From Actinomycetota bacterium (lineage in GTDB: Bacteria > Actinomycetota > Actinomycetes > Actinomycetales > Dermatophilaceae): 64,000 bases of DNA. The notes under the pieces were generated by a model. The model saw nothing but the letters and a program-made list of their open reading frames with translations, was not told the DNA's origin and ran no database searches. This document shows, piece by piece, positions 1 to 64,000 of the stretch. The DNA is taken from assembly GCA_020161815.1 (NCBI GenBank), contig JAIUOP010000001.1, forward strand, positions 1 to 64,000, given 5' to 3'. Position numbers and translations under genes: made by a program. Each line of letters opens with the position of its first letter. Positions within the stretch are counted from its first letter, which is position 1.

Positions 1-54
1 GGAACTCGACCTCGCCTCGCGGCGCTGCTGCCACGGATCCAGCGTCCTCCCTGC

Positions 55-110
55 GTGACAAGAAATCCGGAAGTGACACGCGAGTGACAAGAAACCTGGA
101 AAGTGACACG
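55..110. repeat. Tandem 26/27-bp repeat upstream of dnaK
   Basis: Two near-identical units lie head to tail at 55-80 and 84-110. Each starts GTGACAAGAAA and ends AGTGACACG, with two substitutions and one inserted base in the second copy. They lie 180 bases or more upstream of the dnaK start and outside the recognised HspR sites. They could be binding sites for another regulator or the tail of an upstream element; the neighbouring upstream gene is outside the window. Confidence 0.7.
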
Positions 111-182
111 TTGCGCCGGAACCTACAGAAGCCACCGGCCAAGAAAGTTTGCCGCGCCGGGAACAGGATCCACCAGCAAGAA

Positions 183-203
183 GTTGAGTCCATCAGACGC
201 AAG
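183..203 (+). promoter_or_regulatory. Distal HAIR-like HspR operator
   Basis: GTTGAGT-N7-ACGCAAG matches the HspR operator consensus CTTGAGT-N7-ACTCAAG at 12 of 14 arm positions with the exact 7-base spacer. It lies 63 bases upstream of a second, better site. Paired HAIR sites before dnaK are known in Streptomyces, so this is probably the upstream half of a double operator. Confidence 0.7.
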
Positions 204-218
204 TTTGGAGCGCTCGGC

Positions 219-248
219 TTGCCACGGCATACCGAGTCTTCCTAACTT
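219..248 (+). promoter_or_regulatory. Candidate dnaK promoter
   Basis: TTGCCA (219-224) and TAACTT (243-248) are separated by 18 bases, a plausible vegetative sigma promoter. The -10 hexamer overlaps the proximal HAIR site, so bound HspR would block RNA polymerase. Inferred from sequence only. Confidence 0.5.
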
Positions 249-266
249 GAGTGCAAGCAACTCAAC
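246..266 (+). promoter_or_regulatory. Proximal HAIR operator (HspR site) of dnaK operon
   Basis: CTTGAGT-N7-ACTCAAC differs from the HspR consensus at only the last base. It starts 42 bases before the dnaK ATG and overlaps the candidate -10 hexamer. The repressor gene hspR is the last gene of the same operon, so the arrangement implies autoregulation with DnaK as co-repressor, as established in Streptomyces. Confidence 0.85.
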
Positions 267-287
267 CTTCACGAAGGAGAACCCCTC

Positions 288-2174
288 ATGGCCCGTGCAG
301 TCGGCATCGACCTCGGCACCACCAACTCCGCCGTCGCCGTCCTCGAGGGCGGCGAGCCCACGATCATCGCGAACGCCGAGGGCGGGCGCACCACCCCCTC
401 CGTCGTCGCCTTCACCAAGAACGGCGAGGTCCTCGTCGGCGAGATCGCCAAGCGGCAGGCCGTCACCAACGCCGACCGCACGATCCGCTCGGTCAAGCGC
501 CACATGGGCACCGACTGGAAGTCCGAGGAGATCGACGGCAAGCGCTACTCCGCTCAGGAGATCAGCGCCCGCACCCTCATGAAGCTCAAGCGCGACGCCG
601 AGTCCTACCTCGGCGAGCCCGTCACCGACGCCGTCATCACCGTGCCGGCCTACTTCGACGACGCCGAGCGCCAGGCCACCAAGGAGGCCGGCGAGATCGC
701 GGGCCTGAACGTCCTGCGCATCGTCAACGAGCCGACCGCCGCGGCCCTGGCCTACGGCCTCGACAAGGGCAAGGAGGACGAGCTCATCCTCGTCTTCGAC
801 CTCGGTGGTGGCACCTTCGACGTCTCCCTGCTCGAGGTCGGCAAGGACCCGGAAGACGGCTTCGCCACGATCCAGGTGCGCGCGACGAGCGGTGACAACC
901 AGCTCGGTGGGGACGACTGGGACGAGCGCATCGTCCAGCACCTGCTCACCACGGTGAAGAACAACACCGGCGTCGACCTGTCCAAGGACAAGATCGCCAT
1001 GCAGCGCCTGCGCGACGCCGCCGAGCAGGCCAAGAAGGAGCTCTCCAGCGCCAGCTCGACCAACATCTCGCTGCAGTACCTCTCGATGAGCGAGAACGGC
1101 CCGATCCACCTCGACGAGACGCTGACCCGCGCCCAGTTCGAGCAGATGACCAAGGACCTCCTCGACCGCTGCAAGCAGCCCTTCGAGAACGTCATCAAGG
1201 ACGCCGGCATCAAGGTCGGCGACATCGACCACGTCGTCCTCGTCGGTGGCTCGACCCGTATGCCGGCCGTCTCCGAGCTGGTGAAGACCCTCACCGGTGG
1301 CAAGGAGCCCAACAAGGGTGTCAACCCCGACGAGGTCGTCGCCGCCGGCGCCAGCCTCCAGGCCGGTGTCCTCAAGGGCGAGCGCAAGGACGTCCTCCTC
1401 ATCGACGTCACCCCACTCTCCCTCGGCATCGAGACCAAGGGCGGGCTGTTCACCAAGCTGATCGAGCGCAACACGGCCATCCCGACCAAGCGCTCCGAGG
1501 TCTTCTCCACGGCCGAGGACAACCAGCCCTCGGTCCTCATCCAGGTCTTCCAGGGTGAGCGCGAGATCGCCCAGCAGAACAAGGCGCTCGGCACCTTCGA
1601 GCTGTCCGGCATCGCGCCGGCCCCGCGCGGCGTGCCGCAGATCGAGGTCACCTTCGACATCGACGCAAACGGCATCGTCCACGTCACGGCCAAGGACCGC
1701 GGCACCGGCAAGGAGCAGAAGATCACCATCTCCGGCGGCAGCGCGCTGTCCAAGGAGGAGATCGAGCGAATGGTCAAGGACGCCGAGGCCCACGCCGAGG
1801 AGGACAAGAAGCGTCGCGAGGAGACCGAGGCCCGCAACCTCGGCGAGTCGCTCGTGTTCTCGACCGAGAAGTTCCTCGCCGAGTCCGGCGACAAGGTCGA
1901 CGCCGACCTCCGCAAGCCGGTGGACGAGGCTCTGGCCGACCTCAAGGAGGCCATCAAGGCCGACTCGGGCGCCTCGGTCGAGGACATCAACGCCAAGGTC
2001 AACACCCTCAACGAGGCCTCCCAGAAGATGGGCGCCGCCATGTATGCCGCGCAGGCCGATTCCGCTGCGGGCGCCGGTGACGCCGGGGCCGAGTCGGGCG
2101 AGGCCGGCGCGGGCACCGACAGCGACGACGACATCGTCGACGCCGAGGTGGTCGACGACGAGGAGACCAAGTGA
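288..2174 (+). CDS. dnaK: Hsp70 chaperone DnaK
   Basis: ATP-dependent cytosolic chaperone that binds exposed hydrophobic stretches of unfolded protein, working with DnaJ and GrpE encoded next door. At 628 residues it has the normal bacterial length. The nucleotide-binding domain opens with the phosphate loop GIDLGTTNS (residues 6-14) and carries [10 protein letters not shown] near residue 171. The substrate-binding domain follows after about residue 385, and the tail is acidic ([16 protein letters not shown]). The ATG is preceded by GAAGGAG nine bases away. It is first in the operon, under two HAIR operators, and its stop overlaps the grpE start by four bases, so the two are translationally coupled. 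Identification is secure. Confidence 0.99.
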
Positions 2175-2878
2175 CCCACCACCCGCACCCCGGTGACGAG
2201 GCCTCGGCCGAGCCCGGTGGGTTCGATGAGTTCGACCACGCGGCAGCGGGATCGGCGTCGACCAGCGGTGGCGAGGACGCGGTGAACACCGAGCTCGTCA
2301 ACGACGGTGAGCAGGTGGCCCCGGCAGCAGCCGGGGCCACCGGCCCCGCCGGTGAGTCGTCGGCCACCGCCGGCGCCGAGGCCAGCGACGCGGCGGCCGC
2401 GGCGGGCCCCGAGCACACGGAGCACCCGGACACCGCGCTCGCGGCCCAGCGCCTCGAGGACCTGCAGCGGCTCAACGCCGAGTACGTCAACTACAAGCGC
2501 CGAGTCGACCGTGATCGTGCGGTCACCCAGGAGCGCGTGGTCCGCGACGTCCTCGAGTCCCTGCTGCCCGTCCTCGACGACATCCAGGGCGCGCGGGACC
2601 ACGGCGAGCTCGTCGACGGGCCGTTCGCGGCCATCGCCGACAAGCTCGAGGCGAGCCTGGGCAAGTACGGCCTCGAGCGCTTCGGCGCCACCGGCGAGGC
2701 CTTCGACCCCACGGTCCACGAGGCGCTCATGCACCAGGCCTGGCCGGCCGACGGTCTCGGTGACGTCGCCGTCGACCCCGCCCAGGGCACGACCGTCGTC
2801 ATGGTCCTCCAGGCTGGCTACAAGGCGGGCGAGGTCGTCATCCGGCCCGCTCGCGTGGCCGTGGCCGACCCCGAATGA
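2171..2878 (+). CDS. grpE: Nucleotide exchange factor GrpE
   Basis: Dimeric exchange factor that releases ADP from DnaK and resets its substrate cycle. The 235-residue protein begins with an Ala/Gly/Glu-rich low-complexity stretch of about 85 residues. The alpha-helical coiled coil follows ([20 protein letters not shown]), then the beta-wing domain with the family-typical [10 protein letters not shown] and [17 protein letters not shown] near the C-terminus. It starts at GTG inside the dnaK stop (GTGA overlap). The unusually long disordered N-terminus is common in actinobacterial GrpE. A palindrome-rich spacer separates it from dnaJ. Confidence 0.98.
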
Positions 2879-2893
2879 GACCCCGAACACCCT

Positions 2894-2923
2894 GCAGGAA
2901 CCTCTGCTAGCAGAGGTTCCTGC
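2894..2923. repeat. 30-bp perfect palindrome between grpE and dnaJ
   Basis: The left arm GCAGGAACCTCTGCT (2894-2908) is immediately followed by its exact reverse complement (2909-2923), with no loop. A partial second copy of the centre, CTCTGCTAGCAGAAGTTCC, starts at 2964. The two copies flank a 9-bp stem, CACGAGACC (2923-2931) with GGTCTCGTG (2948-2956). The structures sit within the 134-base grpE-dnaJ gap and could attenuate transcription or process the mRNA; they may also be a small repeat element. Confidence 0.85.
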
Positions 2924-3012
2924 ACGAGACCACACGGTATTTCCTGGGGTCTCGTGACTGACTCTCTGCTAGCAGAAGTTCCAGGACCGCCCGGAGAAAG
3001 GAGGCGCCGACG

Positions 3013-4077
3013 ATGGCAAGCCAGGACTGGTTCGAGAAGGACTTCTACGCGATCCTCGGCGTCCCCCAGGACGCCGACGAGGCCGCGATCAAGAAGGCCT
3101 ACCGCAAGCTCGCCCGCAAGTACCACCCGGACAAGAACCCCGGGGATGCCGCGGCCGAGCAGAGGTTCAAGGACGTCGGCGAGGCCAACTCCGTGCTCTC
3201 CGACGCCAAACAGCGCCAGGAGTACGACGCGATCCGCCAGATGGCGCGCGGTGGCGCCCGCTTCACGGCCGGTGGCCCGGGCGGCAACGGCGGCTTCGAG
3301 GACATCTTCTCGGCCTTCGGTGGCGGCGGTGGTGCCGGCGGGCCCGGTGGCGCGCGCGTCCGCTTCGACACCGGCGGCTACCCCGGCGGCGGCTTCGGCG
3401 GCCCCGGAGGAGCCGGTGGTGGCGACCTCAACGACATCCTCGCCCAGATGTTCGGCGGCGGCGCGCCCGGACGCGGTGGCTATGCCGGCGGCGACTTCGG
3501 TGGCTACGGCGCCCCCCGCGGCCCCCGCAAGGGCCAGGACGTCGAGGCCCGCACCAGCCTGTCCTTCCGCGACGCCGTCACCGGCTCCACCGTGAGCCTG
3601 CGCACCGCCGACGGCCGCACGATCAACACCCGCATCCCCGCCGGGGTGCGTGACGGGCAACGGATCCGCCTGCGCGGCAAGGGCGGCGAGGGCGATCCCG
3701 GTGCCGAGCGTGGCGACCTCTTCCTCGACATCCACGTCGAGAAGCACCCGGTCTTCGGCCGCGATGGCGACAACCTCACGGTCGACCTGCCGGTGACCGT
3801 CGCCGAGGCGACCCTCGGCGCCACGGTCGCCGTCCCCACCATCGACGGCTCCAGCGTCAAGGTGCGCATCGCGCCGGGCACGCCCAGTGGCCGCATCCTG
3901 CGAGTCAAGGGCCGCGGCGTGGCCAGGAAGTCCGGCCACGGTGACCTGCTCGCCAAGGTGAGCATCGTCGTCCCGACCCACCTGAGCGACGCGGCACGCG
4001 AGGCGATCGAGACCCTCGCACGCGAGGACGCCGACGTCGACCCGCGGGCCGAGCTCTTCGCCCGCGCCGAGGCTTGA
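3013..4077 (+). CDS. dnaJ: J-domain co-chaperone DnaJ without zinc finger
   Basis: Stimulates DnaK ATPase and hands over substrates. The 354-residue protein has an N-terminal J domain (about residues 8-75, with the essential HPD in YHPDKN). A long Gly-rich linker rich in FGG/GGPG follows (about 85-175), then two C-terminal beta-sandwich domains with [19 protein letters not shown]. The CxxCxGxG zinc-finger repeats of type I DnaJ are absent, making it type II (CbpA-like). This is notable because dnaK-linked actinobacterial DnaJ1 proteins usually keep the zinc finger. AAGGAGG lies nine bases before the ATG. It is third gene of the hspR-controlled operon. Confidence 0.95.
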
Positions 4078-4083
4078 TCGGCC

Positions 4084-4533
4084 ATGGCGACCGGGCGTGG
4101 GACGGGTGCGGGGGAGGACTCCGCGCCCGTCTTCGTCATCTCGGTGGCGGCCGAGCTCGCCGGGATGCACGCGCAGACCCTGCGCCAGTACGACCGGCTC
4201 GGCCTGGTCAGCCCGTCGCGCACCCGAGGCGGTGGTCGGCGCTACTCCGCCCGCGACGTCTCGCTCCTGCGCGAGGTGCAACGCCTCTCCCAGGAGGGGA
4301 TCAGCCTGGCCGGCATCTCGCGGATCCTCGAGCTGGAGAACCAGGTCGAGGCGCTGCGGGCCCGCGTCGCCGAGCTGGGGGCCGAGCTCGAGGCCAGCCG
4401 CGCCGGGGTACGGCCGCAGTCGCCGCGCGTCTTCTCGGTCTCCACGAGCGGCGATGTGTATGCCGTCCGCCCCGGTGAGCGTCCCCGTCTCACCTCGACC
4501 TCCCGCGAAGTCGTCCGCTGGCGTTCCCTGTGA
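4084..4533 (+). CDS. hspR: Heat-shock repressor HspR (MerR family)
   Basis: DNA-binding repressor of the dnaK and clpB operons that recognises HAIR inverted repeats. The 149 residues open with a MerR winged helix-turn-helix: SVAAELAGMHAQTLRQYDRLGL, then the RRYSARDVSLL wing. A coiled-coil dimerisation helix follows (ILELENQVEALRARVAELGAEL). It lies six bases after dnaJ, the usual last place in the actinobacterial dnaK operon. The matching operators are visible in front of dnaK (183-266) and clpB (8870-8890), so both circuits can be assigned to this protein. Confidence 0.95.
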   Translation: MATGRGTGAGEDSAPVFVISVAAELAGMHAQTLRQYDRLGLVSPSRTRGGGRRYSARDVSLLREVQRLSQEGISLAGISRILELENQVEALRARVAELGAELEASRAGVRPQSPRVFSVSTSGDVYAVRPGERPRLTSTSREVVRWRSL

Positions 4534-4590
4534 CGAGGGTTTCCTGTGGTGAAGTATGACGACAAGGTCTCCGACTGTCGAATGTTCGTC

Positions 4591-4596
4591 TAAGGT
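4591..4596 (+). promoter_or_regulatory. Candidate -10 hexamer of the kinase transcript
   Basis: TAAGGT ends seven bases before a GTG codon (4604), the spacing expected of a leaderless mRNA. No convincing -35 is visible. This places the likely transcription start at or next to the first codon of the short leader ORF. Confidence 0.45.
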
Positions 4597-4603
4597 TGAG
4601 CCC

Positions 4604-4693
4604 GTGACCGTGACCCGTTCGCCCCGACTCGCGCCGCAGGTCGCGCGAGCGCAGGCGCATGCCGATCACGCCGGTGATCGGTCGTCCGGGTGA
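4604..4693 (+). CDS. Possible 29-residue leader ORF coupled to the kinase
   Basis: A GTG-initiated ORF of 29 codons begins directly downstream of a TAAGGT -10-like box and stops at TGA within GTGA (4690-4693), where the kinase GTG overlaps it. The peptide is Arg/Ala/His-rich with no recognised motif. Leaderless translation of this ORF followed by re-initiation would explain how the kinase is translated without its own Shine-Dalgarno. It may be only a translational coupler, or chance. No peptide evidence is available. Confidence 0.4.
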   Translation: MTVTRSPRLAPQVARAQAHADHAGDRSSG

Positions 4694-6114
4694 AGCGCTT
4701 CGTCGAAGGACTCCTCGTCGGGGGGCGCTACGAGCTCCTGGGCTTCATCGCCGCCGGCGGCATGGGGGACGTCTGGCGCGCCCGCGACACCGTGCTCTCA
4801 CGCACCGTCGCCCTGAAGATCATGCGACCGGACACCGTCGCCGAGCCGGTCTTCGCCGAGCGCTTCCGGGAGGAGGCGCAGTTCACGGCAGGCCTGTCCC
4901 ACCACAACATCGCGACCACCTTCGACTACGGCCTGCACGAGAACATCGCCTTCCTCGTCATGGAGTACGTCGACGGGGAGTCGCTCTCGTCGATGGTGCG
5001 CCGGGAGGGCGCCCTGGCTCCGGACGAGGTGCGCTCGATCATCGGCCAGATGGCCCTGGCCCTCGGCGCGGCCCATGACGCAGGGGTGATCCACCGCGAC
5101 GTCAAGCCGGCGAACGTCCTGGTCACCCCGGAGGGCACGGTCAAGCTCACCGACTTCGGCATCGCCCGGGCCGTGGGCTCGGTCGGGCTCACGCGCACCG
5201 GCGAGACGCTGGGCACGCCCTTCTACCTCTCCCCCGAGCAGGCCCTGGGCAAGTCGGCCACCAAGGCCAGCGACGTCTATGCCCTCGGCGTCGTGGCCCA
5301 CGAGCTGCTCACCGGCCGGCGGCCCTTCGACCGGGACACCCCGGTCGCCACGGCGATCGCCCACGTCACCGACCCGATGCCGGCCCTGCCCTCGGACATC
5401 CCCGCGGAGCTCGTCGACATCATCACTCGGTGCCTGGACAAGGACCCCAGGAACCGGCCGGCCCATGTCCACGAGGTCGCCACGGCCATGGGCCTGTCGT
5501 GGGTGGAGATCCCGACAACTCGCGTGGTCGCGCCGCCGCCCCAGCGACCCAGGACCCTCGTGCCCGAGGCGCGGCTGCTCGACATCCTCGTGCCGCGCAA
5601 GGGGCGCATTCTCGTCATCGGCGCTCGCGCCCTCCTGGCTGCGGTCGACCTCGGCACGCTGGGCCATCGGGTGTGGGGAATGGATGCGTCCGAGTCCGTC
5701 GTCAGGGAGCTCAATGACGCTCCCGTGGAGGAGTCGACGGACTCGAGCCTGGCCACGACCGGTGGCACGCCCCGCGAGAAGCCGCAGTGGGTGGCGATCC
5801 CCAACCCCGCTCACGCCACCCGCGAGGCTCTGGGCGTCGCCTCCGGCTTCGATGCCATCCTCTGGTCCGGTGGTGGCCTGCTCGAGCTGTCCCGGCTCGA
5901 GCGCGGCGATGCCTTCCGTGCGCTGGCCCCGCTGTGCGCACCCGGCGGCCGCATCGTCGTCGAGTTCGACTCCACACCGGAGTACACCTACCCCGAGTTC
6001 CGTGACGACTTCCTCGCTGCGGGACTGGTGCCCGACCTGGGCTTCTCCGGCTGGGACCTGCGCCCGATGGTCGCGGACTCCGAGACGACGATCGTCATCC
6101 TGTCCCGCCGCTGA
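4690..6114 (+). CDS. Soluble Ser/Thr protein kinase fused to a methyltransferase-like domain
   Basis: The N-terminal 270 residues form a complete Hanks-type kinase: Gly-rich loop GFIAAGGMGDVW, ATP lysine K43 (VALKIM), catalytic HRD 135-137 (VIHRDVKPAN), DFG at 155-157 and SPEQA. The kinase is therefore probably active. Unlike PknA/PknB it has no membrane segment. After a linker, residues ~300-474 look like a Rossmann methyltransferase: GRILVIGARALLAAVDL, an acidic GMDAS turn, DAILWSGGG, and a LAPLCAPGGRIVVEF strand. The glycine motif I is degenerate, so it may bind a ligand rather than methylate. It starts at GTG overlapping a leader ORF. Substrate unknown. Confidence 0.85.
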   Translation: MKRFVEGLLVGGRYELLGFIAAGGMGDVWRARDTVLSRTVALKIMRPDTVAEPVFAERFREEAQFTAGLSHHNIATTFDYGLHENIAFLVMEYVDGESLSSMVRREGALAPDEVRSIIGQMALALGAAHDAGVIHRDVKPANVLVTPEGTVKLTDFGIARAVGSVGLTRTGETLGTPFYLSPEQALGKSATKASDVYALGVVAHELLTGRRPFDRDTPVATAIAHVTDPMPALPSDIPAELVDIITRCLDKDPRNRPAHVHEVATAMGLSWVEIPTTRVVAPPPQRPRTLVPEARLLDILVPRKGRILVIGARALLAAVDLGTLGHRVWGMDASESVVRELNDAPVEESTDSSLATTGGTPREKPQWVAIPNPAHATREALGVASGFDAILWSGGGLLELSRLERGDAFRALAPLCAPGGRIVVEFDSTPEYTYPEFRDDFLAAGLVPDLGFSGWDLRPMVADSETTIVILSRR

Positions 6115-6126
6115 GCCGGAGCCGCG

Positions 6127-7086
6127 TCAGGCGCGAGCGGCTCGGAAGGTCTCTCGAGCGGAGTCCTCGACGGAGCGTGGGGTCGTGCCGAAGGTCCGCG
6201 CCGAGGCGAGCGGGTCCAGGTGCAGGTCCTCACTCAGCAACCTCGCCAGGCCGACCGGCTCCAGCCCGGACTCCTTCCCGCTGAGGCGCAGACGCGCCTT
6301 CTCGGCGAGGAGTGACGCCGTGAGTATGCCGTGGGGCAGGGTCAGGAGCGGCACCCTGCGGTCCCATTCGGCCAGGGCCCAGTGCGCCAGCTGGCGATGC
6401 GAGACGTTGTCGGTGCAGACCGGATGGCGTCCGGCGGGGGAGGCGCCGGTGGCCGCGGCCACTGCGGCCAGGGCCACGTCCTCGGCGGTGGTGGCGCTCG
6501 TGCCGCCGGGGAGGGTGACGGCGACCGGCCCGCGACGCAACGGGGCCAGGTAGGTGTCGCACCACAGGGGAGCCCGCCCCTCCACCGTCCCGAAGACGAA
6601 GGGGATCTCGAGCACGGTCACCGCGGCCTCGGGGGCCAGCCGGACGGCGTCCCGCCACTGCGCTTCCCGAGCGTCGACATAGGGGTGGCGTGCCACCAGG
6701 CCCCACTCGGGGTGAGCCCGTGCGACGGTGGAGAAGTAGGAGCCGAGGACCACCAGCCGTGGCACCCTCGCGATCGTGACGCTGTCGGCGATGAGGCGCG
6801 TCGGGGCGACGAGCTCGGTCTCGAAGAATCGGCGTGCCGGCCGAGGCGGCCGCTCCCGGTCGTCCGCTCCGACGGCCTGGACGACGGCGTCGGCGCCGTC
6901 GAGGATCCGAGCCAGGTCAGCGGGTGCCGCGCGGGTCACGTCGAGCCGGGCCTCGGCATACGAAGGGTGCTGGAAGCCATGGCCCCCGCGGCGGGAGACG
7001 CCCACGACACCGTGGCCACCCGCGAGCAGGGCGTCCACGATCGCGCGCCCGAGCTGGCCGGTGGCCCCGATGACGACGATCCGCAC
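6127..7086 (-). CDS. NAD(P)-binding epimerase/NmrA-like protein
   Basis: Atypical extended SDR-fold protein of 319 residues. The N-terminal dinucleotide-binding loop is intact (VVIGATGQLGRAIVDALLAGG, G-x-x-G-x-x-G), followed by an acidic/neutral second strand and DGADAVVQAVGA. The canonical YxxxK catalytic pair is not clear; the nearest candidate is HPYVDAREAQ, which lacks the lysine, so it may be a redox sensor or chaperone-like binder rather than a reductase. The GTG start lies seven bases downstream of TAGGCT on the minus strand (7099-7094), consistent with a leaderless transcript. It is convergent with the kinase gene, only 12 bases away. Substrate unknown. Confidence 0.75.
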   Translation of the reverse strand: MRIVVIGATGQLGRAIVDALLAGGHGVVGVSRRGGHGFQHPSYAEARLDVTRAAPADLARILDGADAVVQAVGADDRERPPRPARRFFETELVAPTRLIADSVTIARVPRLVVLGSYFSTVARAHPEWGLVARHPYVDAREAQWRDAVRLAPEAAVTVLEIPFVFGTVEGRAPLWCDTYLAPLRRGPVAVTLPGGTSATTAEDVALAAVAAATGASPAGRHPVCTDNVSHRQLAHWALAEWDRRVPLLTLPHGILTASLLAEKARLRLSGKESGLEPVGLARLLSEDLHLDPLASARTFGTTPRSVEDSARETFRAARA

Positions 7087-7146
7087 GCGGGGCAGCCTAT
7101 GCCGGGGCGTCCGTCAGTCAGGGCAGGCCGGCCCTAGGCTCGCGAT

Positions 7147-8842
7147 GTGACCGACACCAGGCCCGTGATCCTCATTGCCTCCGACGCGGACCTCGAGCAC
7201 CTGGTGGACGAGTTCGGTCGCTACGCCCGTGACTAGCGCCTCGTGGGCGGGGCCTCGATCCACGAGGCGATGACGGCCCTGGAAACCCTCGTCCGGGAGG
7301 GGGCCAGGATCGCGCTCCTGGTCGTCGACTCACGGCTCGCCGAGGGGGAGGCGGAGGCGCTCAAGGCGGTGCACAAGCTGCGGACGGTGGTCCCGACCGC
7401 CCGGCGGATGGTGACCTGCCGCTGGGAGAACTTTCGCGAGGACGCGGAGCAGCTGCGACCGGCGCTGGCCAAGGGCAAGCTCGACGTCGTCGCGCTCACC
7501 CCCCGAGGACCGCGGGACGAGGAGTACCACTCCGCCGTCATCGACCTGCTCAACGACTGGGCCTCCACCGTGGGCGGGCACGAGGTGGACTCGGTCGCCA
7601 TCGTCACGCCCGGGCGCGAGGGCCTGACCGACCTGCTCCGGGACTACATGGACCGGGTCTGCATCCCCCACCGCGTGCACGACCCGGACTCCGAGCTCGG
7701 CCGGTCGGTCGTCGAGCGGGCGCGGGCGCAGGGCATCAGGGACGACGTGTGGCCGCTGCTCAGCGTCTTCTCCGCCGACACGGTCATCGCGCCCACGTCG
7801 ATCACCGACCTGGCCGTCGCGATCTACGGACGGCCCGACGACATCGACGTCGACCAGGTCGTCGACGTCGTCATCGTCGGCGCGGGTCCGGCGGGGCTGG
7901 CCGCCTCGGTCTACGCCTCGAGCGAGGGCCTGACGACGGTGACCCTCGAGTCCGAGGCGATCGGCGGCCAGGCCGGCACCTCGTCGATGATCCGCAACTA
8001 CCTCGGCTTCCCCCGGGCATCTCCGGGATGCGCCTGGCCCAGCGGGCCCGCGCCCAGGCGATCCGGTTCGGGACCCGCTTCTTCACCGGGTGGCCGGTCA
8101 ACGGCTCACGATCGGCCGCAACGGTGAGCCGCACGTCGTCCACACCGACGGGGGCTCCCTGCGGGCGCGGGCAGTCGTCATCGCCTGCGGCGTGGCCTAT
8201 CGCCGCCTCGGCGTCGACGCCATCGACGACCTCGTCGGCCAGGGCGTCAACTACGGAGCGGCGATGACCGCGGCCCGCGACATGGACGACGTCGACGTCA
8301 TCGTCGTCGGCGGGGGCAACTCGGCGGGCCAGGCCGCGGTGCACCTCGCGCGTTTCGCCCGGTCGGTGACGATCGTCGTCCGCCGCCCCGACCTCACGGC
8401 CACCATGTCGCGCTACCTCATCGACGAGATCGAGTTCAACCCGCGGATCGAGGTCCTGGGTCACCATGCCGTCGTCGACGGCGGGGCCGACGAGGACGGT
8501 CGGCTCGGCTGGGTCACCCTCGAGGACGTCCGCTCGGGGGAACGCGCTCGACGCGAGGTCCGCGGCCTCTTCCTGCTGCTCGGCGCGACGGTGACCTGCG
8601 ACTGGCTCCCACCCACGATCGCCCGCGACGAGAAGGGCTTCGTCCTCACTGGGCGCTCGATCCCCTGGGAGGCCTGGGGCGGGCCGGTGCCGCCGGAGAC
8701 CCTGGCCACCTCCGTGCCCGGGTTGTTCGCCGTCGGCGACATCCGGTCCGGGTCGATGAAGCGCGTCGCGTCCGCCACGGGTGAGGGCGCCAGCGTCGTC
8801 CCCCTCGTCCACGCCCACCTCGAGGGTTCAGCGGGACGGTGA
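7147..8842 (+). pseudogene. Broken receiver-domain/thioredoxin-reductase-like fusion gene
   Basis: Read through its lesions this encodes about 565 residues. An N-terminal response-regulator-like domain (VILIASDADLEHLVDEFGRYARD) is followed by a flavin reductase with FAD loop [46 protein letters not shown] loop VIVVGGGNSAGQAAVHLARFA and the terminal VPGLFAVGDIRSGSMKRVASATGEGASVV. Three lesions break it: an in-frame TAG at 7234-7236 (codon 30), a frame change near 8011-8016 within CCCCCGGG, and another near 8088-8100. Each frameshift is restored by one added base. The GTG start lies six bases after TAGGCT. Alternatives are translation from internal starts (7243, 8090) or sequencing errors at G/C runs. 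Confidence 0.8.
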
Positions 8843-8869
8843 GCACCCGGCATACGGGGCCTGGCAAGA

Positions 8870-8890
8870 GTTGAGCGGAATGCACTCAAC
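8870..8890 (+). promoter_or_regulatory. HAIR operator (HspR site) before clpB
   Basis: GTTGAGC-N7-ACTCAAC matches the HspR consensus CTTGAGT-N7-ACTCAAG at 11 of 14 arm positions with correct spacing. It is itself a near-perfect inverted repeat and lies 57 bases before the clpB start. This puts clpB in the same regulon as the dnaK operon. Confidence 0.8.
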
Positions 8891-8947
8891 TTTGAATGCG
8901 TTGTCTCCACAAGACAGCAATCCCCACCGAGGAGAACAATCAGCCGT

Positions 8948-11518
8948 ATGGAGCTCAAGCCGACCAACAAGGTGGCCGAGGCCTTGGCGATCGCCACGCG
9001 CACCGCCCAGGCCAATGGCAACGCCGAAGTCACCCCTGACCACCTCACGAGCAGCCTCATCCAGCTCGACACCCCCCAGGCCGACCGCCTGCTCCAGGCG
9101 GCGGGCACGGGAGCCGGTCACGTGCTGAGTCAGGCCGATGCCCGCCTCCGGGCGCTCCCGACGACCTCGGGCTCGGCCCAGGCGCCGACCTTCGGCCGGG
9201 AGGCGCTCGCCGTGCTGCAGCGCGCCGACACGCTCATGCGCGCCAAGGGTGACAGCTACCTCGCCCTCGACCTTCTCCTGCTCGCCCTCGCCGAGACCGG
9301 CCACCTGGCCGCCGTCGAGCAGCGGGGCGCCAAGGACATGGAGCGCACGATCGATGACCTGCGTGGCGGTCGCAAGGTCACCTCCGAGACCCCGGCCGAG
9401 GGCGGGGAGTCCCTCGAGAAGTACGGCACCGACCTCACCGCCGCCGCTCGCGACGGCAAGCTCGACCCGGTGATCGGCCGCGACAGCGAGATCCGCCGCG
9501 TCGTCCAGGTCCTCTCCCGGCGCACCAAGAACAACCCGGTGCTCATCGGTGAGCCCGGCGTCGGCAAGACCGCCGTCGTCGAGGGCCTGGCCCAGCGCAT
9601 CGTCGACGGCGACGTCCCGGAGTCGCTGCGCGACAAGCGCCTCGTCAGCCTCGACCTCGGCGCGATGGTCGCCGGCGCGAAGTACCGCGGTGAGTTCGAG
9701 GAGCGCCTCAAGGCCGTGCTCGAGGAGATCAAGGCCAGTGACGGCCAGATCGTCACGTTCATCGACGAGCTGCACACCGTCGTCGGCGCCGGCGCGACCG
9801 GCGAGGGTGCCATGGACGCCGGGAACATGCTCAAGCCGATGCTGGCCCGCGGCGAGCTGCGCCTCGTCGGCGCGACGACGCTCGACGAGTTCCGCGAGCA
9901 CATCGAGAAGGACCCGGCCCTGGAGCGCCGCTTCCAGCAGGTCTTCGTCGGCGAGCCCAGCGTCGAGGACACGATCGCGATCCTGCGCGGGCTCAAGGAG
10001 CGCTACGAGGCCCACCACAAGGTCGAGATCGAGGACTCGGCCCTCGTCGCGGCGGCGGCCCTCTCCGACCGCTACATCACCGGGCGACAGCTGCCGGACA
10101 AGGCCATCGACCTCGTCGACGAGGCCGCCTCGCGACTGCGGATGGAGATCGACTCCAGCCCGGTCGAGATCGACCAGCTCCAGCGCGCTGTCGACCGGCT
10201 CAAGATGGAGGAGCTGCACTTGGCCAAGGAGAGCGACGAGGCATCGGTCGAGCGCCTCGGTCGGCTGCGCGCCGACCTCGCCGAGAAGTCGGAGGCGCTC
10301 GCCGGGCTCACCGCCCGCTGGGAGCAGGAGAAGTCCGGGCTTAACCGGATCGGTGAGCTGCGAGCCCAGCTCGACGACCTGCGGACCACCGCCGACAAGC
10401 TCCAGCGTGAGGGCGACTACGAAGGCGCCTCGCGGATCCGCTACGGCGACATCCCGACCCTCGAGAAGGAGCTCGCCTCGGCGAGCGCGCTCGAGGCCGA
10501 GACCACCGCGTCGGGGGACCTCATGGTCAAGGAGCGCGTGGGCGCCGACGACATCGCCGAGGTGATCTCGGCGTGGACCGGCATCCCCGCGGGCCGCCTG
10601 CTCCAGGGGGAGACCGAGAAGCTGCTCTCGATGGAGTCGATCATCGGCTCGCGCCTCATCGGCCAGGCCGACGCGGTGCGTGTCGTCTCGGATGCGGTGC
10701 GCCGCAGCCGAGCCGGCATCGCCGACCCCGACCGCCCGACCGGCTCCTTCCTCTTCCTCGGTCCGACGGGTGTGGGCAAGACCGAGCTCGCCAAGTCGCT
10801 CGCCGACTTCCTCTTCGACGACGAGCGGGCCATGGTGCGCATCGACATGTCGGAGTACTCCGAGCGGCACGCCGTCGCGCGTCTCATCGGAGCGCCTCCC
10901 GGCTACGTCGGCTACGAGGAGGGCGGCCAGCTCACCGAGGCCGTGCGTCGTCGCCCCTACTCCGTCGTGCTGCTCGACGAGGTCGAGAAGGCGCATCCGG
11001 AGGTCTTCGACATCCTGCTCCAGGTGCTCGACGACGGTCGGCTCACCGATGGCCAGGGGCGCACCGTCGACTTCCGCAACGTGATCCTCGTCCTCACGAG
11101 CAACCTGGGGAGCCAGTTCCTCGTCGACCCGCTGCTCGAGCCGGAGGCGAAGAAGGAGGCGGTCATGGCGGCCGTCCGGTCGTCCTTCAAGCCGGAGTTC
11201 CTCAACCGGCTCGACGAGATCGTCCTCTTCGACCCGCTCTCCCGGGACGAGCTCGCGCACATCGTCGACCTGCAGGTACGCGCCCTGGCCACGCGGCTGC
11301 GTGACCGGCGGATCACCCTGGAGGTCACCGACGCGGCGCGCGCCTGGCTCGCCGAGCAGGGCTACGACCCGGCATACGGGGCGCGCCCGCTGCGCCGACT
11401 GGTCCAGCGCGAGATCGGGGACCGGCTGGCCCGAGCCCTCCTCGCCGGCGACGTGCGGGACGGGCAGTCGGCCGTGGTCGACATCGACCCGGAGACCGGT
11501 GGCCTGACGCTGCGCTGA
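8948..11518 (+). CDS. clpB: Disaggregase chaperone ClpB
   Basis: Hexameric AAA+ unfoldase that extracts polypeptides from aggregates together with DnaK. The 856 residues include a Clp N-domain (about 1-145) and AAA-1 with Walker A GEPGVGKT (about 201-208) and Walker B TFIDELH. The ClpB/Hsp104-specific middle coiled coil (about 395-515) and AAA-2 with GPTGVGKTE (about 605) and [14 protein letters not shown] follow, then the D2-small domain ([19 protein letters not shown]). The middle domain distinguishes it from ClpA/ClpC. GGAGAA lies about 13 bases before the ATG. The HAIR site upstream implies HspR repression. It precedes an unrelated lipoprotein gene with its own start signal. Confidence 0.98.
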
Positions 11519-11595
11519 GCCACGGCGGGACTGGGTGGCCTCCGGGAGGGCCGACTTCGCATGGCGCACACCTTCGGCTGGGTAGGGTGTGCGCC

Positions 11596-12288
11596 ATGCA
11601 GCGCCGCACCGTCCTCCTCGCCGGCTCGGCCCTCCTCACGACCGTGCTCGCGGGCTGCACCGACAGCAAGGCGCCGACCCGCGACCCCCAGGAGGTCCTC
11701 CGGGCCGCGCGCGAGAAGCTCGTCGCCGCCGGCACCGTTGCGGTGACCCTCACCGGCCCCGAGATCCCGGCGGGGCGCAATGGTGTCGTCGACGCCACGG
11801 GCGACGGCCAGTTGTCGAGCACCGAGCCGAAGTTCAGTGGCACGGTCAGCGGTCGCGTCAACGACGTCAGCGCCAACCTCGAGATCGTCGCGGTGGGGGA
11901 GAAGGCCTGGTGGAAGTTCTTCACCCCGGACTTCACCCCGGCCGACCTCGCCGCCGCAGGCGCTCCCAACCCGTCGACCTTCTTCGACCCCGAGAGCGGC
12001 ATCCCGGCCCTGCTCACCCAGGCCAAGGACGTCAAGGCCGGGCGCCAGGCGCGCGAGGGCAAGGACATCCTCACCGAGTACACCGGGACCATCCCCGGCT
12101 CGCTCGTCAAGGACCTGCTCTTCCTCGGTGACGGGGCTGCCGACTTCGCGGCGACCCTCGGCATCACGGCCGGCGACGAGCTCCGCAAGGCGGTGCTCAC
12201 CGGCCCGTTCTACGAGGGCACGACGGGCACCTACACCCTGGTCCTCACCGACTACGGCAAGCCGGTGACCATCACCGCGCCCCAGTGA
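11596..12288 (+). CDS. LppX/LprAFG-family lipoprotein
   Basis: Secreted lipid-anchored protein of 230 residues. The signal peptide begins MQRRTVLLAGSALL and ends in the lipobox LAGC near residue 20. The rest resembles the LppX/LprG fold that carries lipids or glycolipids in actinobacteria: AREKLVAAGTVAVTLTG, later GGTGTYTLVLTDYGKPVTI-like strands. The next gene is an MFS exporter starting inside this stop codon (GTGA overlap). This mirrors the mycobacterial LprG-Rv1410c pair, where the lipoprotein and the MFS pump work together on triacylglycerol export. The ATG lies seven bases after TAGGGT (11583-11588), suggesting a leaderless mRNA. Function by analogy only. Confidence 0.85.
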   Translation: MQRRTVLLAGSALLTTVLAGCTDSKAPTRDPQEVLRAAREKLVAAGTVAVTLTGPEIPAGRNGVVDATGDGQLSSTEPKFSGTVSGRVNDVSANLEIVAVGEKAWWKFFTPDFTPADLAAAGAPNPSTFFDPESGIPALLTQAKDVKAGRQAREGKDILTEYTGTIPGSLVKDLLFLGDGAADFAATLGITAGDELRKAVLTGPFYEGTTGTYTLVLTDYGKPVTITAPQ

Positions 12289-13967
12289 CGCCCGGCCCGC
12301 AGGCGCCGCACCTTCGGGAGCCGGCCCCCCGCGCCCTCCTCGCGAGCGCGTCCGTCGCGGTGGCCCTTGCGGCGGCCGACACCTACGTCGTGGTGCTCGC
12401 CCTGACCGACATGATGGCCGGCGTCGGGGTCGGCATCGATGCCCTGCAACGGGCGACGCCCATCATCTCGGGCTTCCTGCTGGGCTATGTCGCCGTCCTG
12501 CCGCTCATCGGGCGCCTCGCGGACCTCACCTCTCGCCAACGCGTGCTCCTGTCCTGCCTGGCCGTCTTCGTCGTCGGCAGCATCGTCACGGCCCTGGCCT
12601 CCGACCTCGGTGTGCTCGTCGCCGGCCGCGTGATCCAGGGCGTCGGTGGGGGTGGTCTCGTGCCCGCGACCCTGGCGATCGTGGCGGACCTGTGGCCCGC
12701 GGACCGTCGCGGCCTGCCGCTGGGGATCGTCGGCGCCGTCCAGGAGCTCGGGTCGGTCCTCGGGCCGCTCCTGGGGGCGCTCCTGCTCGCGGTGGCCGAC
12801 TGGCGCTGGATCTTCTGGCTCAACGCCCTGGCCGGGGTCGTCCTCACCGCGGTCGTCGTCCGCACCGGCGGCGGTCTGCCGTGGCGCCTCCGTGCGGGGC
12901 CGCTCGCCCTCGCCGTGGTCGGGTTGGCGGTGCTGACCCTCGCGCTCGCCGCCCCCGAGGCCCTGACGACGAGCGTGGCGCTGGGTGGCCCCTTCGTCCC
13001 GTTCGGCTCGGCCACCTCGGTGCTGCTCACGCCGATCGGCGTGCTCGGCCTGGTCCTCACGAGCGGGGCGCTGCTCTGGTGGCTGGCGAGCGCGCGGGAG
13101 GTGCTGCGCCGGGCCGACCTGCTCGGGGCGGTGCTCATCGGGACCGCCCTCGCGGGCGTGATCCTCACCTTCGCCGCCGCGGAGCCGGAGAAGGAGGTCG
13201 TCGGCCCGCTCGGCTACGTGCTGCTCCCGGTGGCAGGGCTGGCGGTCCTGGCCTACCTGATCCACCACCGCCGCGCGGCCGACCCGCTCGTTCCCCGAGG
13301 GCTGCTCCGTGGCCGCGCCGTTGCGGCACTGGTGGTGAGCCTGGCCGTGGGAGTGGCGCTCGTCGCGGTCGTCGTCGACGTGCCGCTGATGGCCCGACTG
13401 GTCCATGACACGTCCGAGACCGGAGCTGCGCTCGTGCTGCTCCGCTTCCTCGTGGCGGTGCCCGTCGGCGCCCTGGCCGGCGGGTGGATGCTGCGGTGGC
13501 TCGGGGACGGACCGGTCGCCGCGGTCGGCCTGCTCGGCGCCGGCCTGGGCCTGGCGCTGATGTCGGACTGGGGGCGCGGCTCGCTGGGCACACTGGCCTC
13601 GGTGCTCGTCCTCGCACTCGTCGGCCTCGGCGTCGGCCTGGCCCTGGCCCCGGTGAACAACGCCGCGCTCGCCCATGCACCCGAGGCGGCGCACGCCACG
13701 ATCAGCGCCCTCGTCGTGGTGGCCCGGATGATCGGCATGGTCGTCGGGCTGGCCCTGCTCACTGCGATCGGGTTGCACCAGTACTACGCCACGGTGGCCG
13801 CCCTTCCGGATCCGACGGACACGACCGCCCTCGTCGACGCGGCGCTCGTGCAGGTGCACTGGGTCTTCCGCGGTGCTGCGCTCGCTGCGGTCCTCAGCGC
13901 GGCCACGGCGCTGACCCTGGGCCGGCGTCGGCACCACCCGGCCACGTCACCCAGCACCGGCTCCTGA
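12285..13967 (+). CDS. MFS exporter, DHA2-like (P55/Rv1410c-type partner)
   Basis: Fourteen-helix-type major facilitator exporter of 560 residues. Helix 1 carries a D in AAADTYVVVLALTDMM; the helix 4-5 region has GRVIQGVGGGGLVPATLAIVADLWP; the antiporter motif C region is QELGSVLGPLLGALL. Many further hydrophobic segments run to the C-terminus. The GTG start overlaps the stop of the upstream LppX-like lipoprotein, so the two are coupled. In mycobacteria this lipoprotein plus MFS order encodes a lipid/drug export system (LprG-P55), and the same role is plausible here. Without a homology search it could equally be a general drug/H+ antiporter. Confidence 0.85.
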   Translation: MTPGPQAPHLREPAPRALLASASVAVALAAADTYVVVLALTDMMAGVGVGIDALQRATPIISGFLLGYVAVLPLIGRLADLTSRQRVLLSCLAVFVVGSIVTALASDLGVLVAGRVIQGVGGGGLVPATLAIVADLWPADRRGLPLGIVGAVQELGSVLGPLLGALLLAVADWRWIFWLNALAGVVLTAVVVRTGGGLPWRLRAGPLALAVVGLAVLTLALAAPEALTTSVALGGPFVPFGSATSVLLTPIGVLGLVLTSGALLWWLASAREVLRRADLLGAVLIGTALAGVILTFAAAEPEKEVVGPLGYVLLPVAGLAVLAYLIHHRRAADPLVPRGLLRGRAVAALVVSLAVGVALVAVVVDVPLMARLVHDTSETGAALVLLRFLVAVPVGALAGGWMLRWLGDGPVAAVGLLGAGLGLALMSDWGRGSLGTLASVLVLALVGLGVGLALAPVNNAALAHAPEAAHATISALVVVARMIGMVVGLALLTAIGLHQYYATVAALPDPTDTTALVDAALVQVHWVFRGAALAAVLSAATALTLGRRRHHPATSPSTGS

Positions 13968-14025
13968 CGCGGTCCTGTCGGACGGTCCGCGACCGCAGCG
14001 GTCTGGCTGAATTCCGCCGTTCGTG

Positions 14026-14913
14026 CTAGTCCGGTTGTCCCGACTGCGCCGCGGCGTCGACGAAGTCGATGACGGTGTCGGCCACGGTGGCGGTCGCCTC
14101 GTAGGTGAGCATGTGCCCCTTGTCCGGCAGCACCGTGAGCCGGCTGCCCGGGATCGAGTCCTGGAGCATGCGAGCCCACTTCACCGGGGTGAGCCGATCC
14201 TGCGAGCCGACGAGGATGTGTGTGGGCACGTCGACGAAGTGGGCCAGGGAGGCGATCTCGTCGTGGGCCTCGATCGCGTGGAAGAACTGGCCGATCGTCG
14301 GCATCTTGGTGGCCTTGATCATGCCCACGGCCTCACGGACCGCCGCCGGGTCGGCGTCCCGGCCGAACATGAGCCGACCCTGCACCGGGGTCGGCACGAG
14401 GAGGCGGGGGGCGATCCGGGGGGCCCGCGATGCCACCCCCATGACGAAGGACTCGAGGGGGATGGGCTTGCGGCCGGCGACCGAGGCGGCGGTGCCCACG
14501 AGGACGACCCCGCGCACACGGGAGACGAAGTCGGCGTGGTGCCCACCGGCATACGCCATCACCGTCATGCCACCCATGGAGTGTCCGGCGAGGACCAGGG
14601 GGCCGGTCGGTGCGGCGGCGTCGATGACCTGCTTGAGGTCGTCCCCGAGGAGGCGCACGGTCGCGGACTCGGGGCGCCCCATGGTGGAGGCGCCGTGGCC
14701 GCGCTGGTCGTAGGCGACGACGCGCACGGCCCGGTGGACGAGGAGCTCGTCGATGACCGGACGCCAGGAGGCGTGCGTGAGCGTCCAGCCGTGGGCCAGC
14801 ACGACGGTCGGCAGCGCAGGGTCGAGCGGGCCCGCGGGCAGGAACTCCTGCGCGTGAAGGCGCGCGCCGTGCGCGACCGGCACGACGAAGCGCTCGGTGC
14901 TCGGGGCCCTCAT
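14026..14913 (-). CDS. Alpha/beta-hydrolase
   Basis: Serine hydrolase fold of 295 residues: oxyanion HGWTLTHASW, nucleophile elbow GHSMGG, acid region GSQDRLTP and catalytic histidine in DKGHMLTYE. These show an intact Ser-Asp-His triad typical of esterases, lipases or haloperoxidase-like enzymes. No signal peptide or membrane segment is evident, so it is probably cytosolic. Its ATG overlaps the stop of the exonuclease gene upstream by four bases, forming a two-gene minus-strand operon. Substrate cannot be deduced. Confidence 0.85.
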   Translation of the reverse strand: MRAPSTERFVVPVAHGARLHAQEFLPAGPLDPALPTVVLAHGWTLTHASWRPVIDELLVHRAVRVVAYDQRGHGASTMGRPESATVRLLGDDLKQVIDAAAPTGPLVLAGHSMGGMTVMAYAGGHHADFVSRVRGVVLVGTAASVAGRKPIPLESFVMGVASRAPRIAPRLLVPTPVQGRLMFGRDADPAAVREAVGMIKATKMPTIGQFFHAIEAHDEIASLAHFVDVPTHILVGSQDRLTPVKWARMLQDSIPGSRLTVLPDKGHMLTYEATATVADTVIDFVDAAAQSGQPD

Positions 14914-15713
14914 GCCGGAGGCTCCAGCTGGACGACGACCGGAGCGTGGTCGCTGGCCCCGGCTCCCTTGCGCTCCTCGCGGTCGATGGCGGCGCCCGCG
15001 ACGCGCGCGGCGAACGACGGTGAGCCGAGGACGAAGTCGATGCGCATGCCGCGACCCTTCTGGAAGCGCAGCTGCTGGTAGTCCCAGTAGGTGTAGACCT
15101 TGGGGCCGGGCGCGTGCGGGCGCACGACGTCGGAGAAGCCGCCGTCGAGGAAGGCGTGGAAGGCGGCGCGCTCACGCGGGCTGACGTGGGACTTGTCGGC
15201 GTAGAACTCCATCGACCACACGTCCTCGTCGAAGGGGGCGATGTTCCAGTCACCACACAGCGCCACCGGGGTGCCGTCGGCCGCCCACCCCTGGGCCTCG
15301 CGGAGCAGTCCCTCGAGCCAGGCGATCTTGTAGTCCATGTGCGGGTCCTCGAGCTGGCGACCGTTGGGGACGTAGACCGACCAGAGCCGCACCGCGGCGT
15401 CGCCCTCGCCCACGGTGGCGCCGATCGCCCGGGCCTCCACCACGGCCGGATCCCCCCAGGCCGGGGCGCCGGCGAAACCGACCTGGACGTCGGCGAGCCC
15501 GATGCGGGAGAGGATCGCCACGCCGTTCCACTGGTTGAAGCCATGGTGGGCGACCTCGTAGCCGGCGGCCCGCAGCCGTTCGTAGGGGAACTGCTCGTCC
15601 TTCGCCTTGGACTCCTGGAGCGCGAGGACGTCGATCTCGTGCCGGGTCAGCCACGCCTCGAGGCGGTCGATCCGGGACCGGATCGAGTTCACGTTCCACG
15701 TCGCCAGGCGCAT
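14910..15713 (-). CDS. xthA: Exodeoxyribonuclease III / AP endonuclease
   Basis: Repairs abasic sites and trims 3' blocks during base-excision repair. The 267-residue protein starts MRLATWNVNSIRSR. It carries the metal ligand glutamate in LALQESK, the catalytic NxxxA/DWN element (CGDWNIAP), an MRIDFVLGS region and the terminal SDHAPVVV motif, all hallmarks of the exonuclease III/EEP family. The ATG lies six bases downstream of TAAGGT on the minus strand (15725-15720), so a leaderless mRNA is likely. It is divergent from the SDR gene at 15791, and the 77-base gap contains both -10 boxes and one GTATGCCG octamer. Confidence 0.95.
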   Translation of the reverse strand: MRLATWNVNSIRSRIDRLEAWLTRHEIDVLALQESKAKDEQFPYERLRAAGYEVAHHGFNQWNGVAILSRIGLADVQVGFAGAPAWGDPAVVEARAIGATVGEGDAAVRLWSVYVPNGRQLEDPHMDYKIAWLEGLLREAQGWAADGTPVALCGDWNIAPFDEDVWSMEFYADKSHVSPRERAAFHAFLDGGFSDVVRPHAPGPKVYTYWDYQQLRFQKGRGMRIDFVLGSPSFAARVAGAAIDREERKGAGASDHAPVVVQLEPPA

Positions 15714-15790
15714 ACCCCGACCTTACTCGCCGGTATGCCGGGTGCTCGCCGTCCGCTGCCCGTCACCTCTGGCTGGCTAGGGTGAGGTCC

Positions 15791-16564
15791 ATGACCACTG
15801 CCCTCGTCACCGGCGCGACCGCCGGCATCGGACGTGAGTTCGCCATCCAGCTCGCTGCGCGCGGCCACGACCTCGTCATCGTCGCCCGCGACGTCGAGCG
15901 CCTCGAGGAACTGGCGGTCGAGCTGCGACGTGAGCGCGGGGTGCAGGTCGAGGTCCTGCCGGCCGACCTCGCCGATCGCGAGGCCGTCGCGCGGGTGGCC
16001 GCCCGCGTCGGCGATGCGCAGGCACCGGTCGACATCCTCGTCAACAACGCCGGCTTCGGGATGCGCACCTCGTTCCTCGAGAACGACCTCGCCGCCGAGG
16101 AAGGCATGTTCGACGTGCTCTGCAGGGCGGTGCTCGTCCTCTCGCACTCCGCCGGTCGCGCCATGAAGGCGCGCGGCCACGGGCGCATCATCAACGTCTC
16201 GTCGGTGGCGAGCTTCATCGCCAGCGGCACCTACTCAGCCGCCAAGTCGTGGGTCACGGTGTTCAGCGAAGGCCTGGCCGGAGAGCTCGCCGGCTCGGGA
16301 GTGACCGTGACTGCGCTCTGCCCGGGCTTCGTGCGCACCGAGTTCCACGAGCGCGCGCAGATCCGTGACGACGCCTTCCCCGACTTCCTCTGGCTCGATG
16401 CACCGAGCCTGGTGCGCGACTGCCTCGAGGACGTCGATCAGGGCAAGGTGATCAGCGTCCCGAGCCTGACCTACAAGGCGATGACCACGGCCCTGAAGGT
16501 CGTGCCTCGCCGCTTCGTCCGCTCCGGTGGGGTGGTCACCCGGCACCGTCCGCCGCCGCGCTGA
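15791..16564 (+). CDS. Short-chain dehydrogenase/reductase
   Basis: Classical SDR of 257 residues. The NADP loop TGATAGIGREFAIQLA is at the N-terminus, NNAGFG in the mid-strand, the catalytic serine in VSSVAS and YSAAKSW as the YxxxK motif, so it should be an active oxidoreductase. A basic residue after the second strand (ARDVERLEEL) favours NADP. The start is the ATG at 15791, seven bases after TAGGGT (15778-15783); three earlier in-frame codons would lie upstream of the presumed transcription start. Substrate is unknown; the C-terminal half resembles actinobacterial acyl-chain or steroid SDRs only in general terms. Confidence 0.9.
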   Translation: MTTALVTGATAGIGREFAIQLAARGHDLVIVARDVERLEELAVELRRERGVQVEVLPADLADREAVARVAARVGDAQAPVDILVNNAGFGMRTSFLENDLAAEEGMFDVLCRAVLVLSHSAGRAMKARGHGRIINVSSVASFIASGTYSAAKSWVTVFSEGLAGELAGSGVTVTALCPGFVRTEFHERAQIRDDAFPDFLWLDAPSLVRDCLEDVDQGKVISVPSLTYKAMTTALKVVPRRFVRSGGVVTRHRPPPR

Positions 16565-16678
16565 CCTCGGCAGCGGCCGTCGTCACGGGGCGCGACGTTG
16601 TCCAGGGCGTCACCTCGCACGCCCGAGGCGAAGTCCCGGTGCGCTGGGTGGTGAGCACCCGGCATACGATCTGGGCTT

Positions 16679-17233
16679 GTGACCGACATCGCTGCCGCTC
16701 GTGCCCGTCTCCTCGAGATCGTCAAGGCCAAGGCGATCGTGCATGGCCGCGTCACCCTGTCGTCCGGCAAGGAGGCCGACTACTACGTCGACCTGCGCCG
16801 GATCACCCTCGACGGTGAGGCGGCCCCGCTCGTCGGGCAGGTCATGCGCGAGCTGACAGCGGACCTGGAGTTCGACGCGGTGGGGGGCCTGACCCTTGGT
16901 GCCGACCCGGTCGCGACCTCGATGCTGCACGCGGCCGGCGCCGCGGGGGAGCGGCTCGACGCCTTCGTCGTCCGCAAGGCGGGCAAGGCCCACGGGCTCC
17001 AGCAGCGGATCGAGGGGCCGTCCATCGAGGGGCGGCGCGTGCTCATCGTCGAGGACACGTCCACCACCGGCGCCTCGCCCCTCGAGGCTGCGAAGGCGGC
17101 CCAGGAGGCGGGCGCGACCGTCGTGGCCGTGGCGACGATCGCCGACCGGTCGACCGGCGCGGCCCAGGTGTTCGCCGACCATGGGATGGAGTACCGCTAC
17201 GTCTACGGGCTGCAGGAGCTCGGCCTGGGCTGA
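16679..17233 (+). CDS. pyrE: Orotate phosphoribosyltransferase
   Basis: Pyrimidine biosynthesis: joins orotate to PRPP to give OMP. The 184 residues carry the type I PRTase signature (VLIVEDTSTTGASPLEA, about residues 121-137) and GGLTLGADPVATS as well as YYVDLRRITLDG near the N-terminus. The length is normal. The GTG start lies eight bases after TACGAT (16665-16670), consistent with a leaderless mRNA. No other pyr genes are adjacent, so it stands alone; the next gene begins the PknG block. Confidence 0.95.
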   Translation: MTDIAAARARLLEIVKAKAIVHGRVTLSSGKEADYYVDLRRITLDGEAAPLVGQVMRELTADLEFDAVGGLTLGADPVATSMLHAAGAAGERLDAFVVRKAGKAHGLQQRIEGPSIEGRRVLIVEDTSTTGASPLEAAKAAQEAGATVVAVATIADRSTGAAQVFADHGMEYRYVYGLQELGLG

Positions 17234-17382
17234 GCCCCCTCGCCGAACGCCACCCGTCGCGGTCCCCAGTGCCCCGGGAACCGCTCCGGTCGGCCACGCG
17301 TCTCTACCAGCACTGACCTGCCGCCACCATGCGACCTGCGCATAGGATCACCGGGACAGGTCATCGAACAGGGGAGCCCCTC

Positions 17383-18012
17383 GTGATCATTGCCCTCATC
17401 ATCATCGCCGTCCTCGTGGTGGCCGTCCTCGCCTGGGCGATCGGCACCTACAACGGCCTGATCAAGCTCCGCAACCTGGTGCAGGAGGCCTGGCGCCAGA
17501 TCGACGTCGAGCTGACCCGCCGCCATGACCTCATCGGCAACCTGGTCGAGACGGTCAAGGGCTACGCCGCCCACGAGCGCGGCACCCTCGAGGACGTCAT
17601 GCGCGCCCGGAGCGCCGCGATGGCCCCCGGGCAGTCCCCGGCGGCCCAGGCCCAGTCCGAGGGGATGCTGACCCAGGCGCTCGGTCGGCTCATCGCCGTG
17701 GCCGAGGCCTACCCCGACCTCAAGGCCAACCAGAACTTCCTCGCCCTCCAGAACGAACTGTCGAGCACCGAGGACCGGATCGCGTCGGCGCGGCGCTACT
17801 ACAACGCCAACGTGCGTGAGCTGAACACCAAGGTCGAGACGGTGCCCAGCAACATCATCGCGGGCATGTTCAACGTCGGCCGTGAGGAGTACTTCGAGGC
17901 GGTCGGCGAGCAGCGCGAGGCCCCGCGCGTCGACTTCGGGCAGCGCGACTCCGACATCCCGCCGCCGTCGTCCTACACCGGCCACGAGGGCACCCCGGAG
18001 GCACGTCCGTGA
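17383..18012 (+). CDS. LemA family membrane protein
   Basis: First gene of the PknG block. The 209 residues begin with one membrane helix (IIALIIIAVLVVAVLAWAIGTYN). The all-helical LemA domain follows, with the family-typical LVQEAWRQIDVELTRRHDLIGNLVETVKGYA and ENRIASARRYYNANV-like segment near residue 145. The tail is Pro-rich. LemA proteins face the outside or periplasm-equivalent and are poorly understood; several are linked to envelope stress or signalling. The GTG at 17383 is chosen because GGGGAG lies nine bases upstream and the helix then starts directly. TAGGAT at 17343-17348 may be the promoter of the whole block. The stop overlaps the next start (GTGA). Confidence 0.9.
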   Translation: MIIALIIIAVLVVAVLAWAIGTYNGLIKLRNLVQEAWRQIDVELTRRHDLIGNLVETVKGYAAHERGTLEDVMRARSAAMAPGQSPAAQAQSEGMLTQALGRLIAVAEAYPDLKANQNFLALQNELSSTEDRIASARRYYNANVRELNTKVETVPSNIIAGMFNVGREEYFEAVGEQREAPRVDFGQRDSDIPPPSSYTGHEGTPEARP

Positions 18013-19235
18013 GTGACGGCACCGCCGCGGTCCCTGCGCCCCTGACCCCGCCGGACCAGGTGCTCACGCTCGAGGCGCCGGCCGCTCCGGCGCCCGTCGT
18101 GGCCACCCAGGCCCCCAAGATGGCCCCGCAGGTGCAGGCGGAGGCCATCCCCGGTCTCGATGCCCGCGTCGACACCTTCATGGACGCCCTCACCAAGGCG
18201 GCCCCGCGCAGCCCGGAGTTCGCCCAGCAGGCCGACAACGTCCGCACCATGGGCGACGCCGACATCCGCAAGGCGGCCGAGACGAGCAACAGGCTGCTCC
18301 AGACGCCGGTCAAGGCGCTCAAGGAGGGCGGGATCGCCCAGGGCAGCGCGGTCGGCAAGACCCTGCTCGAGCTGCGCCGCACCGTCGAGGACCTCGACCC
18401 CAGTGCCGTCACCGGTGGGCGCAAGATCCTGGGCATCATCCCCTTCGGGGACAAGGTCGTCGACTACTTCCGGCGTTACCAGTCCGCGCAGAGCCAGCTC
18501 AACGCGATCCTGCACAGCCTGCGCAACGGCCAGGACGAGCTCACCCGCGACAACGTCGCCCTCAACCTGGAGAAGACGAACCTGTGGGCGGCCATGGGCC
18601 GACTCAACCAGTACGTCTACATCGCCGAGCGGCTCGACACCAGGCTCGCGGCCCGGATCGCCGAGCTCGAGCTGACCGACCCCGAGGGCGCGAAGGCGCT
18701 CCAGCAGGACGTGCTGTTCTACGTCCGCCAGAAGCACCAGGACCTCCTCACCCAGCTCGCCGTCTCGATCCAGAGCTACCTCGCGATCGACGTCATCATC
18801 AAGAACAACATCGAGCTCATCAAGGGCGTCGACCGCGCCTCGACGACGACGGTCTCGGCGCTGCGGACGGCGGTCATCGTCGCCCAGGCCCTCGGCAACC
18901 AGAAGCTCGTCCTCGAGCAGATCACCGCGCTCAACACGACGACGAGCGGGATGATCCAGCGCACCTCGGAGATGCTCAAGGACAACTCCGCGGCGATCCA
19001 GGAGCAGGCCGCGAGCAGCACGATCGGCATGGCCGAGCTGCAGGCGGCCTTCCAGAACATCTACGCGACGATGGACTCGATCGACACCTTCAAGGTCAAG
19101 GCGCTCGACACGATGGCGCAGACCATCGGTGTCCTCGAGACCGAGGTGGAGAAGTCCAAGGACTACCTCGCGCGCGTCCACGCCCAGGACGCCCGGGGCA
19201 CCCAGACCATCAACCTCGACCAGCCGGGCGCCTGA
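18009..19235 (+). CDS. TelA/KlaA-like toxic-anion resistance protein
   Basis: Cytosolic, largely alpha-helical protein of 408 residues belonging to the TelA family: IPFGDKVVDYFRRYQSAQSQLNAIL, VYIAERLDTRLAARI, QDVLFYVRQKHQDLLTQLAV, and a C-terminal helix ending ETEVEKSKDYLARV. An N-terminal Pro/Ala-rich segment of about 50 residues precedes the conserved core. TelA was named for tellurite resistance, but family members occur in chemical-stress and phosphorylation-linked gene neighbourhoods; its biochemical role is unknown. It overlaps the LemA stop and is followed 24 bases later by a small unknown gene. Its place beside a kinase/phosphatase/FHA/VWA set is the informative point. Confidence 0.9.
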   Translation: MSDGTAAVPAPLTPPDQVLTLEAPAAPAPVVATQAPKMAPQVQAEAIPGLDARVDTFMDALTKAAPRSPEFAQQADNVRTMGDADIRKAAETSNRLLQTPVKALKEGGIAQGSAVGKTLLELRRTVEDLDPSAVTGGRKILGIIPFGDKVVDYFRRYQSAQSQLNAILHSLRNGQDELTRDNVALNLEKTNLWAAMGRLNQYVYIAERLDTRLAARIAELELTDPEGAKALQQDVLFYVRQKHQDLLTQLAVSIQSYLAIDVIIKNNIELIKGVDRASTTTVSALRTAVIVAQALGNQKLVLEQITALNTTTSGMIQRTSEMLKDNSAAIQEQAASSTIGMAELQAAFQNIYATMDSIDTFKVKALDTMAQTIGVLETEVEKSKDYLARVHAQDARGTQTINLDQPGA

Positions 19236-19259
19236 GCGCAGCTGCGGGCAGCGGGGACC

Positions 19260-19814
19260 ATGGGCTTCAAGGACTGGTGGGGCCGGACGTTCGGCTCGCC
19301 CGAGCCGGCGGGGCCGACGCTGCCCGCGCCACCCGGGGAGCCCGAGATCCTCGCGGCGCTCGGCCGGGTCTCCACCATGCTCGATGGTGCTCACGCCAGC
19401 CCGCTGATCCGTTCCCGCGTCACCCGCATCGACACGGCCATCCGGGCGATCCTGCCGCGGTTGGCGGGGTTGGGCGTGGGGTCCCAGGACGCGTATGCCG
19501 TCGTCGCCACCGCGACGAACTACCTCCCGGAGTCGGTGAGCGCCTACCTGAGGCTGCCCCGGGACTGGGCCGACTCCCGCCCGATCGACCAGGGCCGCAC
19601 CGCCCTCATGGTGCTCGTGGACCAGCTCGAGCTGCTCGGCACCAGCATGGATCGCATGCTCGATGCGGCCGTCAACGCCGACGCCCAGGCGCTCATCGCG
19701 CAGGGGCGCTTCCTCGACGCCAAGTTCGGACGCGCCACCCCTGCGGCGGACGTCCCCGGGCCAGCACCGTTGCCGGGACCGACCGGCGCCGGCAACACCT
19801 TGGACCTCGGGTGA
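19260..19814 (+). CDS. Hypothetical helical protein between TelA and AAA genes
   Basis: Not recognised by name. The 184 residues start MGFKDWWGRTFGSPEP, have a Pro-rich linker, then a predicted helical core (RVTRIDTAIRAILPRLAGL; DAYAVVATATNYLPESVSAYLRLPRDW; ALMVLVDQLELLGTSMDRML) and a Pro/Gly tail. There is no signal peptide, membrane helix, Cys cluster or catalytic motif. The LPESVSAYLRLP segment resembles the short helical segment often encoded with TelA genes, so it may be a TelA partner. Its ATG is 24 bases after telA, and codon use matches the neighbours. Confidence 0.7.
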   Translation: MGFKDWWGRTFGSPEPAGPTLPAPPGEPEILAALGRVSTMLDGAHASPLIRSRVTRIDTAIRAILPRLAGLGVGSQDAYAVVATATNYLPESVSAYLRLPRDWADSRPIDQGRTALMVLVDQLELLGTSMDRMLDAAVNADAQALIAQGRFLDAKFGRATPAADVPGPAPLPGPTGAGNTLDLG

Positions 19815-19845
19815 GCCCCATGACGACGATGACGCGGGAGCGAGC

Positions 19846-21591
19846 GTGACCGGCACCGACCGACCCACCCTGGCCCAGGCTCTCGCCGGACTCGTCGAGG
19901 CCGGCCTCGCCGCGGGTGCCGACGAGCAGGTCGTGCGCGCCGAGGGGGAGGCACTCGCGGCCACCGTCGCGGAGGCCGCGCCGGGGGCGTATGCCGACTG
20001 GGTCCGCGAGACCGGGGGCGACCGAGGCGCGGAGGACTTCACGGCCGCCGCCTCCCGCGGTCGCCGGTGGCGGTCGGGGCCGACCCCGACCCTCGCCTCC
20101 CTCGCGTTGGCCGGCGGAGCGGGCGCCTCGGCATACGCCCGGGCCCTGGGCGCGGTCTGCCAGGCGGCCGCCGGTCTCGGCGCGCCGACCCCACGGACGC
20201 TGGGCAACGCGACGACGGCCGCGGCTGCCCAGCTCGCCGTGCTCGTCCCCTCGGGTTCTGCCGGTGGGCGTCCCGAGCCGGCCGCAGGAACCTCTTCCGT
20301 GGCTGGTGTGAGCACCTCGCAGGGGGAGGAGGTGACCGCGGTGGTGAGCCGGTTGTGGTCCCAGGTCATGGATGACCTGAAGTCGGTGAGTGCGCGCGTG
20401 CGGGAGGTCGCTCCGCCCGACGCGCGCGCCGGCACGGGCCTCGACCTCGACCCGGGGGCCGATCCGTGGGCGCCCGGTCGCTTCACCCTCGACCCTGACT
20501 CCCCGAGTCCCACCCCCACCCCGTCGAACGAGCACGAATCGCCGAGAGAAGCCGAGGATCCCGGGCGATTCGTGCTCGTTCGACGGGGTGAACCGGAGGG
20601 TGGGGCGGCGGAGGCGGCTGCCCCGAATCCCGGCCCCGAGGCCAAGGTCGAGCCCGAGCCGGACCCGCGCACCCTCGAGGAGCTGCTCGCCGAGCTCGAC
20701 GCCCTCACCGGGCTGCGGGCGGTCAAGGCCGAGATCCACCGCCAGGTCGCGCTCCTGCGTGTCGAGGCCAAGCGCAAGGAGGCCGGCCTCAAGACCCCGG
20801 CGATCACCCGTCACCTGGTCTTCGTCGGCAACCCGGGCACCGGCAAGACGACCGTCGCCCGGCTCGTGGGAGGCATCTACCGCGCCCTCGGACTGCTCAG
20901 CAAGGGCCAACTCGTCGAGGTCGATCGCAGCGAACTCGTCGCGGGCTACCTCGGGCAGACGGCGATGAAGACCGCGGACGTGGTGAAGTCCGCGATCGGC
21001 GGCGTCCTCTTCATCGACGAGGCCTACAGCCTGGCCGGTGACCAGTACGGCACCGAGGCGATCGACACCCTCGTCAAGGAGATGGAGGACAAGCGCGACG
21101 ACCTGGTCGTCATCGTCGCCGGCTACCCCCTCCCGATGGAGGTCTTCATCGCCCAGAACCCCGGCCTGGCCAGCCGCTTCCGCACGACGATCGAGTTCGC
21201 GGACTACACCGACGACGAGCTCGTCGGCATCTTCCGGACGCTGGCCACCAATGCCGACTACGACGTGGACGACGCGGTCGAGGCCCGCTTCCGCGACCTG
21301 CTCGCCCATGTGGAGCGCGGCCCGTCCTTCGGCAACGGCCGCTTCGCCCGCAACACCCTCGAGGCGGCGATCGGTGCCCACGCCTGGCGACTGCGCGAGG
21401 TCGAGGACCCCGACCTGACTGCGCTGCGGACCCTCGCACCCGAGGACCTGCTGCCCGAGCCGGACGCCCTCGACCTGAGCACCCCGGCCCCCAAGCCGGC
21501 CACCCCCGGCGCCGAGCCGTCCGGCAGCGGCCTCGAGCCGTCCAGCCCGGGCCCCGACCCGGCGACTCCCGACCAGGAGGGGACTCCATGA
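19846..21591 (+). CDS. CbxX/CfqX-type AAA ATPase
   Basis: AAA+ protein of 581 residues. An N-terminal helical region (to about 185) and a disordered Pro/Glu linker (about 185-265) precede one ATPase module. That module has Walker A GNPGTGKT (328-335), Walker B VLFIDEAY (D391, E392), sensor region VVIVAGYP and arginine finger region NPGLASRFRTTIEFADY. This is the CbxX/CfqX (SpoVK-like) family, whose members remodel partner complexes such as Rubisco. The GTG at 19846 is chosen for GGGAG eight bases upstream. The linker contains a 27-bp perfect inverted repeat in the DNA (20517-20590). The C-terminal tail is Pro-rich. It overlaps glnX by four bases. Confidence 0.9.
   Translation: MTGTDRPTLAQALAGLVEAGLAAGADEQVVRAEGEALAATVAEAAPGAYADWVRETGGDRGAEDFTAAASRGRRWRSGPTPTLASLALAGGAGASAYARALGAVCQAAAGLGAPTPRTLGNATTAAAAQLAVLVPSGSAGGRPEPAAGTSSVAGVSTSQGEEVTAVVSRLWSQVMDDLKSVSARVREVAPPDARAGTGLDLDPGADPWAPGRFTLDPDSPSPTPTPSNEHESPREAEDPGRFVLVRRGEPEGGAAEAAAPNPGPEAKVEPEPDPRTLEELLAELDALTGLRAVKAEIHRQVALLRVEAKRKEAGLKTPAITRHLVFVGNPGTGKTTVARLVGGIYRALGLLSKGQLVEVDRSELVAGYLGQTAMKTADVVKSAIGGVLFIDEAYSLAGDQYGTEAIDTLVKEMEDKRDDLVVIVAGYPLPMEVFIAQNPGLASRFRTTIEFADYTDDELVGIFRTLATNADYDVDDAVEARFRDLLAHVERGPSFGNGRFARNTLEAAIGAHAWRLREVEDPDLTALRTLAPEDLLPEPDALDLSTPAPKPATPGAEPSGSGLEPSSPGPDPATPDQEGTP
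20517..20590. repeat. 27-bp perfect inverted repeat inside the AAA gene
   Basis: The left arm (20517-20543, beginning CACCCCGTCGAACG) and right arm (20564-20590, ending CGTTCGACGGGGTG) are exact reverse complements, separated by 20 bases. The repeat is translated in frame as part of the Pro/Glu linker, residues about 224-248. The linker position suggests insertion of a palindromic element that the protein tolerates. Confidence 0.9.
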
Positions 21592-22901
21592 GCCAGGCCA
21601 CCGCTGCGGCCCCGCCGCCCACCGGCCGCCCCGCCGCGCCTCCCGTCCAGGCAGCCTCGGCCCCCGCGACGGGCCGTGGCCCCGGTGTGCCGGGTGCTTC
21701 GGTCCCGGCAGACGTGCTGGCCGGACGCGGGATCCCGACCGGGCTGCGACAGCGCCGGATCGTCGCCGCGCTCGCCGTGGCCGTCTTCACGATCCTGACC
21801 GCGGCGCAACTCGTCCTCGGTGCTAACGCGGCCCGCCAGGCCGCTGCGGACGCCGCCCAGGTGATCCGTATCCAGGACATCAAGGTCGACCTGCTGCGCG
21901 CCGACGCCCTCGCCACCAACGCCTTCCTCGTCGGCGGTCTCGAGCCACCCGAGCAGCGCGCCGCCTACGACGAGGCGATCGCCACGGCCACGGGGACCAT
22001 CGCGGCAGCCGCCCAGGCCCAGTCGGCCGACCAGCAGGCCCTCGCCGAGCTGTCGGGGCTGGTGGTGCGTTACGCCTCCGACATGGAGGTCGCGCGCGCC
22101 AACAACCGGCAGGGCCTCCCGGTCGGCGCCGCCTACCTCCGCCAGGCCAGCTCGGAGCTGCGCGGACGCGGCATGACCCTCGTCGACGCCCTGCTCGACG
22201 CGAACACGACACGGGCGGACAACTCGTTGGCCAACCAGCACCCCTTGTGGGTCCTCGTGCCGGGGATCCTGGCGATCGCGGTGCTGGTCTGGGTCAACCA
22301 GTGGATCGCTCGTCGCTTCCGGCGCCGGTTCAACATCGGCCTCGTCCTCGCCGCGGGCGCCGTCCTGGCGGCCACCGTGGCCGCCGTGACGGTCAGCGGG
22401 ATGCAGGCGGCCGAGAACTCGAGCCTCTCCAACGGCTCCTACCGCGACCTGGTCCAAGCGGCACAGGCCCGCAGCCAGGCCAACGCCGCCAAGTCCAGCG
22501 AGAGCCTGCGACTCATCGCCCGGGGCTCGGGCAAGGCGTTCGAGACGGCCTGGTCCACGCAGGCCCAAGCCGTCTCCGCCTACCTGCCGGTGGAGGCCAC
22601 GGACGCCTGGAATGCCTACACGGCCGCGCACGCCGAGGTCGTGGCCAAGGACGACGCCGGCGACTGGGACGGCGCCGTCGCACTCGCGACCAGCCAGACC
22701 GAGGGCTCGTCGCCGGCCTTCGCCGCCTACGACAAGCAGGTGGCCGGTGTGGTCGAGTCCACGGCGAGCACCGTGCGGTCCACGCTCGATGCCGGCGCCT
22801 GGACCCCGGTCCTCGTCGCGATCGGCACGGTGCTGGCCGGGATCGCCGCTGCCTGGCTGGCCTGGCGCGGGGTGTCCCGCCGACTGGAGGAGTACGCATG
22901 A
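21588..22901 (+). CDS. glnX: GlnX-like four-helix membrane sensor protein
   Basis: Membrane protein of 437 residues with helices near 58-78, 219-238, 249-270 and 406-427. They enclose two extracellular helical-bundle domains of about 140 residues each, related to chemoreceptor-type sensor domains, and there is no cytoplasmic kinase or HAMP domain. A Pro-rich cytosolic N-terminus precedes helix 1. The order GlnX-GlnH-PknG matches the amino-acid-sensing locus of mycobacteria and corynebacteria, where GlnX relays the ligand state of GlnH to PknG. Assignment rests on topology and gene order. It starts at ATG overlapping the AAA stop and overlaps glnH in turn. Confidence 0.85.
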   Translation: MSQATAAAPPPTGRPAAPPVQAASAPATGRGPGVPGASVPADVLAGRGIPTGLRQRRIVAALAVAVFTILTAAQLVLGANAARQAAADAAQVIRIQDIKVDLLRADALATNAFLVGGLEPPEQRAAYDEAIATATGTIAAAAQAQSADQQALAELSGLVVRYASDMEVARANNRQGLPVGAAYLRQASSELRGRGMTLVDALLDANTTRADNSLANQHPLWVLVPGILAIAVLVWVNQWIARRFRRRFNIGLVLAAGAVLAATVAAVTVSGMQAAENSSLSNGSYRDLVQAAQARSQANAAKSSESLRLIARGSGKAFETAWSTQAQAVSAYLPVEATDAWNAYTAAHAEVVAKDDAGDWDGAVALATSQTEGSSPAFAAYDKQVAGVVESTASTVRSTLDAGAWTPVLVAIGTVLAGIAAAWLAWRGVSRRLEEYA

Positions 22902-23941
22902 GCCCGGCCATGACCTCCCGGCGCCCGATGCCTCGGACGCGGCTCCGGGTGCTCACCAGCACCGCCGCCATTCTGCTGGTGACCGCGCTCGTCACGGCAT
23001 GCTCCGGCCAGGTGCCGACCGTGGTGCCCGACCCCGGGGCCTCGGCGTCCGCGTCGGCACCGCCTTCGGCGTCCGCGTCGGCAAGCCCCTCTCCCAGCGC
23101 GAGCGCGGCCCCCGTCACCTGCGACAACCCCACCCAGAGCTATGCGCCGACCGGCCCGCTGCCGGCCGCCGAAGCGCTCCCGGCCGGCTCGACCATGGCC
23201 GCCATCCGCGCCCGTGGGCGGCTCATCGTCGGCGTGTCGGCCGACACCTACCTCCTCGGCTCCCGCAACCCGCTGACCGGCCAGATCGAGGGCTTCGACA
23301 TCGACCTCGCCCGTGCCATCGGCCAGGCCATCCTCGGCCCGCAGGCGAACGTCCAGCTCGTCGTCCTCACCGCCGCGGACCGGATCCCGGCCCTGCAGGA
23401 GGACCGCGTCGACATCGTCGTGCGCAACATGACGATGAACTGCGACCGCTGGACCCAGGTCGCCTTCTCGCAGGTCTACTACCAGGCGGGCCAGAAGGTC
23501 CTCGTCCGACGCGGCTCGGGCCTGACCGACCTCGCGTCGCTCGCCGGCCACACCGTCTGCGCACCCAAGGGCACGAGCAGCCTGAAGAACCTCGAGACGA
23601 TGGCCCCGGCCGCCACACCGGTCCCCGCCGACAACCACACCGGCTGCCTCGTCCTCTTCCAGACGGGTGCGGTCGACGCCATCACCGGTGACGACACGGT
23701 GCTCGCCGGGCTGGCCGCCCAGGACCCGTATGCCGTGGTGACCGACGCGCCCGCCTTCACCCAGGAGCCCTACGGCGTGGCCACCAAGGCCGGTGCGGTC
23801 GACCTGGTCCAATTCATCAACGCCCTCCTCGAGCAGATGCGCGCCGACGGTCGCTGGGCCGCCATGTACGCCACATGGCTCGCGCCCACGCTCGGCGCCG
23901 GCACCGGCCAGCCGGCCCCGAACTACGGTCGCGCGCCATGA
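22898..23941 (+). CDS. glnH: GlnH-like amino-acid-binding lipoprotein
   Basis: Extracytoplasmic type-3 solute-binding protein of 347 residues. The signal peptide ends in lipobox VTAC (Cys35), followed by a Ser/Ala/Pro tether (about 40-70). The binding fold has RLIVGVSADTYLLGSRNP, GFDIDLARAIGQAILG and DIVVRNMTMNCDRW, then the lobe-2 LAGHTVCAPKGTSSLKNL. No permease or ATPase accompanies it, so it is a sensor rather than a transporter component. In mycobacterial GlnH the ligand is aspartate/glutamate and the partner is GlnX, encoded just upstream here. The ATG overlaps the glnX stop (ATGA). Confidence 0.92.
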   Translation: MSPAMTSRRPMPRTRLRVLTSTAAILLVTALVTACSGQVPTVVPDPGASASASAPPSASASASPSPSASAAPVTCDNPTQSYAPTGPLPAAEALPAGSTMAAIRARGRLIVGVSADTYLLGSRNPLTGQIEGFDIDLARAIGQAILGPQANVQLVVLTAADRIPALQEDRVDIVVRNMTMNCDRWTQVAFSQVYYQAGQKVLVRRGSGLTDLASLAGHTVCAPKGTSSLKNLETMAPAATPVPADNHTGCLVLFQTGAVDAITGDDTVLAGLAAQDPYAVVTDAPAFTQEPYGVATKAGAVDLVQFINALLEQMRADGRWAAMYATWLAPTLGAGTGQPAPNYGRAP

Positions 23942-25155
23942 GCAGGACGACGGCGCCCCAGGCCCCCGGGGCGTTGGGCGAGCAGCTCGACCCCAGCCGC
24001 GTCCAGACCTACCTCGGCGAGCTCGAGGAGTGGGTGCGTGCGCGCCGCACCGAGCTCGACGAGCTCGACGCCGCCGCGCTGGCCTCGGAGCGACGGGCCG
24101 AGCTCACCGGGGACCTCACCCTCTCGATGGCGGTGTGGAAGGCCGTCAGCGACCGGTTCACGCTGCTCTTCGCGACCTGGGACGGGGGCCGCGTCGGTCC
24201 GATCGAGCGGGAGCGGCTCTCGGTCCTCATCTGGGGCCGTCTCGAGGCCAGCCTCGACCCGGTCGCCCTCGACGCGGCCGGCGCCGGGCGGCGCGGTGGC
24301 GACGGTGCGGGGGGAGCGCTGTCGGTCTCGTTGCCGGAAGCGTGCCGGCTCTCCGACGCACTCGTGAGCCAGCTGCGGGTCCGCCTGGCCCTGGATCCGG
24401 CCGCGGATGCCTACTCCCGCCGGGTCAAGGACCTGCGCGCGCAGCTCGAGCGACTGCGGGACCAGGTGGCCCTCGAGCCCGCCTCGGCCCGCACGTCGCT
24501 GACCCGTCAGGTCGACGAGCTCGGCTCTCGCACAGCCGCTCTCGTGGAGAAGCTCGAGCGTGGCGCGGACGTCGGCGGCCTCATCGGGCCCCTGGAGAAC
24601 GACGCGGCGCGGCTCGAGCGTGACCTCATCGTCGGCGGTGCGCGCCGCCGCGAGCTCGTCGACGTCGTGCGCGAGGTCCAGGACCGCCGAGCCGCCCTCA
24701 TCGCGCGCGGCTCCGCCCTCGAGTCGCTGGCCGCCCAGGCGGTCTCCACCGTCGACCCCTGCCCCAACTACGCCGTCCCGGAGGTCGAGGCGCTGGGACC
24801 GGTGCCGGGCAGCGAGGGCGAGCTCACGGCATACCGGGATCGCCTGGATCGGGTCGCCCGGGCGATGGACGTCGCCCAGGAGGCGTATGCCGCGGCGCTG
24901 CGGACCCGGGATGACCTCCTCGCGCGCCTCGCGGCGACCGAGGTGCGCGCTCAGGCTGCTGGTGTCGGCGCGGTGCCCGACGTCGTCGCGGCCGCCCACG
25001 GTGCCCGGGAGGTCCTCGACCGAACCCCGGCACCGCTGCCGGCCGCGGCCGCCGCCGTCTCGCTGCACGAGGCCTGGGTGCGGTGGTGGGACTCCGAGAG
25101 CGGTCGCCGCGCCGCCCGCCGCCAAGGACTCCTCACCGGAAGGACTTCCGCATGA
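23938..25155 (+). CDS. Coiled-coil protein between glnH and pknG
   Basis: Not recognised. The 405-residue soluble protein is rich in Ala, Arg, Leu and Glu with long predicted coiled coils (about 155-205, RRVKDLRAQLERLRDQVALE; about 225-285, LERDLIVGGARRRELVDVVREVQDR; about 300-345). There is no signal peptide, membrane segment or Cys motif. An N-terminal conserved-looking block reads LEEWVRARRTELDELDAAALAS and WKAVSDRFTLLFATWDGGR. It overlaps glnH and pknG by four bases each, so it is co-translated with them. A scaffold for kinase and phosphatase is a reasonable guess, not evidence. Confidence 0.75.
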   Translation: MSRTTAPQAPGALGEQLDPSRVQTYLGELEEWVRARRTELDELDAAALASERRAELTGDLTLSMAVWKAVSDRFTLLFATWDGGRVGPIERERLSVLIWGRLEASLDPVALDAAGAGRRGGDGAGGALSVSLPEACRLSDALVSQLRVRLALDPAADAYSRRVKDLRAQLERLRDQVALEPASARTSLTRQVDELGSRTAALVEKLERGADVGGLIGPLENDAARLERDLIVGGARRRELVDVVREVQDRRAALIARGSALESLAAQAVSTVDPCPNYAVPEVEALGPVPGSEGELTAYRDRLDRVARAMDVAQEAYAAALRTRDDLLARLAATEVRAQAAGVGAVPDVVAAAHGAREVLDRTPAPLPAAAAAVSLHEAWVRWWDSESGRRAARRQGLLTGRTSA

Positions 25156-27497
25156 GTGCCTGCACCCAGCCGGGCTGCACCGGATCGATCGTCGACGGCT
25201 ACTGCGACGTGTGCGGCTCACCCGGGCCGGGAGGCAGCGCCTCGCCCGTGGCGCCGGCCGCCGCGGGGGACCGGTGCACCCAGCCCGGGTGCAGCGGGTC
25301 GATCGTCGACGGCTACTGCGACGTCTGCGGCACACCCGGCGCTGCGACCACCGCCCCGAGCGCGCCCGCGCCCGCGCCCCATGACCTCGACGAGGCCACG
25401 GTGGCCGGAGTGCTCGGCTCGACCCCGTCGACCGCGAGCGCCTCGGTCCGACTGGGTTCTGCCGCACTGGGATCCGCGCGCGTCGGCACGAGCGCGACGC
25501 GACGCGTGCGGTCCGGGTCGACGCGCCTGCGGTCCGCGCGCCTGGGTGCGGGCCTCACGAGCGTGCCACCGGAGCCCGCGGTCGATCCCGCGGGTGCCAT
25601 CAACCCCAACCCCGGGGTGCCCGAGGACAAGCGCTTCTGCTCCGTCTGTGGCGCAGAGGTGGGCCGCTCGGTCGAGGGCCGACCGGGCCGGGAGGAGGGC
25701 TTCTGCCCCAAGTGCGGCACGGCATACAGCTTCACCCCCAAGCTCAAGGCGGGCGATCTCGTCGCCGGGCAGTACGAGGTGGCCGGGGCCCTCGCCCACG
25801 GCGGGCTCGGGTGGATCTACCTCGCCCGTGACCGCAATGTCTCCGACCGGTGGGTCGTCCTCAAGGGGCTGCTCAATTCCGGCGACAAGGACGCGCTCGC
25901 CGCGGCGATCGCCGAGCAGCGCTTCCTCGCGCAGGTCGAGCACCCGCTCATCGTCGAGATCTACAACTTCGTGACGCACGACGACGCCGGCTACATCGTC
26001 ATGGAGTACGTCGGCGGCAAGTCGCTCAAGCAGATCCTGAAGGCCCGGATGGTTGCGGCCGGCGGCTCCTACGACCCGCTGCCGGTGGACCAGGCGCTGG
26101 CCTTCATCATCGAGATCCTGCCGGCCTTCCAGTACCTCCACGACCTCGGCCTGGTCTACTGCGACTTCAAGCCGGACAATCTCCTGCAGGTCGGCGACGC
26201 CGTCAAGCTGATCGACCTCGGCGGCGTCCGCCACGTCGACGACCAGGACTCGGCGATCTACGGCACGGTCGGCTACCAGGCGCCCGAGGTGGCCGAGGTG
26301 GGGCCGACCGTGGCCAGCGACATCTGGACGATCGGGCGCACGCTGCTCGTGCTGTGCATGGAGTTCCGCGGCTACCAGTCGACCTACCTCACCTCCCTGC
26401 CCGACCCGGCGACGACGCCGCTGTTCCAGAAGCACGACTCGCTCTACTGGCTGATCGCCAAGTGCTGCGCGCTCGACCCGGACGACCGCTTCGCGTCGGC
26501 GGACGAGCTGCGCACCCAGGCGCTCGGCGTGCTGCGCGAGGTCGTCGCTGCGTCGACCGAGGGCACGGCCCTCACCTCGTCGGCCTCGATGCTGTTCACC
26601 ACACCGGCGGTGTCCACCGCCACCGTGGAGTGGTCCCAGCTGCCGTGGCTGCGACCGGACCAGACCGATCCGCAGCACTCGTGGCTGACCTCGATCGCGC
26701 CGGGCCCGCCCGACCAGCGGCTCAAGGACCTCGCCAAGGCGCCCGAGGACACCGCCGAGGTGTGGCTCGCCCGCGGATTGGAGCACCTGCGTGCTGCCGC
26801 GCCGGCGAAGGCGATCGAGGCCTCCCGCCAGGTCCTCGCCGCCGACCCGTGGGACTGGCGAGCGCTGTGGCTCAGCGGGCTCGCGCACCTCCTCGGGGGA
26901 CAGGCGGAGTCGGCCCGGGACAACTTCAACGCGGTCTACCGCCAGGTGCCGGGCGAGCTCGCGCCCAAGCTGGCCCTGGCGATCGCCTGCGAGGCCAGCG
27001 GCCAGCCCGGCGTGGCCGAGAGCCTCTACGCGACCTGCGCTTCCACCGATGCGGCCTACCTCCCACCCGCGGCCTTCGGGATGGCGCGCGTGCGTGCCGC
27101 GCGGGGCGATGCCACGGGCGCCGTGGCCGCCCTCGACCTGGTGCCGAGCACCAGCCGCGGGTTCGGTGAGGCCCGGCGCCGCCGCGCCGACTACCTCCTC
27201 ACCGGGGCGAGCGACCTCGGGCGGCTCGACGCGGCATACCACTCCCTCGACGGCGTGCGGATGGACGTCACCGAGCGGGAGTCGCTCAGCGCCCGCATCC
27301 TGGAGCAGGCCCTCGCCCTCGTGGGCCCCCAGGGTCGGCAGCCGGGCACCGTCGGGCCGTATGCCGCGGAGTCGGGTGCACTGCGGACGGCCCTCGAGGA
27401 GCGCTATCGCCTGCTGGCGCGCGAGGCGGCCACGGTCGAGGAACGGATCGACCTGGTCAACCGGGCCAATGCCGTGCGGACCTGGAGCCTGACGTGA
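25152..27497 (+). CDS. pknG: Ser/Thr protein kinase PknG with extra zinc ribbons
   Basis: Soluble kinase of 781 residues. Two tandem Cys motifs of the form CTQPGCTGSIVDGYCDVCG (about 4-22 and 40-60) come first, then the PknG rubredoxin-like domain with FCSVCG and GFCPKCG (about 160-190). The kinase domain (about 205-480) has G-loop GALAHGGLGW, ATP lysine K238, catalytic YCDFKPDN (D338) in place of HRD, and DLG (355-357) in place of DFG. These are PknG-specific features. A helical TPR region fills the C-terminus. Mycobacterial PknG phosphorylates GarA to control glutamate metabolism. The extra N-terminal ribbons are not part of the classic PknG. Confidence 0.96.
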   Translation: MSACTQPGCTGSIVDGYCDVCGSPGPGGSASPVAPAAAGDRCTQPGCSGSIVDGYCDVCGTPGAATTAPSAPAPAPHDLDEATVAGVLGSTPSTASASVRLGSAALGSARVGTSATRRVRSGSTRLRSARLGAGLTSVPPEPAVDPAGAINPNPGVPEDKRFCSVCGAEVGRSVEGRPGREEGFCPKCGTAYSFTPKLKAGDLVAGQYEVAGALAHGGLGWIYLARDRNVSDRWVVLKGLLNSGDKDALAAAIAEQRFLAQVEHPLIVEIYNFVTHDDAGYIVMEYVGGKSLKQILKARMVAAGGSYDPLPVDQALAFIIEILPAFQYLHDLGLVYCDFKPDNLLQVGDAVKLIDLGGVRHVDDQDSAIYGTVGYQAPEVAEVGPTVASDIWTIGRTLLVLCMEFRGYQSTYLTSLPDPATTPLFQKHDSLYWLIAKCCALDPDDRFASADELRTQALGVLREVVAASTEGTALTSSASMLFTTPAVSTATVEWSQLPWLRPDQTDPQHSWLTSIAPGPPDQRLKDLAKAPEDTAEVWLARGLEHLRAAAPAKAIEASRQVLAADPWDWRALWLSGLAHLLGGQAESARDNFNAVYRQVPGELAPKLALAIACEASGQPGVAESLYATCASTDAAYLPPAAFGMARVRAARGDATGAVAALDLVPSTSRGFGEARRRRADYLLTGASDLGRLDAAYHSLDGVRMDVTERESLSARILEQALALVGPQGRQPGTVGPYAAESGALRTALEERYRLLAREAATVEERIDLVNRANAVRTWSLT

Positions 27498-28576
27498 CCT
27501 GCGCCGCCTGTGGCCAGGCCCTGCCCGATGGAGCCCTCTTCTGTGAGGCCTGCGGCGCGAAGGTCGGCTCGGCCGCTGCCCCGACGGTGCTGACCCCGCC
27601 GACGACCGCGAACGAGGACGAGAGCCCGATCAGCACGCCGACCGCGGTGCGCCCACCCGTCGTCGTCGAGGCTCCACAGGCGCGAACCTGTGCGGAGTGC
27701 GGCGGGACCGTCGCCGCCGACGGCTACTGCGAGCAGTGCGGCGCCAAGGCGGCCAGCGAGCGGGACCACTTCCGCGAGGCACCGGCGCCCTGGCTGGCCG
27801 GCGTCTGCGACCGCGGCATCGTCCACGCCCGCAACGAGGACGCGATGGCGTTGTATGCCGACCCCGCCGTCCCGGGGCGCTCGGTCGTCGTCGTGTGCGA
27901 CGGCGTGTCCTCGTCGAAGGACTCGGATGTCGCCGCCCTGGCCGGTGCCCGGGCCGCGCGTGACGTGCTGCGGGCGCCCCTGCCCCAGGGCCTGGGGGTG
28001 GCCGAGAGCATCGAGGCCGCCGCGACCAAGGTCTTCGTCACGGCGGCCGAGGCGGCGAACACGGCCGTGGTCGCCCACACCGACCTGTCGTCGGAGGCGC
28101 CCGCCTCGTGCACCTTCGTCGCGGCTGTCGCCGAGGGATCGCTGCTGCGGTATGCCGTGATCGGGGACTCGCGCGCCTACTGGCTGCCCGACGCGGGAGA
28201 GGGCGTCCAGCTCACGACGGACGACTCGATGGCCCAGCTGCTGATGGCCGGCGGGATGACGCGCGCCCAGGCCGAGGCCTCCCCGCAGGCGCATGCGATC
28301 ACCAAGTGGCTCGGCAAGGACAGTCCCGACATCGTGCCGGTGTGCGGTTCGCTCGACGCGACCGGTCCCGGATGGCTGCTCGTGTGCTCGGACGGCCTCT
28401 GGAACTATGCGTCCGAGCCGGCGGCACTAGCCGGCCAGCTCAGGGCCGCGGCTGCTGGGGCCGCGGAGGAGTCGAAGGCCGACCCGGGGACCCTCGCGCT
28501 GGCCCTGGTGGAGTTCGCCAAGGCGTGCGGCGGCCACGACAACATCAGTGTGGCGCTGGCCCGGGTCGTGCCCTGA
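27494..28576 (+). CDS. PP2C-family phosphatase with N-terminal zinc ribbons
   Basis: Likely phosphatase that reverses PknG phosphorylation. The 360-residue protein opens with CAACGQALPDGALFCEACGAK (about 3-23) and a second ribbon CAECGGTVAADGYCEQCGAK (about 65-85), each with four Cys. A PP2C domain follows with metal-binding residues in GIVHARNEDAMA, VVVVCDGVSSS, LVCSDGLWNY and GGHDNISVALARV, all in place, so it should be active. No membrane segment is present, unlike PstP. The GTG start overlaps the pknG stop. The ribbons match those of PknG and the FHA protein in style, suggesting a shared docking partner. Confidence 0.93.
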   Translation: MTCAACGQALPDGALFCEACGAKVGSAAAPTVLTPPTTANEDESPISTPTAVRPPVVVEAPQARTCAECGGTVAADGYCEQCGAKAASERDHFREAPAPWLAGVCDRGIVHARNEDAMALYADPAVPGRSVVVVCDGVSSSKDSDVAALAGARAARDVLRAPLPQGLGVAESIEAAATKVFVTAAEAANTAVVAHTDLSSEAPASCTFVAAVAEGSLLRYAVIGDSRAYWLPDAGEGVQLTTDDSMAQLLMAGGMTRAQAEASPQAHAITKWLGKDSPDIVPVCGSLDATGPGWLLVCSDGLWNYASEPAALAGQLRAAAAGAAEESKADPGTLALALVEFAKACGGHDNISVALARVVP

Positions 28577-28631
28577 CGCCCGGCTCGTCATCGCCTGATC
28601 CCGCGACGCAGCGACGAGGCCGCCCCTTCAC

Positions 28632-28696
28632 CAGTCGAAAGTAGGCGAGGAGCTGCGTCAACCTCCTCCGCACCACTCCTCGTCTACTTTCGACTG
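28632..28696. repeat. Intergenic inverted repeat, copy 1 (shared with 43009-43079)
   Basis: CAGTCGAAAGTAGGCGAGGAG (28632-28652) pairs with its near-perfect reverse complement (28676-28696) across a 23-base loop, with one mismatch. The same stem sequence recurs at 43009-43079. It lies in the 252-base gap between the PP2C gene and the VWA gene, the only sizeable break in the block. It could terminate or attenuate transcription there. The rest of the gap shows no gene. Confidence 0.88.
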
Positions 28697-28828
28697 TCGG
28701 GGAGAGGGCTGAGGGGCGGTCGCCCGGGAGTGTCGCGCACTCTCGACGCGCGAAACGCGCTGCGTTCCCGTGAGCCGGTCGCGTCGGGTTGAATGGGTCG
28801 GACAGGTCCGGCAGACGAAGGGGTGACG

Positions 28829-30109
28829 ATGGCCGACTTCAGCGCGGCGGTCTACCAGAACGAGTTCCTCGCCGACGGTGGCACCGACGTCCAGGCCATC
28901 GTGTCGGTGACGTGTACCGGCGCCGGCACGGCCGGGCAGAGCGACGCCGGTGGCGATGCCGGCGAGATCATCATCATCGACACCTCGGGGTCGATGGGCG
29001 TGGAGACGATGGAGGGCGCCAAGGCGGCTGCGGTCGCGGCCCTCGGGGAGATCGTCGACGGCACCTTCTTCGCGATCATCTCCGGCAACGGCGCCGCCTT
29101 CCTCGCCTACCCCAACGTGCGCTCCGGCCCGGGCATGGTGCGCATGGACGACCGCACCCGCGCCGAGGCCACGCGCGCCATCCATGCCCTCTCGGCGGCG
29201 GGCGGCACCGTCATCTCTACCTGGCTCGACCTCGCCGGCACGCTGTTCGCGTCGGTCCCCGAGGTCCGGCAACGCCACGCCCTCCTCCTCACCGACGGGG
29301 AGAACAACGAGCCCGCGGGTGTCCTCGATGCGGCGATCGCCCGTGCCACGGGCTACTACCAGGCGGACTGCCGCGGCGCCGGCACCGACTGGAAGGTCAG
29401 CGAGATCCGGCGCATCGCCCAGGCCCTCCTCGGCACGGTCGACATCATCCCGGAGCCGGCGCAGATGGAGGCCGAGTTCGAGGCGATCATGCGCACCGCG
29501 ATGTCGCGGGGTGTCGCCGATGCCCAGCTTCGCGTCTGGGCGCCGCAGGGGGCGCAGGTGGTCTTCGTCCGCCAGGTGCTGCCCACCGTCGAGGACCTCA
29601 CGGCCCGTCGCACCCCGGTCAACGAGCTCACCGGCGCCTACCCCACGGGCGCGTGGTCGGACGAGACCCGTGACTACCACGTGAGCGTGCGCCTGCCCGC
29701 GAAGGCGGTCGGTCAGGAGCAGCTCGCCGCGCGGGTGCAGCTCGCGGTCGGTGACGAGGTCAAGGCGCAGGGGCTGGTCAAGGCCAAGTGGTCCGGCGAC
29801 TCCAACCTCACGGCGCGCATCGATGCCCAGGTCGCGCACTACACCGGGCAGACCGAGCTCGCGGCAGTCATCCAGGAGGGCCTGGCCGCCAAGGCAGCCG
29901 GCCAGGAGGAGCTCGCGACGACCAAGCTCGGCCGGGCTGTCCAGCTGGCCGCCGAGACCGGAAACGACGAGGCAACGGCCAAGCTGCGCAAGGTCGTCGA
30001 GGTCGAGGACGCCGAGACCGGCACGGTGCGCCTGAAGAAGGCGGTCGAGAAGGCCGACGAGATGGCGCTCGACACCGCGTCGACCAAGACGACGCGGGTG
30101 CGCAAGTGA
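28829..30109 (+). CDS. VWA-domain protein
   Basis: Cytosolic protein of 426 residues with a von Willebrand type A domain. The metal-ion-dependent adhesion site is intact: DTSGSM at 51-56, the threonine region SAAGGTVIST, and LLLTDGENN. A C-terminal beta-rich domain (LRVWAPQGAQVVFVRQVLPTV) and a helical tail ending in a Lys/Thr-rich segment (TASTKTTRVRK) follow. The tail threonines are possible kinase targets. VWA proteins commonly pair with AAA ATPases as remodelling partners, and an AAA gene lies in this block. The ATG at 28829 follows GAAGGGG; an earlier in-frame GTG-type extension to 28793 is less likely. It overlaps the FHA gene. Confidence 0.9.
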   Translation: MADFSAAVYQNEFLADGGTDVQAIVSVTCTGAGTAGQSDAGGDAGEIIIIDTSGSMGVETMEGAKAAAVAALGEIVDGTFFAIISGNGAAFLAYPNVRSGPGMVRMDDRTRAEATRAIHALSAAGGTVISTWLDLAGTLFASVPEVRQRHALLLTDGENNEPAGVLDAAIARATGYYQADCRGAGTDWKVSEIRRIAQALLGTVDIIPEPAQMEAEFEAIMRTAMSRGVADAQLRVWAPQGAQVVFVRQVLPTVEDLTARRTPVNELTGAYPTGAWSDETRDYHVSVRLPAKAVGQEQLAARVQLAVGDEVKAQGLVKAKWSGDSNLTARIDAQVAHYTGQTELAAVIQEGLAAKAAGQEELATTKLGRAVQLAAETGNDEATAKLRKVVEVEDAETGTVRLKKAVEKADEMALDTASTKTTRVRK

Positions 30110-30885
30110 AGTGCCCCAACGGCCACGTCAGCGCGGCCAGCGACTACTGCGACACCTGCGGCGAGGCCATGCCTGCGGCGCCGTCGTATGCCGAGGGCTC
30201 GCCGTCCGCGGGTGCCTCCGGTCCCGCGGTGGTCCGGGAGGCCGGCGCTCCTGCCGTCGATTCGGCGGACCCGGGAGCTGGCCGGGGGAATGGCTCGGCC
30301 GGCGGAGGCGGCGGCAGCGACCAGCCGTGCCCCAACTGCGGTGTGCCGAATCCTGCCGGTGCCCTGTTCTGCGAGAACTGCGGCTACGACCACACGACCG
30401 GCCAGATGCCGCGCCGTGAGGACCCGGCCGCTGCCGGGGCGCCCGCGCCGGGTCCGGATGCCAACACCGCTCCGGCGCTGGATCCGCCGTGGGTGGCCGA
30501 GGTCTGGATCGACCCGGCCTGGTACGCCCAGCAGGAGAGCCCTGACCCGCTCCCGAGCCCGGGCCTGCCCGCGGTGGTGGCCCTACGGCACACCTCGCTC
30601 CTCATCGGTCGGCACTCGGCGAGCCGAGGGATCACGCCCGACATCGACTGCGGTGTGGACAACGGTGTCTCCCGCCGACACGCGCAGCTGACCACGGACG
30701 GCACGCGCTGGTGGGTCGAGGACCTTGCCTCGAGCAATGGCACGTTCATCGGTGCCGCGACCGAGCCGCCGCCGAGCACCGCGATCCCCGTGGGCGCCAA
30801 GCGCGAGATCGGTCCCGACGACCGGATCTACGTCGGCTCCTGGACGCGGATCGTGCTGCGCGTCGCCGCCGACGGCGAGGTCTGA
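30106..30885 (+). CDS. FHA-domain protein with N-terminal Cys ribbons
   Basis: Phosphothreonine-binding protein of 259 residues. Two Cys-rich ribbons (CPNGH...YCDTCG at about 3-22; CPNCG...LFCENCG at about 74-92) are joined by a disordered linker. The C-terminal FHA domain carries GRHSASRG, SRRHAQL and the SSNGTF motif, so phosphopeptide-binding residues are present. It starts at GTG inside the VWA stop. It is the obvious reader of PknG phosphorylation and might fill a GarA/OdhI-like place, but the GarA ETTS phosphosite is not seen. It is the last gene of the block, facing the convergent ABC-F gene 38 bases on. Confidence 0.92.
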   Translation: MKCPNGHVSAASDYCDTCGEAMPAAPSYAEGSPSAGASGPAVVREAGAPAVDSADPGAGRGNGSAGGGGGSDQPCPNCGVPNPAGALFCENCGYDHTTGQMPRREDPAAAGAPAPGPDANTAPALDPPWVAEVWIDPAWYAQQESPDPLPSPGLPAVVALRHTSLLIGRHSASRGITPDIDCGVDNGVSRRHAQLTTDGTRWWVEDLASSNGTFIGAATEPPPSTAIPVGAKREIGPDDRIYVGSWTRIVLRVAADGEV

Positions 30886-30923
30886 TCCCAGCTCGGGCTG
30901 GTGAGTGGGAGCGAAGCCGATGG

Positions 30924-32576
30924 TCAGGGGGTGATCTCGCGGACCTGGCCGCGGTCGACCTCCCAGCGCCGGGTGAGCCGCACGGACTGCAGCATCCGCC
31001 GGTCATGGGTCACGAGCAGGACCGTCCCGTCGAAGGCGTCGATGGCCGACTCGAGCTGCTCGATGGCGGGGAGGTCGAGGTGGTTGGTGGGCTCGTCGAG
31101 CACGAGCAGGTTGACCCCTCGAGCCTGCAGGAGCGCCAGACCGGCCCGTGTCCGCTCGCCCGGCGAGAGTGAGCTGGCCTGCCGGGCCACGTGATCGGCG
31201 CCGAGGCCGAACTTCGCGAGCAAGGTCCTGACCTCGGCATGCGTCCAGTCGGGCATCTCGTCCTCGAAGGCGCGACCGAGCGTGTCGGGGGACTCGAAGG
31301 CGGAGCGCGCCTGGTCGATCTCTCCGACGACGACCGACGAGCGCAACCCGGCGCTGCCCTCTGATGGTGGCACCCGACCGAGCAGCAGGGCGAGCAGCGT
31401 GGTCTTGCCGGCTCCATTGGGTCCGGTGATCGCGACCCGGTCACCGAGGTCGAGCTGGAGGGTCACCGGACCGAGTCGGAAGTCACCTCGCTCCACGACG
31501 GCTCCCGAGGCCACGGCCACGATGTCCCCCGAGCGGCCGGCGGAGGCGATGGTGAACTGCAGCTCCCACTCCTTGCGCGGTTCCTCGACGACGTCGAGCC
31601 GCTCGATCATCCGGTCTGTCTGGCGGGCCTTGGCTGCCTGCTTCTCTGAGGTCGCGCGGGCGTGGGCTCGGATGAACTTGTCACGCTCGGACCCGGAACG
31701 CTTCTTGCGAAGGGCATTTCGCGTGCCCTTCTCCATCCAGGCCCGCTGGCGTCGCGCCCTCTCCTCCAGGGATCCGCGCCGCGCCTGGTAGTCCTCGTAG
31801 CTCTCGCGAGCGCGCCGCCGGGTGATGGAGCGCTCCTCGAGGTAGGCGTCGTAGGACCCGCCATAGGTCGCCACCCGCTGCAGCGACCGGTCGATCTCGA
31901 CGACCGCCGTGACGGTGCGTGCCAGGAACTCGCGGTCGTGGCTCACGAGCACCACCGGCGCGTCGAGACCGAGGACGAAGTCCTCCAGGGCATCCAGCCC
32001 GGCGGCGTCGAGGTCGTTGGTCGGCTCGTCGAGCAGGTAGGCATCCCAGCGCGACACGAGCAGCCCGGCGAGCGAGACCCGCGCCGCCTGCCCACCGGAC
32101 AGGCTCGCGACCGGGCGGTCGAGATCGACGTCGAGACCGAGCTCGGCGGCGACGACCTCGAGGCGCTCCTCGGCGTCGGCGCCCCCGAGTGCCAACCAAT
32201 CCTCCAGGGCCGTCGCGTATGCCGTGTCGGCACCGTCGAGACCGGCCGCGAGGTCGTGGGCGGCGGCCTCCATGGCCGCCTGTGCCGGGCTGACGCCGAT
32301 CCGCCGGAGCACCTGCTCGCGGATGCTCTCGCCCGGCCGCGCATCCGGCTGCTGGGTCAGGTGCCCGAGCCGGGCGTCTCGGGGGGCCACCGTGATGGAT
32401 CCGGCATCAGGCGCGCGCAGGCCCGCGAGCATCCGCAGGAGGGTCGACTTGCCGGAGCCATTCGGGCCGACCAGCCCGATGACGTCACCCGGAGCCACCA
32501 CGAGGTCGAGCCCCGAGAACAGCTCGCGCTCACCGAAGGCGGCGGCCACACCCCTCGCCTGGATCGTCGCGCTCAC
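30924..32576 (-). CDS. ABC-F ATPase (ribosome-protection type)
   Basis: Soluble protein of 550 residues with two ABC domains and no membrane helices. Walker A motifs are GPNGSGKST and GPNGAGKTT, signatures LSGGQAARVSL and LSPGERTRAGL, and Walker B YLLDEPTNDLD and LVLDEPTNHLD. The charged inter-domain linker has ARRQRAWMEKGTRNALRKK. ABC-F proteins bind the ribosomal E site; many protect against macrolides, lincosamides or streptogramins, others regulate translation. The GTG at 32576 is supported by GGGAGG nine to ten bases upstream. A divergent ABC exporter and two-component system lie on the other strand, so a drug-response island is possible. Confidence 0.92.
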   Translation of the reverse strand: MSATIQARGVAAAFGERELFSGLDLVVAPGDVIGLVGPNGSGKSTLLRMLAGLRAPDAGSITVAPRDARLGHLTQQPDARPGESIREQVLRRIGVSPAQAAMEAAAHDLAAGLDGADTAYATALEDWLALGGADAEERLEVVAAELGLDVDLDRPVASLSGGQAARVSLAGLLVSRWDAYLLDEPTNDLDAAGLDALEDFVLGLDAPVVLVSHDREFLARTVTAVVEIDRSLQRVATYGGSYDAYLEERSITRRRARESYEDYQARRGSLEERARRQRAWMEKGTRNALRKKRSGSERDKFIRAHARATSEKQAAKARQTDRMIERLDVVEEPRKEWELQFTIASAGRSGDIVAVASGAVVERGDFRLGPVTLQLDLGDRVAITGPNGAGKTTLLALLLGRVPPSEGSAGLRSSVVVGEIDQARSAFESPDTLGRAFEDEMPDWTHAEVRTLLAKFGLGADHVARQASSLSPGERTRAGLALLQARGVNLLVLDEPTNHLDLPAIEQLESAIDAFDGTVLLVTHDRRMLQSVRLTRRWEVDRGQVREITP

Positions 32577-32599
32577 CGACCGATCCTCCCACGCTGGCC

Positions 32600-32617
32600 G
32601 TCCACCGACCGGTGGAC
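32600..32617. promoter_or_regulatory. Candidate operator in the ABC-F/exporter divergent region
   Basis: GTCCACC-GACC-GGTGGAC is a perfect 7-bp inverted repeat with a 4-base spacer, placed between two divergent resistance-type genes. It lies just upstream of the ABC-F Shine-Dalgarno. It could be a repressor site or an mRNA hairpin affecting ABC-F translation. Confidence 0.5.
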
Positions 32618-32674
32618 ACCGGATCAGCCACCCAGTGGTGCCCGAGAGAGGTGGCGGCGACGCAGGATCAAGGC

Positions 32675-33550
32675 ATGACAGCAATCAGCATGCGGAGGCT
32701 GCGCAAGACCTACGGGGAGAAGAAGGCCGTCGACGGCATCGACCTCGACATCGAGACCGGCGAGATCTTCGCGATCCTCGGGCCCAACGGCGCCGGCAAG
32801 ACCACCACCGTCGAGATCCTCGAGGGATTCCGCGCACGGGACAAGGGGCAGGGGGAGGTCGCCGTCCTCGGCCAGGACCCGGCTCGACCGGATCGGGCGT
32901 GGCGCAACCGGATCGGGATCGTCCTCCAGACCACCAGCGGCCTGGACCTGCTCACCCCGCGCGAGATCCTCACCTCGACGGCCAAGGCGTACTCCACCCC
33001 GCGATCGGTCGACGACGTCATCACGGCGGTCGGCCTCGAGGAGAAGGCCGACCAGCGGATCGCCGGCCTCTCCGGCGGTCAGCGCCGACGCGTCGATGTC
33101 GGACTGGGCATCATCGGGCGGCCCGAGCTGCTCTTCCTCGACGAGCCGACGACGGGCTTCGACCCGCAGGCGCGGCGCGACTTCTGGGAGCTCATCCGCT
33201 CCCTTAAGGACGAGGGCACGACGATCGTCCTGACCACCCACTACCTCGACGAGGCCGAGGCGCTCGCCGACCGCGTCGGTGTGATCGCCGCAGGCCGACT
33301 CCTCGCCCTCGACACCCCCGCGGGGCTCGGCGGTCGTGAGTCGGCCGAGGCCGTGGTGAGCTGGGAGGACGAGGCGGGCACACGGCATACGGTCACGACC
33401 GCGACGCCGACCGCGGAGGTGAGCCGCCTCGCCGCCCTCCACGACGGTCGTGAGGTCCCCGGGCTCCAGGTCATCAGGCCGAGCCTCGAGGACGTCTACC
33501 TCTCCCTCATCGCCCCGCACATCGTCGCCGAGACGGAGGCCTCGTCATGA
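32675..33550 (+). CDS. ABC exporter ATPase (DrrA/LnrL-type)
   Basis: ATP-binding subunit of 291 residues: Walker A GPNGAGKTT, Q-loop QTTSGLDLLTP, signature LSGGQRRRVDVGLGI, Walker B LLFLDEPTTGFD and H-loop TTHYLDEAEALADR. The DrrA-style C-terminal extension follows. It drives the permease encoded next (four-base overlap). Together with the histidine kinase and response regulator downstream it forms the typical Gram-positive ABC-two-component cassette that senses and expels antibiotics or membrane-active lipids. The ATG at 32675 lies six bases after CAGGAT, a possible leaderless arrangement; a GGATCAAGG stretch could also serve as ribosome site. Confidence 0.92.
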   Translation: MTAISMRRLRKTYGEKKAVDGIDLDIETGEIFAILGPNGAGKTTTVEILEGFRARDKGQGEVAVLGQDPARPDRAWRNRIGIVLQTTSGLDLLTPREILTSTAKAYSTPRSVDDVITAVGLEEKADQRIAGLSGGQRRRVDVGLGIIGRPELLFLDEPTTGFDPQARRDFWELIRSLKDEGTTIVLTTHYLDEAEALADRVGVIAAGRLLALDTPAGLGGRESAEAVVSWEDEAGTRHTVTTATPTAEVSRLAALHDGREVPGLQVIRPSLEDVYLSLIAPHIVAETEASS

Positions 33551-34344
33551 ACACTGTTGCCCTGGGCTGGGATCGGACCCTCATCGAGCTCAAGCAGTAC
33601 ATCCGCGAGAAGGAGTCGGTCTTCTTCTCCTTCACCTTCCCGATCCTGCTGCTCATCCTCTTCGCGACCATCTTCTCGGGGCAGTTCGCCGATGCCGGGC
33701 CCGGGATGAGCGCGGCGCGGTTCTTCCTGCCGGGCATGATCTCGGCCGGCGTGCTGCTCACCAGCTTCCAGACGATGGCCATGTCCGTGGCCACCGAACG
33801 TGACGACGGCACGCTCAAGCGGCTGCGCTCCACGCCGATGCCCCCCGCGGCCTACTTCCTGGGCAAGGTGGGCCTGGTCCTCATCACCTCCCTCGCCCAG
33901 CTCGCGGTCCTGCTCGCGGTGGCCCGCCTCGCGTATGACGTCGCGCTGCCGGCCGATGCCGGCCGGTGGTGGACCCTCGCCTGGGTCTTCGTCCTGGGGA
34001 TCTTCGGTGGCGTCGTCCTCGGCATCGCCTGGTCCTCGCTGGCCACGGCTCGCAGCGCCGGTGCGGTCGTCATCGCACCGGTCCTGGTGCTGCAGTTCAT
34101 CTCCGGCGTCTACTTCCAGTTCACGTCCATCCCGCACTGGCTGCAGTCGATCGCCTCGGTCTTCCCGCTGAAGTGGGTGGCCCAGGGGATGCGCTCGGTC
34201 TTCCTGCCCGAGGCGATGGCCTCCGAGGAGATGGCCGGGTCCTGGGAGCTGGGCCGCACCGCGCTCGTCCTCGGCGCCTGGGCCGTCGCCGGCCTCGTCA
34301 TCTGCCTGACCACCTTCCGCTGGTACAAGCGCGGCACCACGTGA
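33547..34344 (+). CDS. ABC exporter permease (ABC-2 type)
   Basis: Membrane subunit of 265 residues with about six hydrophobic helices: FTFPILLLILFATIFSG, FFLPGMISAGVLLTSFQTMAMS, VGLVLITSLAQLAVLLAVARL, WTLAWVFVLGIFGGVVLGIAW, AVVIAPVLVLQFISGVYF and LVLGAWAVAGLVICLTTF. The RDDGTLKRLRSTPMP loop is typical of ABC-2 permeases, which couple to the ATPase there. It overlaps the ATPase gene by four bases and ends 30 bases before the histidine kinase. Substrate unknown; drug or lipopeptide-like molecules are usual for such cassettes. Confidence 0.92.
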   Translation: MNTVALGWDRTLIELKQYIREKESVFFSFTFPILLLILFATIFSGQFADAGPGMSAARFFLPGMISAGVLLTSFQTMAMSVATERDDGTLKRLRSTPMPPAAYFLGKVGLVLITSLAQLAVLLAVARLAYDVALPADAGRWWTLAWVFVLGIFGGVVLGIAWSSLATARSAGAVVIAPVLVLQFISGVYFQFTSIPHWLQSIASVFPLKWVAQGMRSVFLPEAMASEEMAGSWELGRTALVLGAWAVAGLVICLTTFRWYKRGTT

Positions 34345-34374
34345 GCGCCGGGCACCGCAGGGGAGGATGAGGGC

Positions 34375-35586
34375 GTGCGCACCCCTGACCAGCTCGCCGG
34401 CACCTCTCGTGAGGCCCTCGGCGCGGTCTGGCGCAAGCAGCTCGTCGCGTGGCACGCCATCGCGGCCCTGATCTGGGGTGTCGCGGTCGTCATCGCGTTC
34501 GTCGAGCCCCCGGGGCCGCACGGTCGGCCGATCCTGCTGGCCGTGCTCGCCCTCATGGCGGCGAACTACGTCGTCCTCGGCGTCCGCGCGCTGCTCCAGG
34601 GACCGGGCCGATCCGGGATCGCCTACCACGTCATCGCGTGGGGCCTGCTCTGCCTGGGGATGGCCCTGGACCCCGAGGCCGAGCTCTGGCTGCTGCTGTG
34701 GCTGCTCTTCCCCCACCTCTGGTCGATGCTCTCGCGGCGAGCGGCCGTCATCGGGTCGGTGCTCGCCGTCCTCGCCCTCGGCTTCACCCGGTGGGCCGTC
34801 GCCCACTTCGACGTCGACCAGTTCGGGCAGATCTTCGTCACCTTCGCCGGCTCCCTGACCCTCTCGCTCGCCCTGGGCCTGTTCATCGACCTCATGGTCC
34901 GCGAGGCCGAGGCCCGGGCCGAGACCATCGACGCGCTCAACACCACCCGGGCCCAGCTGGCTGCCGCCGAGCACGAGCGCGGGGTGAGCGGGGAGCGTGA
35001 GCGGCTCTCCCGCGAGATCCACGACACGCTGGCGCAGGGCTTCACCTCGGTGCTCGCTCTCACCCGGGCCGCCGTCTCGGCGCTCGAACGCGATGACCTC
35101 GAGACCGCCCGGGCGCGGCTGGCGCTCGTGGAGTCGACCGCCGCCGACAACCTCAAGGAGGCGCGCCTCATCGTCGCCGAGCTCACCCCGGGGCACCTGC
35201 AGGCGCGCACCCTGACCCAGGCCCTGGAACGCCTGGTCTCGACCGTTCGCGACAGCGGCGGGGTCGAGGTCCAGCTCGACGTCATCGGCGAACCGGTCGC
35301 CCTCGGGGGCGCCAAGGAGGTCGTCCTGCTGCGGGCGGCCCAGGAGGCGCTGTCCAATGTCCGCCGTCATGCCGCCGCCCGCGGGGCACAGGTGACGTTG
35401 ACGTATGCCGTGGAGTCGGTCGCGCTCAGCGTCGCCGACGACGGGGTCGGCTTCGACACCACCACGGCGCCGACCGGCTACGGTCTCGACGGACTGAGGG
35501 CCCGAGCAGCGGAGGTCGCAGGCGTGCTGACCCTCACGAGCGCGCCCGGCCGCGGCACGCACCTGCGGTTGGAGGTCCCCCGATGA
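34375..35586 (+). CDS. Sensor histidine kinase (NarX/DesK class)
   Basis: Membrane sensor of 403 residues. About six N-terminal helices (to about residue 180) lack a large external domain, suggesting intramembrane sensing. The HisKA_3 dimerisation domain has the phosphorylated histidine H216 in SREIHDTLAQGF. The ATPase domain has N box AAQEALSNVRRHAAA and a G box at DDGVGF and GYGLDGLRARA, so it is intact. It overlaps the response regulator by four bases and follows the ABC exporter by 30, pointing to control of that exporter. The GTG start is preceded by GGGGAGGATGAGGG, which could be a Shine-Dalgarno or a -10-like GAGGAT. Confidence 0.93.
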   Translation: MRTPDQLAGTSREALGAVWRKQLVAWHAIAALIWGVAVVIAFVEPPGPHGRPILLAVLALMAANYVVLGVRALLQGPGRSGIAYHVIAWGLLCLGMALDPEAELWLLLWLLFPHLWSMLSRRAAVIGSVLAVLALGFTRWAVAHFDVDQFGQIFVTFAGSLTLSLALGLFIDLMVREAEARAETIDALNTTRAQLAAAEHERGVSGERERLSREIHDTLAQGFTSVLALTRAAVSALERDDLETARARLALVESTAADNLKEARLIVAELTPGHLQARTLTQALERLVSTVRDSGGVEVQLDVIGEPVALGGAKEVVLLRAAQEALSNVRRHAAARGAQVTLTYAVESVALSVADDGVGFDTTTAPTGYGLDGLRARAAEVAGVLTLTSAPGRGTHLRLEVPR

Positions 35587-36224
35587 GCATCCGTCTCCTC
35601 GTCGTCGACGACCACCCCGTCGTGCGCGCCGGCATGGCGGCGGTCCTGTCCGAGGAACCGGACTTCGACGTCGTCGGCCAGGCGCAGCACGGCGCGGAGG
35701 CGCTCGCCCTCGTCCCGGTGCTCACTCCCGACCTGGTCCTGATGGACCTGCGGATGCCGGTCCTCGACGGCGTGGCTGCCACGCGGGCCATTCGCGCCCT
35801 CCCGAAGGCGCCGGAGGTGCTCGTCCTCACGACCTATGACACCGACGCCGACATCGTCACCGCGGTGGAGGCAGGTGCCCGGGGCTACCTGCTCAAGGAC
35901 GCGCGCCCGCGCGACCTCGCCGATGCCATCCGGCGCGCGGTCGCCGGGGAGACCGTCCTGGCTCCTGCGGTGGCAGCACGCCTGGCCGACCGGCTCCGCG
36001 GTGACGCGCCGCCGACCGTCGAACTGACCCCGCGGGAACGCGACGTGCTGGCCCTGGTGGCCGACGGCCTGTCCAACGCCGAGATCGGCGCTCGGCTGTT
36101 CATCGGCGAGGCCACCGTCAAGACCCACCTGCTCCGGTCCTTCGCCAAGCTCGAGGTGAGCGACCGCACGGCAGCGGTGACGACGGCATACCGGCTCGGG
36201 GTCCTGGAGCCGCCGAGTCGGTGA
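35583..36224 (+). CDS. NarL/LuxR-type response regulator
   Basis: DNA-binding regulator of 213 residues. The receiver domain has the acidic pocket VVDDHP, phospho-acceptor D55 (LVLMDLRMP), the switch threonine in VLTTYDT and lysine in LLKDARP, so it is fully equipped. The C-terminal LuxR helix-turn-helix carries LTPRERDVLALVADGLSNAEIGARLFIGEATVKTHLLRSFAKL. It is co-translated with the histidine kinase and probably activates the ABC exporter genes upstream. The 99-base gap downstream contains the promoter of the next operon. Confidence 0.95.
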   Translation: MSIRLLVVDDHPVVRAGMAAVLSEEPDFDVVGQAQHGAEALALVPVLTPDLVLMDLRMPVLDGVAATRAIRALPKAPEVLVLTTYDTDADIVTAVEAGARGYLLKDARPRDLADAIRRAVAGETVLAPAVAARLADRLRGDAPPTVELTPRERDVLALVADGLSNAEIGARLFIGEATVKTHLLRSFAKLEVSDRTAAVTTAYRLGVLEPPSR

Positions 36225-36323
36225 GGTCCCGGAAGGTGGGAACGTGCGGTCGGGAACGGGCGGTCACGCTAGATTGCGGGCGACGGCGTGGATGCGCCGC
36301 CTCGCGTCCTCTGAGGAGTTGTC

Positions 36324-37199
36324 ATGTCCTTGCGTCGTCTCACCGTTCTCGGCGCCACTGCCGTCCTCTCCGTCGGTCTCACCGCGTGCGGATCACCCAC
36401 CGACACGGCGTCGAGCGCCTCGACCTCGTCCGGGGCGAGCGGGTCCGCGTCGTGCACCAAGGACTCCATGAAGACCCTCACGGCGGGCAAGCTCACCATC
36501 GGCACCGACAAGCCGGCCTACGGTCCGTGGTTCGCCGACGACGACCCCAGCAATGGCAAGGGCTACGAGTCCGCGGTGGCGTACGCGATCGCCGACAAGC
36601 TCGGCTACGCCAAGGGTGACGTCGTGTGGGTCGTCGCGCCGTTCAGCACGGTCATCGCGCCGGGGGCCAAGAACTTCGACTTCGACGTCAACCAGGTCTC
36701 GATCAGCGACGAGCGCAAGAACGCCGTCGACTTCTCCTCGGGCTACTACGACGTGCGCCAGACGGTCATCACCTACAAGGGCAGCCCGATCGACGGCAAG
36801 ACGGCGGTGGCCGACCTCAAGTCCGCCAAGCTCGGCGCCCAGGTCGGCACGACGTCCTACACCGCGGCCAAGGACCAGATCGCCCCGACCACCGAGGTCG
36901 CCGTCTACGACACCAACGACCTCGCGGTGCAGGCACTGAAGAACAAGCAGGTCGACGGCATCGTCGTCGACCTTCCGACGGCCTTCTTCATGACCGCAAC
37001 CCAGCTGGACGACGGCGTGATCGTCGGCCAGCTCCCGGCCAAGGGCGGCGCCCAGGAGCAGTTCGGCGCCGTGCTCGACAAGGGCTCGGCCCTCACGCCG
37101 TGCATCACCTCGGCCGTCGACGGCCTGCGCTCTGACGGCACCCTCGACAAGCTGGTCTCGCAGTGGCTGTCGACGCAGGGTGCCCCCGAGCTGAAGTGA
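36324..37199 (+). CDS. Amino-acid ABC transporter substrate-binding lipoprotein
   Basis: Secreted lipoprotein of 291 residues. The signal peptide ends in lipobox LTAC (about residue 25), then a Ser/Ala-rich tether. The type-3 solute-binding fold has KLTIGTDKPAYGPWF, GKGYESAVAYAIADKLGY, DFDVNQVSISDERKNAVDFSSGYY and the lobe-2 LGAQVGTTSYTAAKDQI. It is probably for polar amino acids or opines. GAGGAG sits seven bases before the ATG, and TAGATT at about 36271 is a likely -10. It is first gene of a three-gene importer operon. Confidence 0.94.
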   Translation: MSLRRLTVLGATAVLSVGLTACGSPTDTASSASTSSGASGSASCTKDSMKTLTAGKLTIGTDKPAYGPWFADDDPSNGKGYESAVAYAIADKLGYAKGDVVWVVAPFSTVIAPGAKNFDFDVNQVSISDERKNAVDFSSGYYDVRQTVITYKGSPIDGKTAVADLKSAKLGAQVGTTSYTAAKDQIAPTTEVAVYDTNDLAVQALKNKQVDGIVVDLPTAFFMTATQLDDGVIVGQLPAKGGAQEQFGAVLDKGSALTPCITSAVDGLRSDGTLDKLVSQWLSTQGAPELK

Positions 37200-37203
37200 C
37201 CCG

Positions 37204-38112
37204 ATGAGCCATCTCCTCTCCGGGGCCGGCCGGAGCGCCGGCCCAGGGGAAGGGGGTGCGGCGTCCGACGCGTGGCGACCCTCGCCGATCCAGCTCGAGC
37301 GCGATCTCTACCGCAGGGCCCGGTCCCGGCGCTCACTTGCCGTCGCTGCGCTCTCGACCCTCGTCGTGCTCGGCGTCCTCTTCGGAGCCGTGGTCACCTC
37401 CCCGGGGTGGTCGCGGGTGCGGGAGACCTTCTTCAGCTGGGAGAAGGCGGTGTCCGCCCTGCCCGCGGTCGCAGCAGGGCTGTGGCTCAACATCCGCGTC
37501 ATGCTCGTCTGCGGGGTGCTCATCGCCCTGCTCGGACTGACCCTGGCGGTGCTGCGCACGCTGCGCGGGCCGGTGGCCTTCCCGCTGCGCCTGCTGGCGA
37601 CCGCCTATGTCGACCTCTTCCGCGGTCTGCCCCTGCTGCTCGTGCTCTTCCTCCTCGGTTTCGGTGCGCCGGCGCTGCGCCTGTCGGGGCTGCCGAACTC
37701 GGCGCTCTTCTGGGGGTGCGCGGCCCTCGTGCTGTCGTACGCCGCCTATGTCGCCGAGGTCTTCCGGGCGGGCATCGAGTCGATCCACCCCTCGCAGCGC
37801 GCGGCGGCGCGCTCGCTGGGCCTGAGCTACCGCCAGACGCTGCGCCATGTCGTGCTCCCCCAAGCGGTGCGACGGGTCATGCCGCCGCTCATGAACGACT
37901 TGGTCTCGCTGCAGAAGGACTCCGGCCTCATCGCCGTCCTCGGGGTCATCGACGCCATCCGGGCCGCCCAGATCGAGACGGCCACGGACTTCAACTTCAC
38001 GCCCTATGTCGTCGCCGGTGCCCTCTTCGTCTGCTTGACGATCCCGATGGCGCGGTTGACCGACTGGGTGGCGCGACGCCAGGGCTTCCACGGCGCCGGT
38101 GGTGTTGTGTGA
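37204..38112 (+). CDS. Amino-acid ABC transporter permease
   Basis: Membrane subunit of 302 residues. A cytosolic N-terminus of about 45 residues is followed by five or so helices, including SLAVAALSTLVVLGVLFGAVV, NIRVMLVCGVLIALLGLTLAVL and DLFRGLPLLLVLFLLGFG. The cytosolic EAA coupling loop is RAAARSLGLSYRQTLRHVVLPQ. This is the HisM/GltK family that imports polar amino acids with one permease dimer. It starts four bases after the binding-protein gene and overlaps the ATPase gene, so the three are co-expressed. Confidence 0.94.
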   Translation: MSHLLSGAGRSAGPGEGGAASDAWRPSPIQLERDLYRRARSRRSLAVAALSTLVVLGVLFGAVVTSPGWSRVRETFFSWEKAVSALPAVAAGLWLNIRVMLVCGVLIALLGLTLAVLRTLRGPVAFPLRLLATAYVDLFRGLPLLLVLFLLGFGAPALRLSGLPNSALFWGCAALVLSYAAYVAEVFRAGIESIHPSQRAAARSLGLSYRQTLRHVVLPQAVRRVMPPLMNDLVSLQKDSGLIAVLGVIDAIRAAQIETATDFNFTPYVVAGALFVCLTIPMARLTDWVARRQGFHGAGGVV

Positions 38113-38852
38113 CCACCACGAGCCTTCTCGCCATCGAGCACGTCCGGAAGTCCTTCGGCGACAACGTCGTCCTGCGCGATGTGTCCCTCACGGTCGAGCC
38201 GGGGCAGTGCGTCGTGCTCATCGGGGCGTCGGGGTCGGGCAAGTCCACCCTGCTGCGCTGCGTCAACCTGCTCGAAACAGTCGACGACGGCCGCATCCTC
38301 CTCGCCGGCAAGGACATCACCGACCCGCGCGTGAGCGCCGACGCCGTCCGGGCGCGGATCGGCGTGGTCTTCCAGTCCTACAACCTCTTCCCCCATCTCT
38401 CGGTCATCGACAACATCACCCTTGCTCCGGTCCGGGTCCACATGGTCGACCGCGCCGACGCCCGACAGCGCGCCATGGCCATGCTCGAGCGCGTGGGCTT
38501 GGCTGAGAAGGCCCATGCCCGTCCTGACGACCTCTCGGGCGGGCAGCAGCAGCGGGTGGCCATCGCGCGTGCTCTCGTCAACGACCCGCAGCTGATGCTC
38601 CTCGACGAGGTCACCTCCGCCCTGGATCCAGAACTGGTCGGCGAAGTCCTGGACCTGCTGCGCGAACTCAAGGCCGAGGGCATGACGATGATCCTCAACA
38701 CCCACGAGATGGGCTTCGCTCGCCAGGTCGCGGACGAGGTGTGCTTCCTCCACGGCGGCTACATCCACGAGAAGGGCCCGCCGGCGCAGGTGCTCGGCGA
38801 CCCGCAGGAGGAACGGACGCGCCAGTTCCTGTCGCGGATCCACTCGCTCTAA
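38109..38852 (+). CDS. Amino-acid ABC transporter ATPase
   Basis: GlnQ/HisP-type ATPase of 247 residues: Walker A GASGSGKST, Q-loop VFQSYNLFPHLSV, signature LSGGQQQRVAIARAL, Walker B LMLLDEVTSALDPE and H-loop NTHEMGFARQVADEV. The SYNLFPHLSV segment and NLLETVDDGRILLAG are typical of polar amino-acid importers. The GTG start overlaps the permease stop. The next gene is convergent, 35 bases away. Confidence 0.95.
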   Translation: MTTTSLLAIEHVRKSFGDNVVLRDVSLTVEPGQCVVLIGASGSGKSTLLRCVNLLETVDDGRILLAGKDITDPRVSADAVRARIGVVFQSYNLFPHLSVIDNITLAPVRVHMVDRADARQRAMAMLERVGLAEKAHARPDDLSGGQQQRVAIARALVNDPQLMLLDEVTSALDPELVGEVLDLLRELKAEGMTMILNTHEMGFARQVADEVCFLHGGYIHEKGPPAQVLGDPQEERTRQFLSRIHSL

Positions 38853-38886
38853 GCGGCGCCGCCGGGTGGGAGCGCCCCGGCGAGGA

Positions 38887-39594
38887 TCAGTCGGTCAGCT
38901 CGTCCTTCACGACCTCGACGATCTCCTCGCGCAGCTCGCCGAGCTCCTTGGCCTCCTTGCGGTGCTTCCACCACTCGTAGACCATCGGCAGCACCGAGAG
39001 CAGGACGATGACGATGACCGCCTTGTCGATCTGCTCGCCGAGCACCGGGAAGGCCGCCCCGAGGAAGTAGCCGGCCAGCACGAGCAGGCCCACCCAGAGG
39101 ACGGCGCCGATGGCCGACCAGGTGAAGAAGCGCTTGCGTTCCATCCGCCCGATGCCGGCCACGACGGTCACGAAGGTGCGCACGATGGGCACGAAGCGCC
39201 CGATGACGAGGGCCTTGTTGCCGTGCTTGTCGAAGAAGGCCTCGGTCTGGTCGAAGTACTTCCGCTTGATGATCCGGCCGTCGCGCTCGCGCAGCTTGGG
39301 TCCGATGGCCCGCCCGATCTCGTAGCCGGCGACATTGCCGCCGAAGGCCGCGATGAGCAGCCCGGCGAGGGCCACGGGGAGGCTCACGTGGAGGTTGCCG
39401 CCGGCGATGAAGAGACCGACCGCGAAGAGCAGGGAGTCGCCCGGGAGGATCGGGAAGAGCAGGCCGCACTCGATGAAGACGATGACCAGCGCGATGACGA
39501 AGAACTCGGTGCCGAAGCGTTCGAGCAGCCAGGCAGGGTCCATCCAGCTCGGGCCGAGGGCGGCGGGAAGCATCGTCACGACGTCAGCGATCAC
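38887..39594 (-). CDS. DedA-family membrane protein
   Basis: Integral membrane protein of 235 residues, now linked to lipid (polyprenyl-phosphate or phosphatidylethanolamine) flipping in other bacteria. The DedA signatures are present: ECGLLFPILPGDSLLFAVG, the re-entrant GGNVAGYEIGRAIG, FFDKHGNKALVIGRFVPIVRTFVTVVAG and the glycine-rich HFFTWSAIGAVLWV-like helix. The GTG start lies six bases after TACCCT on the minus strand (39606-39601), so it is probably leaderless. It is divergent from the TrmH-type gene and convergent with the ABC importer. Confidence 0.93.
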   Translation of the reverse strand: MIADVVTMLPAALGPSWMDPAWLLERFGTEFFVIALVIVFIECGLLFPILPGDSLLFAVGLFIAGGNLHVSLPVALAGLLIAAFGGNVAGYEIGRAIGPKLRERDGRIIKRKYFDQTEAFFDKHGNKALVIGRFVPIVRTFVTVVAGIGRMERKRFFTWSAIGAVLWVGLLVLAGYFLGAAFPVLGEQIDKAVIVIVLLSVLPMVYEWWKHRKEAKELGELREEIVEVVKDELTD

Positions 39595-39600
39595 CGTCCT

Positions 39601-39644
39601 AGGGTAGGTGCCAACCCTGGCTCGACCTGAATGCCGCCTAGGCT
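39601..39644. promoter_or_regulatory. Divergent leaderless -10 boxes
   Basis: Two -10-like hexamers drive opposite genes: TACCCT on the minus strand (39606-39601), six bases from the DedA GTG, and TAGGCT on the plus strand (39639-39644), six bases from the methylase GTG. The 56-base gap leaves no room for Shine-Dalgarno leaders on either side. Confidence 0.55.
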
Positions 39645-39650
39645 GCCGCT

Positions 39651-40268
39651 GTGGTGGAGGAGCGCGAGGTGGGCGTCGGCCCCTGGGCGGGATCGTGGCC
39701 GGTCGACCCCCGACTCGACCCCGAGCTGCTCGCCGAGGGGGACCGGCGCAACGTCCAGGACCGGTACCGCTACTGGCGGCACGAGGCCATCGTCGCCGAC
39801 CTCGACAGCCGTCGCGCCCCCCTCCACATCGCGATCGAGAACTGGGAGCACGACTTCAACATCGGCTCGATCGTGCGCACCGCCAACGCCTTCAACGTCG
39901 CGGCCTTCCACATCGTCGGACGCCGACGGTGGAACCGGCGGGGCGCGATGGTCACCGACCGCTACCAGCACGAGGTCCACCACCCCACGGCCGGTGACCT
40001 GGCGGCCTGGGCCGCCGCACCCGGGGGAGGGAATGGCATACCGATCATCGGGATCGACAACGTCCCCGGGTCGGTCCCGCTGGAGTCGTATGCCGTGCCC
40101 CGGGCCTGCGTCCTCGCGTTCGGCCAGGAGGGGCCGGGGCTGTCGGAGGCGTTGCGGGCGGAGTGCACCGCGATCCTGCACATCACGCAGCACGGCTCGA
40201 CGCGCTCCCTCAACGCCGGTGCTGCCGCCGCGATCGCGATGTACGAGTGGGCCCGGCAACACGCCTGA
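39651..40268 (+). CDS. TrmH/SpoU-family RNA 2'-O-methyltransferase
   Basis: SPOUT-fold methylase of 205 residues. The three family motifs are visible: NFNIGSIVRTANAF (motif 1, N and R), RACVLAFGQEGPGLSE (motif 2) and HITQHGSTRSLNAGAAAAIAMYEW (motif 3, the knot). Likely target is tRNA G18 or a 23S rRNA ribose; the exact site cannot be read from sequence. The N-terminal 60 residues are actinobacterial-style (DPELLAEGDRRNVQDRYRYW). The GTG lies directly downstream of TAGGCT, suggesting a leaderless transcript. Confidence 0.92.
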   Translation: MVEEREVGVGPWAGSWPVDPRLDPELLAEGDRRNVQDRYRYWRHEAIVADLDSRRAPLHIAIENWEHDFNIGSIVRTANAFNVAAFHIVGRRRWNRRGAMVTDRYQHEVHHPTAGDLAAWAAAPGGGNGIPIIGIDNVPGSVPLESYAVPRACVLAFGQEGPGLSEALRAECTAILHITQHGSTRSLNAGAAAAIAMYEWARQHA

Positions 40269-40525
40269 GGGGTTGCGCTGGGGGTCGCTGAGACCTCGGG
40301 CGGGTCAGCCAGGTGTGCCGCGCGTGAAGGTTTCGGTATCGAACGACCCGAGGCGAGAACCAATCCCGCGAGATCGGGCAGCCGACCACGAGCTCGGGCA
40401 GCCGGCCGTGAGACCGACTGGGCTTCTGGGAGGTCCGGCGGCCTCGCCAACGGATCAGTAGATGGCGAAACCTTCTCCGACGACACCCTTGTCGGTGCCG
40501 TCGCCGTGATGGCGTTGTCCTGTCG
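40269..40525. other. Non-coding gap with short tandem repeat
   Basis: No supported gene in these 257 bases between two convergent genes. A decamer CGGGCAGCCG is repeated at 40375 and 40395 within two similar 20-base units. A short stem CCGAC/GTCGG with about 9 bases of loop lies near 40478-40496 and might serve as a terminator. Otherwise nothing is seen. Confidence 0.5.
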
Positions 40526-41884
40526 TCACTTGAAGGTGTCGATCATCCCGGTGAGCACCAGCCCCGCGATGGGCACCAAGGGCCACCACCAGTTGACGCC
40601 GCCACCGTCGACGATGCCGAACATCGCCATCACTCCGAGGCCGGCGCACATCGTGGCGCAGGCGAGGACCGCCAGCCAGGCCGGCGGTGCCGGACGCTCA
40701 TCGCGCACCGGGGTCTCGAACCGCCCGAAGACCGCGATGAGCGCCACGGTCACGGCGGCCAGCACGGCCCACCAGAGCGGGCGCGTCCACCACCACGACG
40801 CGCTCAGCGGCTCGCGATGCAGGCCCAGGCCGCCCAGCAGCAACGAGACACCGATGACGAGCACCATGGCCGTCAGGTGCCACAGGTAGAGCGTCATGAT
40901 CCGCGCGTTGACCGTGATCGTGAAGCGCCAGGGGCGGGGGCGCCTGAGCCACCGCGCCAGCGCCGGCTCGAGAGCCAGCAGCAGCCCGCCCTGAAGGAGG
41001 CCGAGGAAGCCGAGGGTCACGCGCGTCGGGAACGAGTTGTTGAGCGTGGCATTGTCCAGGCCCACCATCGACACCGGGTACGGCCCGAGCCAGACGAGCA
41101 GGACCGTCCCCAGGGCGCCAATCCCGGCCAACAGCAACCTCTTCCGTATGCCGTGCAGTCGCCCGTCGAGCCAGGCGAACCCGATCATGTGGACGGCGCC
41201 GAAGACGATGACGTAGTTCGGGAAGCCCGCGAGGTCGCTGCCGGAAGCGATGCTGACCCAGTCGACCAGACCGCCCAGCGCCAGCAGCCCGACGACCGCC
41301 CACCATCCCGCGCGCTCCCACAAGGCCAGGGCCGCCGGTGCGAGCGCAACGACCATGACGTACGCCGCGAGGAACCAGGTCGGCACGAGCGCCACCTGGG
41401 ACGCGGTGCGGAGCGTCCCACCGGGCACGCCCGCGGCATACGCGATCGAGGCGATCACCAGCCAGGTGAGGAGCAATGGCACGACCGGGGTGCCGAGGCG
41501 ACGCAGGCGCGAACGCAACCACCCGGCATACGGCTCGCCCCGCGCGCGAGCAGAGCGCCAGGACAACGCATTGGCGTAGCCGCCGACGAGGAAGAACACC
41601 GGCATGACCTGGATGACCCAGGTGAGCGGGTGCGTCCACGACGCGAGGTTGAGGATCTGGTCGCCCTCGAAGGTCCCGTCGCGCACGACCACTGCCGCAG
41701 CCGTCCAGTGGCCGAAGGCGACGACGAGGATTGCGAACGCACGGAGGAAGTCGACGACCCGGTTGCGCGAGTCGGGTGTCGCTGCCGCCAGCGCGTCCAC
41801 GTCGCGAAGGTCCATGCCGTGATCATGGCGTCTCACGTCGCGAGAGGGGAGACCCTGATCCGTCCACCTGTCGACCGCTTGCAT
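40526..41884 (-). CDS. Acyltransferase-3 family membrane protein
   Basis: Multi-pass membrane acyltransferase of 452 residues with about ten or eleven helices. The conserved N-terminal RNRVVDFLRAFAILVVAFGHW holds the family catalytic histidine, and PVFFLVGGYANALSW and TLYLWHLTAMVLVIGV are also typical. Such enzymes O-acylate cell-wall glycans, exopolysaccharide or lipids. The ATG at 41884 is chosen because GGGGGGAGC lies at the right distance, giving a 23-residue hydrophilic leader before the next in-frame ATG (41815); that shorter start lacks a ribosome site. It is divergent from fba. It contains three GTATGCCG-type octamers. Confidence 0.9.
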   Translation of the reverse strand: MQAVDRWTDQGLPSRDVRRHDHGMDLRDVDALAAATPDSRNRVVDFLRAFAILVVAFGHWTAAAVVVRDGTFEGDQILNLASWTHPLTWVIQVMPVFFLVGGYANALSWRSARARGEPYAGWLRSRLRRLGTPVVPLLLTWLVIASIAYAAGVPGGTLRTASQVALVPTWFLAAYVMVVALAPAALALWERAGWWAVVGLLALGGLVDWVSIASGSDLAGFPNYVIVFGAVHMIGFAWLDGRLHGIRKRLLLAGIGALGTVLLVWLGPYPVSMVGLDNATLNNSFPTRVTLGFLGLLQGGLLLALEPALARWLRRPRPWRFTITVNARIMTLYLWHLTAMVLVIGVSLLLGGLGLHREPLSASWWWTRPLWWAVLAAVTVALIAVFGRFETPVRDERPAPPAWLAVLACATMCAGLGVMAMFGIVDGGGVNWWWPLVPIAGLVLTGMIDTFK

Positions 41885-41946
41885 GTAGCTCCCCCCGGGG
41901 TGGGAGGATTGTGACCGGAAAGTGATCCCAATCACGAGGAGACGCA

Positions 41947-42978
<1,032 letters not shown>

Positions 42979-43008
42979 CCCCCTGAGCTGTCGGCATCCC
43001 GCCGCCGG

Positions 43009-43079
43009 AGACAGTCGAAAGTAGACGAGGAGCCGCTTCCCGCGCTGGGAGGCGGCTCCTCGTCTACTTTCGACTGTCT
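43009..43079. repeat. 28-bp perfect inverted repeat, copy 2 of the intergenic element
   Basis: The left arm 43009-43036 and right arm 43052-43079 are exact reverse complements (outer sequence AGACAGTCGAAAGTAGACG, inner GAGGAGCCGC). The 15-base loop can itself fold a little further (TCCC/GGGA). The outer 21 bases recur at 28632-28696. It sits between fba and DUF3151 and ends two bases before the DUF3151 ribosome-site region, so it may terminate fba mRNA or regulate DUF3151 translation. Confidence 0.92.
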
Positions 43080-43094
43080 GGGAGAGTGGGGGAC

Positions 43095-43508
43095 ATGACG
43101 ACGAACCACGACCTTCTCGGTATGCCGCCCACGCACCTTCCCGAGGACCCTGCAGCCGCGCTCATCGCCGCCGGCGAGGAGCGTCCCGGTCGCGTCGCCG
43201 CGGCACACCCCGCCTCGAGCCTGGCCTGGGCTGTCCTCGCCGAAGCCGCCCTCGAGGCCGAGCACCCGGTGCAGGCCTATGCGTATGCCCGCACGGGCTA
43301 CCACCGCGGGCTCGACGCGCTCCGGCGCGCCGGCTGGCGTGGTCAGGGCCCGATCCCCTGGGAGCACGAGCCGAACCAGGGCTTCCTCCGGGCGCTCGCG
43401 GCCCTGGCCAAGGCGGCTGCGGCCATCGACGAGGAGGAGGAGCGGGTGCGCTGCACCGAGTTCCTGCGCGCATCCTCCGCCGAGGGAGCCCGGGCCCTCG
43501 GGCTGTAG
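43095..43508 (+). CDS. DUF3151 family protein
   Basis: Small soluble protein of 137 residues, function unknown. The core HPASSLAWAVLAEAALEAEHPVQAYAYARTGYHRGLDALRRAGWRGQGPIPW is characteristic of the actinobacterial DUF3151 family, commonly encoded directly after fba. It is mostly helical, without signal peptide or Cys motif. Start ATG at 43095, with GGGGGA just upstream; an in-frame GTG nine bases earlier is possible. A tandem repeat and a GC-rich terminator follow. Confidence 0.88.
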   Translation: MTTNHDLLGMPPTHLPEDPAAALIAAGEERPGRVAAAHPASSLAWAVLAEAALEAEHPVQAYAYARTGYHRGLDALRRAGWRGQGPIPWEHEPNQGFLRALAALAKAAAAIDEEEERVRCTEFLRASSAEGARALGL

Positions 43509-43522
43509 TCGGGCTCGGCAGC

Positions 43523-43598
43523 CTCGACCTGCCCGGGCCAGACGAAGCCTTGACCTGCCCGGGCCAGACGAAGCCTCGACCTGCCCGGCATGACGAAG
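43523..43598. repeat. Three tandem 26-bp repeats
   Basis: Units start at 43523, 43549 and 43575 with a period of exactly 26. Each begins CTCGACCTGCCCGG or CTTGACCTGCCCGG and ends GACGAAG. The first two differ by one base; the third is shortened by two bases near its end. The region is non-coding, in the 272-base gap between DUF3151 and the regulator gene. Confidence 0.85.
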
Positions 43599-43627
43599 GG
43601 GCCCGACCGTTGCGGTCGAGCCCCTTC
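43595..43627 (+). terminator. GC-rich hairpin terminator after DUF3151
   Basis: GAAGGGGC...GACCG pairs with CGGTC...GCCCCTTC around a TTG loop, a stem of about 13 pairs with one internal mismatch bulge. There is no U-run, as is common for actinobacterial terminators. Its left arm overlaps the end of the last 26-bp repeat. Confidence 0.6.
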
Positions 43628-43712
43628 GGCCCCCTGCCAGGAGCCTGCGCCTGCGAAGCGCACTGTCTGCAGCGTCCCCTGCAACGCAGCAGCACGCGAT
43701 CATGATGCACGC

Positions 43713-43740
43713 TGGACACGCTGCGTGGCGGCACTAAACT
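43713..43740 (+). promoter_or_regulatory. Promoter of the regulator gene
   Basis: TGGACA (43713-43718) and TAAACT (43735-43740) with a 16-base spacer form a good vegetative-type promoter. Transcription would start within the inverted repeat that follows. Confidence 0.6.
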
Positions 43741-43742
43741 GC

Positions 43743-43764
43743 CTTTGGCAGCAAGATGCCAAAG
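43743..43764. promoter_or_regulatory. Operator-like inverted repeat
   Basis: CTTTGGCA-N6-TGCCAAAG is a perfect 8-bp inverted repeat, three bases after the -10 hexamer and 17 bases before the ATG of a helix-turn-helix regulator. The position suggests autorepression by the protein encoded next. Confidence 0.7.
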
Positions 43765-43780
43765 TGACGGGAGGTCGAGC

Positions 43781-46013
<2,233 letters not shown>

Positions 46014-46120
46014 TTCGAGGCAATACCGCCCGTCTTCGAGGTATTACCGCCCGTCGCGAACGCTACTTCCCCGCGGTTCGAGGTATTACCGCGCGGGAAT
46101 CCGCGCGGTAATACCTCGAA
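46014..46120. repeat. 21-bp-period repeats ending in a 20-bp stem hairpin
   Basis: Copies beginning TTCGAGG start at 46014, 46035 and 46077, i.e. on a 21-base grid (46056 is diverged). The last copy, 46077-46096, pairs perfectly with 46101-46120 across the loop GAAT. The structure fills the whole gap between the convergent purA and helicase genes and directly abuts the helicase stop, so it can act as a bidirectional terminator. Confidence 0.88.
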
Positions 46121-48346
46121 TCAGCGGTAGTAGGTCTCGGGGCGGAGCACGGTCATCCGATGGGCCGCGCGGGTCAGGACGACATAGAGCACGCGCGCCC
46201 CTCCGGGGGACTCCTCGGCGATGCCGTCCGGGTCCAGCACGATGGTCGCGTCCCACTCCAGGCCCTTGGTCGAGAGCGGGTCGATGACCTGCACCCTGCC
46301 CTCGAGGGCGCCCTCGAAGGTCCGCAGGTCCTCGTGCCAGCGGGTCGGCGGGATGATGGCGATCGAGCCGTCGACCTCGGCGCCCAGCTCGTCGAGCGCC
46401 TGCCGGACGTGGGAGCTGACGGACCCATCGCGCATCACGACCTCCCGGGGGAGCAGGCCGGTCTCGCGCACTGCGAGCGGGATGTCGGCGTCGGGCACCA
46501 CGGGCAGGATGACGTCGCGCGCGTAGTCGAAGATCTCGCGGGCGTTGCGGTAGTTCGTGTCCATGTGGAAGGCCTGCAGGGGCTGGCTGCCGTAGGCCTC
46601 GCGTCGCGCGCGCAGGGCCTCGTCGAGATCCGGCCACGAGGCCTGGGCGGCGTCACCGACGACGGTCCAGGAGGCGCTCCGACCGCGGCGCCCGACCATC
46701 CGCCACTGCATGGGGGAGAGGTCCTGGGCCTCGTCGACGAGGACGTGGGCGTAGCTGCTCGGGGGTTCGATCCGGCCCTGGAGCAGCCGTTCGCGGGCGT
46801 CGGCGGGTGTGATGATCGCGCCGCCCTCGGAGTGGGGGCGGCCGTTCACGCCGACGCGGACGTCCTGGACGCCGTAGGCCGCGAGGTCGTCGAGCTCCTC
46901 GATGTCGTAGAAGCCCACCTCCTCGGCGACCTGCTCCTGCACGGGCCCGAGGCGGGCCGCGAGGTCGTCGATGAGGGCGGCGTCAGCCACCGTCCACGAG
47001 CCCTGCTCGAGGGCGTCGACGAAGCTCAGCGCGAGCCGCGCGGACTCGTCGTGGGTGAGCAGGCCGCCGGCGAGCCGGGAGACGTCATCGGTGTCGGTGA
47101 GGCCCAGGAGCACCTCACGGGGGTCGACCTGCGCCCACCACGCCGACATGAACTCGTCGACCTCCCTCGATCCGTCGAAGACGTCGAGGAAGTCGCTGCG
47201 CTCACCGGAGCGCACCTGGGCCCAGGCCGCCTGCCCGAGGTGCTCCCGAGCAGCGTCGCTGCCGAGGTTGTGCTGGTGGGTGCGCAGCACGCGGCGCCGG
47301 ATGTCCCGCAGCGTCGGCTCGTCGAGGCGGATCGCGTGCCCGGCCACGAAGGCCCGGAACTGGGTCGGAGCTCCCGCCGGTGGGCGCGCCGCGGCACGGG
47401 CCAGGACTCGCCGGATCCGCAGGCTGCCCTTGAGGGCGGCCACGTCGGGATGGTCGCTGCGCGCGGCGGTGACCCCGTCGACGAGGTCACCCAGGGCCCG
47501 CAGGGCCACCGACTCCTCGCCGAGGCTGGGCAGGACGCGTTCGATGTATGCCGTGTACGCGGCCGAGGGGCCGACGACGAGGATGCCGCCGTGCTCGAAG
47601 CGGCGACGCTCGGAGTAGAGCAGGTAGGCAGCACGGTGCAGCGCCACCACGGTCTTGCCGGTGCCCGGGCCGCCGGTGATCTCGGTGACGCCTCTCGACG
47701 TCGCGCGGATTGCCTCGTCCTGGTGCCGTTGGATCGTGGCGACGATGTCGCGCATCTGGCGGCCTCGGCTGCGTGTCAGGGCCGCCATGAGGGCGCCATC
47801 ACCGACGACGACGAGGTCGTCGGGGGCCGAGGGCACCATGAGGTCGTCCTCGACACCCACGACCGTGGCGCCCTTGCACCGCAGGACGCGGCGGCGCACG
47901 ACCCCCATCGGCTCGACCGGCGTGGCGCGGTAGAAGGCCGAGGCAGCCGGGGCGCGCCAGTCGACGACGAGGGGTTCGTAGTCGTCGTCACGGACCCCGA
48001 GCCGACCGATGTAGCGGGCCTCGCGGTCCGCCGCCGTGCTCGTCTCGTCGCCGAGGTCGAGGCGACCGAAGACCAGCCCTTCGTACTGCGTCTCCAGGGA
48101 GGCCCGGCGCCGGGCCGCGGCAAAGACGAGGGCGTCGCGCTCGAACAGCCCGGTCATCTCCTCGTCCCGGACGTCACCCGTGCGGTCGGTGCGCCCCCGG
48201 GCCAGTCCGTCCGCCTCGACGCTCGCGGCGCGGGCATCGGCCTTGCCGAGCTCGGCATACACCCGGTCGACGTGAGCCTGCTCGAGGGCCACTTCGGCGG
48301 CGACGACATCGGGGACATCGTGGCGCGGGGGGGACGTGGTGCTCAC
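46121..48346 (-). CDS. HelD-like UvrD/Rep-family helicase
   Basis: Superfamily-1 ATPase of 741 residues. An N-terminal helical arm (VALEQAHVDRVYAEL) is followed by EARYIGRLGVRDDDYEPLVVDWRAPAASAFYRAT, the hallmark HelD block. Walker A is GGPGTGKTVVALHRAAYLL, Walker B VLVDEAQDLSPMQWR, and later motifs LLGDAAQ-like VVGDAAQASW, FHMDTNYRN and TKGLEWDATIV. HelD proteins bind RNA polymerase and free it from nucleic acid; some actinobacterial HelD/HelR proteins also displace rifamycins. The start at 48346 (GTG) follows GAGGAG by about 10 bases. A 27-bp palindrome lies 32 bases upstream. Confidence 0.9.
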   Translation of the reverse strand: MSTTSPPRHDVPDVVAAEVALEQAHVDRVYAELGKADARAASVEADGLARGRTDRTGDVRDEEMTGLFERDALVFAAARRRASLETQYEGLVFGRLDLGDETSTAADREARYIGRLGVRDDDYEPLVVDWRAPAASAFYRATPVEPMGVVRRRVLRCKGATVVGVEDDLMVPSAPDDLVVVGDGALMAALTRSRGRQMRDIVATIQRHQDEAIRATSRGVTEITGGPGTGKTVVALHRAAYLLYSERRRFEHGGILVVGPSAAYTAYIERVLPSLGEESVALRALGDLVDGVTAARSDHPDVAALKGSLRIRRVLARAAARPPAGAPTQFRAFVAGHAIRLDEPTLRDIRRRVLRTHQHNLGSDAAREHLGQAAWAQVRSGERSDFLDVFDGSREVDEFMSAWWAQVDPREVLLGLTDTDDVSRLAGGLLTHDESARLALSFVDALEQGSWTVADAALIDDLAARLGPVQEQVAEEVGFYDIEELDDLAAYGVQDVRVGVNGRPHSEGGAIITPADARERLLQGRIEPPSSYAHVLVDEAQDLSPMQWRMVGRRGRSASWTVVGDAAQASWPDLDEALRARREAYGSQPLQAFHMDTNYRNAREIFDYARDVILPVVPDADIPLAVRETGLLPREVVMRDGSVSSHVRQALDELGAEVDGSIAIIPPTRWHEDLRTFEGALEGRVQVIDPLSTKGLEWDATIVLDPDGIAEESPGGARVLYVVLTRAAHRMTVLRPETYYR

Positions 48347-48377
48347 GGAGCACGGACTCCTCGTGGCTGGACAACTG

Positions 48378-48404
48378 ACGTTTGCGGTGGACCACCGCAA
48401 ACGT
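48378..48404. promoter_or_regulatory. 27-bp perfect palindrome before the HelD-like gene
   Basis: ACGTTTGCGGTGG, a central A, then the exact reverse complement CCACCGCAAACGT. It is placed 32 bases upstream of the helicase start on the minus strand, within the promoter region, so an operator is likely. The half-site TTTGCG also occurs upstream of the adjacent LuxR-type gene. It does not match the published rifamycin-associated element, though both have TTGC arms. Confidence 0.75.
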
Positions 48405-48422
48405 GGAACACACAAGTCTAGA

Positions 48423-48480
48423 CCGGCGCACGGGCATGGCTCCCCGCCCGGCGCACGGGCATGGCTCCCCGCCCGGCGCC
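48423..48480. repeat. 25-bp tandem duplication
   Basis: A unit starting CCGGCGCACGGGCATGG occurs at 48423 and 48448 without mismatch and begins a third time at 48473. It lies in the short gap between the LuxR-type gene and the HelD-like gene; the repeats could be a recent slippage product. Confidence 0.85.
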
Positions 48481-48494
48481 TGTGCCGCGACTGG

Positions 48495-49469
48495 TCAGAC
48501 CAGGCCGCGGCGGGCCGCCTGCACTCCCGCCTGGAAGCGGGTCGTGGCGTTGAGGTCGTCCATCATCTTGCGGATGTCCCGCTCCACCGTGCGCTGGGAG
48601 ATGCCGAGCTGGCGGGCCACGGTGGAGTCGGCGGCCCCTGCCGAGAGCAGGGCAAGGACGCGGGCCTCCCGGTCCCCGTAGTGGCCCCGCGCGGCGGACG
48701 AGGGGCGCGGGGGAGTCCGCGACGCGGCATACGTGGCCTCGGCGAGCTGGGCGAGCGCCTCGACGAGGGGTCGGTGACGGACCACGATCGACCCGTAGCC
48801 CGTCGAGTCGTGGCTCGAGACGTCGACGATGGCCACCGAGCGGTCGACGACGACGATCCCGAGCGCGAGGCCCGGGCGCAGCCGGACCTGCACACCGGCC
48901 TCGTCGAGCGACTCCAGTGCCTCCGCGGACCCGGGCAGGTCCAGGACGCTGGAGTCGAAGACACAGATCCGGCGCACCTCCTCCCCCCGGGTCAGCCAGG
49001 GTGCCCTGAGGTCGAGGAGCAGCTCGTCGTTGAGTTCGGTGCGCGTCGCCACGACGATGATCGAGCTCCTGGCGCCGCTCAGGACCTGGCTGCGGACGCG
49101 GGCGAGCTCGGTGAGGTCGACCATCATCCGCACGCCGACGGTGGCCTTCGCCTCGGCCTCGTCCCTGGCCTGGGTGAACCGCTCGCTGAGCTCCTGCACT
49201 CGGGCACGTGAGCGCCCGGCGGCGAGCTCCAGCTCGGCGGCATACCGCGGGAGGGCCACCTCGGGCGGCGTGACGACGATCGTGCCGTCGGTGAGCTCCT
49301 GGGCCATGCCCAGCGCGGAGAGTCGGGGCAGGTGCAGGTCGATGACCGCCGGGGGGAAGCCCTGCCGGTGGAGCAGGGCGCGGGTGGGCTGGGACAACCC
49401 GGCCAGTGCTTCGTAGAGTTGGTAGGTCGCGTCGTCCCAGTCGGTGTGCGCAGTGGAGGTCAACGGCAC
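48495..49469 (-). CDS. LuxR/TrmB-like transcriptional regulator
   Basis: Regulator of 324 residues. The N-terminal TrmB-like winged helix (YEALAGLSQPTRALLHRQGFPPAVIDLHLPRLSALGM) precedes an effector domain (SIIVVATRTELNDELLLDLRAPWLTRGEEVRRICVF; LRPGLALGIVVVDRSVAIVDVS). The C-terminal LuxR helix-turn-helix is YGDREARVLALLSAGAADSTVARQLGISQRTVERDIRKMM. It is built like the regulator at 43781. The GTG at 49469 lies just after AGGAGG; the spacing is short, and a TTG six bases later would also fit. It is upstream of and co-oriented with the HelD-like gene, whose palindrome it may bind. Confidence 0.86.
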   Translation of the reverse strand: MPLTSTAHTDWDDATYQLYEALAGLSQPTRALLHRQGFPPAVIDLHLPRLSALGMAQELTDGTIVVTPPEVALPRYAAELELAAGRSRARVQELSERFTQARDEAEAKATVGVRMMVDLTELARVRSQVLSGARSSIIVVATRTELNDELLLDLRAPWLTRGEEVRRICVFDSSVLDLPGSAEALESLDEAGVQVRLRPGLALGIVVVDRSVAIVDVSSHDSTGYGSIVVRHRPLVEALAQLAEATYAASRTPPRPSSAARGHYGDREARVLALLSAGAADSTVARQLGISQRTVERDIRKMMDDLNATTRFQAGVQAARRGLV

Positions 49470-49770
49470 GGCCCTCCTGTCCACCCGGGAGTTGATGGCG
49501 GGTCTGCGACAGTGGCGCAAATCCGACGTGATTGAACTTTACACCGGATTACTGGCGGGTTATGGTCCTTCCATCGACCACGTCGATGTCTGAGCAGAGC
49601 GCCGGCCCCACCCCCCAACGGGCTGTGTGCGCCACTCAGACGGGACGCGGCGGCCCCGGGGGAACCCCCCCCTGCTCCTCGGGTCCGCCGCGTTCCACTG
49701 TTTCCGGGCCCGATCCGTCGCCGTGGCGTGGACGGCGGCCCCGGATGGCGGGCCACTAGGGTCAGTTCCC
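49470..49770. other. Divergent control region with hairpin before purD
   Basis: 301 non-coding bases. Near the regulator start is an AT-richer patch (49530-49565, GATTGAACTTTACACCGGATTACTGG) and a TTTGCG half-site near 49510. A long hairpin has stem ACGCGGCGG (49645-49653) and CCGCCGCGT (49685-49693), with G/C runs in the loop, and may act as a terminator or attenuator. TAGGGT at 49757-49762, eight bases before the purD GTG, looks like its -10 box. No gene or known riboswitch is recognised. Confidence 0.5.
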
Positions 49771-51069
49771 GTGAAGGTCCTCGTCATCGGCTCCGGTGCT
49801 CGTGAGCACGCCATCGTCCGCGCCCTGTGTGCCGACCCCGAGGTCGACCTGGTGGTGGCGGCTCCGGGCAATCCCGGCATCGGGCGCATCGCCCGCTGCG
49901 TCCCGATCGAGGGCGGCCCCACCGATCCGGCCGGAGTGGTGGCCCTCGCCCGTGAGTGCGAGGTCGACCTGGTCGTCATCGGTCCGGAGGCCCCACTCGT
50001 CGCCGGTGTCGCAGATGCGTTGCGGGACAGCGGTTTTGCGTGCTACGGCCCGAGTGCCGACGCCGCTCGGCTCGAGGGCAGCAAGGCCTTTGCCAAGGAG
50101 GTCATGTCGGCTGCCGAGGTGCCGACCGGCCTGGCCCACGTCTGCACCACGATCGACGAGGTCGCGGCGGCGCTCGACTCCTTCGGCGCGCCGCACGTCG
50201 TCAAGGAGGACGGACTGGCAGCCGGCAAGGGGGTGGTCGTCACCGACGACCGGCAGGTCGCGCTCGACCATGCGGCGGCCTGCCTGACCAAGGTGGGAGG
50301 ACGAGTGGTCATCGAGGAGTTCCTCGACGGCCCCGAGGTCTCCCTCTTCTGCGTGTGCGACGGCACCACCGCCGTCCCGCTGGCCCCGGCCCAGGACTTC
50401 AAGCGGGTCGGCGACGACGACGCGGGCCCCAACACCGGTGGCATGGGCGCCTATTCGCCCTTGCCCTGGGCGCCGGCCGACCTGGCCGACCACGTCGTCA
50501 CCCGCATCGCCCAGCCTGTCCTCGACGAGATGAGACGACGGGGCACGCCCTTCGTCGGCACCCTCTTCGTGGGGCTCGCCCTGACGTCGCGTGGCCCTCG
50601 GGTCATCGAGTTCAACGCGCGCTTCGGGGACCCGGAGACCCAGGTCGTCCTGGCCCGCCTGCGGACGCCGCTGGCCGGCCTGCTGCACGCCGCGGCCAGC
50701 GGAAGCCTCGACAGCGTGCCCGCGCTGAGGTGGTCGGACGACGCCGCCGTCACGGTCGTGGTGGCGGCAGAGCACTACCCCGGCCCGCCGCGCACCGGCG
50801 ACCCCATCGCCGGCCTGGACGAGGTGGCGACCCTCGACGACGGCGAGCGGACGGCATACGTCCTCCACGCCGGGACCGCGCTGGGGGGCGACGGCGAGAT
50901 CGTCTCGGCCGGCGGCCGCGTCCTCTCGGTGGTCGGCACCGGACCCGACCTCGCCGATGCGCGGGAGGTGGCGTATGCCGCGGTCGGGCTGATCGAGCTC
51001 CCGGGCTCCCACCACCGCACCGACATCGCCCGCAAGGCGGTCGAGGGAGCCATCAGCCTCTCGGGCTGA
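49771..51069 (+). CDS. purD: Phosphoribosylamine-glycine ligase (GARS)
   Basis: Second step of purine synthesis, ATP-dependent joining of glycine to phosphoribosylamine. The 432-residue ATP-grasp enzyme starts [19 protein letters not shown]. It has [17 protein letters not shown] (ATP loop), [41 protein letters not shown] and a C-terminal domain; length normal. The GTG lies eight bases after TAGGGT, so the mRNA is probably leaderless. The next gene, purC, starts 40 bases on. Confidence 0.98.
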
Positions 51070-51109
51070 CCGTTGCGGCGTGGCCGGCAGGGCCTGACAG
51101 ACTTCGGGT

Positions 51110-52009
51110 ATGCCGTCCGCTCCCCTTGCGATCCCGGGTTTCGTCCACCTCTACTCCGGGAAGGTGCGTGACCTCTACGCCCCCGTGGGCGACGACGGCC
51201 GGCCCCGGGAGGACGAGCTGCTGCTCGTGGCCTCGGACCGGATCTCGGCCTTCGACTTCGTCCTCGAGCCGGCCATCCCCGACAAGGGAGCGGTGCTGAC
51301 CCAACTGTCGCTGTGGTGGTTCGAGCAGCTGGCCCAGGTCGTGCCCAACCACGTCATCTCCACCGACGTGCCCGCTGAGGTCGCGGGCCGGGCGGTGCTC
51401 GTGCGGCGCCTCGAGATGCTTCCGGTGGAGTGCGTGGCGCGGGCCTACCTCACGGGGGGAGGGCTGCGGGAGTACGCCGCGGACGGCCGCGTGAGCGGCG
51501 TCCGCCTCCCGGAGGGCCTGGTCGACGGGAGCCGCTTCGCCGAGCCGATCTTCACGCCCTCGACGAAGGCGCCCCAGGGCGAGCACGACGAGCCGATGTC
51601 CTATGCGGAGGTCGAGGCGGCGATCGGCCCGGACCTGGCGGCTCGGGCGCGCGACCTCACGACCGCGATCCTGGCCAAGGGCAACGAGATCGCGGCCCAG
51701 CGCGGCATCCTCATCGCGGACACCAAGGTCGAGTTCGGGGTCGTGGACGGCGAGCTGATCCTGGCCGACGAGGTGCTCACCCCCGACTCCTCACGCTTCT
51801 GGCCGGCCGACCAGTGGGAGCCGGGTCATCCGCAGCCGAGCTTCGACAAGGAGTTCGTCCGGGAGTGGCTGCTCTCGCCCGCCTCGGGCTGGGACAAGGT
51901 CTCGGGGCAGGCGCCGCCGCCGCTGCCGGCCGAGGTCGTGGAGCGGACCCGCGCCAAGTACGTCGAGGCCTACGAGCGCCTCACGGGGAGACCGTTCGTC
52001 GCCATCTGA
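51110..52009 (+). CDS. purC: SAICAR synthetase
   Basis: Purine synthesis: joins CAIR and aspartate. The 299-residue protein has YSGKVRDLYAP, LVASDRISAFDFVL, VVPNHVISTDVP, ECVARAYLTGGG, PIFTPSTKAPQGEHDEPMSY and DTKVEFGVVDGELILADEVLTPDSSRFWPAD, which together identify the eukaryotic-like/actinobacterial long form. The ATG is embedded in a GTATGCCG octamer. Purine genes are interrupted after it by a toxin-antitoxin pair before purL. Confidence 0.98.
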   Translation: MPSAPLAIPGFVHLYSGKVRDLYAPVGDDGRPREDELLLVASDRISAFDFVLEPAIPDKGAVLTQLSLWWFEQLAQVVPNHVISTDVPAEVAGRAVLVRRLEMLPVECVARAYLTGGGLREYAADGRVSGVRLPEGLVDGSRFAEPIFTPSTKAPQGEHDEPMSYAEVEAAIGPDLAARARDLTTAILAKGNEIAAQRGILIADTKVEFGVVDGELILADEVLTPDSSRFWPADQWEPGHPQPSFDKEFVREWLLSPASGWDKVSGQAPPPLPAEVVERTRAKYVEAYERLTGRPFVAI

Positions 52010-52020
52010 GTACTCGTTCT

Positions 52021-52061
52021 GAATCCCGGTATGAATCCCATCAAGGATCCCACTCCGGGAT
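52021..52061. promoter_or_regulatory. Iterated operator of the toxin-antitoxin operon
   Basis: Three GRATCCC sites start at 52021, 52033 and 52045, exactly 12 bases apart. A further GGGAT (52057-52061) forms an inverted repeat ATCCC-N5-GGGAT with the last one. The -10-like TAGGAT (52071-52076) follows, six bases before the antitoxin ATG. Such regularly spaced half-sites are typical of ribbon-helix-helix antitoxin binding. Confidence 0.65.
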
Positions 52062-52082
52062 GGAGGCGGGTAGGATTCTGGG

Positions 52083-52322
52083 ATGAGCACCACGCAGATC
52101 GCCGTCCGCCTCGCCGACAAGTACGTCGCCTTCCTCGACGAGCAGGTCAAGGCGGGCGCGGCCCGTTCGCGCGCTGAGTTGGTTGAGTCCGCCCTCGAGC
52201 GCGAAATCGCGCGGCGCCTCGACGAGCACGACGTGCGGACCCTCTTGGCCCATGCCGACCGGCCCGACGAGCTCGACGCCATCGTGGCTTGGGCCGCCGA
52301 CAACTACCCGGACCTGGACTGA
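52083..52322 (+). CDS. Ribbon-helix-helix antitoxin (MazE-like)
   Basis: 79 residues. The N-terminal strand TTQIAVRLADKYVAFLDEQV and helices AARSRAELVESALEREI form a ribbon-helix-helix DNA-binding fold, and the acidic C-terminal tail (DELDAIVAWAADNYPDLD) would wrap the toxin. Its stop and the toxin start share TGATG, a one-base overlap. The ATG is six bases after TAGGAT. It would neutralise the toxin and repress the operon through the 12-bp iterations upstream. Confidence 0.88.
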   Translation: MSTTQIAVRLADKYVAFLDEQVKAGAARSRAELVESALEREIARRLDEHDVRTLLAHADRPDELDAIVAWAADNYPDLD

Positions 52323-52621
52323 TGCGCCCGATTCACCTGGTTCGCTTGGACAAGCCCCGACCCGCGGTCATCCTCACCCGTGAGCTGGCGCGGCCCTTCA
52401 TGAGCCGGCAGACCATCGCCCCCATCACGAGCACGATCAAAGGGCTGACGACAGAGGTCCGGGTGGACGAGCGCAACGGCCTGGACCACGAAAGCGTCAT
52501 CTCGTGCGATGGGCTGATGACGGTGTCTGTGGCCCAGATCGGCAAGCAGATCGGCGTCCTGCACGACGATCAGGAAGAGGAACTCTCCTTCGCCGTTCGT
52601 CGAGCCCTCGACCTCCGCTGA
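52322..52621 (+). CDS. mazF: MazF/PemK-type endoribonuclease toxin
   Basis: 99-residue toxin: RPIHLVRLDKPRPAVILTRELA is the first strand-loop, QTIAPITSTIKGLTTEVRVDERNGLDHESVISCDGLMTVSVAQIGKQIGVL the conserved MazF core. The N-terminal strand is shorter than in the usual KRGDIWWVDL-type start, as in many actinobacterial members. MazF cleaves mRNA or tRNA at short motifs to arrest growth. Located between purC and purL, it is the only sign of a mobile-type module in the pur region. Confidence 0.88.
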   Translation: MRPIHLVRLDKPRPAVILTRELARPFMSRQTIAPITSTIKGLTTEVRVDERNGLDHESVISCDGLMTVSVAQIGKQIGVLHDDQEEELSFAVRRALDLR

Positions 52622-52682
52622 GGCCCGCGGCCCCCGCGGGTAGATTTGGCGTGACCCCCTGCCACCTCCGGGAGAGCTGCCC

Positions 52683-55600
52683 ATGGCCTCGCACGACCAC
52701 GTGCTCACCGTGTTCGAGGGCGGCAACGCCCTGTCCGACTTCCGAGCGGCCGGGCTCCTCGCCCGGCTGCAGGCGGTCGACTCGAGCGTCACCGGCGTCA
52801 GCGCCCGGCATGTGCACTGGGTGAGCAGCGCGGAGCCGCTCGCGGACCCGCAGCGGGTCGCAGCCCTCCTGACCTATGGCGAGCCCGCGCCGGCCGCCGC
52901 TGAGTCGGCGTATGCCGCGGACTCGCCTTCCGCCGCGGGCTCCGCCCTCGTCGTGGTCGGGCCGCGCCTGGGCACGATCAGCCCGTGGGCCTCCAAGGCC
53001 ACCGACATCGCCCGCAACTGTGGCTTCTCCCTCGAGCGGGTCGAGCGGGTCACCGAGTACACCCTCCACCGCACCACCGGCGAGGCGTTGTCGGACGAGG
53101 GCTGGCTCGCCCTCGCCGAGCTCCTCCACGACCGGATGACCGAGTCGGTGCTCCGCCGCCGCGAGGACGCGGCCCACCTCTTCGACGAGCGCGACGCGGC
53201 GCCGATGGAGCACGTCGACGTCCTCGGCGCGGGGCGCCCGGCGCTGGAAGCGGCGAACACGGCATACGGCCTGGCGTTGTCCGAGGACGAGATCGACTAC
53301 CTCGTCGAGGCCTTCACCGGCCTGCGGCGCAACCCGACCGACGTCGAGCTGACGATGTTCGCGCAGGCCAACAGTGAGCACTGCCGGCACAAGATCTTCA
53401 ACGCCGACTTCGTCATCGACGGTGAGGCCCAGGCACGCAGCCTGTTCGGGATGATCCGGCACACCGAGGCCGTCGCCGGCGAGGGCACCGTCGTCGCCTA
53501 CAAGGACAATGCCTCCGTCATGGTCGGTGGGGAGCGGTCCCGGTGGCTGCCGCAGCGGCAGGACGAGCCGAGCCCGTATGCCGGTCACGAGGGCGAGGTC
53601 CATGTCCTCATGAAGGTCGAGACCCACAACCACCCGACCGCCATCAGCCCCTTCCCCGGAGCGGCGACCGGCGCCGGCGGCGAGATCCGCGACGAGGGCG
53701 CGACCGGCCGTGGCTCCCAGCCCAAGGCCGGCGTGGCCGGTTTCGCCGTCTCGAACCTCCACCTCCCCGGCACGCAAGAGCCTTGGGAGAGTGGGGACTT
53801 CACCGCGCCTGATCACCTGGCCAGCCCCCTGGAGATCATGGTGCAGGCGCCGATCGGCGCGGCGGCCTTCAACAACGAGTTCGGCCGGCCCAACCTCGGC
53901 GGCTTCTTCCGCGTCTTCGAGCAGACCGTGGACGGGGTCCACCGCGGCTACCACAAGCCGATCATGAGTGCCGGTGGCCTGGGGACGATCAGCGCGGACA
54001 TGACCGAGAAGGTCCGCTTCCCGGCGGGCACCCTCCTCGTCCAGCTGGGCGGACCCGGCATGCGGATCGGCATGGGTGGCGGCGCGGCCTCCTCCATGGC
54101 GGCCGGCGCCAATGCCGCCGAGCTCGACTTCGACTCGGTCCAGCGCGGCAATCCCGAGATCGAGCGGCGCGCGCAGGAGGTCATCAACCACTGCTGGGCC
54201 ATGGGCGCGGACAACCCGATCCTCGCCATCCACGACGTCGGTGCCGGCGGACTGTCCAACGCCTTCCCCGAGCTCGTCGACGGCGCCGGGCTCGGCGCCC
54301 GCTTCGACCTCTCCGCCGTCCCGCTGGAGGAGTCCGGCCTCGCGCCGAAGGAGGTGTGGTGCAACGAGAGCCAGGAACGCTATGTCGTCGCGCTGGCGCC
54401 GGAGTCGTTGGCCACCTTCGCCGCCCTCGCCGATCGGGAGCGGTGCCCGTATGCCGTGGTGGGGGTTGCCCGTGACGACGGCCAGCTCGTGCTCGCCGAC
54501 GGCACCGACGACAGCGGCGACGGCGACCGCACGGCATACCCGATCGACATGCCGATGGAGGTGCTCCTCGGGAAGCCGCCGCGGATGACCCGTGACGTGC
54601 GGCGGGTGGAGAGGACCGGGGACGACTTCGACCTCTCAGCCGTCGACCTTCGCGAGACCGCGTATGCCGTGCTGCGGCACCCCAGCGTGGCCTCCAAGCG
54701 CTTCCTCGTCACCATCGGTGACCGCACTGTCGGCGGGCTGACCCACCGCGACCAGATGGTCGGTCCGTGGCAGGTCCCGGTCGCCGACGTCGCGGTGACC
54801 CTGGCCGACTTCGAGGGTTTCGCCGGGGAGGCGATGGCCACGGGCGAGCGGATGCCGATCGCGGCCGTCGACGCCCCCGCCTCAGGACGGATGGCCGTCG
54901 GTGAGGCGCTCACCAACCTGCTCGCGGCGCCGCTGCGGGCACTGTCGGGCGTGAAGCTCTCGTGCAACTGGATGGCCGCCTGCGGTGAGGAGGGCGAGGA
55001 CGCCGCGCTCCACGACACCGTCCACGCCGTCGGCATGGAGCTCTGCCCGGCGCTGGGCATCTCGGTGCCGGTGGGCAAGGACTCGCTGTCGATGCGCACG
55101 ACGTGGACCACGCCCGAGGGCCAGGCCCGACGGGTGGTCTCGCCGGTCTCGCTCGTGGTGACCGCGTTCGCCTCGCTGCCGGATGTGCGTGGCACCTGGA
55201 CCCCGCAGCTCGCCCCGGGGTCCGCGCTCGTCCTCGTCGACCTCGGCGCCGGGCGCGACCGGCTCGGCGGCTCGATCGCGGCCCAGGCCAATGGTGCCTT
55301 CGGCCGCGAGGTGCCCGACCTCGACGACCCAGTCCGCCTGACCGCGCTGAGCGAGGCGTTGACAGCGCTGCGGGAGCGTGGGCTGGTCACCGCCTACCAC
55401 GACCGCTCCGACGGCGGACTCTGGGCAGCGGTGTGCGAGATGGGTTTTGCCGGGGGCGTCGGCCTCCACGTCGAGGTGGACAACGCGGCGGCCCTGTTCG
55501 CCGAGGAGCTGGGGGTCGTGCTCGGCGTGCCGCTGGACCGTGCGGAGGAGGTCGTGGACCTGCTGGCCGTCCAGGGGCTCGCCGACCTCGTGAGCATCGT

Positions 55601-56609
55601 CGGCCGCGCGAGCGAGGACCGGAGGGTGCGGGTGACGGTCGGGGGCTATCCCGTCCTCGACGAAGAGCTTGGCGACCTGGCGCGCGCCTGGGACGAGGTC
55701 TCGTGGCGGATCACCCGCCTGCGCGACAACCCTGCCTGTGCCGACGAAGAGCATGCGGCCATTGGCACCGACGTGCCCGGGCTCACCGTGGACTTGCCCT
55801 TCGACCCCGCTGAGGACATTGCTGCCCCCTACGTCAATCGTGGGGCTCGTCCCAAGGTGGCCATCCTGCGGGAGCAGGGAGTGAACTCCCACGTCGAGAC
55901 GGCCTTCGCCTTCGACCGCGCCGGCTTCGAGGCCTGGGACGTGCACATGACCGACCTGCAGCCGGGGCGCTTCGACCTGCGCGACGCCGTCGGACTGGTC
56001 GCCTGTGGCGGCTTCTCCTATGGCGACACCCTCGGCGCGGGGGAGGGCTGGGCCCGATCGATCCTGTTCAACGAGAAGCTGACCGAGGACTTCCACGCCT
56101 TCTTCCACCGGGAGGACACCTTCGGGCTGGGCATCTGCAACGGCTGCCAGATGTTCGCCGCCCTCGCCGACCACATCCCCGGGGCTGAGGCCTGGCCCCG
56201 CTTCACCCGCAACCGCTCCGAGCAGTACGAAGCCCGCCTCTCGCAGGTCGAGATCCTCGACTCGCCGTCGATCTTCTTCGCTGGCATTGCGGGCGCCCGG
56301 ATCCCGATCGCCGTCGCCCACGGCGAAGGATTCGCCAACTTCGCCGCCCGCGGCGACGAGGCGGCGGTGGTGCGAGCCGCCCGCTTCGTCGACGGCCACG
56401 GGAACCCGGCCACGGCATACCCGCTCAACCCCAACGGCAGCCCGGGCGGGCTGACCGCGGTGACCACGCCGGACGGCCGGTTCACCGCGATGATGCCGCA
56501 CCCCGAGCGGGTCCAGCGCAACGTCCAGCTGTCGTGGACGAGCGGGCCGGTGGAGCAGGAGAGCCCGTGGCTGCGGATGTTCCGCAATGCCCGCGCCCGG
56601 GTCGACTGA
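52683..56609 (+). CDS. purL: Single-chain phosphoribosylformylglycinamidine synthase
   Basis: Giant PurL of 1308 residues that performs both ammonia release and FGAM formation. Layout: PurS-like N-domain; FGAM synthase core with [28 protein letters not shown] (from about 313); second catalytic half ([28 protein letters not shown]). The C-terminal glutaminase (from about 1060) has catalytic triad Cys1152 (GICNGCQM), His1273 and Glu1275 (MMPHPER). Actinobacteria usually have separate PurS, PurQ and short PurL; this fused form resembles that of gammaproteobacteria and eukaryotes. GGGAGAG precedes the ATG by about nine bases. Confidence 0.98.
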
Positions 56610-56613
56610 GAGC

Positions 56614-57276
56614 ATGGTTGTGTCCACGCCAGGTGCATCCGAGCGAGGCCTTCCGGGCGAAGAGGGGGTGACATCGGCGCCTGAAAGTCAGGAGCCGACC
56701 CTCAGGATCGATGAGGAGGGAATCATCGATGGCCCGCTGCCCGTCGCGGGCGCCGAACTCATGCACCGACTCTCGTCGGGTGACCGCGATGCCCTGGCGC
56801 AGGCCTATGCGTCCTTTGGTTCGTTGGTGCACACCATCGCCGCCCGCACCCTTCGGCAGCACCAGGACGCCGAGGACGTCACGCAGCAGGTGTTCGTGGA
56901 GTTGTGGCAGCGGCGCGAAGCGCTCGACCCGCGGGCCGGGTCGTTGCCGGGGTGGTTGGTCACCGTGACCCGCCGACGCTGTGTCGATGCCCAGCGAGCA
57001 CGCGCGCGGCGCGCCCGACTGGATGAAGCGTCGTCGCTGGAGTGGGTGGGTCAGCACAGCCCGGACCCTGCGTCCGTGGTGGAGCAGATGGTGGTACTGG
57101 CGGCACTCGAGTCCTTGGGTGAGCCCCGAGCGAGCATCGTGCGCATGGCCGTCCTCGAGGAGCGCCGGCACCATGAGATCGCTGCTGACCTGAACCTGCC
57201 CCTGGGCACGGTCAAGAGTCACGTCCGCCGGGGACTGCTCCAGCTGCGTCGCCACGTCGAAGAGGTGCGGTCATGA
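56614..57276 (+). CDS. ECF sigma factor, SigK-like
   Basis: Extracytoplasmic-function sigma factor of 220 residues. Region 2: FGSLVHTIAARTLRQHQDAEDVTQQVFVELWQRREALDPRAGSLPGWLVTVTRRRCVDAQR. Region 4: EERRHHEIAADLNLPLGTVKSHVRRGLLQLRRH. The next gene is its anti-sigma factor, with which it overlaps by four bases, and a fasciclin protein lies opposite, the same partners as SigK-RskA-Mpt83 in mycobacteria. The start is uncertain: ATG at 56614 is taken, but a GTG at 56668 after GAAGAGGG gives a more usual 202-residue length. The N-terminal extra 30-odd residues are unstructured. Confidence 0.88.
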   Translation: MVVSTPGASERGLPGEEGVTSAPESQEPTLRIDEEGIIDGPLPVAGAELMHRLSSGDRDALAQAYASFGSLVHTIAARTLRQHQDAEDVTQQVFVELWQRREALDPRAGSLPGWLVTVTRRRCVDAQRARARRARLDEASSLEWVGQHSPDPASVVEQMVVLAALESLGEPRASIVRMAVLEERRHHEIAADLNLPLGTVKSHVRRGLLQLRRHVEEVRS

Positions 57277-58028
57277 GCGCGCACGTGCATCTGACGCAGG
57301 ACCGCATGATTGATCTGGCGCTCGACGAGGTGGCCGAGCCTGCAGAACGGGCTCACATGGACTCCTGTGCTCAGTGCCTCGCGGAAATCGAGGAGTGGCG
57401 AAGGACCGCACTCACCGCTCAGGCGGCGGGAGACGTCGAACTCGTCGCCCCTCCAGCGGCTGTGTGGGCCCGCATCGATGCGGCGGTCGAGGCCATGGAT
57501 GCCGATGAGCCCGCGGACGACGGTGTCCTCGCGCGTCCTGTGACCTCGAAGGCTGCATGGGGTCGAGTCGAGGCGCCGCGCCACTGGCGTGGCTGGCTGG
57601 CTGCGGCCGCCGTGGTCGGCGTCCTCGCGGGCTCCGGGATCACCGCGACGGTGTCTGGCCTGCGGGAGGGGACGGATGCCCCTACGGCGCCCACCGTGGT
57701 TGCCCGGGCGGATCTGGCCACCTTGGACACGCGGCAGAGGATGGGTCGTGCGGCCCTCGAGGAGGTCGGTGACGATCTGGTCCTGGACCTCCGTCTCACC
57801 GAGGCCGCCTCCAGCCAGGACCTCATCGAGGTCTGGCTGATCAATACCGACGGTCAGCGGATGGTGTCCCTGGGGTTGGTCCCCGAGGGGCGGACTGCGG
57901 AGCGCTTCTCGGTCAGCCGCGCCCTGCTCGACGAGGGGTACGTCCTGGTCGACGTGTCCCGAGAACCCCTCGATGGCATTCCGACCCACTCCGGTGACAG
58001 CCTCATGCGCGGTGAGCTCACGACGTGA
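57273..58028 (+). CDS. Membrane anti-sigma factor, RskA-like
   Basis: Anti-sigma factor of 251 residues. The N-terminal zinc anti-sigma motif HMDSCAQC is at about residues 29-36, one helix spans the membrane (WLAAAAVVGVLAGSGITATVSG, about 108-130) and the extracellular RskA-type domain follows (SSQDLIEVWLINTDGQRMVSLGLVPEGRTAERFSV). It would hold the sigma factor at the membrane until proteolysis. The ATG overlaps the sigma gene's stop. A strong bidirectional hairpin follows, then the convergent fasciclin gene. Confidence 0.88.
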   Translation: MSAHVHLTQDRMIDLALDEVAEPAERAHMDSCAQCLAEIEEWRRTALTAQAAGDVELVAPPAAVWARIDAAVEAMDADEPADDGVLARPVTSKAAWGRVEAPRHWRGWLAAAAVVGVLAGSGITATVSGLREGTDAPTAPTVVARADLATLDTRQRMGRAALEEVGDDLVLDLRLTEAASSQDLIEVWLINTDGQRMVSLGLVPEGRTAERFSVSRALLDEGYVLVDVSREPLDGIPTHSGDSLMRGELTT

Positions 58029-58074
58029 TCGAGGCAGCGGCCACTCCCCTGGTCGGCGCTCCTCCCCGAGCATG

Positions 58075-58112
58075 ACGTCGGCGCTGCCTCCCTGAGGAGG
58101 CAGCGCCGACGT
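58075..58112. terminator. 17-bp stem hairpin terminator between rskA-like and fasciclin genes
   Basis: The perfect stem ACGTCGGCGCTGCCTCC (58075-58091) pairs with its complement (58096-58112) across the loop CTGA. It lies between two convergent genes, so it can serve both strands. No U-run follows, as in other hairpin terminators here. Confidence 0.8.
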
Positions 58113-58137
58113 GCGTTGTGGCAGTGAAGTCAAGGCC

Positions 58138-58734
58138 TCACTTGGGCATGAGGACCCCGTCGATGACGTGGATGACGCCATTGCTCGCCGCGACATCGGG
58201 GGTGGTCACGGTGACCGAGGCGCCGGTGGCGTCCACGAGCATGACCTTCTCGCCCTCCACCTTGATGGTCAGCTCGGCGCCCTGGACGGTCTTGACCTTC
58301 TGACCGTTCATCGTGAGCACGTCAGCGGCCATGACCTTGCCGGGCACCACGTGGTAGGTCAGGATCGAGGTGAGGTCACCCTTCGGGTCCTGCAGGAGGG
58401 TGTCGACGGTGCCCGCGGGGAGCTTGGCGAAGGCGTCGTCGGTGGGAGCGAAGACGGTGAACGGCCCCTCGCCCTTGAGCGTTTCGACCAGCCCGGCGGC
58501 CTGAAGCGCAGCCGCCAAGGTGGTGAAGCTGCCGGCCGCCACGGCGGTGTCCACGATGTCCTTGGTGTCGCTCATGGCGCTCTCTGATGGCGCAGCGGAG
58601 CTGGTCTCCGGAGTCGCTGTGCTCATCTGCGAGCTCGCGTTGGGGGTCGTGGTGGGCTCGTCCTCGCTGGTCCCGCACGCCGCCGTGAAGGCGGTCAGTC
58701 CGGCGACGAGGGCGATGCTGAGGGTGCGGCGCAT
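58138..58734 (-). CDS. Fasciclin-domain lipoprotein (Mpt83-like)
   Basis: Secreted lipoprotein of 198 residues. The signal peptide ends TAACG (lipobox cysteine about residue 20), then a Ser/Thr/Pro tether ([22 protein letters not shown]). One FAS1 domain follows: [25 protein letters not shown] (H1), [24 protein letters not shown] and [13 protein letters not shown] (H2). Mycobacterial Mpt70/Mpt83 share this architecture and are controlled by SigK. Here the SigK-like/RskA-like pair is convergent and a candidate promoter lies at 58846-58818. AGGAGG is seven bases before the ATG. Confidence 0.92.
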
Positions 58735-58817
58735 GGTGGTGCCTCCTGGGTCGTGGACGGCGTCTGTCACCGTCTCTGCCCCCTCTTCGTCGTACCCAGG
58801 TCGAACGGATGCACAAG

Positions 58818-58846
58818 ATTCGACAAAGTTTCTACAGAGGGGATGT
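58818..58846 (-). promoter_or_regulatory. Candidate SigK-type promoter of the fasciclin gene
   Basis: On the minus strand CGAAT (58822-58818) is preceded by CATCCC (58845-58840) with a 17-base spacer, or ACATCC with 18. This fits the mycobacterial SigK consensus CCATCC-N16/17-CGAAT closely. Leader length to the ATG would be about 75 bases. The match is by eye only. Confidence 0.55.
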
Positions 58847-58899
58847 GTCGCCGTGGATGACCGCACGGCGAAGCGCCCCCGGAGGCTAAGTTGGGCGAC

Positions 58900-59265
58900 G
58901 TGTTGACGGCAGAGATGGTCCGGAGTGCGGCCTTCACGACGACGCAGTTCCGCGGCGGCTACGACGAGCGCGAGGTGGACGACTTCCTCGACCGAGTGAT
59001 CGCCGCGCTCGAGGACCATGAGCGTGGCGCGAAGCCCACGCTGACGTCGGCCGATGTGCGCGCCGCAATCTTCGCGACGACCTCCTTCCGTCGGGGTTAT
59101 GACGCGGCGGACGTGGACCGGCTGCTGCAAGAAGCCATCACCACGCTCGAGCACTACGAGCGAGGGGGCGCGCGGCCGCCGGCCCCGCCGGCGCCGCCTG
59201 CCGCGCCTCGAGGTGAGGGAGCCGCGGCCCGGCTCGGCCGGTGGCTCCGCGGAGACCCCTCCTAG
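58900..59265 (+). CDS. Small DivIVA-like protein with duplicated motif
   Basis: 121 residues. Two similar blocks: [38 protein letters not shown] (about 5-42) and [37 protein letters not shown] (about 51-87), each like the membrane-binding FxRRGYxxxDVDxFLD N-terminus of DivIVA/Wag31. A Pro-rich tail follows and there is no long coiled coil. It may bind curved membrane or pair with Wag31. The GTG at 58900 lies seven bases after TAAGTT (58887-58892), so it is leaderless; an in-frame TTG at 58891 overlaps that box. Its stop overlaps the convergent methyltransferase stop. Confidence 0.82.
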
Positions 59266-60086
59266 CGCAGGCGCCAGCGACCGAGCTCGGGAGGTGCGGG
59301 GGAGGACGCGGCATCGCTGTCGGAGAACGGTTTCCCGTATGCCGTCCGGCCGGCCCTGCGTGCGCCCGCCGGCAGCGTGGCCCGGGCCACCGCGCGGGCC
59401 AGCTCGTCGTGGTCGAGGACTCCGGCCCGCCGAGCCACGAGGACGAGGTTGCCGTAGCGACGTCCCTTGAGCACGTCGTGCGTCCCGAGCAGTGACTGGT
59501 CGGCGAGTCCGGTCGTGGCGACGCCGGCCAGCACGCGCGAGGTCCAGCGGCGGTCGGGCTCGTCGGCGAGGTTGGCGAGGAGCAGGCCGCTCGGCTCCAG
59601 CACGCGCGCCACGTCGGCCCACCACGGCGTCGTGGTGAGCTCGGCCGGGACCTGCCCCGCGGCATACGCATCGATGACGACGATGCTGGCCGAGTCGTCC
59701 GCGAGGGCTTTCATGCCGGTGCGCCCGTCGGTGGCGCGCACCCGGATGCGGTGCCCGCGGGGAAGGGGAAGGTCGCGGCGGACCAGGTCGGTGAGCGCGG
59801 CATCCGGCTCGAGGACGACCTGCGGTGTGCCCGGCCAGCGGTGCTGCACCCAGCGCGGCAGCGTGAGACCGGCGCCACCGACGTGGGTGAGGGTTCGTGG
59901 GGGAGCCAGCACCGCGGCATACGTCTCGAGGGCGGTGGCCATGAGGGCGATGTACTCGAAGCCGAGGTCCTCGGGATCGTCGAGGTTGACGTGCGACTGG
60001 GGCTGGCCGTCCCGCATGACGATCGCCCCGGCGTGACCATCGGTGATGATCTCGCCGGGGCGATCGGTGCTGAGCGGGTGGTCCAC
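59262..60086 (-). CDS. Spermidine synthase-like methyltransferase
   Basis: Rossmann methyltransferase-like protein of 274 residues: [22 protein letters not shown] (motif I), [15 protein letters not shown] (acidic loop, normally contacting the cofactor), [35 protein letters not shown] and [17 protein letters not shown]. This is the spermidine-synthase-like arrangement found in many actinobacteria; polyamine activity is not proven and some members are methyltransferases. The GTG at 60086 lies within a 25-bp palindrome (60070-60094). It follows the 5'-nucleotidase gene by 21 bases on the same strand. Confidence 0.8.
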
Positions 60087-60094
60087 CCGCTCAG
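60070..60094. promoter_or_regulatory. 25-bp palindrome across the methyltransferase start codon
   Basis: CTGAGCGGGTGG, a central T, then its exact reverse complement CCACCCGCTCAG. The GTG start codon (60086-60084 on the minus strand) lies inside. It might be an operator or an mRNA hairpin that limits translation. It lies in the 21-base gap after the 5'-nucleotidase gene, so it may also end that transcript. Confidence 0.6.
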
Positions 60095-60107
60095 GGTGTC
60101 AGACCAC

Positions 60108-62195
60108 TCAGCCGCGGCCCTTGCCCGGGCGCTGGATCGTGACGGGGAACACCGACTCGGTGCCGGAGTCAGGGGCGACGATGCGGATCTGCGTCGGAGC
60201 CGACTTGCTCCCCGGCGGAAGCCCGGCGTCCCGCAGCGTCTTGGCCAGCCACGAGCCGGAGACGTAGAAGGACACGGTGCCATTGCCCTTGCGGACGGGA
60301 ACCGGCGTCGCGAGGACGGTCGGCTGCACGGGGTACGTGCCGACCTTGACCGAGCCGACGTAGACGTCGACCGAGGTGTTCGACGGGCTGCCGACGCTGG
60401 TCATGTCCAGGCCCTGGACCTCGAAGGTGGCGGTCGTGTCGATGGTCAGCGGCGTCGGGTGCGCGACCACGGCGACCGCGTGCTTGGCGTACGACGGCGA
60501 GATCGGGCTGGTGGCCTTGACCCAGTCCACGAAGGCAGCGGTGTCCTGGTAGAGGGTGTCGCGGTAGTTCTTGCCCTTGAGCATCGTCGCGAAGTTGTCC
60601 GGGGCGGCGCCCACGTCGGTGACGAGGAAGCTGCCCGAGGCGATCGTGTAGACGCCCGCCGCGTCGATGGGGGCACCGTTGACCCTGATCGAGGTGATCC
60701 GGTCACCCTTGGGTCGGTTCGGGTCGTAGGTGTAGGTCGTGTTCTTCGACAGGCCGAGCTGGAGGTAGGGCCGGGACAGGCCGGACGGCTGCCACTGCTC
60801 CTCGAGGATCGACTTGACCTGGGCGCCGGTGTACTCGGCCGTCTTCAGGGTGTTGTTGAACGGCAGGACCAGGGCGGCCTGGCCGTAGGTGATCGAGCCG
60901 TCGGCGGCGGGGATGATGTCGTCGCGGATGCCGCCGGGGTTCATGATGCCGAGGTCGGCGTGGAAACCGCTCATCCCGTTGACCGACTCGAGGTACTGCT
61001 GGGCGATCAGGTTGCCCAGGGTTGACTCGGCGCCGCGGTCCTCGGAAACCTTCCCGTTCACGGTCATGAAGGCGCGCGTGATCGGCGCCGTGGCGGAGCC
61101 GATCTTCTGGTCGGCAATGGGCTTGGCGTAGGCGACCGCGGCGTCGACGATGGACGCCGCGCGCTGCCACTGCGCGTTGGCCGCGCAGGTGGGGCTGTAG
61201 CCGGTCACCGAGACATTGGTCGCGTTGTAGCCGACGACCTTCTTGGTCGCCGGGTCGACGCCGAACTGGATCTTGCCCACGTTGGCCGCGTAGTTGCCGG
61301 TCTGGAGCACCGGTCGGGTCGAGCCGTCGGTCGCACCGGGCACGGGAACGTTGTAGACGTACGCCTGGTGGGTGTGGCCCTGGACGATCGCCGCCGCCTT
61401 GGGGCTGGTGTCGTTCACCAGGTGCTTGAACACCGGAACTGCCATCTGGTCGGCCAGGTTGCTGCCGGTGCTCGAGCTGTAGGGCCCGCCCTCGTGGTAG
61501 GTGGCGACGATGACATCGGCCTCGTCGTTGGCGATGTTGCCGTCGGAGAGCTGGTCGATGACCCGGTTCACGCCCTCGACCGGGTCGCCGAAGTCGAGGT
61601 CGGCCACGCCGGTGCCGGACACCAGGTTGGGGGTCTCGGCCGTGACGGCCCCGACGATCCCCACGGTGATCCCGTTGACGGTGTAGGTCTCGTAGGCCTT
61701 GATTGCCGGAGTCGTCGTGCCCTTGCGGTAGACATTCGCGCCGAGGTACTCGAAGCCCGCTGCCTGCGCGCGCGGCATGAAGGTCTTGGTCAGGTGGTCG
61801 AAGCCGTCGTCGAACTCGTGGTTGCCCACGGCCGAGGACTGCAGGCCGATCGCACCGAGGAAGTCGAGGCTGGGCAGCTCGTCCTGGAGGGCCGACGCCA
61901 GTGGCGAGGCGTTGATGAGGTCACCGGCGCCGATCGTCAGGGTGCTGCCCGGGCTGTCCGCGTTGAGCAGATCGCGCTGGCTGATCATCGTGCACGCGAA
62001 GTTCTTGCCGATCGCGCCGGTCATCTTGCCGTCGTCGATCCGGCCGTGGAAGTCGTTGACGGTCAGCAGGTTGACCGGCGTCGAGCCCGCAGGGATGGGC
62101 CCGCTCGTGGCGGCGGTGGCCGGGCTGGCGGCGATGCTCGTGCCGACCAGGGCCAGGCCGGAGAGCGCAGCCCCGACCTTTGCGTGTTGCTTCAT
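60108..62195 (-). CDS. Secreted 5'-nucleotidase / metallophosphatase
   Basis: Extracellular enzyme of 695 residues. The signal peptide ends at about residue 28 (ASPATAA). The metallophosphatase domain has VNDFHGRIDDG, IGAGDLINAS, VGNHEFDDG, VATYHEGGP and VQGHTHQAY (metal ligands all present). The 5'-nucleotidase C-terminal domain has ESTLGNLIAQQYLES, MNPGGIRDD and PFNNTLKTAEYTGAQV. A carboxy-terminal beta domain ends in a Lys/Arg-rich tail. It releases nucleosides and phosphate outside the cell. GGAGGA lies six bases before the ATG. An AT-rich pocket lies upstream at 62290-62312. Confidence 0.94.
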   Translation of the reverse strand: MKQHAKVGAALSGLALVGTSIAASPATAATSGPIPAGSTPVNLLTVNDFHGRIDDGKMTGAIGKNFACTMISQRDLLNADSPGSTLTIGAGDLINASPLASALQDELPSLDFLGAIGLQSSAVGNHEFDDGFDHLTKTFMPRAQAAGFEYLGANVYRKGTTTPAIKAYETYTVNGITVGIVGAVTAETPNLVSGTGVADLDFGDPVEGVNRVIDQLSDGNIANDEADVIVATYHEGGPYSSSTGSNLADQMAVPVFKHLVNDTSPKAAAIVQGHTHQAYVYNVPVPGATDGSTRPVLQTGNYAANVGKIQFGVDPATKKVVGYNATNVSVTGYSPTCAANAQWQRAASIVDAAVAYAKPIADQKIGSATAPITRAFMTVNGKVSEDRGAESTLGNLIAQQYLESVNGMSGFHADLGIMNPGGIRDDIIPAADGSITYGQAALVLPFNNTLKTAEYTGAQVKSILEEQWQPSGLSRPYLQLGLSKNTTYTYDPNRPKGDRITSIRVNGAPIDAAGVYTIASGSFLVTDVGAAPDNFATMLKGKNYRDTLYQDTAAFVDWVKATSPISPSYAKHAVAVVAHPTPLTIDTTATFEVQGLDMTSVGSPSNTSVDVYVGSVKVGTYPVQPTVLATPVPVRKGNGTVSFYVSGSWLAKTLRDAGLPPGSKSAPTQIRIVAPDSGTESVFPVTIQRPGKGRG

Positions 62196-62353
62196 GAGTC
62201 CTCCGTGACAGGGGTGGATCGGGCAGCGCTCGCGGCGCGGCCCAGGGTCCGACTCTCCCCGATGCCACGCGTCGCGGGAACAGCTCGTGCTTAAAGAGAA
62301 GGTAAATTTCATCCCCCGTCGTGGTGTCGGTGGCCCGTGCGAGGATCGGGACC

Positions 62354-62728
62354 ATGCCGCCACGCCGACGCACCGACCCCCTCGCGGGCCTGGCCGCCGT
62401 GCGCGAGTGGGAGGCCAAGGACGGCGACATCGGTCGGGAGTCACTGGCCACAGCGGTGCGCTTCACCCTCGAGGAGCTCGGCGAGCGGGCCCCCGGTCGC
62501 AGTGTCGAGGTGCGGGTCCCCCCCTATGCCGCCGTCCAGTGCATCGAGGGCACGACCCACCGACGCGGCACGCCGCCCAATGTCGTCGAGACCGACCCCG
62601 AGACGTGGCTGGCCGTCGCGACCGGCCGGATGTCGTGGACCAGCGCGTGGGAGTCGGGACGGCTTTTGGTGAGCGGCGTGCGGGCCGACCTCACGGCATA
62701 CGTGCCCCTCGTGGAGGCGGAGCGGTGA
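62354..62728 (+). CDS. SCP2-like (sterol-carrier family) small protein
   Basis: 124 residues. Features of the actinobacterial sterol-carrier-like family: RFTLEELGERAPGRSVEVRVPPYAAVQCIEG and ETDPETWLAVATGRMSWTSAWESGRLLVSGVRADLTAYVPL, the SCP2-type strand plus helix that binds acyl or sterol ligands. No signal peptide. It overlaps the LLM oxidoreductase by four bases and lies close to purF. The ATG is seven bases after GAGGAT, a weak -10-like hexamer. Ligand unknown. Confidence 0.7.
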   Translation: MPPRRRTDPLAGLAAVREWEAKDGDIGRESLATAVRFTLEELGERAPGRSVEVRVPPYAAVQCIEGTTHRRGTPPNVVETDPETWLAVATGRMSWTSAWESGRLLVSGVRADLTAYVPLVEAER

Positions 62729-63603
62729 CGGGCCTGCGGCACGGGATCGTCATCCTCACCGACCTCCCCTGGCGGGAGGCCCGTCCGCGCTGGGAGGCGG
62801 CCGAGGCGATGGGCTTCGACCACGCGTGGACCTACGACCACCTGATCTGGAGCGGCCTCCCCGAGGCGCCGTGGACGGGGGCGTTCCCGGCGCTCGCGGC
62901 GGCGGCGGCGGTGACCGAGCGGATCGGCCTGGGCACCTTCGTGGCCTCTCCGAACTACCGCCATCCCTACATCCTCCTGCGCGACGCGGTGGGGGTGGCC
63001 GACATCAGCGGCAACCGGTTCCTGCTCGGGTTGGGGACCGGGGGCGATGGTGATGCCCAGCGGCTGGGGGAGGACCTCACGCTCAAGGAGCGCATCGACC
63101 GCTTCCACGAGTACGTCTCCCTGCTCGGCCGGCTGCTCGGTGAGGACCATGTCGATCACCGCGGTGAGTTCTATGCCGTGCGTGACGCGCGCACGCTGCC
63201 GGGGCCGGCGCGGGGGCGGGTCCCGTTGTGGATCGCGGCCAACGGCCCGCGCTCGATCGGCCTGGCGGCGGCGTCTGGGGATGCGTGGATCACCTATGGC
63301 GGGCGCGGGGAGACCCTCGACGCGTGGTTCGCGCATGTGTCGGAGCTGGTCGAGCGGCTGGCCGAGGCGGAGTCGGCGGCGGGCCGGGAGCCCGGGTCGG
63401 TCCGGCGGGTGCTCTCCCTGGACTCCTCGCCGCAGTTCTCGCTGGCGTCGGTGGAGGTGTACGAGGAGATGGCCGGGCGCGCCGCCGAGCTCGGCTTCGA
63501 CGACGTCGTCGCCCATTGGCCGCGCACGGAGGGGCCGTATGCCGGTGACGAGCGGGTCGTGGAGGCGCTGGCCTCCCGGGTCCTCGCCCCACGTACGCTG
63601 TGA
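62725..63603 (+). CDS. LLM-class F420-dependent oxidoreductase
   Basis: Luciferase-like TIM-barrel protein of 292 residues: MGFDHAWTYDHLIWSG, TERIGLGTFVASPNYRHPYILLRDAVGVADISGNRFLLGLGTGG, DRFHEYVSLLGRLL and RVPLWIAANGPRSIGLAAASGDAWITYG are typical of F420-dependent members. F420 use is known in actinobacteria but is inferred here from family, not shown by a motif. The GTG start overlaps the SCP2-like gene and its stop overlaps the small membrane-protein gene, so three genes are co-translated. Substrate unknown. Confidence 0.86.
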   Translation: MTGLRHGIVILTDLPWREARPRWEAAEAMGFDHAWTYDHLIWSGLPEAPWTGAFPALAAAAAVTERIGLGTFVASPNYRHPYILLRDAVGVADISGNRFLLGLGTGGDGDAQRLGEDLTLKERIDRFHEYVSLLGRLLGEDHVDHRGEFYAVRDARTLPGPARGRVPLWIAANGPRSIGLAAASGDAWITYGGRGETLDAWFAHVSELVERLAEAESAAGREPGSVRRVLSLDSSPQFSLASVEVYEEMAGRAAELGFDDVVAHWPRTEGPYAGDERVVEALASRVLAPRTL

Positions 63604-63845
63604 CGGTGCCCGAGAACGCCAAGAGCCCCAACTTCGCCCGCTTCATCCTGACCGGCGCGATCGTCGGGTTCGTGTTCGGTGCGGTCCTCGTGCTCAGCGG
63701 TGTCCTCGGCCCGGAGGCGCCCGGACCGACCGGCTATGAGTACGGTCCGACCGACGGACTGGGGATCGTCTCGCTGTTCTTCGCCGCCATCTTCGCCCTC
63801 GTGGCGGCCGTCATCGCGGTCCTGATCGACCGGCGCAACCTCTGA
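63600..63845 (+). CDS. Small two-helix membrane protein
   Basis: 81 residues with two membrane helices: FILTGAIVGFVFGAVLVLSGVL (about 14-36) and GIVSLFFAAIFALVAAVIAVLI (about 55-76), joined by a short external loop (GPEAPGPTGYEYGPTDGL). No known family is recognised, but similar small membrane proteins often precede purF in actinobacteria. It starts at GTG overlapping the LLM stop. Function unknown. Confidence 0.8.
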   Translation: MTVPENAKSPNFARFILTGAIVGFVFGAVLVLSGVLGPEAPGPTGYEYGPTDGLGIVSLFFAAIFALVAAVIAVLIDRRNL

Positions 63846-63925
63846 CCGCTCCGTCGTGGGACCCTCGACGGGTCCTGTCCCGTCCGCAGTCACACGACCC
63901 TGCCTCGGCGTGGGAGAATCGGCGG

Positions 63926-64000
63926 GTGCCTCGCGGAGACGGACGCCTCAGCCACGACCTGCTGCCCGGTGAGAAGGGCCCCCAGGACGCGTGCGGCGTC
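63926..64000 (+). CDS. purF: Amidophosphoribosyltransferase, N-terminus (cut by window end)
   Basis: Only 25 codons are inside the window: VPRGDGRLSHDLLPGEKGPQ leading to DACGV, where Cys is the catalytic N-terminal-type nucleophile of the PurF glutaminase domain. Actinobacterial PurF has exactly this long propeptide before CGV. The GTG lies six bases after GAGAAT (63914-63919), a weak -10-like hexamer. It is the first committed enzyme of purine synthesis and joins purA, purD, purC and purL in this window. Confidence 0.88.
   Translation, partial: MPRGDGRLSHDLLPGEKGPQDACGV

Follow-up and report, generated by a model that had tools for sequence, protein, structure and literature searches.

A soluble PknB-type kinase with a putative pseudo-methyltransferase tail, encoded directly downstream of hspR in five actinobacterial genomes

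Actinobacterial PknB-type kinases usually have a membrane anchor and an extracellular sensor. The PASTA kinases (PknB/Stk1, NCBI model NF033483) carry a membrane helix and PASTA repeats. Among methyltransferases of known structure, 3cgg is a TehB-like SAM-dependent enzyme of Corynebacterium glutamicum. In the heat-shock system, as far as the passages of the source dealing with it go, HspR represses dnaK, grpE, dnaJ and hspR via HAIR operators and also regulates clpB (PMC8223512). The operon in those passages consists of dnaK, grpE, dnaJ and hspR, with no kinase named there; in the locus described here, a kinase fusion follows hspR.

This gene (4690..6114, forward strand) lies in a window, the whole stretch of DNA that was analysed, of 64,000 nucleotides at the start of contig JAIUOP010000001.1. 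It starts with GTG, has an open reading frame and encodes 474 residues, a kinase followed by a pseudo-methyltransferase. A preliminary description had proposed a kinase fused to a degenerate methyltransferase-like domain, and this is right, as indicated by the PF00069 match and the methyltransferase fold of the tail. The fusion is built from known parts, a kinase and a methyltransferase fold. We consider it probable that the protein is a soluble PknB-type Ser/Thr kinase whose C-terminal pseudo-methyltransferase is kept as a docking or regulatory module. The open-licence literature searched held neither a kinase-methyltransferase fusion nor a comparable pseudo-enzyme.

The check suggested with that description, a search for the same fusion in relatives, found it in five of the 186 genomes of the bacterial family. 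In these, a profile of the whole fusion was matched at all 457 positions (817-867 bits), while the other matches listed for the family end by position 296 and reach at most 448 bits. A wide distribution is thus rejected, as far as this family and the order and class samples below reach. The five genomes belong to two genera and comprise that of the window, G022 (likely Phycicoccus elongatus Lp2), G020 (likely Nostocoides sp. F2B08) and two Intrasporangiaceae metagenome assemblies (G111 and G093). Because the full-length architecture is identical in five genomes, chance and assembly error are ruled out as its source. In a sample of 396 genomes of the order, the window gave the only full-length match among those listed. 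Sixteen matches passed E 1e-32 in a sample of 394 genomes of the class: the window at 274 bits, and 15 others, judged by score and start position, at no more than 122.6 bits that start at position 26 or later. A single-sequence scan of genome contigs returned 0 relatives.

The N-terminal part of the protein (residues 15-258; 4732..5463, forward strand) is a Hanks/PknB-type Ser/Thr kinase domain, matched by PF00069 with E 4.6e-50 and 170.9 bits against a cut-off of 31.7. Alignment of the five fusions finds K43, E61/E62, H135-R136-D137, N142, D155-F156-G157, T168/T170 and E183 identical in all of them. Of these, we take K43 to be the catalytic lysine, residues 135-137 and 155-157 the HRD and DFG motifs, and T168/T170 part of the activation loop. 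The domain thus appears intact with its catalytic residues kept, as expected of the complete Hanks kinase first described. The nearest NCBI model, that of the PASTA kinases, scores 329.6 bits over residues 8-266, below its family cut-off of 450.

The kinase is followed by a linker (residues 259-290; 5464..5559, forward strand) that is mostly modelled with low confidence and lacks a membrane helix. A Kyte-Doolittle scan with 19-residue windows found no stretch of membrane-helix quality anywhere C-terminal to the kinase; the highest mean, 1.77, falls on strand 1 of the methyltransferase-fold domain. The absence of a membrane helix, also claimed initially, is therefore borne out. A PASTA or membrane kinase is rejected on the NF033483 score, the lack of a helix and the fold of the C-terminal part. 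The full-length model of the fusion protein has a mean pLDDT of 67, with values below 50 in the activation-loop region, and in view of this low confidence no claim is made on how kinase and tail are arranged. All 50 matches listed in a full-length fold search are kinases, because the kinase dominates the search; PknA and PknB are the nearest solved kinases among them.

Class I methyltransferases alternate strands and helices and have an antiparallel strand 7 hairpin. Modelling shows this same class I (Rossmann-like) fold as the predicted structure of the tail (residues 291-474; 5560..6111, forward strand). In an AlphaFold2 model of residues 285-474, made with five relatives (pLDDT 85.9, pTM 0.84), strands and helices follow the class I order and an antiparallel strand 6/7 hairpin stands at the end. 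Foldseek gives 3cgg as the best PDB match (E 5.5e-14, TM 0.79/0.81), as does VIA-align 2 (Z 22.9, 2.7 Å, 166 residues), where the runner-up CcbJ (Z 22.2) is tied within 1. Sequence comparison leads to the same structure: 3cgg_A is the first match of a profile of the five fusion tails (2e-18) and is also found with the window tail alone (7.3e-6). Neither Pfam nor NCBIfam names a family C-terminal to the kinase, and a Pfam scan of residues 285-474 alone returned 0 families even at E 10, the SAM-dependent methyltransferase profile PF13649 included. A known non-Rossmann fold is rejected, since the model, Foldseek and VIA-align 2 all give a methyltransferase fold. Structure prediction and search of the tail had been put forward initially as the step that could overturn a Rossmann reading; that reading survives, and the later strands are intact, as had been supposed.

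The parent of the tail, judged by sequence similarity, appears to be a family of stand-alone 3cgg-like methyltransferases that is common in this bacterial family. A search with the tail profile found relatives in 138 of the 186 genomes at E 1e-12, and those examined, the five fusions aside, stand alone, measure about 205 residues and have their SAM motifs intact. This genome itself has such a methyltransferase on another contig (G000:C5:101240-101740, locus L039), which matches 3cgg_A at 4.6e-51. For comparison with the tails, 42 stand-alones were used, namely the best non-identical ones from fetched loci rather than all 1e-12 matches. In 58 columns at least 40 of the 42 are the same; 14 of these columns survive in every one of the five fusions and 44 do not, part of the 44 falling in the loosely aligned linker. 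The kept columns, which include E293, D298, L308, G325, V328, D388, G420, G445, L457 and P459, we read as structural.

The losses affect both SAM and substrate motifs. SAM motif I (5605..5637, forward strand) reads RILVIGARALL in the window instead of the RILDAGCGPGR of stand-alones, so that the glycine motif is indeed spoiled, in line with the preliminary description. All three glycines of GxGxG are each present in 42/42 stand-alones; a single one is left in the window, which also lacks the Asp. Equally invariant in the stand-alones (42/42 each), the motif I Asp, the Asn and Val of the GNV loop and the Arg of GRGY are lost in all five fusions, as are the motif III-like Asp pair and the N-terminal HSxWY helix, leaving none of the pocket elements (GNV, GRGY Arg, HSxWY helix) in any fusion. 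In the window, PNPAHATR replaces GDLAELDL, WSGGGLLEL replaces CAGNVMTFL and EFDSTPEYTY replaces GFGAGRGYPF, and the kinase linker occupies the place of the HSxWYxxRF helix. The former GNV pocket loop (5863..5880, forward strand) is now W392-SGGGL. This tryptophan, at the end of strand 4, is found in 5/5 fusions and 0/42 stand-alones, which mostly have Cys or Ser there, and it may plug the former pocket.

Erosion is graded, from the stand-alones through three Nostocoides-type fusions to the window and G022. In the three, GxGxGR survives (as GCGSGR, GVGTGR or GVGDGR), as does an acidic loop of the VVDPSEE kind, and they still match Methyltransf_25 at 1.7e-7 to 6e-11, compared with 1.6e-16 to 5.6e-12 for four stand-alones. 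The tails of the window and G022 match neither this nor any other Pfam family; of the motif I glycines, the window keeps one of three and G022 none, and G022 has also lost the acidic residue. Working enzyme, half-eroded and eroded fusions thus coexist in living relatives, and such intermediates make it possible to test stepwise how an enzyme turns into a regulator.

Since its SAM and substrate motifs are lost, the window tail is best described as a putative pseudo-methyltransferase, and control by SAM is unlikely for the window protein. The initial suggestion was that SAM or a nucleotide regulates the kinase; the tail would then be a small-molecule sensor in which binding of SAM, SAH or a nucleotide persists and acts as a switch on the kinase. 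Given the state of motif I, the Asp pair, the GNV loop, the Arg and the HSxWY helix, this is not supported for the window protein, and we regard a sensor as improbable overall. It would fit the fold, which is a SAM-binding one, as well as the retention of GxGxGR, the acidic loop and a Methyltransf_25 score in three of five fusions, and of D332 and one motif I glycine in the window protein. Nevertheless, the glycine loop is ruined in both the window and G022, the other SAM and pocket elements listed above are gone from all five, and the position of the fixed tryptophan holds Cys or Ser in most stand-alones. The three Nostocoides-type fusions may still bind a ligand, given the glycine loop and acidic residue that they keep. 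The same two features could speak for a bifunctional enzyme with both kinase and methyltransferase activity, in the other genus at least. The three Nostocoides-type fusions, however, also lack the GNV loop, the conserved Arg and the N-terminal helix, all of them invariant or almost invariant among stand-alones, which makes such an enzyme very improbable.

The tail has also evolved quickly. Between genome pairs, it changes at amino-acid sites about three times faster than the kinase (dN 0.34-0.82 versus 0.09-0.23). Comparisons among the Nostocoides-type fusions give a dN/dS of about 0.45-0.53 in the tail, against 0.12-0.16 in the kinase; the cross-genus figure for the tail, approximately 0.75-1.06, is rough and near saturation. 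Identity between the two fusion tails from the window and G022 is 45%, compared with 73% between the stand-alone methyltransferases of the same two genomes. Fast evolution would fit release from catalysis and is by itself no proof of a new role, so constraint on the tail may be weak in this genus, or the domain may be decaying. Taken further, these rates and the lost acidic residue of G022 could mean that the tail is a passenger, an accidentally fused domain that decays without a role beside a kinase that is the sole working part. Against this stand the open reading frame in all five genomes, the kept fold core (the 14 columns), a C-terminal LSRR end that is the same in 5/5, and the novel tryptophan and single origin shared by two genera. 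We therefore consider a passenger a shade less probable still than a sensor, and favour a tail retained as a docking or regulatory module, possibly linked to heat shock, as the best guess at its function.

The fusion has a single origin, its tails and its kinases each forming one clade, and it derives from a PknB-like kinase. In a tree of 47 tails, from which locus L011 was left out as a duplicate of G022, the five fusions group with support of 100/100, with long terminal branches leading to L130 and G022. The kinase tree likewise joins the five (SH-aLRT 100) and places them with ten short kinases in a clade of 15 (SH-aLRT 99). Within the short-kinase group, the C-terminus seems to be swapped often; two members, L068 and L074, end in a hydrophobic segment that is preceded by a long linker, and others have short soluble tails. 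As the fusion clade neighbours short kinases in the tree, the likely path would begin with a PknB-like kinase that loses its membrane and PASTA parts and then gains a copy of the stand-alone methyltransferase. The acquired domain would have ceased to bind SAM, fully in this genus and partly in the other, and would have been retained as a rigid module for docking or regulation, serving to recruit substrates or to control how kinases pair.

The genomic setting is a heat-shock locus. Pfam and NCBIfam name the neighbours on the forward strand as dnaK (288..2174), grpE (2171..2878), dnaJ (3013..4077), the heat-shock repressor gene hspR (4084..4533; NF047375 143.5 bits against a cut-off of 105) and clpB (8948..11518), so the division genes assumed in the preliminary description were a mistake, and a division-gene context is rejected. 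In all five fusion loci, the fusion lies directly downstream of dnaK-grpE-dnaJ-hspR on the same strand. Among 15 other family genomes searched, 14 have an hspR match, and none of these 14 has a kinase in the approximately 1.5 kb downstream of it. G068, of the same genus, has hspR with no fusion behind it, and the gene is therefore dispensable. G066 lacks both the fusion and an hspR match, and because of the latter a gap in the assembly may explain the missing fusion.

An NAD(P)-binding epimerase-like gene (6127-7086, reverse strand) is convergent with the fusion and has no tblastn match in the other four fusion loci. Downstream of the fusion and before clpB, a gene for an FAD-dependent oxidoreductase with an N-terminal extension (7147-8842) is broken by an in-frame TAG (7234-7236) and by shifts of frame near 8000-8100, and is either a pseudogene or the product of assembly errors; in G022 (L126), it is a single open frame of 566 residues.

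HAIR-like sites, defined as within 3 mismatches, were found three times in the window, compared with 0.78 expected (6 of 100 shuffles reach three). Two are HspR operator candidates upstream of dnaK (183-203 and 246-266, together 183..266, forward strand) and one lies upstream of clpB (8870..8890, forward strand). Such sites precede dnaK in 5/5 fusion loci. The gap between hspR and the kinase, 70-156 bp long across the five, has no HAIR site at up to 3 mismatches in any of them, and direct HspR control through such a site at the kinase is rejected. As to possible read-through from the dnaK operon, the gap in the window is 156 bp with both genes on the same strand, and no terminator-like site was found. 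A sigma-70 scan gave nothing for the kinase on its strand.

An alignment of the gaps hints at another form of control. The window has a TANNNT -10-like element (TAAGGT; 4591..4596, forward strand) 7 nt before the GTG of a possible leaderless upstream ORF (4604..4693, forward strand), whose stop overlaps the start codon of the kinase. In all five gaps, TANNNT stands 6-7 nt before an ATG or GTG that opens an ORF of 7-29 codons (29 here, 7-10 in the others) with its stop touching the kinase start. Per-locus shuffles reach this arrangement in 0.06% to 2.3% of cases, in a post hoc test on five loci, three of them closely related. The pattern was picked after the alignment had been seen, and the arrangement is thus a lead. 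No conserved peptide is found in the upstream ORFs across the five genomes. The parts of PMC3898074 on this subject describe TANNNT-associated start sites and leaderless genes as common in M. tuberculosis. A dedicated promoter between hspR and the kinase, and not an HspR operator, may drive the kinase.

Position, the sole pointer to heat shock, perhaps links the kinase to that response. Its likeliest substrates would be products of the same locus, namely HspR, DnaK or ClpB. A more specific version is a long shot: the tail would recruit one component of the dnaK-hspR-clpB machinery, or sense how heavily it is loaded, with HspR, DnaK or ClpB as the target of phosphorylation by the kinase. If true, it would add a layer of phosphorylation to the actinobacterial HspR heat-shock circuit. 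Searches of the open-licence literature found nothing beyond general papers on Tetrasphaera kinases or on phosphorylation of HspR or DnaK by such kinases.

In summary, the locus combines features of several known systems and differs from each. The kinase domain is related to that of PASTA kinases, but the fusion has neither their membrane helix nor their repeats. Closest in the kinase tree are short, PknB-like kinases from within this bacterial family (e.g. L132-L134), which have other, mostly short tails and no methyltransferase domain. While the fusions adjoin hspR, these short kinases sit away from the heat-shock locus, since none of the heat-shock genes looked for is present in any of 13 loci of 17-19 kb. 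The tail shares its fold over its whole length with 3cgg, but 3cgg and its actinobacterial relatives are stand-alone proteins with SAM motifs and N-terminal helix intact, whereas the fusion tail has lost both and is joined to a kinase. The dnaK-grpE-dnaJ-hspR operon has HAIR operators, and the kinase itself has none. Here, what appears to be a dead metabolic-enzyme fold takes the place of the usual anchor and sensor of actinobacterial PknB-type kinases.

Follow-up and report, generated by a model that had tools for sequence, protein, structure and literature searches.

The window is the whole stretch of 64,000 nucleotides that was analysed, and it belongs to an actinobacterium. It contains a gene cluster in the order LemA, TelA, a small gene, an AAA ATPase, GlnX, GlnH, a coiled-coil gene, PknG, PP2C, VWA and FHA (Table 1). 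The kinase carries rubredoxin, kinase and PknG TPR domains in the order of the PknG family, and GlnX and GlnH are encoded alongside it. The nearest named PknG found was that of Phycicoccus elongatus (80% identity), and it matches the solved PknG structure 2PZI with 41% identity and a TM score of 0.82. When the PknG model was used in a fold search, the matches were PknG and other kinases only, and nothing was returned for the ribbons. In this clade, the genes from TelA to the AAA ATPase have a mostly constant place upstream of GlnX; outside it they were rarely detected. Membership in a defence system was rejected, because the PADLOC matches were generic kinase and AAA matches only.

In the preliminary description the genes from PknG to FHA formed a single operon, which is nearly right. 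The PknG and PP2C genes overlap, and so do the VWA and FHA genes, but PP2C and VWA are separated by a 252-bp gap that holds a palindromic repeat. About 19 copies of this repeat (arms AGTCGAAAGTAGNCGAGGAG) exist in the genome, and a second copy in the window lies at 43013–43075. The PP2C and VWA genes overlap in two relatives (L032 and L033).

Table 1. Features of the PknG cluster, with positions in the window
Feature	Position	Strand	Remarks
TelA, small uncharacterized gene and AAA ATPase	18009–21591	+	Extend the cluster upstream in this clade
GlnX transmembrane signal transducer	21588–22901	+	NF058618, 253.8 bits (cut-off 250)
GlnH-like amino-acid-binding lipoprotein	22898–23941	+	SBP_bac_3, 3.9e-26
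Coiled-coil gene, directly upstream of PknG	23938–25155	+	Overlaps the PknG start
PknG (two N-terminal ribbons, rubredoxin domain, kinase, TPR)	25152–27497	+	Pfam: PknG_rubred 128–198, Pkinase 208–449, PknG_TPR 503–777
PknG ribbon 1 (aa 4–22), CTQPGCTGSIVDGYCDVCG	25161–25217	+	C-x4-C-x8-C-x2-C-G; kept in relatives
PknG ribbon 2 (aa 42–60), CTQPGCSGSIVDGYCDVCG	25275–25331	+	Near copy of ribbon 1 (52/57 nt identical)
PknG rubredoxin domain (aa 128–198)	25533–25745	+	Downstream of both ribbons; also present in mycobacteria
PP2C phosphatase with double zinc ribbon, Stp1-like	27494–28576	+	PP2C_2, 5e-9; DZR, 31.3 bits (cut-off 27.3)
PP2C ribbon 1 (aa 3–21)	27500–27556	+	C-x2-C-x10-C-x2-C-G
PP2C ribbon 2 (aa 66–83)	27689–27742	+	DGYCExCG type
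Dispersed palindromic repeat between PP2C and VWA	28633–28695	+	20-bp arms, constant spacing; not part of the module
vWA protein, ArnB/4FX5-like	28829–30109	+	4FX5 match; VWA_3_C; proposed docking hub and phospho-target
vWA C-terminal tail, LDTASTKTTRVRK	30068–30106	+	Candidate phospho-site
FHA protein with two ribbons, ArnA-like	30106–30885	+	FHA and DZR above cut-off; GTG start overlaps the VWA stop
FHA ribbon 1 (aa 3–19), CPNGHVSAASDYCDTCG	30112–30162	+	C-x3-H-x7-C-x2-C-G; putative ligands C3/H7/C15/C18
FHA ribbon 2 (aa 75–93)	30328–30384	+	Aligns with the ArnB-binding ribbon of ArnA

Six ribbons are present in the cluster. As had been described, two precede the rubredoxin domain of PknG, two are in the PP2C protein and two are in the FHA protein, all of them at N-termini with flexible linkers, which are disordered in the predicted models (pLDDT under 50). 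The four-Cys pattern assigned to all of them holds for five, but FHA ribbon 1 is of the Cys3His type. The FHA ribbons were predicted to fold with pLDDT 92–95, PknG ribbon 2 with about 85 and PknG ribbon 1 with about 71. The Pfam family DZR matched PP2C and the FHA protein (34.2 bits for the latter) above its cut-off. For residues 1–127 of PknG, no Pfam ribbon model scored above its cut-off, and the best stretches of all the models fell in the rubredoxin domain. The 4-Cys prefix family of kinases (NF045510), which needs at least 24 bits, gave 16.8 bits for PP2C, 19.2 bits for the FHA protein and no match for PknG. All six ribbons have a common aromatic-Cys-acid-x-Cys-Gly hairpin. The aromatic and acidic residues occur in 72–97% of the cluster's ribbons versus 21% of the ribbon-like motifs from the loci's other ORFs, a control set that is small and partly mixed.

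The ribbons do not arise by chance, as the preliminary description had also suggested. A strict motif, C-x(2-4)-[CH]-x(4-12)-C-x2-C-G, was found only in PknG, PP2C and the FHA protein among the window's 333 six-frame ORFs with 100 aa or more. Shuffling the residues of each protein gave about 0.001 motifs versus the 2 observed, and these counts rule out both chance and a reading-frame artefact. The genome-wide background was taken from family searches. Only two loci in the 3.06-Mb genome scored above the DZR cut-off, and both belong to this cluster. Of the genome's other FHA and PP2C proteins, those that were read had no ribbons; the one exception, an FHA protein on contig C9, has a C-x3-H motif. 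The same contig (L148, 40327 and 41274; also L237) encodes several ribbon proteins, one with a TM-like and one with an RDD-like membrane part. They lie near a PP2C, a protein of 2070 aa with Fn3-like repeats and the FHA protein that has the C-x3-H motif.

The conservation of the ribbons was followed in 80 relatives from Intrasporangiaceae, Nocardioidaceae, Propionibacteriaceae, Kribbella and Kineosporia, in which the gene order is mostly unchanged. Among these near relatives, both ribbons are kept in 77 of 80 PP2C proteins and in all 66 of 66 FHA proteins. Since the alignments of FHA and PP2C proteins were restricted to sequences with both ribbons, the invariance of their Cys columns is in part a product of selection. 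The near-relative loci had been fetched with seeds that included the PknG ribbon and are biased for it. PknG was therefore re-sampled with the kinase and TPR core only, in 297 genomes of the class. Neighbourhoods were taken from this search and a family search, and were annotated with profiles built in this analysis.

In the pooled table, which joins the ribbon-seeded near relatives and the class-wide sample, a PknG ribbon and a neighbouring vWA gene occurred together in 109 loci, the ribbon alone in 7, the vWA gene alone in 3 and neither in 18 (Fisher 4e-14, uncorrected for kinship). The groups resembling Streptomyces, Pseudonocardia and Frankia (tentative names) mostly have a ribbon-bearing PknG beside PP2C, VWA and FHA. 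The PknGs without ribbons mostly belong to a Mycobacteriaceae-like family, which has GlnX-GlnH-PknG only, and to a second group of PknG paralogues; mycobacterial PknG has neither the ribbons nor a neighbouring vWA gene. In one genome (G641), one PknG has a ribbon together with PP2C-VWA-FHA, and two paralogues have neither. Independent pairs on the tree agreed versus disagreed at 3.6/0.2 for vWA, 1.5/1.2 for PP2C and 3.1/0.8 for FHA. This test was significant for no neighbour, with about six independent contrasts on the tree, because independent losses are few. The tree was midpoint-rooted, so loss rather than gain of the ribbons is something we infer.

Homologues that keep the enzymes but lose the ribbons freely would have spoken against a common role. 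This pattern was not observed, since PknGs without ribbons almost always lacked a vWA neighbour. Free turnover of the ribbons is likewise unsupported, given their retention in PP2C and FHA proteins and the tracking of the PknG ribbon with vWA. The ribbons could still be mobile add-ons of a generic kind, without a role in common, as the ribbon proteins on contig C9 might suggest. Their strong conservation, concerted loss, common acidic signature and co-occurrence with vWA make this improbable.

Some lineages show partial erosion of the module. One family has CPEPGCxGVIEDGYCTxTG as its PknG ribbon, in which the sequence is kept and the fourth Cys is replaced by Thr (L161, L162, L165, L166, L201, L203, L205, L206 and L207). 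In part of this group, PP2C is without ribbon 2 and the FHA protein is without ribbon 1. In L224, the PknG and PP2C genes have stayed together and neither enzyme has a ribbon, and no VWA or FHA gene was detected in the following 8 kb. In L212, L214, L215 and L217, no FHA gene was detected, and the vWA protein has its own C-terminal ribbon just past its conserved tail. The erosion and the vWA-fused ribbons indicate a closer tie of the ribbons to the VWA/FHA pair than to the pair of kinase and phosphatase. L224 also bears on the idea that the ribbons bind each other and unite kinase, phosphatase and reader without a separate scaffold. The common hairpin of the six ribbons, which are often paired, is consistent with such binding. 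It is nevertheless very improbable, since the kinase and phosphatase of L224, whose genes have stayed together, are both without ribbons where VWA and FHA are absent, and no precedent was found in this analysis.

The preliminary description had proposed shared docking or redox/metal control. A shared module is supported by the conservation of the ribbons across many actinobacterial families; of the two functions, docking is favoured and redox/metal control is disfavoured. As redox- or metal-sensing switches, the ribbons would act on the enzymes as proposed for the rubredoxin domain of PknG. They have Cys4 or Cys3His sites, and PMC6069109 cites a response of the M. tuberculosis rubredoxin domain to oxidation. 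Against this, residues other than the putative ligands are conserved, and the lineage in which Thr replaces the fourth Cys keeps the ribbon sequence. The presence of the ribbons also follows the partner genes, and disordered linkers separate them from the catalytic domains. Sensing is thus quite unlikely. The conserved non-ligand residues, the lineage without the fourth Cys and the precedent of the ArnA ribbon all favour docking.

This precedent comes from archaea. The match of the vWA protein to 4FX5 spans its entire length (aa 3–425, 345 bits), and 4FX5 has been superposed on an ArnB paralogue with the same three-part structure (PMC6509490). The vWA profile reaches ArnB itself (8S05_A) at 5.7e-11 in the vWA part only, and the C-terminal part belongs to the Pfam family VWA_3_C. 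The best solved matches of the FHA protein are ArnA (8S05_C and 5A8I), aligned across ribbon and FHA domain in profile and single-sequence searches. With an N-terminal zinc ribbon and a flexible linker, the FHA protein is of the ArnA type. In the 8S05 crystal, the ribbon of ArnA is docked on ArnB through the hairpin D31–Q41, and phosphorylation by ArnC moves the binding between ArnA and ArnB to the FHA domain (PMC12852372). The counterpart of the docking hairpin in FHA ribbon 2, ALFCExCG, is the best-conserved part of that ribbon outside the ligand positions. The tail of the vWA protein (DEMALDTASTKTTRxR) is also well conserved. Among 56 homologues, Ser or Thr is found at positions 418 and 421 in 98% and at position 419 in 89%, and STKT is near-invariant. 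The preliminary description overlooked the vWA protein, which is likely the common partner.

These comparisons suggest that the ribbons serve as docking tags, by which kinase, phosphatase and reader are brought together on the vWA protein in a switch like that of ArnA/ArnB coupled to GlnH/GlnX-PknG. We give this reading an even chance of being correct. Amino acids would be sensed by GlnH and GlnX, which would activate PknG; this part of the signalling is established in mycobacteria and corynebacteria (PMC6069109, PMC9769921). The vWA protein would be the scaffold on which the unphosphorylated FHA protein sits through its zinc ribbon. PknG and PP2C would be held on the same scaffold by like ribbons on flexible linkers. 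Active PknG would then phosphorylate Ser/Thr of the vWA protein, with the conserved C-terminal tail as a candidate. The FHA domain would grip the phospho-site, and PP2C would clear the phosphate and reset the switch.

Several observations weigh against docking on the vWA protein. Its co-occurrence with the ribbons is not significant on the tree, and 7 loci with a PknG ribbon but no detected vWA gene, as well as 3 with the reverse, are discordant. Only one FHA ribbon resembles the ribbon of ArnA; the PknG ribbons are spaced differently (C-x4-C), and none of the Pfam ribbon models matches them. The sequence match to ArnB is limited to the vWA part, with VWA_3_C as the C-terminal family. The coiled-coil gene also tracks the ribbons about equally well: it was detected in 100 of the 111 loci where a ribbon on PknG goes with a neighbouring PP2C and in 0 of 17 with neither, detection being based on the C-terminal third of the protein, which alone is conserved outside the clade. 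Instead of the vWA protein, the docking site of the ribbons may be this upstream protein or the membrane protein GlnX, through which PknG receives the amino-acid signal (PMC6069109). However, GlnX is present beside the ribbon-less mycobacterial PknG and so needs no ribbons. In addition, the sole solved relative with ribbon and FHA domain binds a vWA protein (PMC12852372), and vWA-fused ribbons exist in loci without an FHA gene. Docking on the coiled-coil protein or GlnX is thus fairly unlikely.

Among the closest known systems is ArnA-ArnB of Sulfolobus acidocaldarius, with its kinase ArnC and phosphatase PP2A (8S05, 5A8I; PMC12852372, PMC6509490). In both, a protein with ribbon, linker and FHA domain is paired with a vWA protein (vWA/beta-sandwich/helical in ArnB and, judged by the 4FX5 match, possibly here), a Hanks kinase and a Ser/Thr phosphatase take part, and there is a link to nutrients. 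In contrast to ArnA-ArnB, the FHA protein here has two ribbons, and kinase and phosphatase bear ribbons too. The phosphatase is a PP2C, the kinase is PknG, all are encoded in one cluster with GlnX/GlnH, and the C-terminal family of the vWA protein is VWA_3_C. The cluster shares kinase, TPR, GlnX and GlnH with the PknG-GlnX-GlnH system of Mycobacterium and Corynebacterium (PMC6069109, PMC8546545, PMC9769921), but the sampled Mycobacteriaceae-like loci have neither the ribbons nor the PP2C-VWA-FHA genes.

The link of PknG with GlnX/GlnH is already known, and so are sets of ribbon kinase, PP2C and vWA. Such sets occur in actinobacterial GAP1-N2 neighbourhoods, which are GTPase conflict systems (Kaur et al. 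2020, PMC7159879). As in the present cluster, a ribbon-fused active kinase adjoins PP2C and a stand-alone vWA gene. Here, in contrast, the kinase is of the PknG type with rubredoxin and TPR domains, and GlnX/GlnH and a ribbon-FHA gene are present. Among the open-access papers searched, none was found that links PknG to ribbons, PP2C-VWA-FHA or ArnAB. The TerY-P triad consists of the vWA protein TerY with the metal-binding TerY-C, a PP2C and a kinase. It resembles the cluster in having vWA, PP2C and kinase with metal-binding domains. In contrast to TerY, the vWA protein here and its homologues, including those with fused ribbons, gave no match to TerY_C in Pfam scans. Neither FHA nor the PknG architecture is known from that triad.

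PknG has been the subject of much work in M. tuberculosis and C. glutamicum, where it acts on one FHA-type substrate (GarA/OdhI). Tentatively, the ancestral actinobacterial PknG pathway may have been a nutrient-driven switch like ArnAB, with kinase, phosphatase and reader all attached to one vWA scaffold by interchangeable zinc ribbons, that mycobacteria, and perhaps corynebacteria, reduced to GlnX-GlnH-PknG acting on GarA/OdhI; we hold this to be possible, with somewhat less than an even chance. If the proposed docking is right, PknG in many other actinobacteria would be part of a larger device that includes a dedicated phosphatase, reader and scaffold, and what is seen in the model organisms would be a reduced form of the pathway. 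The N-terminal part of PknG would have a role, and the vWA tail would be a new candidate substrate. A bacterial pathway would also be linked to a nutrient switch of archaea whose ribbon-docked form is known from a crystal structure. Elsewhere in this genome (L235, contig C2, about 137600–138070), a GarA/OdhI-like FHA protein with the N-terminal sequence EPTTMRF (TT motif) is encoded, which is likely a classical PknG substrate. The classical output of PknG may therefore coexist with that of the cluster.
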